From NCBI GenBank assembly GCA_948468535.1, contig CAOKIL010000007.1, positions 1 to 40,014 of the forward strand: DNA of 40,014 nt, in the 5' to 3' direction. Origin of the DNA: an uncultured Eubacteriales bacterium (GTDB lineage Bacteria > Bacillota > Clostridia > Monoglobales > Monoglobaceae). The position numbers were made by a program, and so were the translations under genes. This document shows, piece by piece, positions 1 to 40,014 of this stretch; within the stretch, counting starts at the first letter, position 1; the number at the start of each line of letters is the position of its first letter. The notes beneath the pieces were generated by a model, which saw nothing but the letters and a program-made list of their open reading frames with translations, made no database searches and had not been told where the DNA came from.

Positions 1-356
<356 letters not shown>

Positions 357-403
357 TTACCTCCTGAAATTCTAAAAGAATGAGATTTGAAATCTTAATT
401 TAA

Positions 404-752
<349 letters not shown>

Positions 753-756
753 CGCT

Positions 757-785
757 ATTTTAGCTTTTTTGTTTATATAAATCAA
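757..785 (-). promoter_or_regulatory. groESL sigma-A promoter
   Basis: On the minus strand, -35 TTGATT and -10 TAAAAT are separated by exactly 17 bases. CIRCE follows immediately, so HrcA would block initiation here. Confidence 0.8.
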
Positions 786-890
786 ACCTGATTATTGGGA
801 ATTATATGCAGTTATATCAATTTATATTCAAATATTTCAAAATTTTCCAATATTTCTGTTATTTTTATCTATTTGTATTATTGTATCATA

Positions 891-2258
891 TTATTTTTCA
901 AGAGGCAGCTTAATTTTCACGGTGAATCCATTGTTGTTTACAGCGGTCATTTTTCCTCCGTGGACGTTTATGATTTTATAAGCCATCGGAAGTCCTAATC
1001 CATGCGCTGATTTTGGAATTTCGGTTATGTTTTCAATCACAGCATTAGGTACGCCGCTTCCGTTATCCGATATTATTATATTGACAGTGCTGTTATTTAT
1101 ATATTCGGATATTTCTATTCGGCAGCCGTTCTTGTTATGAACTATACTGTTGTTTATCAGGTTAAATATTGCGCGTTCAAGCAATGCTTCATCAGCAGAA
1201 ACAGCAGCTTTTTCGTCTGCCAAATTGAGCTCGATTTCATAATCGTTTATATTATCTAATATTCCGCTGTTTATTATATTTGATGTGATACGCCTGATGA
1301 GCGGACACATCCAAACGATTTTCTTTTTATTTGGCTGCATGTCGTATTCAAGAGATGAAATTAGGTTTAAGTCCTCAATCAGTTTTTTTATCTTTATGCT
1401 TTGTGCGGTTATTATAACGGCTCTTTTGCGGTTTGCTTCTGACAGCTCGTCAGAACTTTCGAGAGTTTCAGAGTTGCCTATCACAATGGCAAGAGGTGTT
1501 CGTATATCGTGAGAGATTCCTGCAATCCAATTTGAACGTGCGTTGTCGCGGACGGCGAGGGCTGCGTTCTTCCTTTCAATCGCTGACGAGGTCTCATTGA
1601 TACTCTTTGACAGTTCTTTAAATAAGCCTTTTTCATTCAGCTTTACATTTCTCTCTTTACGCAAATCGTTTATGCCACCGGTTACTTCTTTAAGCCGTCT
1701 GTACAGGCTTGCTCCGAAAATACACGCGAGAAGCGAGGCAAGGATAATGTTAATCAATAATATTATCAGTATTCTTTTGGGCAGAGTATCAAACCACTTC
1801 ATGGAATATTCCATATCATATTTACCTACGGCATTTTTGGGGATTCCCAAAATAAAAAGTCCGTAATCTTCTGTCCGAATATACACAGGGTAGTCATTTA
1901 AAAACCACCTGGTCATTCCGGCAATATCGTTTATTGAATAACGCTCCGGAATATCGCTTGGTTTGTTTTCAGACCAGATTATGTTTCCGTTTTCGTCAAT
2001 CAGTATGCACCAATTGTCGGAAGGGATTATTGTTTTGTCGTTTAGTTCAAACGTTTCACCGGTGAAGGTTATACTTTGGCTCACTGATTTCAAAATACTT
2101 TTCGGAGTTTTTTCCTGCGCGTCGTTCGTGTTACTGCTTATGACAGCAAAGCCAAAAAAGTTTATGCCTAACAGAATCGTTGCAACCGTTGAAGCGGTCA
2201 GGATAAAGCAAATAAAAATTTTTATCGCTGTTTTATTGCTGTTCTTGATTTTACTCAT
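891..2258 (-). CDS. Membrane sensor histidine kinase of an antimicrobial-peptide-type two-component system
   Basis: 455 residues. A transmembrane segment at about 12-40 and a second at about 162-187 flank an extracytoplasmic sensor of about 120 residues. A linker and the HisKA helix with GISHDIRTP (phospho-acceptor His250) follow. The HATPase domain has an N-box NLINNSIVHN near 366-375, G1 DNGSGVP near 398-404 and G2 HGLGLPMAYKI near 419-429. All catalytic motifs are intact. The start overlaps the end of the response-regulator gene by 8 bases, so they are co-transcribed and translationally coupled. Divergent placement from a LanFEG-like exporter suggests it senses cationic or lantibiotic peptides (inference; the ligand cannot be read from sequence). 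Confidence 0.93.
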   Translation of the reverse strand: MSKIKNSNKTAIKIFICFILTASTVATILLGINFFGFAVISSNTNDAQEKTPKSILKSVSQSITFTGETFELNDKTIIPSDNWCILIDENGNIIWSENKPSDIPERYSINDIAGMTRWFLNDYPVYIRTEDYGLFILGIPKNAVGKYDMEYSMKWFDTLPKRILIILLINIILASLLACIFGASLYRRLKEVTGGINDLRKERNVKLNEKGLFKELSKSINETSSAIERKNAALAVRDNARSNWIAGISHDIRTPLAIVIGNSETLESSDELSEANRKRAVIITAQSIKIKKLIEDLNLISSLEYDMQPNKKKIVWMCPLIRRITSNIINSGILDNINDYEIELNLADEKAAVSADEALLERAIFNLINNSIVHNKNGCRIEISEYINNSTVNIIISDNGSGVPNAVIENITEIPKSAHGLGLPMAYKIINVHGGKMTAVNNNGFTVKIKLPLEK

Positions 2259-2955
2259 TTTCTGTCACCAACTTATATCCGATTCCTTTGACTGTGATTA
2301 TATGCTTAGGTTCAGACGGCGTCTCTTCTGTCTTTTCGCGCAGACGTCTGATATGCACCATAAGAGTATTTTCATATCCGTAATATCCATCGCCCCATGC
2401 AGCCATGCAGAGCGCGTCATTTGTGACGATTTTGTTTTTGTTTTCATACAGTTTTTTTAATAGTATAAATTCTTTTGGCGTAAAAGTTTTTTCTTTATCA
2501 CCGAACTTCACTGACGCAGTTTCAAAATCAACATATCTGTGTCCGACATAAAATCCTGCGCTCTCCTGATTTCTTAAATAAGTTCTGCGAAGGAGTGCAG
2601 TAATCCTAAGAACAAGCTCTTTTGTCAGAAACGGCTTGACAATATAATCATCAGCGCCCAAACCGAGACCATGAATCTTATCGTCAGCCTCACCGCGTGC
2701 TGTGAGAAATATAACGGGAACAGCGGAAAATTTGCGTATTTCTCGGAATAAAGAAAATCCATCACCGTCAGGCAGCATGATATCAAGCAGCGCAAGCGCA
2801 ATGCGCTGGTTTAGTATTATATTCAGAGCTTCCTCACAATTTTCAGCTGTGTAAATATTAAAGAAGCCTTCACTTTGTAAAATTTCTTTTGTCAGTTTTA
2901 GGAGTTCTTTTTCATCATCAACGATTAGTATTTTTTTGTTTTTAAGTTCATTCAT
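2251..2955 (-). CDS. OmpR-family response regulator
   Basis: 234 residues. The receiver domain has the acidic pocket IVDDE near 11-15, phospho-acceptor Asp58 in LLDIMLPDGDG, the conserved FLTA and the lysine in DDYIVKPF. A C-terminal winged helix ends in VHIRRLREKTEE...VKGIGYKL. The ATG at 2955 is chosen over a TTG at 2976 because AGGAG lies 7 bases upstream. It probably activates the divergent ABC transporter through the repeats at 3044-3081 and its own operon. Confidence 0.94.
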   Translation of the reverse strand: MNELKNKKILIVDDEKELLKLTKEILQSEGFFNIYTAENCEEALNIILNQRIALALLDIMLPDGDGFSLFREIRKFSAVPVIFLTARGEADDKIHGLGLGADDYIVKPFLTKELVLRITALLRRTYLRNQESAGFYVGHRYVDFETASVKFGDKEKTFTPKEFILLKKLYENKNKIVTNDALCMAAWGDGYYGYENTLMVHIRRLREKTEETPSEPKHIITVKGIGYKLVTENE

Positions 2956-3043
2956 AATATCACTCCTATTTATCAAGGCTTTGCCCCTAATTATACCATA
3001 TAATCTAATAATTTAAAAGCCAAACGCCGTATTTTTGAAAAAT

Positions 3044-3097
3044 TTAAGGTTTACGAAAGGTTAAGTTAAGTTTGCCGAAAGACAGAGCTGATACAAT
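3044..3097 (+). promoter_or_regulatory. Candidate response-regulator operator and activator-dependent promoter of the ABC exporter
   Basis: Two imperfect direct repeats, TTAAGGTTTACGAAAG (3044-3059) and TTAAGTTTGCCGAAAG (3066-3081), start 22 bases apart, two helical turns. They lie just upstream of a good -10 box, TACAAT (3092-3097). No good -35 hexamer is present at the right distance; the second repeat occupies that place. This is what is expected of an OmpR-type activated promoter. The regulator assignment is inferred from the adjacent gene. Confidence 0.6.
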
Positions 3098-3143
3098 ATG
3101 TACGTCTTAATTATAACAATACAATCGAAAGGAAGGTTTAAAA

Positions 3144-3875
3144 ATGAATGAGATTATAAGAACAACCGGACTCACAAAAAAGTACGGAGAAAATTACTCG
3201 GTAAGAAATTTGGACATGAGGGTCTTTGAAAACCGAATATACGGATTTTTGGGTCCGAACGGAGCGGGCAAGTCAACAACGCTAAAAATGCTTTTGGGTC
3301 TGGCAAGTCCAACCAAAGGCGAGGTTGATATTTTCGGACAGCGTATGAACTCAAAGAACAGAATTGAAATCTTAAAGGAAGTCGGTTCGCTTATCGAGTC
3401 ACCGTCATATTACAGTCATCTGACTGCGGCTGAGAATTTGAAAATCCTGGCATCTCTTCTTGATGTGCCGCGCGGCAATATAGAAAAGGTATTGCAAATT
3501 GTCAGGCTTGACAAACAGCAGAACAAAAAGACGGCGGCGTTTTCACTCGGTATGAAACAAAGACTTGGGCTTGCTTCTGCACTGCTGTCCTTTCCTAAAT
3601 TACTTATACTTGACGAACCGACAAACGGTCTTGACCCTGCGGGAATTCAGGAAATGCGCGAGCTTATAAAAACTCTGCCGAGGCAGTACGGCATGACAGT
3701 TATTGTATCAAGTCATTTGCTTTCTGAAATTGACCAAATGGCGGAGGATATTGGAATTATCGCAAACGGAAAAATGATGTATCAGGGAGAACTTAATATG
3801 CTTCATGAAATGGATAAGAACAAAACGCTTGAAGAGATATTCTTGGATTTGACAGGAAAGGAGCAGAGCTTATGA
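3144..3875 (+). CDS. ABC transporter ATPase, BcrA/LanF/CprA-like (peptide antibiotic resistance)
   Basis: 243 residues, cytoplasmic ATPase of an exporter. Walker A GPNGAGKST is at 37-45, Q-loop region near 85, and the signature is SLGMKQR (134-140), the SxGMKQR variant typical of BcrA/LanF proteins rather than LSGGQ. Walker B LLILDEPTNGLDPAG follows at 153-167 and the H-loop SSHLLSE near 188. AAAGGAAGG precedes the ATG. The last codons overlap the next gene by 4 bases (ATGA). Such systems remove lantibiotics, bacitracin or other cationic peptides from the membrane; the exact substrate is unknown. Confidence 0.93.
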   Translation: MNEIIRTTGLTKKYGENYSVRNLDMRVFENRIYGFLGPNGAGKSTTLKMLLGLASPTKGEVDIFGQRMNSKNRIEILKEVGSLIESPSYYSHLTAAENLKILASLLDVPRGNIEKVLQIVRLDKQQNKKTAAFSLGMKQRLGLASALLSFPKLLILDEPTNGLDPAGIQEMRELIKTLPRQYGMTVIVSSHLLSEIDQMAEDIGIIANGKMMYQGELNMLHEMDKNKTLEEIFLDLTGKEQSL

Positions 3876-4633
3876 TTAAACTTCTAAAGTGTGAATACAG
3901 GAAAACAAAAGGCAGATACATATTTCTGACCGCACTTTTGGTGACTGCTGTTCAAATTGTATGGGCGCTGTACGGCAAATATACAGACACGGTCTTAATG
4001 AACGGCTGGATGACATTTCTGTATCAACTGCCGCTTGTCAACGCTATATTTTTGCCGCTGCTGTCGATTATAGTTTCTTCACGGCTATGCGATATAGAGC
4101 ATAAAGGTGTTATATTTAAACAACTTTCAGTCATTTCTGAAAAGGGAAAAATTTTTGACGCAAAGTTTATTTACGGTGTTTCAATAGTGATTTTTTGTAA
4201 TATTATAAGCTGGGCATCAACGATAATTTTTGGATATATAATAGGATTCAGCAGTGATGTACCGATAAATTTGTATTTATTATATTTATTATTCACTATT
4301 GCGCCAACGGTTGCAGTGTATATTTTTCAGCATACACTGTCGATGCTGTTTAAGAATCAGGCGGTTACATTCTTTGCAGGAATTATCGGAACGTTCTGCG
4401 GACTGTTTTCAATGTTCCTGCCCAATATACCGCTTCTCAGAAAATTGTTTATATGGGGATATTACGGAGTGTTACAGTTTGTGGGGATGTTCGGCTGGAC
4501 GAAAGAAACGCGTATGGCAGATGTATATTTTGCCGTTATGGACATAGACTGGCTGTTTTTTGCCATTTTGATTGCGGCGTCTGTTGTAATGTACATAATC
4601 GGAAGAATTTTATTTTGCAGAAAAGAGGTCTAA
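3872..4633 (+). CDS. ABC exporter permease 1, LanE/MutE-like
   Basis: 253 residues with six predicted hydrophobic segments. The N-terminal MIKLLKCEYRKTKGRYIF is the typical start of the LanE/BcrB-type ABC-2 permeases. It overlaps the ATPase gene by four bases and the next permease begins two bases after its stop, so all three subunits are produced together. It would form the membrane channel with the following subunit. Confidence 0.88.
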   Translation: MIKLLKCEYRKTKGRYIFLTALLVTAVQIVWALYGKYTDTVLMNGWMTFLYQLPLVNAIFLPLLSIIVSSRLCDIEHKGVIFKQLSVISEKGKIFDAKFIYGVSIVIFCNIISWASTIIFGYIIGFSSDVPINLYLLYLLFTIAPTVAVYIFQHTLSMLFKNQAVTFFAGIIGTFCGLFSMFLPNIPLLRKLFIWGYYGVLQFVGMFGWTKETRMADVYFAVMDIDWLFFAILIAASVVMYIIGRILFCRKEV

Positions 4634-4635
4634 AT

Positions 4636-5361
4636 ATGATATTTAAGTTATTGAAAGCTGAAAGAATGAAACTAAAGCGGGCGCCGGTATGGCTTGCATT
4701 TTTTATAATGCCGATTATTCCGGCATTGCTCGGAACCATAAATTACTTGGGAAACATAGAGATACTTCAGAGCGAATGGTACAGCCTGTGGACACAGCAC
4801 ACACTCTTTACATGTTACTTCTTCCTGCCGATTATGCTTGGCGTATATTGTGCATATATAATGCGGATAGAATATAATAATCACAACTGGAATAAGATTC
4901 TGACAATGCCGGTAAGCCGAAACCTGATATTTATATCAAAACTGATTACTGTATCGTTTATGGTTCTGATAAGTGAGATTTGGATAGGCGCACTGTTTGT
5001 TATATCAGGAACGGCTGTAGGAATGTCTGCGCCGCCGTATGGTTCGATTGTTGTGTGGTGTCTGTTCGGCACACTCGGTGGTATGGTAATGGCGTCGATT
5101 CAGCTTATGCTCTCGCTGTTTATCAAGAGTTTTGCACTGCCGATAGGAATAGCGTTTGCCGGCGGACTTTCGGGATTGCTGTTCCTGGCAAAGGGATTTG
5201 GACATATCTGGCCGTACTCTCTAATGGCATACGGAATGAACTCAAATTCACCGCAGCGGATGATAGAGAGCGGCTACACCGGGTTTGTTGTTGTGTGTGT
5301 AGTGTTTATCGCTTTCTTTACAATAATTTCAAGCGTTATATTGTCAAAAAGAGATGTGTAA
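4636..5361 (+). CDS. ABC exporter permease 2, LanG/MutG-like
   Basis: 241 residues with about six membrane segments and an N-terminus, MIFKLLKAERMKLKRAPVW, characteristic of LanG-type permeases. The reading frame extends upstream to 4453, but the ATG at 4636 is preferred: it has an AGAGG site and follows the stop of the first permease by two bases. It completes a three-subunit exporter resembling the C. difficile CprABC type, with an adjacent two-component system. Confidence 0.88.
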   Translation: MIFKLLKAERMKLKRAPVWLAFFIMPIIPALLGTINYLGNIEILQSEWYSLWTQHTLFTCYFFLPIMLGVYCAYIMRIEYNNHNWNKILTMPVSRNLIFISKLITVSFMVLISEIWIGALFVISGTAVGMSAPPYGSIVVWCLFGTLGGMVMASIQLMLSLFIKSFALPIGIAFAGGLSGLLFLAKGFGHIWPYSLMAYGMNSNSPQRMIESGYTGFVVVCVVFIAFFTIISSVILSKRDV

Positions 5362-5367
5362 ATAAAA

Positions 5368-5463
5368 TCAACTTTCAGCAAAGACTTTGCCTTTGAACCA
5401 AACGCCGTCCCCTGATTCCGCCTTACCTACCGCGGCGGCAATGTTGTCAAAGCCTTTGCTGAA
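5368..5463 (-). pseudogene. Isolated C-terminal coding fragment, 31 codons, no start
   Basis: A GC-richer patch in an AT-rich intergenic region. On the minus strand it reads an open frame of 31 codons ending in TGA, including GFDNIAAAVGKAESGDGVWF. The pattern xxIxAAVxxAxxGDxVxxKG resembles the opening turn of right-handed beta-helix proteins. No start codon or ribosome site is visible. It could be a gene remnant or a non-coding dispersed repeat; no other copy was noticed in the window. Confidence 0.3.
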
Positions 5464-5490
5464 AATATAAAAAATATTATAAAATAATAC

Positions 5491-5557
5491 TTGACAACAA
5501 ATAATATATATGATAGAATTGCATTAGTTGAACAACTGTTCAACTAATGCAATTCTA
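5491..5557 (+). promoter_or_regulatory. Promoter and 44-bp palindromic operator of the metal-resistance operon
   Basis: -35 TTGACA (5491-5496), 17-base spacer, -10 TAGAAT (5514-5519). Starting inside the -10 box is an inverted repeat (5514-5557) with perfect 21-base arms around a 2-base centre. It contains the core GTTGAACA-AC-TGTTCAAC, which matches the 12-2-12 style of ArsR/SmtB operators. A repressor bound here would cover the -10 box and start site. As RNA the same arms would form a very stable hairpin in the leader. Confidence 0.88.
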
Positions 5558-5585
5558 AACTCAAATGAAAAAGGAGAATATATTT

Positions 5586-5939
5586 ATGGAAAAGCAACCG
5601 ATTTGTGACTGTGATGTTATCCATGAGGACGTTGTAGACAAAGTTCGTGAGAACATGTCAGAAAAAGATGAATATATTGACCTTGCGGCATTGTTTAAAA
5701 TCTTTGGTGACGGAACAAGGGTACAGATTCTGCACGCGCTGGAACAAAGTGAAATGTGCGTTTGTGATATTGCATACTTACTCGGCTTGACTAAGTCTGC
5801 CGTATCGCATCAGCTCAAAGCTCTGAGACTTTCTAACCTTGTTAAGTTCCGCAGGGAGGGGCAGAATGTATATTATTCTTTGGCAGACAATCATGTCAAA
5901 ACCATTCTTGACATAGGTTTTGAGCATCTGCGCGAATAA
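5586..5939 (+). CDS. ArsR/SmtB-family metal-sensing repressor (CadC/ZiaR-like)
   Basis: 117 residues, dimeric winged-helix repressor. It has an N-terminal cysteine pair CDCD (about 6-9), the alpha-3 metal site in EMCVCDIAYLL, the recognition helix TKSAVSHQLKALRL, and a C-terminal alpha-5 site with the D-x-H...H-x-x-E pattern in ADNHVKTILDIGFEHLRE. Having both sites suggests Cd/Pb/Zn sensing. An upstream ATG at 5565 is rejected because AAAGGAG sits between it and the ATG at 5586. It is cotranscribed with the ATPase it likely controls. Confidence 0.92.
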   Translation: MEKQPICDCDVIHEDVVDKVRENMSEKDEYIDLAALFKIFGDGTRVQILHALEQSEMCVCDIAYLLGLTKSAVSHQLKALRLSNLVKFRREGQNVYYSLADNHVKTILDIGFEHLRE

Positions 5940-5961
5940 TATTTATTTTTCACCCATATAG

Positions 5962-5977
5962 TTGAACAATTGAGCAA
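5962..5977 (+). promoter_or_regulatory. Second, weaker ArsR-type operator
   Basis: TTGAACA-AT-TGAGCAA lies between the repressor and ATPase genes. Its left half is identical to the main operator core and its right half differs at two positions. A secondary binding site is plausible; no promoter is obvious at this spot. Confidence 0.4.
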
Positions 5978-6009
5978 TAATAAAAATATAAAAGGAGAAT
6001 AATTATACT

Positions 6010-8127
6010 ATGAAAAAGACATTTATTCTAAAAGGCTTGACTTGTCCGAACTGCTCGGCAAAAATTGAGAGAGAAGCCGGGATGATTGACGGCGTAACTT
6101 CATCAAGTTTGAATTTGGTAAAGCAGACTTTGATGCTTGAAGCGAGCTCTGAATGTATACCTGATATTTATGAAAAGGTCACGCAGATAGTTCACAGTCA
6201 TGAACCGGACATTGTTGTCATAGAGGCAAATACTGTTCATCATCATTCGGCGGACGGACATCATCATTCGGGGGATGGTGATGGAAAGAAAGAAGTTTTA
6301 AAGCTGGCAGCAGGCGCTGTGATATATATTATCGGACTTATAATGGTTCACTTTATGAATCTGCCGGTATATGCTGAACTGAGTGTTTTGGTTGCTTCCT
6401 ACATTATTTTGGGCGGCAGCGTTGTTGTTCAAGCGGTTCGTAACATACTAAAAGGACGCGTGTTTGACGAGAACTTTTTAATGACAGTATCAACCATCGG
6501 CGCTTTTATGATAGGCAGTTATTCCGAGGCTGTAGCAGTGATGCTGTTTTATCAGATAGGTGAATTCTTCCAAGATGTTGCCGTTAAGCGTTCAAGAAGG
6601 TCTATTTCAGACTTAATGGATATACGTCCTGACTCGGCAAATCTAAAACTAAACGATGAAGTAAAAACAGTGCCGCCGGAGGAAATTGCGGTTGGTGATG
6701 TTATTATTATTAAACCGGGTGAAAAAGTACCGCTGGACGGTATTGTCACTGACGGTGAATCTATGATTGACACAGTTGCACTGACAGGCGAATCCATACC
6801 GAGACACGTCAAAACCGGTGACGAATTATTGTCCGGATGTATCAATCAAAGCGGAGTTTTAACCGCCAAAGTCACAAAGCCGTTTCATGAATCAACCGTG
6901 TATAAGATTATTGACTTGGTAGAAAACGCGGCGAGCAGAAAGGCGCCGACTGAAAATTTCATCACGACCTTCTCGCGGTATTATACGCCGGTTGTTGTAA
7001 TATTAGCAGCGTTACTTGCGATTATTCCGCCGGTTATTATCGGCAGCGGCTGGAGTGAATGGATCAGACGCGGATTTGTGTTTCTTGTAATCTCCTGTCC
7101 GTGCGCTCTTGTTATTTCTATACCGCTGACATTCTTCGGCGGTATAGGTTCAGCGTCAAAAAGAGGTGTTTTGGTAAAGGGCGGCAACTATCTTGAAGCG
7201 CTTAATAAGCTTGACACAATAGTGTTTGACAAGACGGGTACTCTAACCAAAGGAGTGTTTGATGTAAGCGAACTAATCCCGGCTGAAGGATATACAAATG
7301 ATGAGCTGCTTGAATATGCAGCAAAGGCAGAAAGCTTTTCAAACCACCCTATTGCGCGCTCAATACAAATCGCATACGGCGAAACGGTTGACAGTGCGGG
7401 ACTTAGTGATTACACAGAAATCGCAGGTCATGGTATCAGTGCGGTTTGTAATAATCAAAAAGTTATTGCAGGAAACGAAAAGGCAATGGATTCGTTTGGG
7501 ATTGCATACAACAAGTGTGACAAACCGGGAACAAAAGTATACGTGGCGGCAGATACAAATTATATAGGCTGTATTGTTATATCCGATGAAATAAAACCTG
7601 ACAGTCATGAAGCAATACTAAATTTAAAGGCATTAGGCGTACGTAAAACTGTTATGCTCACAGGTGATAATACAAAAATTGCAGAATCCGCAGCCAAAGA
7701 ACTTGGGATTGATGAATACTTTGCCGAGCTCCTTCCTGACCAAAAAGTTGAAAAGCTTGAACAGCTTGACAGCCGGAAAAAGCACGGCAGAAAGATTGCG
7801 TTTGTAGGTGACGGAATCAATGATGCGCCTGTTCTTGCACGTGCGGATATAGGGATCGCTATGGGTGGTCTTGGTTCGGACGCAGCAATTGAAGCTGCAG
7901 ATGTTGTACTCATGACAGATGAACCGTCAAAGCTGGTCGATGCCGTTAAAGTGGCAAGAGTAACAAAGAGTATAGTTATGCAGAATATAATATTTGCACT
8001 TGGAATAAAGGGGTTATTCTTAATTCTCGGCGCATTCGGCATAGCAGGCATGTGGGAGGCGGTTTTCGGAGATGTCGGTGTAATGATAATCGCCGTACTC
8101 AATAGTATGCGAATTTTGAAAAAATAG
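6010..8127 (+). CDS. cadA: P1B-type heavy-metal (Zn/Cd/Pb) exporting ATPase
   Basis: 705 residues. An N-terminal heavy-metal domain with GLTCPNC (Cys12, Cys15) is followed by a histidine-rich linker near 76-92 that could bind zinc. The core has the transport motif CPC (363-365) in the membrane, the phosphorylation site DKTGT (Asp407), SNHPIA in the nucleotide-binding domain, and GDGINDAP (600-607). It exports divalent soft metals at the cost of ATP. AAAGGAG lies 14 bases before the ATG. Downstream of the ArsR gene, this is a complete metal-resistance operon. The CPC motif plus CadC-type regulator favour Zn/Cd/Pb over copper. Confidence 0.95.
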   Translation: MKKTFILKGLTCPNCSAKIEREAGMIDGVTSSSLNLVKQTLMLEASSECIPDIYEKVTQIVHSHEPDIVVIEANTVHHHSADGHHHSGDGDGKKEVLKLAAGAVIYIIGLIMVHFMNLPVYAELSVLVASYIILGGSVVVQAVRNILKGRVFDENFLMTVSTIGAFMIGSYSEAVAVMLFYQIGEFFQDVAVKRSRRSISDLMDIRPDSANLKLNDEVKTVPPEEIAVGDVIIIKPGEKVPLDGIVTDGESMIDTVALTGESIPRHVKTGDELLSGCINQSGVLTAKVTKPFHESTVYKIIDLVENAASRKAPTENFITTFSRYYTPVVVILAALLAIIPPVIIGSGWSEWIRRGFVFLVISCPCALVISIPLTFFGGIGSASKRGVLVKGGNYLEALNKLDTIVFDKTGTLTKGVFDVSELIPAEGYTNDELLEYAAKAESFSNHPIARSIQIAYGETVDSAGLSDYTEIAGHGISAVCNNQKVIAGNEKAMDSFGIAYNKCDKPGTKVYVAADTNYIGCIVISDEIKPDSHEAILNLKALGVRKTVMLTGDNTKIAESAAKELGIDEYFAELLPDQKVEKLEQLDSRKKHGRKIAFVGDGINDAPVLARADIGIAMGGLGSDAAIEAADVVLMTDEPSKLVDAVKVARVTKSIVMQNIIFALGIKGLFLILGAFGIAGMWEAVFGDVGVMIIAVLNSMRILKK

Positions 8128-8130
8128 TGG

Positions 8131-8159
8131 TTGCATTTTGATATATGTAATGATATAAT
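8131..8159 (+). promoter_or_regulatory. pyrE promoter
   Basis: -35 TTGCAT, 17-base spacer, -10 TATAAT with an extended TGA just before it. The leader to the pyrE start is only about 25 bases, leaving no room for an attenuator or riboswitch. Confidence 0.75.
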
Positions 8160-8190
8160 ATTTCCAGTATAATACATTGGAGGTATAATA

Positions 8191-8766
8191 ATGACAAAAG
8201 AACAAATTATTGATATGCTTAAAGAGGCTGAAGTGCTTTTGGAAGGTCACTTTCTTTTGACCTCAGGCAGACATAGTGACAAGTATATGCAGTGTGCAAA
8301 GATTTTTCAGTATGCAAAGTACAGCGAACCGCTCTGCGGAGAACTTGCAAAGCAGTATATGGATGATAATGTAGAACTGGTTATCGGACCTGCTATCGGC
8401 GCTATACAGATGGCGTATGAAGTAGGAAAGCAGCTCGGTGTTAAAAATATATTTGCTGAGCGTGAGGATGGAAAAATGACGTTAAGACGCGACTTTACTA
8501 TCGAAAAAGGTCAGCGCGTTCTGATTGTTGAAGACGTTGTTACAACCGGCGGAAGTGTGCGTGATGTAATGGAACTGGTTAAAGAAGCCGGCGGTGAAAT
8601 TGTAGGTATCGGTTCTATAGTTGACAGAACCGGAGGAAAGATTGACTTTGGTGTTCCGTACAAAAGTGCATTTTCAATGGATATTACTTCATACGAAGCC
8701 GATGAATGTCCTATTTGTAAGACGGGTGCGCCGCTTGTTAAACCGGGAAGCAGAAAAGTTAAATAA
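8191..8766 (+). CDS. pyrE: Orotate phosphoribosyltransferase
   Basis: Converts orotate and PRPP to OMP in pyrimidine synthesis. 191 residues with the PRPP-binding loop VLIVEDVVTTGGS (about 109-121) and the N-terminal LLTSGRHSDKYMQC of the clostridial PyrE branch. The C-terminal CPICKTGAPLVKPGS tail is also typical of that branch. GGAGGT precedes the ATG. Its TAA overlaps the ATG of radC by one base, so the two are co-translated. Confidence 0.95.
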   Translation: MTKEQIIDMLKEAEVLLEGHFLLTSGRHSDKYMQCAKIFQYAKYSEPLCGELAKQYMDDNVELVIGPAIGAIQMAYEVGKQLGVKNIFAEREDGKMTLRRDFTIEKGQRVLIVEDVVTTGGSVRDVMELVKEAGGEIVGIGSIVDRTGGKIDFGVPYKSAFSMDITSYEADECPICKTGAPLVKPGSRKVK

Positions 8767-9447
8767 TGGACGGTGAAAAGCACACCGGTCACAGACAGAG
8801 AATGAAGGAGAAATCAAAAAACATAGGTCTCGCGTTTATGCACGAGCACGAACAGCTTGAGATTATACTCTATGCGGTGATTCCGCGAGGCAATACAAAC
8901 GAGATTGCACATGAGCTGCTCAGACGGTTTCATTCGATTTACGGAGTTTTATCCGCGGATGTTAATGAACTTGTAAAGGTTGACGGCATAGGTGTAAGAG
9001 CTGCTGAATTTTTACACAGCCTCCCCTCTATTCTCGGTATAGTTAAACGGTCAAAGATTGCATATGATAGTGACGATAGTATTGTCTTATCGGATACAAA
9101 ATCTATATGTACATACTCTGTTTTTGGATACAATAAGCGAGAATATATTTATAATTTATTTAAACAAGTCTTTCCGTGTGATAAATTTTGAACGTCTAAA
9201 TGATGGTTCAATGGATAATGTGGTTTTTGATATGGGAAAGACTGTTCGTCATGCAATTTTGAATAACTCCTACTATATCGTTGCAGCGCATAATCATCCG
9301 AGCGGAATAGCTAATCCAAGTATAGATGACATAAATGCGACTAAACATTTAAAAAACGCTGCAAATTCTGTAGGTATTAGACTTTTAGACCATATAATTA
9401 TTTCGGGTGATAAATATTTTAGCTTCAAGGATAATGAATATATTTAA
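8766..9447 (+). pseudogene. radC: RadC/JAMM-family DNA repair-related protein, frameshifted
   Basis: The N-terminal frame gives a helix-hairpin-helix-containing RadC start (ELVKVDGIGVRAAEFL) and runs to KREYIYNLF before going out of frame and stopping at 9191. The catalytic half continues one frame over from LNKSFRVINFERL, with the JAMM metal motif HNHPSG, the following PSIDD and the LLDHIIIS strand, ending at 9447. Joined, the protein would have the normal length of about 227 residues. The break is in the T-rich run near 9150-9158. NLF-LNK would be restored by two extra T residues, exactly as in intact RadC proteins (xLFLNxxN). It may be a true pseudogene or a sequence error. Confidence 0.88.
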
Positions 9448-9449
9448 AT

Positions 9450-9546
9450 AAAAAATGACCGAGATTCAAAATCTCGGTCGGGAGTGTTCTGCTCAATTGC
9501 TTGAGCAGAGGGAAATGAAAAAAGATTGTTAGTTAGTTGTGGTATG
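9450..9546 (-). ncRNA. Candidate small RNA with two hairpins and C-rich single strands
   Basis: A minus-strand promoter (9552-9580: -35 TTGATT, 17-base spacer, -10 TATTAT) would start an RNA near 9546. It contains hairpin CTGCTCAA-loop-TTGAGCAG (9489-9508) and ends in GACCGAGAT-loop-ATCTCGGTC (9457-9479), followed on the minus strand by ATTTTTTATTT, a good intrinsic terminator. The segments between stems, TTTCCCTCTG and CACTCCCG, could pair with Shine-Dalgarno sequences. It is antisense to the transcript end of radC. No protein is encoded. It could also be a terminator serving the gene at 9670. Confidence 0.5.
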
Positions 9547-9551
9547 GTTAT

Positions 9552-9580
9552 ATAATACAGTATTTTCACAAAAAAATCAA
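9552..9580 (-). promoter_or_regulatory. Promoter of the small RNA at 9450-9546
   Basis: Minus-strand -35 TTGATT and -10 TATTAT with a 17-base spacer, four to five matches per hexamer. It lies downstream of the end of the neighbouring leftward gene, so it serves only the small RNA. Confidence 0.5.
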
Positions 9581-9669
9581 TAGCTAACTTTGTTGATATT
9601 GCAACAATAACTCAGTGCTGTATTGTATAAAATTAACAAAAACCACTTCTTGTACTGAACGTTAAAAGC

Positions 9670-10143
9670 TTATACACAGAATACGCTTATGTATTTTACC
9701 TTATCCATGCTTATTATTATAAGACGTTTTGGGTTATTTTCCCGTATTGATATATAGTCGCTTCCAACATCGGTCAGTATACCGCATTTTTCTATTTTGT
9801 TCTTGCCGTTTGTCCAAAGCGCGGCGCATATGTTTTTGCCTTTTAATTTTTCAAGATACTTTTGCAGCGCACAGGCGGTGTCGTCAGCGCCTTTTGGCAC
9901 GCTGAAAAAGCGCTCGGTTCCGTTCATGCCGTTCGGTGTGATTATTGCATCATATGCAGTTCCGTCACTTTCGTTTGGTATCGGGATTACAAGTTCGTCT
10001 TTGCCGTATTTAATAATTTTCTTTTTCGGATATTCGCATTTCTGACAAGTTAATGTCGGCGTATTTTCTGCTCGGTTTACTTCAGCATCTCTATTTAAAA
10101 CACGTCTTGTATTTCGCATTGTTATATTTGCATTTTGTTTCAA
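9670..10143 (-). CDS. Hypothetical protein with an SM-like C-terminal domain, possibly spore coat
   Basis: 157 residues, function not recognised with certainty. The N-terminal 30 residues are polar and disordered; a CxxC (TCQKCEY) follows. The C-terminal 60 residues (YLEKLKGKNICAALWTNG... ILTDVGSDYISI ...IISMDKVKYISVF) show the alternating pattern of a small beta-barrel, as in small Bacillus/Clostridium coat and DUF2642-like proteins. The start is TTG: a GGAGG lies 7 bases upstream and no better start exists. Its position next to a tiny Asn/Gln-rich gene, spoIVB and spo0A supports a sporulation role (inference). Confidence 0.6.
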   Translation of the reverse strand: MKQNANITMRNTRRVLNRDAEVNRAENTPTLTCQKCEYPKKKIIKYGKDELVIPIPNESDGTAYDAIITPNGMNGTERFFSVPKGADDTACALQKYLEKLKGKNICAALWTNGKNKIEKCGILTDVGSDYISIRENNPKRLIIISMDKVKYISVFCV

Positions 10144-10297
10144 GGCAATACCTCCGTTTTATTCAAAAAAAATAATTTGTTAATATATTCTATTCATTAA
10201 ATTATAAAAGTTTACAAACTGATGTATAAGATTGAAATTTTTGCAAAAAATATGATTGCAAAACAAAATTATAATTTTTTATTTAGGAGGTTTGACA

Positions 10298-10414
10298 ATG
10301 TCAAGCAAAAACAAGCAAAATCAAAATCGTGAAAATCAGCAGAACAATCAAAACAACCAGAACAACCAGAACAACCAGAACAAAAATAACCAGGACAACC
10401 AGAATAATAACTAG
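10298..10414 (+). CDS. Asn/Gln-rich 38-residue protein, SASP-like
   Basis: A 38-residue frame with AGGAGG 8 bases before its ATG and its own terminator 12 bases after its stop. Composition is extreme: 18 Asn and 10 Gln, plus a few Lys, Arg, Glu, Asp and Ser, no hydrophobic residue except Met1. The centre is four tandem copies of Gln-Asn-Asn. It is comparable to small hydrophilic spore proteins of Clostridia, and compositionally to prion-like tracts. It is too short for ordinary gene callers. Expression in the forespore is a guess based on its neighbours. Confidence 0.7.
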   Translation: MSSKNKQNQNRENQQNNQNNQNNQNNQNKNNQDNQNNN

Positions 10415-10425
10415 TTTGGTTATTT

Positions 10426-10458
10426 CGGGACAGCAAATATATTTGCTGTCCCGTTTTT
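10426..10458 (+). terminator. Intrinsic terminator of the Asn/Gln-rich gene
   Basis: CGGGACAGCAAAT and ATTTGCTGTCCCG form a 13-bp stem followed by TTTTT. Confidence 0.9.
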
Positions 10459-10593
10459 AAATTTAGCCATTCTCGTACATATACGCCAATCTCACATATA
10501 AACTCCTGACTTGCATTTATACGCCCGTCTTTTCAATTATTACTTCTTTTATTCATTATTAAATGTGTAGATACTATTTTAGAAAGGAGTGTG

Positions 10594-11643
10594 ATGATAT
10601 TGCCCGATGATATAATAAACGGCAAAAAATTTGCAATAATCACTGCAATAATTGCAATATTTTTAATGTTATCCGCATTTTCCACTGCTGTTTTTGCAGC
10701 AGAATCCAAATCGGTTATTCCCGGAGGTCAGAGTATAGGTGTTTCTTTGAATTATGACGGCGTGTATGTAGACGATTTGGGAGATGTAACAACCAACGAA
10801 AATAAGGCATCTTCTCCGGCAGAAAAATCCGGGTTGGCCGCAGGTGATATAATAAAAAAAATCAACGGCAAAGATATAAAAACCGTTGATGAACTGACAG
10901 ATTACCTCAATCAAAACTTAAACGATGGCGATTGTGCCGAATTAACCGTCAGATCAGCCGATGGAAGTGAAAAAACAGCCGAGATTTTTCCTGTGCGCGA
11001 TACTTCTGACGAAAAGTTAAAACTTGGTATTTGGGCAAAGGATGCTGCGTCAGGCGTCGGAACCGTGACATACTATGAACCAAACACTGAAGAGTTTACC
11101 GCAGTCGGACACGAGATAAGCGATGCTAAAACAGGAGCGGAAATAGGCGAGCTCTGCGGCGATGTGTACAAGTGCGAGATTGTTGGTGTGAGACGAGGAG
11201 AGAGAGGTGCACCGGGTGAGCTTATCGGTGTGTATTCAGAAAATAAGCTCAAAGTGGGAACAGTTACGTCAAGCAGCCGATACGGAGTAACAGGTAAAGT
11301 CATGAATTTCGATAATTTTATTGCAGGTGGAGACGAAATGCTTACAGCAACCCCCGAAGAGGTGCATGAAGGCGATGCGTATATCTTATCAAATGTAGAG
11401 AACAGTAAAATAGAACAGTTTAGTATTAATATAGAAAAAATAGATTTAAACAGCGACTGCAATAAAAATATAATTTTTAAAGTTACAGATGATAACCTAA
11501 TAAGTAAAACTGGAGGAATTGTTCGAGGCATGAGCGGCAGTCCAATAATTCAAGACGGTAAATTAATTGGTTCTGTCACACATGTACTAGTTAATGACCC
11601 GCTTCACGGATATGGAGTTTTTATACAAAATATGCAAAATTAA
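10594..11643 (+). CDS. spoIVB: SpoIVB, sporulation signalling serine peptidase
   Basis: Peptidase made in the forespore that cleaves SpoIVFA and so triggers sigma-K activation in the mother cell. About 349 residues: N-terminal membrane anchor or signal (FAIITAIIAIFLMLSAFSTAV), PDZ domain near 70-130 (KSGLAAGDIIKKINGKDIKT), then the S55 peptidase domain with AVGHEISD (catalytic His) and RGMSGSPIIQDGKLIG (catalytic Ser). It is shorter than the B. subtilis protein, mainly at the N-terminus. AAAGGAG supports the ATG at 10594; a GTG at 10591 and a TTG at 10600 are alternatives. The spoIVB-spo0A order is the conserved arrangement. Confidence 0.96.
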   Translation: MILPDDIINGKKFAIITAIIAIFLMLSAFSTAVFAAESKSVIPGGQSIGVSLNYDGVYVDDLGDVTTNENKASSPAEKSGLAAGDIIKKINGKDIKTVDELTDYLNQNLNDGDCAELTVRSADGSEKTAEIFPVRDTSDEKLKLGIWAKDAASGVGTVTYYEPNTEEFTAVGHEISDAKTGAEIGELCGDVYKCEIVGVRRGERGAPGELIGVYSENKLKVGTVTSSSRYGVTGKVMNFDNFIAGGDEMLTATPEEVHEGDAYILSNVENSKIEQFSINIEKIDLNSDCNKNIIFKVTDDNLISKTGGIVRGMSGSPIIQDGKLIGSVTHVLVNDPLHGYGVFIQNMQN

Positions 11644-11647
11644 TATT

Positions 11648-11673
11648 AAAAGGGTGAAAGTTTCACCCTTTTT
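11648..11673 (+). terminator. spoIVB terminator
   Basis: AAAAGGGTGAAA and TTTCACCCTTTTT form a short stem with a T tail, separating spoIVB from spo0A. Confidence 0.85.
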
Positions 11674-11713
11674 AACATTTTTGCCAAAATTTGCAATTTT
11701 TTCTCAAATTGTA

Positions 11714-11741
11714 TTGACAAACAAAATTTATATGTTATAAT
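11714..11741 (+). promoter_or_regulatory. spo0A vegetative (sigma-A) promoter
   Basis: -35 TTGACA, 16-base spacer, -10 TATAAT. Both hexamers match the consensus, so basal spo0A expression should be substantial. No clear 0A box (TGTCGAA) was seen between it and the start codon. The leader is about 115 bases. Confidence 0.8.
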
Positions 11742-11862
11742 TCAATTATTGTTTGAATACCAAATCTTGGCAAAATAGTTTCAGATATGTAACAGACGTA
11801 CGAAGATTGGTAGATACCGCTGCGGTTTCATACAAAATATTATAATAACGGAGATGGAAAAA

Positions 11863-12663
11863 ATGCAAATTAAAGAGAAGATTAAAGTAGTAATAGCGGA
11901 TTTTGACAAGGGTTTTGTAAAGAATCTGTGCGATTATATGAAAGAGTCAAAGAAGATTGAGATTGTCGGCTGTGCATATGACGGACTTGAAGCAGTGAGC
12001 ATGATCAAGAATAACGATGTAGATGTACTTATAATGGATTTAGTTCTTCCGACTGTTGACGGTTTGGGAGTACTTGAAAGACTTGGCCGTATACAACTTG
12101 AAAAAAGACCACACATAATTGTTGTTAGTTCTGTGTTAAATGATACAATCGCATCGTTTTCAAATTCGTTCGGTGTTGAGTATTATATGCTAAAACCGAT
12201 AAATTATGATGTACTGATAGAGCGTGTGACTATGATGACTGCGCCAATTACACCATCGTCTAATATAATATCTTCTGATAATATAAATATGAATAAGTTT
12301 GAATACAGCGAAGTTGAAAATATGGTTACAAACGTGATTCATGAGATAGGTATTCCGGCACACATCAAGGGCTATCAATATATCAGACATGCAATAATGA
12401 TGGCAATATATGACCTTGATATAATGAACTCGGTCACAAAAGAACTTTACCCGACAATTGCCGAGAACTTCAGCACAACATCAAGCCGTGTGGAAAGGGC
12501 TATACGTCATGCGATTGAGCTTGCTTGGGACAGAGGGGATACGGATACGCTCAATAACGTATTTGGTTATACCGTATCTCAAATAAAGGGCAAGCCGACA
12601 AACTCTGAATTCATAGCAATGATAGCGGATAAGCTGAGATTACAGCTTAAAAATGCGTCATAA
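11863..12663 (+). CDS. spo0A: Spo0A, master regulator of sporulation
   Basis: 266 residues. An N-terminal receiver domain has the phospho-acceptor Asp59 in [13 protein letters not shown] and the conserved [12 protein letters not shown] lysine. The C-terminal Spo0A DNA-binding domain carries [17 protein letters not shown] and the recognition helix region [21 protein letters not shown]. The ATG at 11863 is favoured over 11854 because GGAG sits 9 bases upstream and overlaps the earlier one. In Clostridia it is phosphorylated directly by orphan kinases. Confidence 0.98.
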
Positions 12664-12665
12664 TG

Positions 12666-12700
12666 AAAAACAGTTCCGCCAAAAAGCGGAACTGTTTTTT
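12666..12700. terminator. Bidirectional terminator between spo0A and the YeiH gene
   Basis: AAAAACAGTTCCGC and GCGGAACTGTTTTT form a 14-bp stem with T runs on both strands. It serves the convergent spo0A and YeiH-family transcripts. Confidence 0.92.
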
Positions 12701-13737
12701 TAGAATATACCGAGCATATACTGCATTACAAGGCTGACTACGCTTATAGCTATCCAACAGCAGAAACCGAGAAATATAGGCTTGCCGCCTGACTTAATGA
12801 GCTTTACTATATTAGTGTTGAGTCCGATTGCGGACATCGCCATAACAATAAATAATTTACTCAGCGTTTTAAGAAAACTAAAAACCGAATTACCTATTTC
12901 ATGAACTGAACCTGTCGGAAATACGGCGAAAAATACAGTTGTTATTACAGATGCCAGCACAAAGTATAGAATAAAGAACGGGAAAATATTCTTAATATTT
13001 ACTTTTGCACCATTGCCGCTGCTTTCTTTTTTTGTTCGCCACAGAGCCAAAACCAGAGTAATTGGTATAATGGCAAGAGTACGAGTAAGTTTTACTATTG
13101 TTGCAGTGTCAAGCGTGTTGCTGCCGTGAATTCCGTCCCATGCACTTGCAGCGGCTGTAACAGAAGATGTGTCATTAACAGCGGTACCTGCAAACAGCCC
13201 GAAGCCTTCATTTGACAATCCAAGTATTGAGCCAAGAGTCGGAAATATAAGCGCTGCAATTATGTTAAACAGAAATATAACTGAAATCGACTGCGCTATT
13301 TCTTCATCATCAGCATCAATTACAGGAGCAGTTGCTGCAATTGCTGAGCCGCCGCATATTGAAGAACCAACGCCGATAAGAGTAGCTATTTTCGGCTGCA
13401 TTCTCATTGCCTTATACAATACAAACGAGACAATCAGCGATATTGAAATAGTTGATAGAATAATCGGCAGAGACTGCGCTCCGGTTTTAAGAATACTGCT
13501 TAGGTTCATGCCGAAGCCCAGCAGGATAACCGCATACTGCAAAATCTTTTTTGACGTGAATGTAATACCGGGCTGTATCTTACTTTTGTCTTTTATAAAG
13601 AAGGTTATAATCATACCGATTATTATACCAAATACGGGTCCGCCGACAATCGGAAAGTACAAGCCCAAAATGTATGACGGAATCGCTATGGCAAGACATA
13701 CAAGAATTCCCAAAAGATTATTTTTTACATAACTCAT
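12700..13737 (-). CDS. YeiH/UPF0324-family integral membrane transporter
   Basis: 345 residues with about ten membrane helices. The family signature [19 protein letters not shown] is present, together with [14 protein letters not shown] and [14 protein letters not shown], the paired repeats of this putative exporter family. In other bacteria members are linked to sulphonate or sulphate export, but the substrate is not established. CGGAGGAT precedes the ATG. Not in an obvious operon; the MATE gene upstream on the same strand is 55 bases away. Confidence 0.85.
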
Positions 13738-13792
13738 TTTTATCCTCCGATAATATTAAAGTTGTTATATAGTTTGCTTCTAATTTTATTTT

Positions 13793-15226
13793 TTATTTAT
13801 AAGCCGATTCGCGGTCAAACTCTCTGAATTCTTTTTGCTTTTTGAATATATCCGGCAGCTTTCTGACGTTTATGAAATACGACACCATAAACAGTACGCA
13901 AGCCGACAGCCATGCAATCGGACCTGCGGCGCATACCCCAAGATAACCGAAAAAGTCGCCGTACCATTTGGTGAGAATATTGGCGAGCAGCAGCGAAAAA
14001 ACAATTCTTGCCGCAAGCTCAACAGCGCTGCCGCAAAGAACAACACCGGAATGCCCCATTCCCTGTAGACTGTTTCTGTACACAAACAGCAATGCCAATG
14101 CGAAGTAAAATACTCCGGCAACCATAAAATACGCTCTCGTGTAGTATATAACATTTTCTGCCAAAGCGGGGTCAGTGTTTGAATCTAAGAATATAGAAGC
14201 AATTGGATTTGCAAATATCATAACTATCACAACGATTACTGCGGTGAATCCGAGTACGAGCCATGAGCATTTCCTTGCGCCTTCACGAATTCTGTCATCG
14301 CGCATGGCCCCGAAGTTTTGACCTACAAAAGTAGCCATTGTTACACCGAACGAAATCTGCGGCTGTGTGATGAGCTGCTCTATTTTGTTTGCCGCAGTAT
14401 ATCCTGCTATAACAGTCGAGCCGAACGAGTTAAGCACGGCCTGAACCACCATAACGCCTATTGCAGTAACCGACATTTGAAATGCCATGGGCAGCGCAAG
14501 AGAGATATGTCTAAGCGCAAATTGATTGCTCCATTTAAAATCCGATTTCTTCAGATGAAGCTGAGGGAACTTTTTAGCTACATACAAAAGACATAGCAGT
14601 CCCGACAGAGCCTGAGCAATTATAGTTGCGAATCCCGCACCTGCAACGCCCATGTTAAATACGATGATAAACACAAGGTCAAGAATGATATTAAGCACCG
14701 ATGCAATCAGCAAAAAATACAAAGGTGTTTTGCTGTCGCCAAGCGCACGGATTACGCAGGATATGTAATTATAAAACAACTGAAACGTGATTCCTGCATA
14801 TATTACGATTATATATTTATAAGCATCATTTATAATATTATCGGGCGTATTCATGAACTCCAAAAGCGTCCGTGCAGAAAGCATACTCACCAGTGTAATA
14901 ACAACCGATGCGAGTACTGACAGAATAATACCCATTCCTACGCTTCTGCGAACTCCGTCCATGTCATTTGCTCCGAACCTCTGCGCGACAATAATAGACA
15001 GACCGTTAGTAAAGCCGAGGGCAAAGCCGACGATAAGAAACGAAATCGCTCCGGCCGCACCAACGGCAGCAAGAGCCTCAACACTGATTGTACGCCCAAC
15101 AATAATTGTATCTACCATGTTGTACAGTACTTGGAAAACGTTGCCGATAAGCAGCGGTACTGCAAATCTTATTATATGTTTTATTGGACTTCCGACAGTC
15201 ATATCGTTTGTTAATGATTTCGCCAT
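13793..15226 (-). CDS. MATE-family multidrug/Na+ antiporter
   Basis: 477 residues with twelve predicted membrane helices in two related halves. The start MTVGSPIKHIIRFAVPLLIGNVFQVLYN and GFTNGLSIIVAQRFGA are characteristic of the DinF/NorM-like clostridial branch; the second half repeats these features (GFGSTVIAGYTAANKIEQL-like positions). It exports cationic or other compounds using an ion gradient; the substrate cannot be predicted. AAAGGGG lies before the ATG. Confidence 0.93.
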   Translation of the reverse strand: MAKSLTNDMTVGSPIKHIIRFAVPLLIGNVFQVLYNMVDTIIVGRTISVEALAAVGAAGAISFLIVGFALGFTNGLSIIVAQRFGANDMDGVRRSVGMGIILSVLASVVITLVSMLSARTLLEFMNTPDNIINDAYKYIIVIYAGITFQLFYNYISCVIRALGDSKTPLYFLLIASVLNIILDLVFIIVFNMGVAGAGFATIIAQALSGLLCLLYVAKKFPQLHLKKSDFKWSNQFALRHISLALPMAFQMSVTAIGVMVVQAVLNSFGSTVIAGYTAANKIEQLITQPQISFGVTMATFVGQNFGAMRDDRIREGARKCSWLVLGFTAVIVVIVMIFANPIASIFLDSNTDPALAENVIYYTRAYFMVAGVFYFALALLFVYRNSLQGMGHSGVVLCGSAVELAARIVFSLLLANILTKWYGDFFGYLGVCAAGPIAWLSACVLFMVSYFINVRKLPDIFKKQKEFREFDRESAYK

Positions 15227-15375
15227 TTATGTTCAATCCCCTTTCTTAAAAATTTACTAAATTTATCCAAATACGTCTTTTTAATATAACTCTATTAATC
15301 CGCGGTGTCAATACATCTTATGTTAAAAAACAAAAAGTCTGTTAAATTTATTTATGTTAATAAATTATAAGTAAT

Positions 15376-15406
15376 TTAAGAAGTGTAACACATTTACACT
15401 TCTTAA
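15376..15406 (+). promoter_or_regulatory. Perfect inverted repeat in front of dpaA
   Basis: TTAAGAAGTGTAA and TTACACTTCTTAA (13-base arms, 5-base loop) end about 25 bases before the dpaA start. It could be a leader hairpin or an operator. Without a T tail it is not a terminator for dpaA; on the minus strand it lies upstream of the MATE gene, so it does not terminate that gene either. Confidence 0.5.
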
Positions 15407-15431
15407 CATAAAATAAACCGAGGTGTATGAA

Positions 15432-16325
15432 ATGAGTGAGAATTTGACTTTTGCATTTATCGGCGGTGATAAAAGACAGGTTAATGTGATTAAAGGTTTT
15501 GCGGCGGACGGTTATCGGGTGAGCGTTCACGGAATAGATGATGACTTTGACGGAGAGCTTGGGATTCATGAGGCTGATAGTATAAATGAGGCAGTTGCAC
15601 ATGCAGATGTGGTAGTTTTGCCTTTACCGTATTCATCGATTATCGACGGTGAGCTTATCAATGCACCGTTATCCGATATAAAGATAGGAGTCGGCGAGCT
15701 ATTTCGTGCGCTTTCTGACAATAACAGGAAATTGGTACTGGCAGGTAAGATAGACGAGAGACTTGACGCACTTTCAAAAATTTACGGTATGCACATCATC
15801 GACTATATGGACAGAGAAGAACTTGCGGTACTTAATGCTATTCCAACAGCAGAGGGAGCAGTAAAAATAGCGATGGATGAGCTACCGACAACGATTCACG
15901 GCAGTGAGTGCCTATGTATAGGCTACGGCAGAGTAGGCAAAATTTTGGCAAATACATTAAAAGGTCTCGGAGCAGAAACAACGGTTGCGGTGCGTAAACA
16001 CAGAGATTTAGCCTATATAAAGGCGTACGGATATAACGGTATAATGCTGACCGAACCGCTTGAGAACCTTGAAAAGTACGATGTGGTATTCAATACAGTC
16101 CCTGCAAAAATAGTTGACAGCACAATGCTCCGCGCTTTCAGAGACGACTGCCTGATAATAGACCTTTCAAGCAAACCGGGCGGGGTTGATTTTGAAGCAG
16201 CAAAAAAGATGGGTCGCAATGTGGTTTGGGCTTTATCACTTCCGGGGAAGGTTGCACCTGTGACGGCAGGCAATATTATTCGCGATACGATTATGAACAT
16301 ATTAAACGAACTCAGTGTAACATAA
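15432..16325 (+). CDS. dpaA: Dipicolinate synthase subunit A
   Basis: 297 residues, NAD(P)-binding Rossmann-type subunit of the enzyme that makes pyridine-2,6-dicarboxylate (DPA), the calcium chelator of the spore core, from dihydrodipicolinate in the mother cell. Visible are FAFIGGDKRQ, VVLPLPYS, CLCIGYGRVGKILA (nucleotide-binding loop) and LSLPGKVAPVTAG. GAGGTG lies 6 bases before the ATG at 15432; an in-frame GTG at 15423 overlaps that site and is rejected. It forms an operon with dpaB, 16 bases downstream. Confidence 0.95.
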   Translation: MSENLTFAFIGGDKRQVNVIKGFAADGYRVSVHGIDDDFDGELGIHEADSINEAVAHADVVVLPLPYSSIIDGELINAPLSDIKIGVGELFRALSDNNRKLVLAGKIDERLDALSKIYGMHIIDYMDREELAVLNAIPTAEGAVKIAMDELPTTIHGSECLCIGYGRVGKILANTLKGLGAETTVAVRKHRDLAYIKAYGYNGIMLTEPLENLEKYDVVFNTVPAKIVDSTMLRAFRDDCLIIDLSSKPGGVDFEAAKKMGRNVVWALSLPGKVAPVTAGNIIRDTIMNILNELSVT

Positions 16326-16341
16326 AAGACTTGCGGCTGAT

Positions 16342-16959
16342 ATGAAAGAAGGTGAAATAAGGTCTATGAATGAAGGGGAAATAAAAGAAGAAAAATATAA
16401 AATAGGTTTTGCCGTTACGGGTTCATTTTGCACTTTTAAACGTATAATACCGGTGATGGAAAGTTTGGCTAAAGCAGGACATACGGTATACCCCATTTTG
16501 TCACCGTCTGTTGCGAACACTGACACAAGGTTCGGCAAGGCGGAGGACTTTAAAAAAACGTTTGAAGAAGTAACAGGCAATAAGCCTATGCTTGATATAA
16601 GCAGTGTAGAACCGATCGGTCCGAAGAAGATGCTTGACATTCTTGTTATCGCGCCGTGCACGGGCAACACGCTTGCCAAAATGGCAAACGGTATAGCGGA
16701 CACAGCAGTAACTCTTGCAGTCAAGTCACATCTCAGAAACAACAGACCTGTTGTGGTAGCAGTTTCGACAAACGATGGTCTCGGTGCAAATGCACAAAAT
16801 ATAGGTAAGCTGATGGCAAGAAAGCATATATACATGGTTCCGTTTGAACAAGACGATTGTATTGAGAAGGAAAACTCGCTCGTTGCAAACTTTGAAATGA
16901 CAGAATCGGCAGTTTATGCCGCAATGAACGGCAGCCAGCTTGAGCCTATGCTTATATGA
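16342..16959 (+). CDS. dpaB: Dipicolinate synthase subunit B (flavoprotein)
   Basis: Up to 205 residues; flavoprotein family with GFAVTGSFCTFKRIIP near the N-terminus, ISSVEPIGPKKMLDILVIAPCTGNTLAKMANG and the C-terminal YMVPFEQDDCIEKENSLVA. It acts with DpaA. The start is uncertain. The first 48 bases are an imperfect 24-base tandem duplication that contains two ATG codons (16342, 16366); the second has a GAAGGTG at a fair distance inside the first repeat. With the second start the protein is 197 residues, closer to the family norm. Confidence 0.94.
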   Translation: MKEGEIRSMNEGEIKEEKYKIGFAVTGSFCTFKRIIPVMESLAKAGHTVYPILSPSVANTDTRFGKAEDFKKTFEEVTGNKPMLDISSVEPIGPKKMLDILVIAPCTGNTLAKMANGIADTAVTLAVKSHLRNNRPVVVAVSTNDGLGANAQNIGKLMARKHIYMVPFEQDDCIEKENSLVANFEMTESAVYAAMNGSQLEPMLI

Positions 16960-16967
16960 TATATATT

Positions 16968-17003
16968 TAGCTCCCGATGGATTTTTTAATCCATCGGGAG
17001 CTA
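16968..17003. terminator. Terminator hairpin between dpaB and gdhA
   Basis: TAGCTCCCGATGGATT and AATCCATCGGGAGCTA form a 16-bp stem between converging genes. The T tail is weak on both sides, but the position and stem strength support termination in both directions. Confidence 0.75.
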
Positions 17004-17019
17004 CTGACTTTATTATAAA

Positions 17020-18393
<1,374 letters not shown>

Positions 18394-18419
18394 TTATATA
18401 TTAATATTTTTATCTATAA

Positions 18420-18473
18420 TTATTTATTCTTTAAATATTCATCTATTGACGCTGCGGCGGTTTTTCCGGCTCC
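18420..18473 (-). pseudogene. Second, divergent copy of the nfnB 3' end (17 codons plus stop)
   Basis: Translation gives GAGKTAAASIDEYLKNK and stop, identical to the last residues of NfnB (which has one more Ala). At nucleotide level about half of the codons differ, nearly all at third positions (for example TTA/TTG, TAT/TAC, GAA/GAG). It is therefore not a recent duplication. The homology ends sharply at 18473/18474, where the structured repeat begins. It is probably the remnant of an nfnB paralogue or the original gene end displaced by the repeat. Confidence 0.85.
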
Positions 18474-18588
18474 CTCGTCGCAACACCTTTCACTCAATCG
18501 CTTCTCCGCAAGCGGATAAGCTCAACCGCCATTACAGGGTTGCTCCTCTCAACTCAAAGCACACGGCTTTAAGTTGTAAAAACAACTT
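18474..18588 (-). repeat. Structured dispersed repeat, copy R1 (RNase P 5'-domain-like)
   Basis: Read on the minus strand it contains GTGTGCTTTGAGTTGAGAGG followed by a stem GCAACCC/GGTGTTGC closing over an inner hairpin and ending CGACGAG. The same order and fold occur in copy R2 (36836-36950) and in the 5' part of rnpB. It fills the space between the stop codon of nfnB and the second nfnB tail. A small hairpin AAGTTGT-AAAA-ACAACTT (18571-18588) directly follows the nfnB stop. Confidence 0.8.
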
Positions 18589-19986
18589 TTACGCCTTATT
18601 TTTCAAGTACTCGTCTATTGACGCCGCCGCGGTTTTTCCGGCTCCCATGGCGAGGATTACGGTTGCGGCGCCTGTAACGACGTCACCGCCGGCATACACA
18701 CCCTGCTTGCTTGTTGCTCCGGTTTCCTCCTTCGCAACTATACAGCCCCACTTGTTTGTCTCAAGGTCAGGGGTTGTGTTTTTGATAAGCGGATTAGGCG
18801 TCTGACCGATTGCGATAACAACCACATCTGCATCTATATCAAACTCACTGCCTTCTACCGGCTGCGGTCTGCGTCTGCCTGATGCGTCAGGCTCGCCAAG
18901 TTCCATTTTGATACATGTAACGCTGTCAACCCAACCCTCATCATCTCCGTTTATCTTGACAGGATTATTAAGAAGTTTGAATTCTATTCCCTCTTCCTTT
19001 GCATGGTGTACTTCTTCAAGACGCGCGGGCATTTCCTCTTCGCTTCTTCTGTATACTATACAAACATTCTCTGCTCCAAGTCTCTTTGCTGAACGCGCTG
19101 CATCCATTGCTACGTTTCCTCCGCCTACAACCACTACGTTCTTGCCGACATAAATCGGGGTATCGTATTCCGGAAACTTATACGCCTTCATCAGATTGAT
19201 TCTGGTTAAGAACTCATTTGCCGAATATACGCCATTAAGCGATTCACCCTCAATCTTCATAAAGCTCGGAAGTCCTGCGCCTGTACCGATAAACACTGCA
19301 TCAAAGCCTTCTTCTGTAAGCAGTTCTTCAACAGATAAGACTTTGCCGATTACCATGTTTGTCATTACTTCAACGCCCATATCCTTTAGCTTCTGAACCT
19401 CAGCGGCAACAATGTCCTTCGGCAGTCTGAACTCAGGGATACCATAAACCAAAACTCCGCCCGGTGTATGGAATGCTTCAAACACAGTAACTTTATATCC
19501 AAGTTTAGCTAAATCGCCTGCACAAGTGAGACCTGACGGTCCTGCACCGACAACAGCTACCTTCTTGCCATTTGGCTTTGGTGCTTCCGGCTTTTTATCA
19601 CAGTTCTTCATATACCAATCTGCAACAAATCTCTCCAGACGTCCAATCGCTACCGGTTCGCCTTTTATGCCGCGAACACAATATTTTTCACACTGGCTTT
19701 CCTGAGGACATACACGTCCGCAAACAGCCGGCAATGAGCTTGTCTCTTGAATTTTGAGATAGGCGTCCTCAAACTTACCTTCTGCAACAAGTGCGATAAA
19801 TTCCGGGATTTTAACCATAACAGGGCAGCCCTGCATACAAGGCTTATTCTTACAGTTCAGACATCTCGCCGCCTCTTCCTTTGCCATTTCCTCTGTATAT
19901 CCGGTTGAAACTTCTTCAAAGTTCTTATTTCTTACATTTGGGTCTTGCTCAGGCATTTTTACCTTTTCAAGTGACATATTAGGCAT
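18589..19986 (-). CDS. nfnB: NfnB-type large subunit: FAD/NADPH [4Fe-4S] oxidoreductase (GltA/SudA-like)
   Basis: 465 residues. N-terminal four-helix domain with cysteines in CLNCKNKPCMQGCP and a second set CGRVCPQESQCEKYC for iron-sulphur clusters; FAD site VVGAGPSGLTCAGDLA; NADPH site VVGGGNVAMDAARSAKRLG; C-terminal GGDVVTGAATVILAMGAGK. The frame resembles glutamate synthase small subunit, but the neighbour is not a large GOGAT subunit. With the gene just upstream it makes NADH-dependent reduced ferredoxin:NADP+ oxidoreductase, which bifurcates electrons. GGAGGG precedes the ATG; it overlaps nfnA by 8 bases. Confidence 0.92.
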   Translation of the reverse strand: MPNMSLEKVKMPEQDPNVRNKNFEEVSTGYTEEMAKEEAARCLNCKNKPCMQGCPVMVKIPEFIALVAEGKFEDAYLKIQETSSLPAVCGRVCPQESQCEKYCVRGIKGEPVAIGRLERFVADWYMKNCDKKPEAPKPNGKKVAVVGAGPSGLTCAGDLAKLGYKVTVFEAFHTPGGVLVYGIPEFRLPKDIVAAEVQKLKDMGVEVMTNMVIGKVLSVEELLTEEGFDAVFIGTGAGLPSFMKIEGESLNGVYSANEFLTRINLMKAYKFPEYDTPIYVGKNVVVVGGGNVAMDAARSAKRLGAENVCIVYRRSEEEMPARLEEVHHAKEEGIEFKLLNNPVKINGDDEGWVDSVTCIKMELGEPDASGRRRPQPVEGSEFDIDADVVVIAIGQTPNPLIKNTTPDLETNKWGCIVAKEETGATSKQGVYAGGDVVTGAATVILAMGAGKTAAASIDEYLKNKA

Positions 19987-20827
19987 TATTCATTCCCTCC
20001 AATCTGCAATTTTCATGACGCTGTCTTGACTCTGTCTCCTGCTTTTTGAACATTTTTGAGCGCGCAATCGCACTGTCAAAGTCAACCTGGTGACCGTCAA
20101 AGTCTGGTCCGTCAACGCATGCAAACTTAGTCTCGCCGCCTACGGTTACACGGCATCCGCCGCACATACCCGTACCGTCAATCATGATTGGGTTCATGCT
20201 TACTATTGTCTTTATATCATACTTGCGTGTCAAATCGCAAACTGCCTTCATCATAACAAGCGGACCTATTGCAACAACCAAGTCATACTTTACTCCGCTG
20301 TTTATGAGCTCTTCAAGCTTTGCGGTAACAAATCCCTGATTTCCGTTTGAACCATCATCTGTCATTGTGTAAAGATTTGTGCAGGCTGCCTTGCATAAAT
20401 CTTCTATGATAACTAAATCCTTGTTTCTGAAGCCGTTTATCATATCAACTTCTACGCCCATTGAATTAAGCTTCTTTGCCTGAGGGTATGCGATAGCGGT
20501 TCCGAGACCGCCGCCTATAACAGCAACCCTATTAACACCGTCAAAATGCGATGCAACCCCCAAAGGACCAACAAAGTCCTGAAGGCTGTCGCCTTCGCTG
20601 AGTTTGTTCAGGCTCTCGGTTGACTTTCCTACAATCTGGAAAATAACAGTAACCGTCCCCTTTTCTCTGTCATAGTCTGCAATCGTGAAAGGAATACGCT
20701 CACCCTTCTCATCAACTCTTAATATGATGAACTGTCCCGGTTCCGCTTTTTTTGCTATGTACGGAGCCTCAACCTCAATGAGTGAAACCGTAGGATTCAG
20801 AACCTCTTTTCTTACTATTTTATACAA
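19979..20827 (-). CDS. nfnA: NfnA-type small subunit: FAD/NAD-binding [2Fe-2S] protein (SudB-like)
   Basis: 282 residues of the ferredoxin-NADP reductase/dihydroorotate dehydrogenase electron-transfer family. FAD-binding barrel with GQFIILRVDEKGERIPFTI, NAD-binding VAVIGGGLGTAIAYPQAKKL, and the C-terminal cluster cysteines in GTGMCGGCRVTVGG...FACVDGPDFDGH. The start codon is TTG: GGAGGTG lies 6 bases upstream and no ATG fits. It forms a complex with NfnB. Without nfnB the same protein class could serve other partners, but the overlap here makes NfnAB the best reading. Confidence 0.9.
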   Translation of the reverse strand: MYKIVRKEVLNPTVSLIEVEAPYIAKKAEPGQFIILRVDEKGERIPFTIADYDREKGTVTVIFQIVGKSTESLNKLSEGDSLQDFVGPLGVASHFDGVNRVAVIGGGLGTAIAYPQAKKLNSMGVEVDMINGFRNKDLVIIEDLCKAACTNLYTMTDDGSNGNQGFVTAKLEELINSGVKYDLVVAIGPLVMMKAVCDLTRKYDIKTIVSMNPIMIDGTGMCGGCRVTVGGETKFACVDGPDFDGHQVDFDSAIARSKMFKKQETESRQRHENCRLEGMNNA

Positions 20828-20880
20828 TTACCACACCTCCATAAATTGTACGCCTAATACATTTAGACTTTAACCCCGCT

Positions 20881-20909
20881 ATTATACCACAACATAATAT
20901 TGACATCAA
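20881..20909 (-). promoter_or_regulatory. nfnAB promoter
   Basis: Minus-strand -35 TTGATG, 17-base spacer, -10 TATAAT; the leader is about 45 bases. Confidence 0.7.
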
Positions 20910-20983
20910 TCATCAAATTGCATAGAATTTAGACATGATAGTCAAAGCCGCTGACAAATACCATCAAAATTGTATAAATATAC

Positions 20984-21144
20984 AAAAACAGAGTGTAGCT
21001 AATAAAGCCACACTCCGTTGTGCGTCGTTAACAAATATTTGCCAATTAAATACCGCTGCTGCGATAATCAATTTTTCCTTTACAAAACCATCGGTGTAAA
21101 CACCTCAGGATAATATGCACTAACTTCTTTGTCAGCACAATTTC
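20984..21144 (-). ncRNA. ssrS: Stand-alone structured RNA, probably 6S RNA
   Basis: A consensus promoter on the minus strand (21151-21179) starts an RNA of about 160 bases that ends in GAGTGTGGCT-loop-AGCTACACTC and TGTTTTTG. No protein frame with a ribosome site is present. The ends pair: TTGTGC (minus, 21135-21140) with GCACAA (21018-21023), then TGACA with TGTTA across a 5-base bulge, giving a rod closed near its ends as in 6S RNA. The segment CCTGAG...CCGATGG...GTAAAGG resembles the conserved 6S central region. 6S is the best guess; the RNA gene itself is better supported than its name. Confidence 0.55.
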
Positions 21145-21150
21145 CTATAG

Positions 21151-21179
21151 ATTATATATTAACTTAATTTATTTGTCAA
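21151..21179 (-). promoter_or_regulatory. Promoter of the 6S-like RNA
   Basis: -35 TTGACA, 17-base spacer, -10 TATAAT, a perfect sigma-A promoter on the minus strand with no coding gene before the terminator at 20991-21015. Confidence 0.85.
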
Positions 21180-21244
21180 CAACAATTTTAAATTTAGCAA
21201 AATTTTTGTAAAATTCAATTATTTTTTAGAATTCTTGACATATT

Positions 21245-21457
21245 TTATTTGTCAGCCTTAAAGCGACCGAGAATTTCGTTTCTAAAAAAGAAAGTGATAT
21301 CCCACAGTGCACAAAGACCGATTACAGTATAAATTATCCTGCTTATTATGCTTGCCTGACCGCCGAACAAAAACGCCACAAGGTCAAATTGAAAAATTCC
21401 GACAAGACCCCAATTAAGTCCGCCGATTATAAGCAGTATCAAAGTAATAATATCCAT
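21245..21457 (-). CDS. DUF378-family small membrane protein
   Basis: 70 residues with two membrane helices. It begins MDIITLILLIIGGLNWGLVG, the signature of the DUF378 family, and continues with FDLVAFLFGGQ and ARIIYTVIGLCALW-like sequence. Function unknown. The in-frame start at 21478 is rejected; AGGAGGT lies just before the ATG at 21457. It is 60 bases downstream of larC on the same strand. Confidence 0.9.
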   Translation of the reverse strand: MDIITLILLIIGGLNWGLVGIFQFDLVAFLFGGQASIISRIIYTVIGLCALWDITFFFRNEILGRFKADK

Positions 21458-21519
21458 TAAATTACCTCCTAAAATCAAAGTTTATTTTTTAATGATATTA
21501 TTTCAAATAGTATAAAATT

Positions 21520-22734
21520 TTATACATTTGTTATTGAACTTGCTGCTTTCACAATCGAAACATCATTTTCTTTAGCCGCCTTTTCAACATCATCGTATTC
21601 AGGTTTTGCCCTCGAAACACCGTAACCATACGACTTTTTTATCCTGATATCACCATACTTAGTATGCGCGATATCTTCAGTTCGGCTTAATACATATCTT
21701 TTTGAAACATGCTCACGAATTCCGATTGTTGATGTGTGCTTAAAAATCAGCTTAACCATATCATTCTTGCGTTCTTCATGGCACAGACAAGTCAGCAAAA
21801 CTCCCGGACGGTTTTTCTTCATTCCAACCGGAGTTGTAAAAACATCAAGAGCGCCTGCCTCAAACAGCCTGTCAACCGCAAACCCTATTCCCTCTCCTGT
21901 CATATCGTCAATGTTACAGCAAAGTTCAGAAACCGTATCAATCTCACCCTGTGCTTCTCCCAGCATAACCCGCAGACAATTTGCAGTATCAAAATCCTTT
22001 GTTCCCATACCATATCCGATTTTTGAGATACTCATAACAGGCATGGGTGCAAACTCCGCCGCAAAATATCTGAGAAGCGCTGCCCCTGTCGGAGTACAAA
22101 GTTCTCCTGCTAAACCACTGCTGTATATCGGAATATCACGCAAAATATACGCTGTCGCAGGCGCAGGAACAGGCAAAATACCATGAGCACATTTCACCTG
22201 TCCGCTTCCGACATGAACAGGCGAGACTATAATCCTATCAGGAGTAATTTCTTCAACCAGCATACAAGTTCCCACGATATCAGCAACCGCATCCATGCTT
22301 CCTACTTCGTGAAAGTGAATTTGCTCAACCTCACATCCGTGAGCATGACTTTCTGCCTCGGCAATCAGTCTGTATACTGCAAGAGCATCTTCGCGCACTC
22401 GATCAGATACATTTATGTGACCTATAATATGTTCTATCTCCTTCATACCTGTGTGATGATGAGCATGGCTGTGCTGATGGTGATCATTTTTTTCATGACG
22501 ATCGTGATGCTCATGAATATGCTCATCTTCTGTAACACCGCTAACCAAAACGTCAATATGAGTGCCCGTTATACCGCACTTCACCGACTTATTTTTCTTA
22601 AACTCAACATTTGGGATGTTTAAATTGTTTAATTTTTTTATAAAATCATCGGGACTGGGCAAAAGTTCAACAAGAGCCGACATAAGCATATCTCCTGCAG
22701 CTCCCATATTACATTCTATATATAAAGTTTTCAC
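21520..22734 (-). CDS. larC: LarC, nickel-pincer cofactor biosynthesis protein
   Basis: 404 residues. In the Lar pathway LarC inserts nickel into the pincer nucleotide cofactor used by lactate racemase and related enzymes. Family motifs: MKTLYIECNMGAAGDMLMSAL, a histidine-rich stretch near 72-97 likely to bind nickel, IHFHEVGSMDAVADIVG, CTPTGAALLRYFA and the C-terminal domain with GVSRAKPEYDD. Start codon GTG with AGGAGT upstream. Known lactobacillar larC is split and needs a ribosomal frameshift; here it is one continuous frame. No larA, larB or larE is in the window. Confidence 0.93.
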   Translation of the reverse strand: MKTLYIECNMGAAGDMLMSALVELLPSPDDFIKKLNNLNIPNVEFKKNKSVKCGITGTHIDVLVSGVTEDEHIHEHHDRHEKNDHHQHSHAHHHTGMKEIEHIIGHINVSDRVREDALAVYRLIAEAESHAHGCEVEQIHFHEVGSMDAVADIVGTCMLVEEITPDRIIVSPVHVGSGQVKCAHGILPVPAPATAYILRDIPIYSSGLAGELCTPTGAALLRYFAAEFAPMPVMSISKIGYGMGTKDFDTANCLRVMLGEAQGEIDTVSELCCNIDDMTGEGIGFAVDRLFEAGALDVFTTPVGMKKNRPGVLLTCLCHEERKNDMVKLIFKHTSTIGIREHVSKRYVLSRTEDIAHTKYGDIRIKKSYGYGVSRAKPEYDDVEKAAKENDVSIVKAASSITNV

Positions 22735-22830
22735 AGTTACATCACTCCTATACTATTATAAATTAAAATGTTATATAATATAAAAAATAAAACGTTTAAT
22801 AAAAATTTATACTTTTCACAAAATTACCTC

Positions 22831-22858
22831 TTGACATATGTAGATTATATGATATAAT
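22831..22858 (+). promoter_or_regulatory. Promoter of small RNA A
   Basis: -35 TTGACA, 16-base spacer, -10 TATAAT, both perfect. Confidence 0.85.
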
Positions 22859-22864
22859 AGATTA

Positions 22865-22956
22865 TGCTATCAGGAAATTGAGCAACGTTAGTTGCTCACG
22901 CAATAAACATTCTACTTAAAGCCGCCCTTTCCTCTACAGAAGGGCGGTACTTTTTT
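22865..22956 (+). ncRNA. Small RNA A, antitoxin-like
   Basis: About 90 bases: hairpin TGAGCAAC-GTTA-GTTGCTCA (22879-22898), an A/T-rich linker, and terminator GCCGCCCTT/AAGGGCGGT followed by TTTTTT (22921-22956). No ribosome site or useful frame. The opposite strand over the terminator reads IAIKKYRPS, like the tails of the peptides at 33153 and 23711, suggesting that the RNA once matched a convergent toxin mRNA whose 5' part is gone (inference). Confidence 0.65.
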
Positions 22957-23071
22957 ATGGCTATTATTAATATATCCCAAATTTTTCAAAAATGTCAATT
23001 TACAAATTCTTTACTTTAATTTTCATAATATATGTTTGTCAATGATGAACGTCCTGTAATATTATTTTAAT

Positions 23072-23100
23072 TTGACATTATTTGTAAGATATTATATAAT
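23072..23100 (+). promoter_or_regulatory. Promoter of small RNA B
   Basis: -35 TTGACA, 17-base spacer, -10 TATAAT, a perfect sigma-A promoter. Confidence 0.88.
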
Positions 23101-23106
23101 ATTAAT

Positions 23107-23171
23107 ACTGACAATAGTCAGGCATAATAAGAAGGTATTAAAGAGCGTCATACCGGACGCTCTTTGTCTTT
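23107..23171 (+). ncRNA. Small RNA B, antitoxin-like
   Basis: About 65 bases: hairpin CTGAC-AATA-GTCAG at the 5' end, a linker (GCATAATAAG...TTAAAG) similar to that of RNA A, and terminator AAAGAGCGTC/GACGCTCTTT with a T-rich tail. On the opposite strand the hairpin encodes the tail QYKDKERPV and stop, again like the toxin tails in this window, but no complete peptide remains. It could alternatively drive low-level readthrough into the peptide gene at 23286. Confidence 0.65.
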
Positions 23172-23285
23172 ATATTGACCTTAGTTGCTTCAAATAAATT
23201 GACATACTTTATCATATACACAATCAAAGATTGTGGTCACAGTTATTCCATCTCCATTCTATTATGGAAGGGAGGTGAAGTCTAT

Positions 23286-23357
23286 ATGGAAAAACTACTC
23301 AAAGCAGCAGTCACTATTATTATATTTTACATAATAGTTTCCATAAAAGCAATATAG
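23286..23357 (+). CDS. 23-residue hydrophobic peptide, candidate type I toxin 1
   Basis: Peptide with Lys at 3 and 6, a continuous hydrophobic helix AAVTIIIFYIIVSI and a final KAI. GGGAGGTG stands 8 bases before the ATG. The frame is open further upstream, but this site fixes the start. In the leader ATCTCC (23250-23255) can pair with GGAGGT (23271-23276), and a 7-bp hairpin lies at 23219-23235. The TAG stop is in the 5' arm of the hairpin 23352-23384. An antisense RNA starts downstream on the other strand. Together these are the hallmarks of membrane-acting type I toxins. No convincing promoter was found directly upstream. Confidence 0.65.
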   Translation: MEKLLKAAVTIIIFYIIVSIKAI

Positions 23358-23439
23358 CCGTCTCTCTGGTCAGGACGGCTATATTTATACGTTAAATGTA
23401 GAATTACTGGCTAGCCGCTATGCGGTGCCTTCTTTTTCT
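23345..23439 (-). ncRNA. Candidate antitoxin RNA 1 (antisense to the 3' end of toxin 1)
   Basis: Starts about 7 bases after a perfect minus-strand promoter (23446-23474). It has a first hairpin complementary to the plus-strand hairpin GCCGC-TAT-GCGGT (23409-23429) and ends at ATATAGCCGTC/GACGGCTATAT (23352-23384), followed by TGCTTTTATGG. The toxin mRNA would run to its own terminator at 23409-23437, so the two RNAs overlap over about 90 bases. Confidence 0.65.
23409..23437 (+). terminator. Distal terminator of the toxin 1 mRNA
   Basis: GGC-TA-GCCGC, loop TAT, GCGGT-GCC, followed by TTCTTTTTC. The upstream hairpin 23352-23384 may act as a first, weaker, bidirectional terminator. Confidence 0.65.
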
Positions 23440-23445
23440 GCTTTT

Positions 23446-23474
23446 ATTATATTATATTTTTTCTTCTATGTCAA
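23446..23474 (-). promoter_or_regulatory. Promoter of antitoxin RNA 1
   Basis: Minus strand: -35 TTGACA, 17-base A-rich spacer, -10 TATAAT, perfect consensus and pointing into the toxin 3' end. Confidence 0.85.
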
Positions 23475-23489
23475 GCATAAAATTTTTCC

Positions 23490-23518
23490 TTTACAAATAT
23501 AAAAAAATGTGCTATATT
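23490..23518 (+). promoter_or_regulatory. Promoter of the long-hairpin leader RNA
   Basis: -35 TTTACA, 17-base spacer, -10 TATATT preceded by TGC (extended -10). Confidence 0.75.
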
Positions 23519-23524
23519 ATATTT

Positions 23525-23683
23525 GCGATAGAATTTAATATTTTTTCAGAATAGGTATACGTTAGATAAAAACGTATGCTTTGATTGTTATATCATAATT
23601 TAACCTATTCTGATATTTAAGTTCTATCGCAAGAACACCAAAGCTGCGTTTTTTGTGCGTCAGCTTCGGTTGGCGCATTTTTT
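23525..23683 (+). ncRNA. Leader RNA with a 30-bp hairpin and a terminator/antiterminator pair
   Basis: The transcript start folds into a long hairpin: TTGCGATAGAA...CAGAATAGGT (23523-23556) pairs with ACCTATTCTG...TTCTATCGCAA (23603-23632), with a small inner hairpin ATACGTT/AACGTAT. It ends at terminator TGCGTCAGC-TTCG-GTTGGCGCA plus TTTTTT (23656-23683). A second pairing, ACC-A-AAGCTG (23637-23646) with CAGCTT-C-GGT (23661-23670), would break that terminator. The 15-codon frame at 23711 follows. This is the geometry of an attenuator, with unknown signal. Confidence 0.6.
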
Positions 23684-23710
23684 AGTTTATGAGGTTTTTT
23701 AAGGGGAGGA

Positions 23711-23758
23711 ATGAATAGTATGCTTAACCTCAAAAAACAAAAAAAAGAACGCTCATAG
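23711..23758 (+). CDS. 15-residue basic peptide, possible toxin remnant 2
   Basis: ATG directly after GGGGAGGA; translation MNSMLNLKKQKKERS. A second ATG at 23720 has better spacing. The tail KKQKKERS with its stop at the hairpin arm (GAACGCTCAT/ATGAGCGTTC, 23747-23783) matches the placement in toxin 3. There is no hydrophobic segment, as if the membrane helix had been deleted between ATG and the tail. A convergent antisense RNA is still present. It may instead be a leader peptide or not translated. Confidence 0.35.
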   Translation: MNSMLNLKKQKKERS

Positions 23759-23809
23759 TTCCTGCAAGAATACATGAGCGTTCAAACCACAACATCACAG
23801 GGATATTGT
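23739..23809 (-). ncRNA. Candidate antisense RNA 2
   Basis: Starts 7 bases after a perfect promoter (23816-23844, minus strand) and ends at GAACGCTCAT/ATGAGCGTTC followed by TTTTTTTT, one of the strongest terminators in the window. About 70 bases; it covers the 3' part of the 15-codon frame on the other strand. No ribosome site. Confidence 0.7.
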
Positions 23810-23840
23810 AAATCTATTATACAATATTTCTCTTGTGATG
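23793..23840. repeat. Inverted repeat over the antisense RNA 2 promoter
   Basis: Nested arms CATCACA/TGTGATG and ATATTGTA/TACAATAT (23803-23827, 9-base centre) enclose the -10 box of the antisense promoter. It could be an operator or simply a hairpin at the start of the RNA. Confidence 0.45.
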
Positions 23841-23844
23841 TCAA
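23816..23844 (-). promoter_or_regulatory. Promoter of antisense RNA 2
   Basis: Minus strand: -35 TTGACA, 17-base spacer, -10 TATAAT, perfect. Confidence 0.88.
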
Positions 23845-23867
23845 ACTTAAAATCAGGAGGAAATAAA

Positions 23868-24164
23868 ATGGGTTATAATATATCCGATATATACGAACGA
23901 GCAAATTTGCGTAAAATCGTTGGATTATTAATAAACGGTGTAGAAGATTCGTATGAATTAAGCGGCACATGTGAAGAAGAACTAAAAAAAGCAGATGAAG
24001 AAATCAATGAAATAATCTGTAAACATTTTAAAGATGAAAAACTAATCACAGAGATAACAAACGATGTTTTCCGTTTTGCAGACGTATATGAAAAAATATA
24101 TATGGAAATAGGATTAAAGTGCGGATTAATGCTTGCAAAAGACTTAACAATATTGAATGAGTAA
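23868..24164 (+). CDS. Small helical protein of unknown function (DUF6809-like)
   Basis: 98 residues, mostly alpha-helical, no membrane segment. AGGAGG 7 bases upstream fixes the ATG at 23868. The ending, FADVYEKIYMEIGLKCGLMLAKDL, resembles the 'E...F..G...G..L..E' ending of small clostridial DUF6809-type proteins often found in mobile or accessory regions. This is a weak similarity from memory. It lies directly downstream of the RNA-rich region, and no plus-strand promoter is obvious. Confidence 0.6.
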   Translation: MGYNISDIYERANLRKIVGLLINGVEDSYELSGTCEEELKKADEEINEIICKHFKDEKLITEITNDVFRFADVYEKIYMEIGLKCGLMLAKDLTILNE

Positions 24165-24180
24165 AGAGAGAGGGATAAGT

Positions 24181-24240
24181 ATGAGTGTTTTGAATACGGC
24201 TGGAAGTTATCTGCAAAATTTTTATTTGAAACATTTATAA
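24181..24240 (+). CDS. Possible 19-residue peptide
   Basis: ATG after GAGAGAGGG; translation starts MSVLNTAGSYLQNFY and stops at 24240. It follows the previous gene by 16 bases. Only the weak ribosome site supports it. Confidence 0.2.
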   Translation: MSVLNTAGSYLQNFYLKHL

Positions 24241-24250
24241 ATAATCAATA

Positions 24251-24283
24251 ATGCTGAAAGGGGGCGTTGCCCCCTTTCAGCAT
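24251..24283. terminator. Bidirectional terminator between the DUF6809-like gene and tsf
   Basis: ATGCTGAAAGGGGGC and GCCCCCTTTCAGCAT form a 15-bp GC-rich stem with a 3-base loop; T-rich flanks lie on both strands. It ends the rpsB-tsf operon from the right. Confidence 0.88.
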
Positions 24284-24292
24284 GTTTAAAAT

Positions 24293-25210
24293 TTATTTCA
24301 TCATTGAAGCAACTTCTTCTGCAAAGTTATCCTGCTTCTTTTCAATACCTTCACCTGTCTCAAAACGAACAAAGCTCTTCAGTGCAATGCTTGAACCTGC
24401 CTCTTTGCCTGTTTGCTCAACATACTTTGCAACTGTTTCTTTGTTTGCAGCCTTAACATATTCCTGTTCAAGCAAGCAAACCTCTTTGAGCTCTTTTGCA
24501 AGACGTCCCGTAATCATCTTTTCAATGATATTGTCCGGCTTGTTTGCATTTTTAGGATCGTTCTTAGCCTGAGCCATAAGGATTTCCTTCTCATGCTCTT
24601 TATAATCCTCAGGAACCTCTGCGCTTGAAAGGTACTTCGGATTAAGAGCAGCAATCTGCATTGCTACGTTCTTTAGACACTCTTTAGCGGCATCGCTTTC
24701 CTGTGCATCAGCCTCAACCAAAACGCCGATTTTACCTGCTGCATGGATATAATCAACAATGATGCCGTCAGTAGTGATTTTCTCAAAACGTCTGATGTTC
24801 ATATTCTCACCGATTGTTGCAATCTTCTCTGTCAGAGCATCGCCGACAGTCTGGCTTCCTCCTTCGATTGTGAGAGTTTTAAGTTCCTCAACATCAGCAG
24901 GTGAATTGTGAGCGATTGTCTTTGCGATATCCTCAACAAACTTCTGGAAGTCCTCATTCTTTGCAACAAAGTCAGTCTCTGAGTTTACCTCAACTACTAC
25001 GCCAACGCCCTTTTCTATATAGGTCTTTACGATACCTTCTGCAGCAATTCTGCCTGATTTTTTAGCAGCCTTTGAAAGACCTTTTTCTCTCAAATATTCA
25101 ACAGCCTTCTCCTGATCGCCGTCTGTCTCTGTAAGAGCCTTCTTGCAGTCCATCATTCCGCAGCCTGTCATTTCTCTTAGAGTTTTTACGTCTTGTGCTG
25201 TAAATGCCAT
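24293..25210 (-). CDS. tsf: Elongation factor Ts
   Basis: Nucleotide exchange factor of EF-Tu. 305 residues: N-terminal UBA-like start MAFTAQDVKTLREMTGCGMMDCKKAL, core signature VVVEVNSETDFVAKN, and repeat-core AAGKIGVLVEADAQ. Length is normal. It follows rpsB by about 60 bases in the universal rpsB-tsf operon. Confidence 0.98.
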   Translation of the reverse strand: MAFTAQDVKTLREMTGCGMMDCKKALTETDGDQEKAVEYLREKGLSKAAKKSGRIAAEGIVKTYIEKGVGVVVEVNSETDFVAKNEDFQKFVEDIAKTIAHNSPADVEELKTLTIEGGSQTVGDALTEKIATIGENMNIRRFEKITTDGIIVDYIHAAGKIGVLVEADAQESDAAKECLKNVAMQIAALNPKYLSSAEVPEDYKEHEKEILMAQAKNDPKNANKPDNIIEKMITGRLAKELKEVCLLEQEYVKAANKETVAKYVEQTGKEAGSSIALKSFVRFETGEGIEKKQDNFAEEVASMMK

Positions 25211-25272
25211 TTCTACTTCATCCTTTCCAAGTATATTATAGTATAGGCGGCATACCGCCTTAATATCGAATA

Positions 25273-26016
25273 TTATTCGTCAAGCATATCAAGAGTCACT
25301 TCTACCTCTTTTGATTCAGCATCTTCAAGCTGTTCGCCCTGCTTACCCTCTAAGATAGCGTTACCGATTGTTGAAACGATAAGTTTAACGGCACGGATAG
25401 CGTCATCGTTGCCGGGGATAGGATAGTCGGCTTCTTCCGGGTCACAGTTTGTATCAACGATTGCGATAACCGGGATACCAAGCTTATGAGCTTCTGCAAT
25501 AGCGTTCTTTTCCTTTCTGGGGTCAACTACGAACATAGCTGCCGGAAGGTTCTTCATGTTCTTGATACCGCCGAGGAACTTCTCAAGTCTTTCCTTTTCA
25601 AGGTTGAGCTTGATAACTTCCTTCTTGGGGAGAAGGTCCATTGTACCATCCTCTGCCATCTTTTCAAGCTGGAACAATCTGCCGATTCTCTGCTTGATTG
25701 TTTTGAAGTTTGTGAGCATACCGCCGAGCCATCTTGCGTTTACATAGTACATGCCTGTTCTTTCAGCTTCTTCTTTGATAGCTTCCTGAGCCTGCTTCTT
25801 TGTACCTACAAAGAGAACGTTTCCGCCATCTGCAGCGATATCACGAGTGAAATAGTATGCTTCTTCAATCTTCTTAACTGTCTTTTGAAGATCAATAATA
25901 TAGATACCGTTTCTCTCTGTGAAAATGTACTCCGACATTTTAGGGTTCCAGCGACGTGTCTGATGACCGAAGTGAACGCCTGCTTCCAATAACTGTTTCA
26001 TTTGAACTACTCCCAT
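25273..26016 (-). CDS. rpsB: Ribosomal protein S2
   Basis: 247 residues of the small-subunit protein S2. It begins [27 protein letters not shown] and contains [14 protein letters not shown] and [35 protein letters not shown] precedes the ATG at 26016; the inner Met (MKQLL) is less likely. The upstream leader of about 125 bases is structured and may mediate autoregulation. Confidence 0.98.
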
Positions 26017-26143
26017 GATTTACACCTCCGTAAAGTTTTATACCTCCGCCGTTATCTGCTTTTTAAGGAACCGACATGGGATTGCGGCACACCCTTAAAA
26101 ATCCTCCGACGTGCGTATTTTATTATGTGGACACACCACACAG
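26017..26143 (-). promoter_or_regulatory. Structured rpsB mRNA leader
   Basis: On the minus strand: hairpin TGTGG-TGTGT-CCACA, then TTTTTAAGG paired with CCTTAAAAA over a loop containing GTGTGCCGCAATCCCATGTC, then a second GGCGGAGG motif before the true ribosome site. The loop sequence is unusually GC-rich for the region. It is a candidate S2-binding autoregulatory leader (inference from position). Confidence 0.5.
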
Positions 26144-26149
26144 AAAGGT

Positions 26150-26178
26150 ATTATAGCATAACAAAAACCATAATGCAA
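26150..26178 (-). promoter_or_regulatory. rpsB-tsf promoter
   Basis: Minus strand: -35 TTGCAT, 17-base spacer, -10 TATAAT preceded by TATGC (extended -10). Confidence 0.8.
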
Positions 26179-26246
26179 GAGTTTTTTAGAAAATTTTTGA
26201 AAAATTTCATAAACCTAAAGCGCACGGGTGGTTTGTGCTCTTTAGG

Positions 26247-26924
26247 TTATTTATGGCATACCCGCATACATATTCCGCACACTACTCCTCTTCCTATATG
26301 CTGATACGTTTTTTTCATGTGTTCGCTGCACGCTCTTGCGTCTACTATGTCTTCACGAGGGATTCCAGGCTTCCAAATATTACCCTTTATTGCCATCGCA
26401 GGACAAGCTCTTACGCAAGCTCGGCACTCTCCGCACTGCGATTCCATAATCGTCTCGTTTACGGTAAACTCTGCACAGTCTGTGAGTATTGTTCCCAGTC
26501 TCACCCTCGGTCCGTTTTCTGTAGAGATAAAAAGTCCGCTCTTGCCGACGTATCCGAGACCTGCGCGTACAGCCGCATACTTATGCGAAAACAAGCCTTG
26601 ATAGCCGCCTGTGGACTGCGACGCAGGGACACTGACATACTTATAACCGAGTTTTTGGAGCTTTATTCCTACCTTTAATGAATTATTATCAATCAGAGTA
26701 TTAACCGTGCGATAATGATGAAAGTATGTATAAGTCGGTTCGCCGTCTATCTCATCTATCACTGCTTTTGACAGAGGTATGGTATAAGAAATTGCGTATT
26801 CAAGTCCAAATCTATTCTGTCCGAATTCATCATCACCGAGTCTGCAAAACCCAACTTGCCCCGCTCCGTTTTCAAGTAAAAAGTTGGTTATCTCATTTTG
26901 CAAATAGTTAGTTTTTGGATTCAT
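26247..26924 (-). CDS. Short QueG-like [4Fe-4S] protein
   Basis: 225 residues. A central AGLGYVGKSGLFIS segment and two ferredoxin-type clusters, CGECRACVRACP and CGICMRVC, match the C-terminal part of epoxyqueuosine reductase (QueG). It is about 100 residues shorter than QueG, and the N-terminal cobalamin-binding part is reduced. The family also includes uncharacterised B12-independent members, so the queuosine role is doubtful. Only a weak ribosome site precedes the ATG. It lies 22 bases after nspC on the same strand, so it may be cotranscribed. Confidence 0.75.
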   Translation of the reverse strand: MNPKTNYLQNEITNFLLENGAGQVGFCRLGDDEFGQNRFGLEYAISYTIPLSKAVIDEIDGEPTYTYFHHYRTVNTLIDNNSLKVGIKLQKLGYKYVSVPASQSTGGYQGLFSHKYAAVRAGLGYVGKSGLFISTENGPRVRLGTILTDCAEFTVNETIMESQCGECRACVRACPAMAIKGNIWKPGIPREDIVDARACSEHMKKTYQHIGRGVVCGICMRVCHK

Positions 26925-26946
26925 AATTTATCACCGTATCTTTTAA

Positions 26947-28083
26947 TCATAATCTTGACTTAAAGTCATCATATCCGAAAGTTTTTATTGTTTCAACAGT
27001 TCCGTCCGTATGCAAAAGCTGAATCGACGGCAGATTTATTCCATTAAATGTATTGTTTTTTACCATTGAATATATAGCCATGTCGCAAAATACAATACGG
27101 TCATCGACATTCAGTGGCTTATCAAACGAATAATCACCTATTATATCACCGGCAAGACAGGTAGGTCCGCCGAAGCGATATGTATACGGCTTTTCGCCCG
27201 GCTGACCGCTCCCGATTACGTTGGGTCTATATGGCATTTCAAGCACATCAGGCATATGACAAGCGGCAGATGTGTCAAGTATTGCTATGTCAATTCCGTT
27301 ATTCATTATATCCATAACCTCAGACACCAAAAAACCGCTGTTTAAAGCGACAGCCTCACCAGGTTCAAGGTAAATTTGAAGATTATACTTATCACGCATG
27401 TATTCTATGGAGCGGCACAGCATATCAACATCATAGTCATCTCTGGTAATATGGTGACCGCCGCCGTAGTTAAGCCACTTCATGCCTTCCAAATACTTAC
27501 CGAACTTTTTATCAACTTCCATAACGGTTCTGTACAATACATCGGAATTTTGTTCGCACATTGTATGAAAATGCAATCCACTTATCCCCTCTAAGTCGTC
27601 CGATATAAAGTTCGCCGGCGTAACTCCCATTCTTGAACCTGTAAAGCAAGGATTATATATATCTGTTTCAATTTCGGAATACTCAGGATTAATACGTATT
27701 CCGCACTCAACATTCGTATCTTTAACTTTCTTTTTATGCCTGTCCCACTGTGAGAATGAGTTAAACACAATATGGTCGCAGATTTTGATTATTTCATCAA
27801 AATCATCATCGCTAAAAGCAGGAGCATAAATATGCGTTTCGCTTCCGCGCATTTCTTCATATCCGAGCCGCGCCTCAAACAATGAGCTTGCCGTTGTTCC
27901 GCTTAAATATTCTGAAATGAGCGGATAAAGACTGTACATTGAAAAAGCCTTTTGAGCCAGGAGAATCTTAGCCCCCGTGCGTCTTGATACTCTTTTTAAT
28001 ATTTCCAGATTCTTTATGATAAGCGCCTCATCAACTATATAAAAAGGTGTTTTGCACTTTAAATCAGCATATTTATTTTTCAT
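26947..28083 (-). CDS. nspC: Carboxynorspermidine decarboxylase
   Basis: 378 residues, PLP-dependent fold III decarboxylase producing norspermidine or spermidine from the carboxy form in the alternative polyamine pathway. PLP lysine in KILLAQKAFSMYSLYP, SGLHFHTMCEQ, LNYGGGHHITRDDYD, EPGEAVALNSG, and C-terminal FGGPTCLAGD and DMAIYSMVKNNTFNG. The usual partner, carboxynorspermidine dehydrogenase, is not nearby. GGAGGAT upstream of the ATG. Confidence 0.95.
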   Translation of the reverse strand: MKNKYADLKCKTPFYIVDEALIIKNLEILKRVSRRTGAKILLAQKAFSMYSLYPLISEYLSGTTASSLFEARLGYEEMRGSETHIYAPAFSDDDFDEIIKICDHIVFNSFSQWDRHKKKVKDTNVECGIRINPEYSEIETDIYNPCFTGSRMGVTPANFISDDLEGISGLHFHTMCEQNSDVLYRTVMEVDKKFGKYLEGMKWLNYGGGHHITRDDYDVDMLCRSIEYMRDKYNLQIYLEPGEAVALNSGFLVSEVMDIMNNGIDIAILDTSAACHMPDVLEMPYRPNVIGSGQPGEKPYTYRFGGPTCLAGDIIGDYSFDKPLNVDDRIVFCDMAIYSMVKNNTFNGINLPSIQLLHTDGTVETIKTFGYDDFKSRL

Positions 28084-28108
28084 AATACTTATCCTCCGCC
28101 CTTTATTT

Positions 28109-28144
28109 ATTGATATATTAACACATTATTCTTTATATATCAAT
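28109..28144. promoter_or_regulatory. Inverted repeat between nspC and the thioesterase gene
   Basis: ATTGATATAT and ATATATCAAT, perfect 10-base arms 16 bases apart, in the divergent promoter region upstream of nspC. A possible operator; A/T richness weakens the case. Confidence 0.35.
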
Positions 28145-28183
28145 ATTGGTATGTACTGAAAATCTAACAAAAATATTAAATCC

Positions 28184-28212
28184 TTGATAAATTTGGAAAC
28201 TTGTGATAAAAT
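28184..28212 (+). promoter_or_regulatory. Thioesterase promoter
   Basis: -35 TTGATA, 17-base spacer, -10 TAAAAT with extended TGA. Confidence 0.7.
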
Positions 28213-28263
28213 ATATAAAAATTGCGAATACAATCATTGGTTTTGTATAAGGAGAAATGTCAT

Positions 28264-28764
28264 ATGGAAGAAAATATAACAGAAAATATAATCGAAGCAA
28301 AACATGTCGCCGATTCGTATACAGAACAGGTCAGAATGGTCGCATCTTCGGATTTGAACGGTTACGGCAGACTATTCGGCGGCAGGCTTATGGAATGGAT
28401 TGACGAGGTTGCCGGAATAGTAGCGCGCCGTCACAGCGGCAAAACCGTTACAACCGCGATGGTTGATACTCTTTGTTTCAGAGGTCCTGCATATCCGAAC
28501 GACACACTCGTACTCGCCGGTAAGGTTACGTCTGTCGGGAACTCGTCAATGGAAGTCTGCGTGCGAACAATGCTTGAGGACTTAAACGGCGTCAGACGCA
28601 CGATAAACAAGGCTTATCTTGTTCTTGTGGCTCTTGACAAAAACGAGAAACCAACCAGAGTTCCGAGGCTTATTATCGAGACCGAAGAAGAAAAAATGGA
28701 GCTTGAACTCTCAAAACGCCGCAACGAACTCAGAAACGAGCGCAGAAAGATTAATGCGAACTGA
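28264..28764 (+). CDS. Acyl-CoA thioesterase, hotdog fold (YciA-like)
   Basis: 166 residues; hydrolyses acyl-CoA esters. The hotdog helix signature GRLFGGRLMEWIDEVAGIVARRH and strand motif VTTAMVDTLCFRGPAYPNDTL are clear. The C-terminal 35 residues are highly charged and helical. An upstream in-frame ATG at 28222 is rejected because AAGGAG lies 10 bases before the ATG at 28264. It is followed by an acyltransferase gene 36 bases downstream. Confidence 0.9.
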   Translation: MEENITENIIEAKHVADSYTEQVRMVASSDLNGYGRLFGGRLMEWIDEVAGIVARRHSGKTVTTAMVDTLCFRGPAYPNDTLVLAGKVTSVGNSSMEVCVRTMLEDLNGVRRTINKAYLVLVALDKNEKPTRVPRLIIETEEEKMELELSKRRNELRNERRKINAN

Positions 28765-28800
28765 CTTTAAACAAAATTGTATATCAGAGGAAGTGAATAA

Positions 28801-29889
28801 TTGATTATGGAAAACACTGCTAAAATGCGTAAAATGAAGTACGAGCTAACATATATGAATATTTTTTGCGCCATGCTTGTTATTTTTATCCACTGCGCCT
28901 CTGTGCTTATAAGCGAAACCGACAAATCAATCAGAGCGTTTAACTATATATTCACTCCGTGGCGTTTCAGCAGTTTTGTTGTTCCTGCGTTTATATTTCT
29001 GAGCGGTGTTAAAATGTTCCTGAGCAGTAAAAAGATAAACTATTTTAAGTTTTACAAAGGCAGAATTACCCGTGTTATTCTGCCGTACATACTTTGGGTA
29101 ACAATATTTTATCTTTACTTTGTAAACCATCAGTATTTTGACTTCTCATGGAGCGGATTGCTGCACGAATTGTACGAAGGTGATCTTGTCGGTCATTTTT
29201 ATTTTGTTATCATTATAATACAATTCTATTTATTGATGCCGGTTTGGTCATTTGTATTAAAGCGGCTTGACGCAGGCATCGGCATTGTGTTTTCCGTGCT
29301 TATATCTATGGTGTTTGGTTATAATCTGACGTACATATTTGAAACAATATCACCGGGAATCGTATTTCCGTATGATGACGTTATTTTTACAAAATATTTA
29401 GTGTATTGGGTGTGCGGCTGCTACGTCGGCATGAACTACGAAAGATTCAAACAATCTGTGCTCAATAATAAAATGTTTATCACTCTGCTGTTTATAATCA
29501 GCGCATTTTTTGATATAATGCTTGCATACAAGACATACAGTCTAACCACGCTCTGGATGGACAATGTTCACTTATTGTATTGTGCATCCGCCATATTATT
29601 CTTTTTTATGATTTTTACATGGACGGCAGACAGCAGAGAAAAAATCAGCATCTTCACCAAAGCGCTTGATTCACAGTGCTATAACATATACCTGTCGCAC
29701 TGTCTTGTGATTATATTCCTAAATGATTATCTGCTTGTTATGCGCGGCATGACCGATGTTGTTAACCGATTTTGGTTTGTAACCGCTGCGGCTTATATTG
29801 TGACAATCATATTTTGGCTGCTGTGGTGGTCTGCAAAACGCGGAACAATGCATCTTATCTCATCCGCTCTATCAAAATTAAGACGGTGA
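28801..29889 (+). CDS. Membrane acyltransferase, acyltransferase-3 family
   Basis: 362 residues with about ten membrane helices. The start, ELTYMNIFCAMLVIFIHCASVLI, has the catalytic-type His in helix 1 of the family (O-acetyltransferases of polysaccharides, lipids or cell wall). FVVPAFIFLSGVKMFLSSKK and RVILPYILWVTIFY are also typical. A TTG at 28801 is well spaced from AGAGGAAG; an ATG at 28807 is the alternative. Acceptor unknown. Confidence 0.88.
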   Translation: MIMENTAKMRKMKYELTYMNIFCAMLVIFIHCASVLISETDKSIRAFNYIFTPWRFSSFVVPAFIFLSGVKMFLSSKKINYFKFYKGRITRVILPYILWVTIFYLYFVNHQYFDFSWSGLLHELYEGDLVGHFYFVIIIIQFYLLMPVWSFVLKRLDAGIGIVFSVLISMVFGYNLTYIFETISPGIVFPYDDVIFTKYLVYWVCGCYVGMNYERFKQSVLNNKMFITLLFIISAFFDIMLAYKTYSLTTLWMDNVHLLYCASAILFFFMIFTWTADSREKISIFTKALDSQCYNIYLSHCLVIIFLNDYLLVMRGMTDVVNRFWFVTAAAYIVTIIFWLLWWSAKRGTMHLISSALSKLRR

Positions 29890-29925
29890 GTTTGTAAAAC
29901 TAAATTAAGAAACGAGGTAATAAAC

Positions 29926-30471
29926 ATGTTTTTCGGAAAAAATATTAAAGCAATAGCTGCAATTTCAGCAGTACTTATTATGGCAAGTGCGGCTTTGACT
30001 TCATGCAGCAGTACAAATAAATCTGCATCTCAAATATCAAAGACTGAAGCTCAGACAATCGGCGACCAATATCCTGAGCAGTACGGTAATTATATCGAAT
30101 CATTCTCATCGGAAGTCGAGCCGTTTGTAAAAGAAGAACTGCCGGAGATTCTCAGTTCGATTTCTGCACTGAATTCTTCAAATTACGCAGAATGGAAAGG
30201 CAAATATACCGCAGCTCTCGAGAAAACACTGCATTGGTATAACGAAGTCGGTTCGGCAGAAATGTTCTGTCCAAGCGACAAGAAGGAAGCACATCAGTCG
30301 CTTGTCACAACCGTAGCTACAATTTATAAAATTTTTGAGGGATTACAGCCAAGAACAGAGGCAGCGGATAACGGCGACTTCTCTCAGCTAACCTCAAAGG
30401 GAACAGAATATGCTAAGGCCGTAAATATCGCAAACGATATGTGGACACGCGCTATAAATGATTTAAAATAA
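29926..30471 (+). CDS. Secreted lipoprotein of unknown function
   Basis: 181 residues. The signal peptide ends in the lipobox LTSC (Cys27), so the protein is anchored outside the cell membrane. A Ser/Lys-rich linker follows, then a mostly helical domain of about 130 residues with QYPEQYGNYIESFSSEVEPF and LEKTLHWYNEVG. No family recognised. GAGG precedes the ATG. Confidence 0.85.
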   Translation: MFFGKNIKAIAAISAVLIMASAALTSCSSTNKSASQISKTEAQTIGDQYPEQYGNYIESFSSEVEPFVKEELPEILSSISALNSSNYAEWKGKYTAALEKTLHWYNEVGSAEMFCPSDKKEAHQSLVTTVATIYKIFEGLQPRTEAADNGDFSQLTSKGTEYAKAVNIANDMWTRAINDLK

Positions 30472-30484
30472 TATGCAAAAAAAC

Positions 30485-30513
30485 TTGAATTTTTGAAGTT
30501 TATAGGGTATAAT
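30485..30513 (+). promoter_or_regulatory. Promoter of the DUF1858 gene
   Basis: -35 TTGAAT, 17-base spacer, -10 TATAAT. Confidence 0.7.
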
Positions 30514-30546
30514 AAATATAATTGCATTTGAAAAGGAGAATATACA

Positions 30547-30753
30547 ATGGAAAAAAAAGTTACAAAAGATACTATAATAATGGAAGCACTGCAGATTGAC
30601 CCCGGTACGGCTGAATTCTTTTTGGCTATAGGAATGCACTGCCTCGGCTGTCCGTCGGCAAGCGGTGAGAGCATTGAACAGGCTTGTGCAGTACACGGCG
30701 TTGACGCTGACGAGCTTGTAAACAAGATTAACAGTTATCTTGCTTCAAAGTAA
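30547..30753 (+). CDS. DUF1858-domain protein (hybrid-cluster/ScdA-N-like)
   Basis: 68 residues, one DUF1858 domain: VTKDTIIMEALQIDPGTAEFF, then the GMHCLGCPSASGESIEQAC segment with cysteines typical of this small redox-related family. Cytoplasmic; exact role unknown, often found alone in anaerobes. AAAGGAG before the ATG. Confidence 0.93.
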   Translation: MEKKVTKDTIIMEALQIDPGTAEFFLAIGMHCLGCPSASGESIEQACAVHGVDADELVNKINSYLASK

Positions 30754-30803
30754 TCGGCTTTTATCGGTTTTCTAAGAAATTTAAAAATTTTGTAAAAAAG
30801 TTA

Positions 30804-30832
30804 TTGACAAACAGACTGTGATTAGGTATAAT
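30804..30832 (+). promoter_or_regulatory. yceD-rpmF promoter
   Basis: -35 TTGACA, 17-base spacer, -10 TATAAT; perfect. Confidence 0.85.
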
Positions 30833-30877
30833 AATCGCTGTCTGTTTGTGTTATTATTGACTTCAAAGGTGATAAAA

Positions 30878-31405
30878 ATGATAATCAGTGAAATTAATAT
30901 CGCACAAATCAAGAACTATGAAGGTAAGCAAATTGTTATTGACTGCGAAGTCAGCCCAAAGCTCAGCGAGCTTGACGATTTTACTCTTTTGGCTCCTGTA
31001 AAAGTAAACGGCATTGTCAAAAATTTCGGCGGAACAATTGAGCTTGATGCAAAAGCTCATGCTTCACTCGAAATGACTTGTGACCGTTGTGCTGAAAGTT
31101 TCAAAACAGACCTGGATTTTGATATTTTGGAAAGTTTCAAAGAAATCGAACATATAAGTCAAAATAAATCTGATGAGAACAATCAAAATCCTGACATTAC
31201 TTACTTCAGCGGTGATACTATCAATCTTGAAGAATGGGTGTATTCAAGTTTAGTTTTAAGCTTGCCCGGCAAACATCTTTGCAAAGATGACTGCAAAGGA
31301 TTATGTCCAAATTGCGGCGCTGACCTAAATAAAACCGAATGTAAATGTGATACGCGTCCCGTTGATCCGAGATTTGCTGCGCTTGACGCGATTGACTTGG
31401 ACTAA
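30878..31405 (+). CDS. yceD: YceD/DUF177-family protein
   Basis: 175 residues; conserved partner of rpmF, implicated in 23S rRNA accumulation in plants and bacteria. It has the central CDRCAESFKTDLDFDILESF motif and a C-terminal zinc-ribbon-like LCKDDCKGLCPNCGADLNKTECKC, followed by DPRFAALDAI, the family's closing motif. AAAGGTG supports the ATG at 30878 rather than an upstream in-frame start at 30818. Confidence 0.93.
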   Translation: MIISEINIAQIKNYEGKQIVIDCEVSPKLSELDDFTLLAPVKVNGIVKNFGGTIELDAKAHASLEMTCDRCAESFKTDLDFDILESFKEIEHISQNKSDENNQNPDITYFSGDTINLEEWVYSSLVLSLPGKHLCKDDCKGLCPNCGADLNKTECKCDTRPVDPRFAALDAIDLD

Positions 31406-31529
31406 AATTATAAAACTATTAAGTAGAAAATGCAGCGCATAACTGTATCGTCAATCATATGTTGATTATACATGCTGTTTTGAGGGGTTCCTCATATAAT
31501 ATCATGAATTTGGAAAGAGGTGTATATAA

Positions 31530-31709
31530 ATGGCAGTTCCAAAGAGAAAAACATCTAAAGCAAGAAGAGATAAGAGAAGAGCAAATTGGAAGCTTACTGT
31601 TCCGGGCATGGTTGAATGTCCTCAGTGTGGCGCACTCAAGTTGTCACACAGAGTTTGCAAGGCTTGCGGAACATACAAGGGCAAGGAAGTTATCTCTGTC
31701 GGTGAATAA
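31530..31709 (+). CDS. rpmF: Ribosomal protein L32
   Basis: 59 residues: [20 protein letters not shown], then zinc-ribbon cysteines in CPQCG and CKACG, and ending [16 protein letters not shown] lies 8 bases before the ATG. It sits 124 bases downstream of yceD, the conserved arrangement. A longer frame overlapping it in another phase is spurious. Confidence 0.98.
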
Positions 31710-31723
31710 TTTTTGAAGTTTAA

Positions 31724-31759
31724 CAGGGCTGCAGTAAATTGCTGCAGCCCTGTTTTTTT
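31724..31759. terminator. rpmF terminator
   Basis: CAGGGCTGCAG and CTGCAGCCCTG with a 7-base loop, followed by TTTTTTT. It reaches the dgt stop codon and may also end that convergent gene. Confidence 0.92.
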
Positions 31760-33005
31760 ATATCTTGACTCTCGGATTAAACACCCTTTCATGCTCGTCA
31801 AGTGCAAATCTGTCCGTCATGCATGAAATATAATCGCACACTATTCTTGCCCTTGAAGTTACATCATTCAGTTCTTTATACCCGTCAATCTCTCTGAAAT
31901 TATCAATCTTATATTTCTGGTCGGGCGGCAGCAAATTCGGATTTTCAAAAAACGCGTCATAAAGCTGACTGACAACCAGCTCCGCTTTTGCATCCATCAT
32001 CTGAACAGTTGCTGTGCAATATACGCTTTTTGCAACAAATGACTTTAGATTTTTAAACAGTTTTTCTGTCCTTTCATCAAATGCAACTATTGATACTCCT
32101 TCCGCTGCCAAATGCTCTACATCGCTAAGCCGGGAAACATTATTCGTAATCAGGCTTTGATATACGCTTTCTGTCAGTCTTTCAACAAACCAATGTATAA
32201 GCTCTGAAATAAAAAGGTTATTGTTCTGTCTGTCATACGATATTGTTATCCCTGTCTCGTCATTGATTTGTTCTTTTATATCTCTGTATCTTCGCATTAT
32301 ATCAGGATTTTCAAGACAGTTCCGAGATAATATTCCTGACTTTATTCCATCATCAAGGTCATGACAGGTGTATGCAACAGTATCAACAATTTTGACAATC
32401 TGTCCCTCTAAGCTTCCGCACGGTATATCCGGCATGAGTTCAGGATATCTGCCGCTGCGGTCATTGTTATGCTTCAGCATTCCCTCGCGCACTTCATGGG
32501 TCAGGTTAAGACCGCAGTATGTCTCGGGGCAGCGGTTTTCCAGAAACTGAACCACTCTGACGCTCTGTTCGTTATGATAAAACTCAGGCAGTCCAACTTC
32601 CACAAACTTTTGACTGAAAACCTTTTCCGCTGCATGTCCGAACGGAGTGTGACCCAAATCATGACCGAGTGCAATTGCCTCTGCCAAATCCTCATTCAGC
32701 GCAAGCGACTTTGAAATTCCCCTTGCGAACTGCGCCACCTCCAGCGAATGAGTCAAGCGCGTGCGAAAGTGGTCGCCTTCATGATTTACAAACACCTGCG
32801 TCTTGTACATCATTCTGCGAAAAGCCAGCGAATGAATAATCCTGTCTCTGTCACGCTGGAAATCAGCTCTGTTTTCCGCGTCACGCACAATCTCGCTGTT
32901 TATACGGCTGTTAGCTATCGGAATCTTTGTAGCATACGGCGCAAGGATTGACGCATACGCTGTCTCAATATCGTTTTTATATCTCAAAATAGGCTGCTGC
33001 TTCAT
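31758..33005 (-). CDS. dgt: dGTPase-like deoxynucleotide triphosphohydrolase (HD domain)
   Basis: 415 residues, cytoplasmic enzyme removing triphosphate from deoxynucleotides. HD-domain metal ligands in FRTRLTHSLEVAQFARG and ALGHDLGHTPFGHAAE, further DTVAYTCHDLDDGI and MTDRFALDEHER at the C-terminus. N-terminal NRADFQRDRDRIIHSLAFRRM is typical of the dNTPase subgroup. AAGGAG precedes the ATG. Confidence 0.95.
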   Translation of the reverse strand: MKQQPILRYKNDIETAYASILAPYATKIPIANSRINSEIVRDAENRADFQRDRDRIIHSLAFRRMMYKTQVFVNHEGDHFRTRLTHSLEVAQFARGISKSLALNEDLAEAIALGHDLGHTPFGHAAEKVFSQKFVEVGLPEFYHNEQSVRVVQFLENRCPETYCGLNLTHEVREGMLKHNNDRSGRYPELMPDIPCGSLEGQIVKIVDTVAYTCHDLDDGIKSGILSRNCLENPDIMRRYRDIKEQINDETGITISYDRQNNNLFISELIHWFVERLTESVYQSLITNNVSRLSDVEHLAAEGVSIVAFDERTEKLFKNLKSFVAKSVYCTATVQMMDAKAELVVSQLYDAFFENPNLLPPDQKYKIDNFREIDGYKELNDVTSRARIVCDYISCMTDRFALDEHERVFNPRVKI

Positions 33006-33041
33006 ATTAACTCCTTAATAGATAATCGTTAAAACTATCTA

Positions 33042-33070
33042 TTGACACATATTATAATAAGTGGTATAAT
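33042..33070 (+). promoter_or_regulatory. Promoter of antitoxin RNA 3
   Basis: -35 TTGACA, 17-base spacer, -10 TATAAT, perfect consensus. Confidence 0.9.
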
Positions 33071-33076
33071 ACAGAC

Positions 33077-33175
33077 AGAAAGTAAGAACGGCTTTGACCG
33101 TTCTGCACAAGTTGCTTTGTTAGACTATATTAGCCTAACTGTCGCTCCATGGTCAGATGGGGCGACTATTTTTTA
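33077..33175 (+). ncRNA. Candidate antitoxin RNA 3
   Basis: About 100 bases, three hairpins: AGAACGG/CCGTTCT, GTTAG/CTAAC, and the terminator GTCGCTCCA/TGGGGCGAC followed by TATTTTTTATG. No ribosome site. The terminator region is complementary to the last codons and 3' end of the peptide gene at 33153 on the other strand. If the toxin mRNA runs on, the whole RNA is complementary to it. Confidence 0.75.
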
Positions 33176-33239
33176 TGTATTTGATAATATTAAGAATTAT
33201 AACAAGCGCTATTATTCCGAAAACTAAATTCAAATCCAT
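33153..33239 (-). CDS. 28-residue hydrophobic peptide, candidate type I toxin 3
   Basis: Short peptide with a hydrophobic helix (LVFGIIALVIILNIIKYI) followed by a basic tail ending KNSRPI. AAAAGGAGGTG lies before the ATG. The tail and stop codon lie in the hairpin shared with the antisense RNA. In the leader ACACCT can pair with AGGTGT, which covers the ribosome site. The features are those of membrane-depolarising type I toxins of Firmicutes; the sequence family is not one I can name. Confidence 0.75.
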   Translation of the reverse strand: MDLNLVFGIIALVIILNIIKYIKNSRPI

Positions 33240-33370
33240 ATTAACACCTCCTTTTAGGCAGGTGTCAGAACAGTCGCCACCGTTCAAATTCGGTCCGGGA
33301 TAATTTATATCCTGACAGTTAATTATTCAACTGCTTGTATTATTATAACATGACTTTTGCTGTCAGACAA
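33240..33370 (-). promoter_or_regulatory. Promoter and structured leader of toxin 3
   Basis: Minus-strand promoter: -35 TTGTCT (33365-33370), 17-base spacer, extended -10 TGT-TATAAT (33342-33347). The 95-base leader holds hairpins GGATA/TATCC and ACCG/CGGT, the long-range pair TGTCAG/CTGACA, and ACACCT-loop-AGGTGT sequestering the Shine-Dalgarno. Remaining bases to 33460 show nothing further. Confidence 0.65.
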
Positions 33371-33461
33371 GTATATAATTTATTTTAATCGACAAATTAT
33401 TAACGGCTGGAAGCTGTGCGCGAGGTTTATGCTTGATACTTTTTCTTCATGATAAGCCTAA

Positions 33462-33498
33462 AGAGGGCAGTATGAGATTCATCTCCTACTGCCCCTCT
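33462..33498 (-). terminator. Hairpin at the end of the Cof-type gene
   Basis: AGAGGGCAGTA and TACTGCCCCTCT pair with a single-base bulge and overlap the stop codon of the leftward gene. The T tail is poor, so termination efficiency is uncertain. Confidence 0.6.
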
Positions 33499-34288
33499 AT
33501 TTAAACATCTGTTCAAGAACCCGCATTACTCCGTTTTCATCATTGCTTGATGTAATATGTTTCGCAGCACGCTTTATCTCTTCCACCGCATTGCCCATTG
33601 CATAACTTTCTCCGCATTCCATTATCATTTCATAATCGTTCATATAATCTCCGAAGCACATACACTCGTCACGGTCATATCCGTATATCTCGCGTATTTG
33701 CTTTATCGCGGCGCCTTTTGAGACGCCCGGCTTCATAACGTCCGCCCAATTCGCGCCGGAGATTACCACTTCTGCTCTTCCTTTATACTCAGGCAAAACC
33801 TTCTTCACATTCTCGTATGGATTTTGATTATCAAATACAGCAATTTTTAAAATCTCTTTTTCATAACAGATTTTTGCAATATCGTCTATTAACTCAAACT
33901 TTTTATAATACATTCTTGTGTTGACTTCAAATTCCGGGTCAGAATCATCCTCTCCGTACGCACAGTCGACGCAGCACAATATTGCTGACGCCGTCGGTAT
34001 GTCACGCACACGGAGTATTATATCTTTTGCCGTTTCTGCATCAATGCACTCACATGACACTATCTCGCCCTTGTCAATGATTATTGCTCCGTTCTCCGCT
34101 ATATACATAAGCTCACGACCGAGAGATTTAAACTGTTCTTCAACTGTATAATACTGCCTTCCGCTTGCCGGAGCAAAAACTACACCGTTCTTATCAAGCC
34201 TGTAAATCATCTCTCCAAATCCGACAGGCAGATTCTTTTTTGAATCCAAAAGAGTTCCGTCCAAATCAGTCGCAATAAACTTTATCAT
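33497..34288 (-). CDS. HAD-superfamily phosphatase, Cof/YidA type
   Basis: 263 residues. HAD motif I FIATDLDGTLLDSKK with the nucleophilic Asp, motif III lysine near KPGVSKGAAIKQI, and motif IV CFGDYMNDYEMI. Cap type C2b as in Cof hydrolases that dephosphorylate sugar phosphates or cofactors; the substrate is unknown. GGGTG six bases before the ATG at 34288 favours it over a GTG at 34297. Confidence 0.92.
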   Translation of the reverse strand: MIKFIATDLDGTLLDSKKNLPVGFGEMIYRLDKNGVVFAPASGRQYYTVEEQFKSLGRELMYIAENGAIIIDKGEIVSCECIDAETAKDIILRVRDIPTASAILCCVDCAYGEDDSDPEFEVNTRMYYKKFELIDDIAKICYEKEILKIAVFDNQNPYENVKKVLPEYKGRAEVVISGANWADVMKPGVSKGAAIKQIREIYGYDRDECMCFGDYMNDYEMIMECGESYAMGNAVEEIKRAAKHITSSNDENGVMRVLEQMFK

Positions 34289-34455
34289 TAAAATCACCCA
34301 AATTTATAATAATATGCTTCTATTTTATATTCTGCCTCTTGCAGTGTCAATGTATATTACCATAATTTTACGTCAAATCCGCTCGATACAGCAAGCATAT
34401 TTTTTACAATATTAACCGAAAATACTCAGCTTGACAAAAAAATTGTAAATTCGTA

Positions 34456-34484
34456 TTGACGATTTTGAGTTTTAGTTATATAAT
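34456..34484 (+). promoter_or_regulatory. serCA promoter
   Basis: -35 TTGACG, 17-base spacer, -10 TATAAT; leader of about 77 bases with no evident T-box or other riboswitch. Confidence 0.82.
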
Positions 34485-34567
34485 ATAAAAGTTATAAACC
34501 TATAATTTGTTAATTTAAACACAGTAAAATATTAAAATTTATGTATATATTCTGGAGGAGAATAATT

Positions 34568-35650
34568 ATGAGTAGAGTTTACAACTTTTCGGCAGGTCCT
34601 TCAATGCTTCCTTTGGAAGTCCTCAGGAAGGCACAGGAAGAAATGCTTGACCAGGGCGGCAGCGGTCAATCTGTAATGGAAATGAGCCACAGAAGTTCAG
34701 AATATCAGGCGATTATTGATAAGGCAGAAGCTACATTCCGCGAAATCATGAACGTTCCTGACAACTATAAGGTACTGTTCCTGCAGGGCGGAGCTTCAAC
34801 ACAGTTCGCTATGGTTCCGCTTAATCTTGGCAACGGTTCAAAGACCGCAGACTATGTTACAACCGGTCAGTGGGCAAAAAAGGCTCTCGCCGAGGCAAAG
34901 CGTTATATCACAGCTAACGAAATCGCTTCAAGTTCAGACAAGACATTCTCATATCTTCCGGATGTTAACAAAAGTATGCTTACACCCGGCGCTGATTATG
35001 TACACATTACATACAACAACACTATCTACGGCACACACTATAACACAATGCCTGACTTTGGAGAAGCAACAGTGGTTACTGATATGTCATCATGTATTCT
35101 TTCAGAAGAAGTTGACTTCACCAAGTTCGGTCTTGTTTACGCAGGCGCTCAGAAGAACATGGGTCCTGCCGGTGTAACGGTTGTTGTTGTCCGTGATGAC
35201 TTAATCGGCAATGCGGCAGACATCACGCCTACAATGCTTAACTATGAAACACATTCCGAAAACGGCTCAATGTTCAACACACCGCCGACATACGGAATCT
35301 ATATCTGCGGTCTTGTTTTTGAATGGATCAAGAACATGGGTGGCGTAAAGATTATGAATGAAAAGAACGTTGAAAAGGCAAAAGTTCTGTACGACTTCCT
35401 TGACAACTCAAAAATGTTCAAAGGAACAGTTGTAGAAAAAGACCGTTCGCTCATGAACGTACCGTTTGTTACAGACAGCGACGAGCTTAACGCAAAGTTC
35501 ATTGCAGAGTCAAAGGCACAGGGATTTGTTAACCTCAAAGGTCACAGAACAGTTGGCGGTATGAGAGCAAGTATCTATAACGCAATGCCTATCGAAGGCG
35601 TAAAAGCTTTGGTTGACTTCATGACTAAGTTTGAAAAGGAGAATTCATAA
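34568..35650 (+). CDS. serC: Phosphoserine aminotransferase
   Basis: 360 residues, PLP enzyme that transfers an amino group from glutamate to 3-phosphohydroxypyruvate. Motifs: MSRVYNFSAGPSMLPLEVL, FLQGGASTQFAMVP, VTDMSSCILSE and the PLP lysine in YAGAQKNMGPAGVTVV. GGAGGAG before the ATG at 34568 excludes the longer frame from 34541. Its stop overlaps the serA start by one base. Confidence 0.97.
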   Translation: MSRVYNFSAGPSMLPLEVLRKAQEEMLDQGGSGQSVMEMSHRSSEYQAIIDKAEATFREIMNVPDNYKVLFLQGGASTQFAMVPLNLGNGSKTADYVTTGQWAKKALAEAKRYITANEIASSSDKTFSYLPDVNKSMLTPGADYVHITYNNTIYGTHYNTMPDFGEATVVTDMSSCILSEEVDFTKFGLVYAGAQKNMGPAGVTVVVVRDDLIGNAADITPTMLNYETHSENGSMFNTPPTYGIYICGLVFEWIKNMGGVKIMNEKNVEKAKVLYDFLDNSKMFKGTVVEKDRSLMNVPFVTDSDELNAKFIAESKAQGFVNLKGHRTVGGMRASIYNAMPIEGVKALVDFMTKFEKENS

Positions 35651-36810
35651 TGTATAAGATTCAAACATTAAATAAGATTTCAAAAAAGGGTCTGAGCGTT
35701 CTCGGCAAGAACTACGACATATCTGATGAATGTGAAAATCCTGACGGCATTATCCTCAGAAGCTATAAGATGCACGACATGAAACTCCCTGCAAGCCTAA
35801 AAGCTGTAGCAAGAGCAGGGGCAGGAGTTAATAACATTCCGATTGACAAGTGCAGTGAAAATGGCATCGTTGTATTCAATACTCCTGGTGCAAATGCAAA
35901 TGCCGTTAAGGAACTCGTTATCTGCGCTCTTCTTCTTTCATCAAGAAAGGTAGTTCAGGGTATTGAATGGGCAAAAACGCTCAAAGATGAGGGCGATCAG
36001 GCAGGAGCTTTGGTTGAAAAGGGCAAGTCTAACTTTGTAGGACCTGAAATCGAGGGCAAAACTCTCGGCGTTATCGGTCTTGGTGCAATCGGAGTTAAGG
36101 TTGCAAACGCGGCTCATCACTTAGGCATGAACGTTATCGGCTTTGACCCGTATCTTTCTGTTGATGCAGCTTGGCACCTGACAAGATTTGCCGAAAAGGC
36201 AAACAGCCTTGAAGATTTGCTTGCCGCATCTGATTATATAACAATACATGTTCCGGCAACTCCGTCAACAAAAGGCATGATTAATTCAGAAGCGTTTGCA
36301 AAAATGAAGAAAGGCGCAAGACTTCTCAACTTCTCAAGAGATACATTGGTTGACAGCGCAGACGTTCAGGAAGCTTTGGCTGACGGAACACTTTCGGCTT
36401 ACATCACAGACTTTGCAACAGCAGAACTGCTCAATAACGACAAAGTTATCTGCATGCCCCACCTCGGAGCATCAACACCTGAAAGCGAAGAAAACTGTGC
36501 TGTTATGGCGTCAGAAGAAATCAAGGACTTTTTGGAAAACGGAAATATTAAAAACAGCGTTAACTATCCCGCTTGTGACATGGGCGAAAAAAGCGGCGTG
36601 CGTATCACAATCGCACACAAGAATATCCCTAACGTCCTCAAGCATATCACAGATATGATTTCATCAAAGGGTATTAATATTGATAACATGCTCAACAAGA
36701 GCCGCGGTGACTATGCATATACAATGCTGGATCTTAAAGAAAAGATTGACCCTGCTGTTGAAAGCGAAATCGAAGCAATCGACGGAGTAATCAAAGTTAC
36801 TCTGCTTTAA
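35650..36810 (+). CDS. serA: D-3-phosphoglycerate dehydrogenase with ACT domain
   Basis: 386 residues, first enzyme of serine synthesis. NAD-binding TLGVIGLGAIGVKVANAAHHLGM, substrate-site arginine region ARAGAGVNNIPID, catalytic His in MPHLGASTPESEENC. The C-terminal 75 residues form an ACT-like regulatory domain (RITIAHKNIPNVLKHI), which in relatives binds serine. An AAAGGAG at the end of serC is its ribosome site. Confidence 0.97.
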   Translation: MYKIQTLNKISKKGLSVLGKNYDISDECENPDGIILRSYKMHDMKLPASLKAVARAGAGVNNIPIDKCSENGIVVFNTPGANANAVKELVICALLLSSRKVVQGIEWAKTLKDEGDQAGALVEKGKSNFVGPEIEGKTLGVIGLGAIGVKVANAAHHLGMNVIGFDPYLSVDAAWHLTRFAEKANSLEDLLAASDYITIHVPATPSTKGMINSEAFAKMKKGARLLNFSRDTLVDSADVQEALADGTLSAYITDFATAELLNNDKVICMPHLGASTPESEENCAVMASEEIKDFLENGNIKNSVNYPACDMGEKSGVRITIAHKNIPNVLKHITDMISSKGINIDNMLNKSRGDYAYTMLDLKEKIDPAVESEIEAIDGVIKVTLL

Positions 36811-36835
36811 ATTGTTAATGGTGAAAAGTTCTCAG

Positions 36836-36950
36836 AGGTTTTAAAACAACTCAAAGCCGTGTGCTTTGAGTTGAGAGGAGGAATACCGTAGCAGTGAAGC
36901 TTTTCGGCGAACAGCCGAAAACGCAACAGCGCAGGCTATTCCGACGAAGT
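36836..36950 (+). repeat. Structured dispersed repeat, copy R2 (RNase P 5'-domain-like)
   Basis: Begins with hairpin AACTCAAAGC-CGTGT-GCTTTGAGTT (36848-36872), then GAGAGGAG, a stem GGAATACC/GGCTATTCC enclosing hairpin TTTTCGGC/GCCGAAAA (36901-36921), and ends CGACGA. The layout follows copy R1 and the start of rnpB. The first hairpin could act as the serA terminator, although no T tail follows. Confidence 0.8.
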
Positions 36951-37060
36951 ATCACAGATGATAGCGCGTCAACATAGACAATAGCGATTAGAGATTAGCG
37001 AATAGTAAAATCTGCGACCGCACGATTTTCAGAGACGATATGGTGACCTGCTCACCCACC

Positions 37061-37082
37061 GTAGGGGCGGATATTATCCGCC
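37061..37082. repeat. Short palindromic repeat with GTAGGGGCGGATA core
   Basis: GTAG followed by GGCGGATA-T-TATCCGCC. This GC-rich element resembles the short GTAGGGGCG... palindromes scattered through many gut Firmicutes genomes (from memory). The surrounding 36951-37130 contains no gene and looks like degenerate repeat sequence. Confidence 0.5.
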
Positions 37083-37130
37083 TGCAAATCAAAAACGCTT
37101 TTTAAAACAAATCCGCAACAAAACTCCTAT

Positions 37131-37213
37131 GGGTTTTAAAACAACTTAAAGCCTGTGACCCACATCTTTGATGTGGTATGTTCAAACTGAATGTTGTGCT
37201 CAAATTTGAGAGG
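37131..37213 (+). repeat. Degenerate partial repeat, copy R4
   Basis: GGTTTTAAAACAACTTAAAG at the start and GTGCTCAAATTTGAGAGG at the end match the beginning of R1/R2. Between them is a 40-base insert with a hairpin CCACATC/GATGTGG. Confidence 0.55.
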
Positions 37214-37243
37214 TCAATAAATTACTCAGTTATGCAGAACACT

Positions 37244-37625
37244 GTGCTTTACGTTGAGAGGAGGAAACTCGTAGCGCAATGAGCTTTCTTGCTTGCAAGA
37301 AAGTGATAGAGTGGAGAGATTTCCGACGTGAGGAAAGTCCGGGCTCCATAGGGCAGGATGCAAGCTAACGGCTTGTGGAGGCGACTCTAAGGAAAGTGCA
37401 ACAGAAATATACCGCCCGAATTTTTTGGGTAAGGGTGAAAAGGCGAGGTAAGAGCTCACCCGGTGATATGGCGACTTATCACCGCTGTAAACCCCATCCG
37501 GAGCAACACCTGAATCGAAGATTAAGCCGGCCCGGCACCTTCGGAGATTGGTGGCTAGAGGCGTGTGGCGACATACGTTCGAGATAGATTATCATCCGCG
37601 ACAGAACCCGGCTTACGTGATGCTT
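37244..37625 (+). ncRNA. rnpB: RNase P RNA, class A
   Basis: Catalytic RNA of RNase P, which matures tRNA 5' ends. Universally conserved segments are present in order: GAGGAAAGTCCGGGCTCC (P4), ATAGGGCAGGATGC, GTGCAACAGAAATATACCGC, AAGGGTGAAAAGG, GTAAACCCCATCCGGAGCAA and ACAGAACCCGGCTTA (P4 3' strand). Ends are estimated from P1: GCTTTACGT (37246-37254) pairs with ACGTGATGC (37615-37623). The 5' domain (P2-P3 region, 37255-37325) is unusual in matching dispersed repeats R1 and R2. Confidence 0.95.
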
Positions 37626-37636
37626 AAAATTATTTT

Positions 37637-37675
37637 AAAATTGATGCCGCAGCATATTGCTGCGGCATCAATTTT
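37637..37675. terminator. Bidirectional terminator between rnpB and yitT
   Basis: AAAATTGATGCCGCAGCA and TGCTGCGGCATCAATTTT form an 18-bp stem with a TAT loop and T runs on both strands. It overlaps the yitT stop codon. Confidence 0.95.
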
Positions 37676-38558
37676 ATCTGTTATTCTTAGTTTTAAATCC
37701 GAATCCTATTACTTCTTTAACATCACTGACAATAACAAAAGCGCCATCATCTATCTCCTGCACAATCTCCTTTAGTTTAGGAAGCTGATACTTTCGCATA
37801 ACACACATCAGAACATTTCTTGTCTTTCCCGAATACATTGAAAACCCAGACAAAGCAGTAGAACCACGGTTAAGCTCCTCCGCTATCTTTTGGGAAATCT
37901 CCGGTTCTCTTTCTGAAATCACATATACCATTTTGGCAAAATCCATACCATCAATCATTGTATCCGCCAAATATGAGCTAACAAAGAGCATAACCGCAGA
38001 ATACAAAATTGTGTCCAGCCTTCCGAATGCCAATCCGGCAGCAGTAATTATTACACCATCTATTATAATAATAAACTGCCCTACAGAAAACTTCGGGAAC
38101 CACTTTTTAAGCACAAGCGACAGAATATCTGTTCCGCCCGTGGTTCCTCCCACTCTCATGGCAAGTCCCAATCCAAAGCCATACAGAGCTCCTCCTAAAA
38201 TTGAACACAAAAACATGTCATTTGACACAGGAAGAAATCTTGTAAAAAACTCCGATTCAAATAACTGAGTGGATACCGAGAGCGCAAGAGTTCCGATTAT
38301 TGAAGTAATCAAAAAACGTGAATCAAAGTTCACAAATCCGAGAATAAAAATCGGAATATTAAGCACAAGCACCATAATTCCGACCGGCAGATTAAACAAG
38401 TGATACAGCACAGTTGCAATACCGCTGACGCCTCCCGCCGCAATTTCTGACGGAACAAGAAAGAATATCAGCGCAAATCCCATAATAAATCCGCCGACAA
38501 TAATTGATAATGTGTTCTCAAACCGTTTGTTCTTCAAAACGGATAAGCTCATCTTCAT
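37674..38558 (-). CDS. YitT-family membrane protein (DUF161 + DUF2179)
   Basis: 294 residues: five to six membrane helices (IVGGFIMGFALIFFLVPSEIAAGGVSGIATVLY, GGALYGFGLGLAMRVGGTTGGTDILS) and a cytoplasmic C-terminal DUF2179 domain (SGKTRNVLMCVMRKYQLPKLKEIVQEIDDGAFVIVSDVKEVIG). Function not established. GGAGG precedes the ATG. Confidence 0.93.
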   Translation of the reverse strand: MKMSLSVLKNKRFENTLSIIVGGFIMGFALIFFLVPSEIAAGGVSGIATVLYHLFNLPVGIMVLVLNIPIFILGFVNFDSRFLITSIIGTLALSVSTQLFESEFFTRFLPVSNDMFLCSILGGALYGFGLGLAMRVGGTTGGTDILSLVLKKWFPKFSVGQFIIIIDGVIITAAGLAFGRLDTILYSAVMLFVSSYLADTMIDGMDFAKMVYVISEREPEISQKIAEELNRGSTALSGFSMYSGKTRNVLMCVMRKYQLPKLKEIVQEIDDGAFVIVSDVKEVIGFGFKTKNNR

Positions 38559-38581
38559 ATATGCGACCTCCGCTCAGACAT

Positions 38582-38611
38582 AATATATCCCTATTATTCC
38601 GCAAAAGTCAA
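38582..38611 (-). promoter_or_regulatory. yitT promoter
   Basis: Minus strand: -35 TTGACT, 18-base spacer, -10 TATATT, very short leader. Confidence 0.6.
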
Positions 38612-38670
38612 AATAAATACTAATTTTAAACAATCTGTTCCGCGGCTTAATGCGCTGTTTTTTCGGTTGT

Positions 38671-38710
38671 CTGACGGTGGTAAAATCCGTATGAGTTCGA
38701 CTATCGTCAG
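38671..38710. repeat. Intergenic hairpin upstream of yitT and purC
   Basis: CTGACGGTGGT and ACTATCGTCAG form an 11-bp stem (two G-U pairs on the plus strand) with an 18-base loop. No T tail, no frame. The G-U pairs, tolerated in RNA of the plus strand, hint at an RNA element. The rest of 38612-38811 shows only A/T-rich sequence. Confidence 0.4.
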
Positions 38711-38811
38711 CCTAATATGTATAAAATATAATTATGTTAAGTTTCCACATTTTTGTTTTTGTCATTAATAAAACTTTAGACAACTTTTTGGTTTTTTCTT
38801 GTATTTAAGTC

Positions 38812-38840
38812 TTGCAATTTATTCCTTTATGTAATACAAT
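38812..38840 (+). promoter_or_regulatory. purC promoter
   Basis: -35 TTGCAA, 17-base spacer, -10 TACAAT. About 55 bases to the start codon; no PurR box or purine aptamer recognised. Confidence 0.65.
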
Positions 38841-38901
38841 AATACTGTATTTTTATTTTTTGTTTATTAAATTTATTATATATTTATGGAGGCTTTTTAT
38901 A

Positions 38902-39618
38902 ATGCAAAAACTGGAGCAGCTTTATGAAGGTAAAGCAAAAAAAGTATTTAAAACTGATGACCCGGAAGTGTTGATGGTTGATTACAAAGATGATGCAACT
39001 GCATTTAACGGAGAAAAAAAAGGCACTATTCAGTCCAAGGGCATCATCAATAACCGCGTTACAAATCATTTGATGAAAATGCTTGAAGAAAATGGCATTC
39101 CGACACATCTTGTTAAAGAAATATCCGACAGAGAAACTCTCGTTAAAAAAGTTGATATAGTACCGTTGGAGGTTATAATCCGTAATGTAGCAGCCGGTTC
39201 TTTCTCTAAGAGATATGGGGTTGAGGAAGGCAAACAGCTTCTCGCGCCTACTCTTGAGTTCAGCTATAAGAACGACGACCTCGGCGACCCGCTTATTAAC
39301 TCATACCACGTACTTGCGCTCGGTCTTGCAACCCAGGAGGATATCGACACAATCGCAAAGTACGCATTTAAAGTAAACGAGATATTAAAGGCATACCTGC
39401 TCGACCTTGGAATTAAGCTTATAGACTTTAAACTCGAATTCGGCAAAACAAGCGATGGTACCATTGTGCTCGCAGATGAAATCTCACCTGATACATGCCG
39501 TTTCTGGGATAAGGACACAAACGAAAAACTTGACAAAGACAGATTCAGACGCGACATGGGCAATGTTGAAGATGCTTATGAAGAAATTATGAAGCGTCTT
39601 ATGGGTGAAACCGTTTAA
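38902..39618 (+). CDS. purC: SAICAR synthase
   Basis: 238 residues; joins aspartate to CAIR in purine synthesis. [68 protein letters not shown] are family signatures, and length is normal. GGAGG 10 bases upstream fixes the ATG at 38902; the upstream extension from 38812 is A/T-rich and hydrophobic and not real. Confidence 0.97.
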
Positions 39619-39639
39619 AAATTCTTATATAAAATTAAA

Positions 39640-39750
39640 TATACTTACAGGATCAATGGCGCTCCTCCCGAACATAGGAAAAGTGCGGCATTTTGACCTA
39701 AGCTTGAATATGTTTCGGGCAGGGGATTTGCCGCCGCTTACAAGGAGGAT
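39640..39750 (+). promoter_or_regulatory. Structured purC-purF intergenic leader
   Basis: CCCGAACATA (39667-39676) pairs with TATGTTTCGGG (39709-39719), extended by CTCC/GGGG. TCCTCC (39663-39668), partly in that stem, can alternatively pair with the purF ribosome site GGAGGA (39744-39749). The loop has GTGCGGCATTTTGACCTAAG. GATTTGCCGCCGC precedes the ribosome site and GCGGCA in the loop can pair with TGCCGC. No promoter seen in the region, so it lies in a purC-purF mRNA. Confidence 0.5.
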
Positions 39751-39753
39751 ATT

Positions 39754-40014
39754 GTGAATAAGTATTCAGAAATTTTCGGAGCAGACACCCTGCACGAGGA
39801 ATGCGGAGTATTCGGTGTCTATGACATGGGTGACAACTTGGACGTTGCAAGGCTGACCTACTACGGTCTCTATGCGCTTCAGCACAGAGGTCAGGAAAGC
39901 TGCGGCATCGCAGTTAATAATATTGACGAAAACGGAAAGATTCAGGTTCTTCAATATAAAGATATGGGGCTTGTTCAGGAAGTGTTTAACACTTTGGTAT
40001 TAAACGAGCTTAAA
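39754..40014 (+). CDS. purF: Amidophosphoribosyltransferase, N-terminal part (cut by window edge)
   Basis: First committed enzyme of purine synthesis. GTG start with AAGGAGG six bases upstream. LHEECGVFGVYDMGD contains the N-terminal catalytic Cys after a short propeptide, as in the Bacillus-type enzyme; LTYYGLYALQHRGQESCGIA is the glutaminase signature. 87 residues are visible. It follows purC in a purine operon. Confidence 0.97.
   Translation, partial: MNKYSEIFGADTLHEECGVFGVYDMGDNLDVARLTYYGLYALQHRGQESCGIAVNNIDENGKIQVLQYKDMGLVQEVFNTLVLNELK

Follow-up and report, generated by a model that had tools for sequence, protein, structure and literature searches.

Why should the 5′ end of an essential ribozyme gene look like a repeat that is scattered through the rest of the genome? 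The question is raised by the RNase P RNA gene (rnpB) of a gut Monoglobus-type bacterium, whose assembly comprises 1.80 Mb in 129 contigs and is approximately 79% complete; the window analyzed here is the whole of contig C7 (40,014 bases). RNase P RNA is an essential ribozyme that trims tRNAs. An initial annotation of the window described three copies of a structured repeat, two of them free-standing (R1 and R2) and one at 37241–37345 that was taken for the start of rnpB, and offered two directions of transfer: either fragments of rnpB had spread, or a mobile RNA element had replaced the P1–P3 part of the gene. When the rnpB 5′ domains of related genomes were compared, both directions proved wrong; the sister RNAs carry no copy of the element inside them. 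A third explanation is very probably correct, namely that the element, hereafter E, inserted in the P3 loop, that later repeats nested within it, and that the RNA is read through, with the insert looping out and RNase P remaining active.

The resemblance itself is genuine. R1, R2, and the 37241–37345 region have the box in common, along with a closing stem that covaries, an inner hairpin, and a CGACG tail, and the window contains GTTGAGAGGAG three times (18543, minus strand; 36870, plus strand; 37253, plus strand), compared with 0.34 occurrences expected in shuffles with one mismatch allowed. The initial annotation was also right that sequence varies while pairing is kept: covariation of the closing stem over 13 genomic copies was 0.605, compared with 0.228 in shuffled alignments and at most 0.265 when partners were slid, and two-sided changes were present in 14 of 20 pairs among 11 full copies, with strong covariation in both H1 and S2. 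E is a non-coding element of approximately 105–115 bp with two hairpin domains, and it is built from GGTTTTAAAA, hairpin H1, GAGAGGAG, a stem (S2) around a hairpin of copy-specific sequence, and CGACG. R1 (18474–18588, minus strand; covariance model score 91.1 bits at 18475–18577) sits between a gltA-type glutamate synthase gene and gdhA, both assigned by NCBIfam, and R2 (36836–36946, plus strand; 88.8 bits at 36846–36947) adjoins the 5′ end of rnpB P1. The three copies are real but are not the full complement; an 11-copy covariance model, run genome-wide, returned 24 strong matches (E-value below 1e-5).

The box common to R1, R2, and the rnpB region is what would favor the spreading of rnpB fragments through the genome. 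Against this, the common part is the insert and not rnpB, no copy was seen with any rnpB core, the rnpB genes of the same genus have no E inside the RNA, and the same element family was matched in 42 of the 60 genomes searched (this genome counted in). We consider this account almost certainly wrong.

E is instead a family of hairpin elements that is widespread and has not been described before. No Rfam family matched it, the matches being limited to the neighboring RNase P, tmRNA, and tRNA genes plus weak chance matches outside E, and its identity as an RNA known to Rfam was therefore rejected. Terminal inverted repeats, a MITE criterion, are absent: the 5′ end GGTTTTAAAACAA and the 3′ CGACG are not inverted copies of one another. 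A search for the Y1 (TnpA/RAYT) transposase, PF01797, found none in the 79% complete assembly, and a REP or IS200-IS605 origin was rejected on that basis. By eye, no target site duplication was evident at R2 or in P3, and R1 is flanked by a duplicated gene tail of approximately 53 bp. E is a dispersed element that conserves its structure and is probably mobile.

Two copies have surroundings of their own interest. Around R1 (18411–18645, minus strand), two versions of the glutamate synthase 3′ end, approximately 53 bp long (GAGKTAAASIDEYLKNK), differ mostly at synonymous positions, which suggests that R1 and a diverged glutamate synthase gene end were imported together. At another locus (L006, 1460–1520; contig C19: 15840–15927), an H1-like hairpin and, after it, GAGAGGAG immediately precede an ATG of the downstream gene, and this 5′ part of E may serve as the ribosome-binding site of that gene.

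Where, then, does rnpB begin? The Rfam RF00010 match covers 37295–37627 and scores 236.7 bits, far above the curated threshold of 100 but the lowest in the genus (251–273 bits in the others). In 11 sister genomes, rnpB starts with sequences such as GAGTATAACTGATGATTGCGCG, followed by a small P3 hairpin and then the conserved GAGGAAAGTCC. The genus consensus, AGTATAACTGATGATTGCGCG, has a single match in the window at three or fewer mismatches (36948–36968; 0.01 expected by chance), directly 3′ of R2, as in the relatives, and approximately 360 bases 5′ of GAGGAAAGTCC. The gene is thus annotated as a class A RNase P RNA with a P3 insertion at 36947–37625 (plus strand), on the basis of the Rfam match, the upstream P1–P2–P3 5′ strand, and pair counts; it is approximately 679 nt long with the insert and 325 nt without it. 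An element is indeed physically joined to rnpB, as had been proposed, but 37241–37345 is not the start of the gene, whose true 5′ strand lies at 36947–36970.

All three helices can be closed from this upstream strand. According to the alignment and pair counts, the P1 5′ strand AAGTATCAC (36947–36955, plus strand) pairs with GTGATGCTT at 37617–37625; the P2 5′ strand GATGATA (36957–36963, plus strand) pairs with TATCATC at 37590–37596; and the P3 5′ strand GCGTC (36966–36970, plus strand) pairs with GACGT at 37325–37329, across the insert. When nine species were aligned without the insert, 97.8% of P1, P2, and P3 cells were paired and 11 of 21 pairs had two-sided changes; covariation was 0.493, compared with 0.178 for shuffled alignments and no more than 0.091 after partners were slid. 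P2 formed all seven of its pairs in all nine sequences, and its last pair, A-U, is unique to the window species. P1 has two-sided changes unlike those of the sister species (its outer pair is A-U and its seventh is C-G), and it was present in the minimum free energy fold of a 683-nt RNA. All P3 cells were paired, with two-sided changes in three of five pairs. Compensatory P1 and P2 pairs that are unique to this species indicate that the split 5′ strand and the rnpB 3′ end coevolved as parts of one RNA. One point counts against an insertion: the closing stem of P3 is just five pairs long, and on its 3′ strand it shares bases with the CGACG tail of E.

The same pairs bear on the proposal that a mobile RNA element replaced P1–P3 and is now the 5′ domain of rnpB, which we judge very unlikely. 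It agrees with the Rfam alignment, which begins within the element and threads the element's GUGAUA against the P2 3′ strand, but many of the P1 and P3 pairs in that threading are non-standard, and genuine P1, P2, and P3 strands, homologous across the genus and bearing compensatory changes, lie upstream. P1 and P2 survive at 36947–36963, and P3 closes around the insert. Insertion also accounts for the appearance of a replaced domain: the Rfam model is unable to span the insert, so that P1–P3 is threaded through the element with non-standard pairs and a low score, and E resembles an rnpB 5′ domain because it sits inside rnpB. Other long rnpB matches to Rfam in the order (L046, L057, and L061) have short, normal P3 hairpins, and their extra length is elsewhere.

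E-type elements also adjoin rnpB in sister genomes (L053, L055, L056, L060, L062, L065, L066, and L067), where the GACG(AG) tail of the element can pair with CTCGTC 3′ of rnpB; this pairing can lengthen P1, as if the end of the element had been absorbed by the ribozyme. Consensus scans revealed no sigma-70 promoter-like site 5′ of the window rnpB, a point against the insertion explanation, although most relatives likewise gave none; for that reason the scans lend no support to a promoter shift caused by R2.

The P3 insert is composite. It occupies 354 nt (36971–37324, plus strand) and is missing from the same-genus and same-family rnpB genes that were examined. Its junction, CGACGYGAGGAAAGTC, was found in this genome only and in none of 390 other Clostridia genomes (391 in all), a search that covers this junction alone and not every possible P3 insertion. 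From the 5′ side, the insert contains four degenerate 7-base units (CAATAGC GATTAGA GATTAGC GAATAGT; 36979–37006, plus strand), which are a small part of its length and have matches of 24–38 nt at other genomic loci, and a palindromic repeat, CGTAGGGGCGGATATTATCCGCC (37060–37082, plus strand), with a partial match at contig C71. The E copy inside P3, R3, spans 37132–37329 on the plus strand; the covariance model matched it at 37229–37329 (46.7 bits, E-value 3.3e-8) and its 5′ end was identified by a DNA match. R3 consists of the 5′ end GGTTTTAAAACAACTTAAAG, the H1 stem (37142–37151/37247–37256), the GAGAGGAG box, the S2 stem (37263–37267/37320–37324) enclosing an inner hairpin (37284–37292/37295–37303), and the CGACG tail. 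Nested in the H1 loop of R3 is a second dispersed repeat, M2 (37153–37236, plus strand), with 15 further copies in the genome, the best at 89% identity. M2 (CTGTGACCCACATC..GATGTGG..GTCAATAA; L151–L165) is found alone and also nested, at two different places, within E copies. Just 5′ of R3, CTTTTTAAAACAAATC at 37098–37116 is possibly what is left of the 5′ end of a further E copy, which hints that the P3 site received insertions more than once.

An insertion of this size in an essential gene invites the suspicion that the locus is a decayed rnpB and that the assembly missed an intact second gene. The large insertion and an assembly that is 79% complete speak for this reading. Against it, this is the only rnpB found in that assembly, the relatives also gave one match each, and the window gene occupies the orthologous position behind serA. 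This neighbor is a serA-type phosphoglycerate dehydrogenase gene (35650–36810, plus strand; an NCBIfam PGDH match under the curated cut-off) that is 87% identical at the protein level to that of Candidatus Monoglobus merdigallinarum, the nearest named relative by this gene, and the order serA then rnpB is kept in relatives (L070, L071, and L072). The rnpB core shows no decay: there were no departures at 167 columns that are invariant in 17 relatives, and the distance to the outgroup was 40 differences, compared with 40 and 44 in sister species, so there is no acceleration. R3 has diverged and bears a nested repeat, which speaks against a recent lethal event, and for the same reason the P3 insertion is unlikely to be brand new. 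A decayed locus is improbable, and the approximately 679-nt ribozyme is probably functional. A HARP-type protein-only RNase P was considered as a backup enzyme and rejected, as none was found in the assembly.

Repeats at the junctions of a metagenome-type assembly could likewise have been joined artificially. Gene order is intact on both sides, however, P3 closes precisely around the insert, and the longest exact match between R2 or the insert and the other loci compared was 34 nt (15 nt between R2 and the P3 insert). Misassembly is unlikely because these shared exact words are short and the gene order is as in the relatives; we give an artifact very little credence.

The insertion, the divided P1–P3, its compensatory pairs, the intact core, and the E family are established from sequence; the events at this locus would then have run as follows. 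One E copy, R2, came to lie directly 5′ of rnpB, and another entered the hairpin loop of P3. M2 and similar repeats would have entered the P3 copy later, producing the 354-nt insertion. Transcription presumably runs through the insert because E, oriented as it is here, lacks a terminator on the strand of rnpB. A scan of the plus strand detected no terminator-like site within the insert; an intrinsic terminator-like hairpin was found by sequence scan 3′ of rnpB (37636–37676, plus strand). The 5′ strand of P1–P2–P3 would pair as usual while the insert loops out from P3 and stays clear of the catalytic core, and RNase P would stay active either as a single RNA of approximately 679 nt or after the loop has been trimmed. 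In a variant of the insertion explanation, and not its opposite, the P3 insert would be excised, which would leave an RNase P RNA in two pieces joined through P1 and P2. The insert is hairpin-rich, and P1 and P2 together provide 16 pairs; the intervening sequences of 23S rRNA, which give fragmented rRNA, are a precedent. The sequence analysis gave no sign of cleavage, and we regard excision as possible but rather doubtful.

The position of R2 against P1 belongs to a wider pattern. It is the CGACG end of E, never the opposite end, that adjoins stable RNA genes. In this genome, 7 of the 24 copies lie 0–3 nt from the ends of tRNA or tmRNA genes (L168, L169, L174, L177, L180, L182, and L188), at the 3′ ends of tmRNA, tRNA-Tyr, two tRNA-Pro, tRNA-Thr, and tRNA-Trp and at the 5′ end of tRNA-Glu. 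Among relatives, 13 of 84 copies lie 0–4 nt from such ends (L203, L211, L213, L231, L241, L242, L248, L249, L252, L262, L272, L273, and L278), and over both sets the 3′ end is used most. For 7 of 24, a binomial estimate falls under 1e-13 even when only 12% of the genome is taken as open to insertion; this figure is rough, as 50 tRNA and tmRNA genes were assumed and shared ancestry was uncorrected. Related elements are found at the same place as R2, adjoining rnpB P1, in several sister species. E lies inverted at the 3′ ends of tRNA genes; in the direction of the gene, it begins right at the CCA and reads as a strong hairpin followed by a T-run, as in the tmRNA example GTCGGAGCAAAGTTCGCTTTGCTCCGAC-TTTATTTTTT. 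The opposite strand of E thus reads as an intrinsic terminator at tRNA and tmRNA 3′ ends, and some copies probably act as terminators; in the rnpB orientation, E would not stop transcription. More speculatively, E could be an unrecognized mobile RNA-level or terminator-like module of Clostridia with a dedicated mechanism that directs it precisely to stable RNA gene ends (tRNA CCA ends, tmRNA, and rnpB P1), where it would supply terminators or processing signals; the same targeting might have put E into rnpB P3, with its CGACG tail joining the P3 helix. We offer this only tentatively.

Among known systems, Vioque is said to have described, in 1997, STRR heptanucleotide repeats in the rnpB of heterocyst-forming cyanobacteria (cited as reference 108 of PMC2858038). 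These are likewise genome-dispersed short repeats within an RNase P RNA gene that is functional in a bacterium, and the window insert also has 7-base units; in contrast to STRR, it fills the P3 loop with 354 nt of nested elements of several kinds, a structured element of two domains among them. Rickettsia palindromic elements are selfish palindromic repeats tolerated inside essential genes, alike by description in placing palindromic repeats in an essential gene, although their host phylum differs from that of the window. BOX elements have a modular build. In Streptococcus pneumoniae, they are small non-coding interspersed repeats (PMC3049150). E is also a small non-coding interspersed repeat of a Gram-positive bacterium but, compared by description, is unlike BOX in sequence and architecture (H1, GAGAGGAG, S2 with its inner hairpin, and CGACG) and adjoins the ends of stable RNA genes. 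The RNase P RNAs of CPR bacteria have enlarged or missing helices, such as P15 and P12 (PMC8172020); they too are natural helix variants that misalign with standard covariance models through their extensions, whereas the window RNA has a mobile-repeat insertion in P3. At approximately 679 nt, the window RNA would be longer than the published range of 250–550 nt (PMC7191817). Searches of a limited literature collection gave no direct precedent for repeat insertions in rnpB or for tRNA-adjoining repeats.

The locus offers a natural experiment on the amount of foreign RNA that an essential ribozyme can accommodate in its P3 loop, and it illustrates that automatic annotation of rnpB can mistake a mobile element for a ribozyme domain. 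The element family also raises the question of why, in several families of Clostridia, copies of one dispersed hairpin family stop exactly at tRNA and tmRNA genes (position 0), and whether these copies may be portable terminators.
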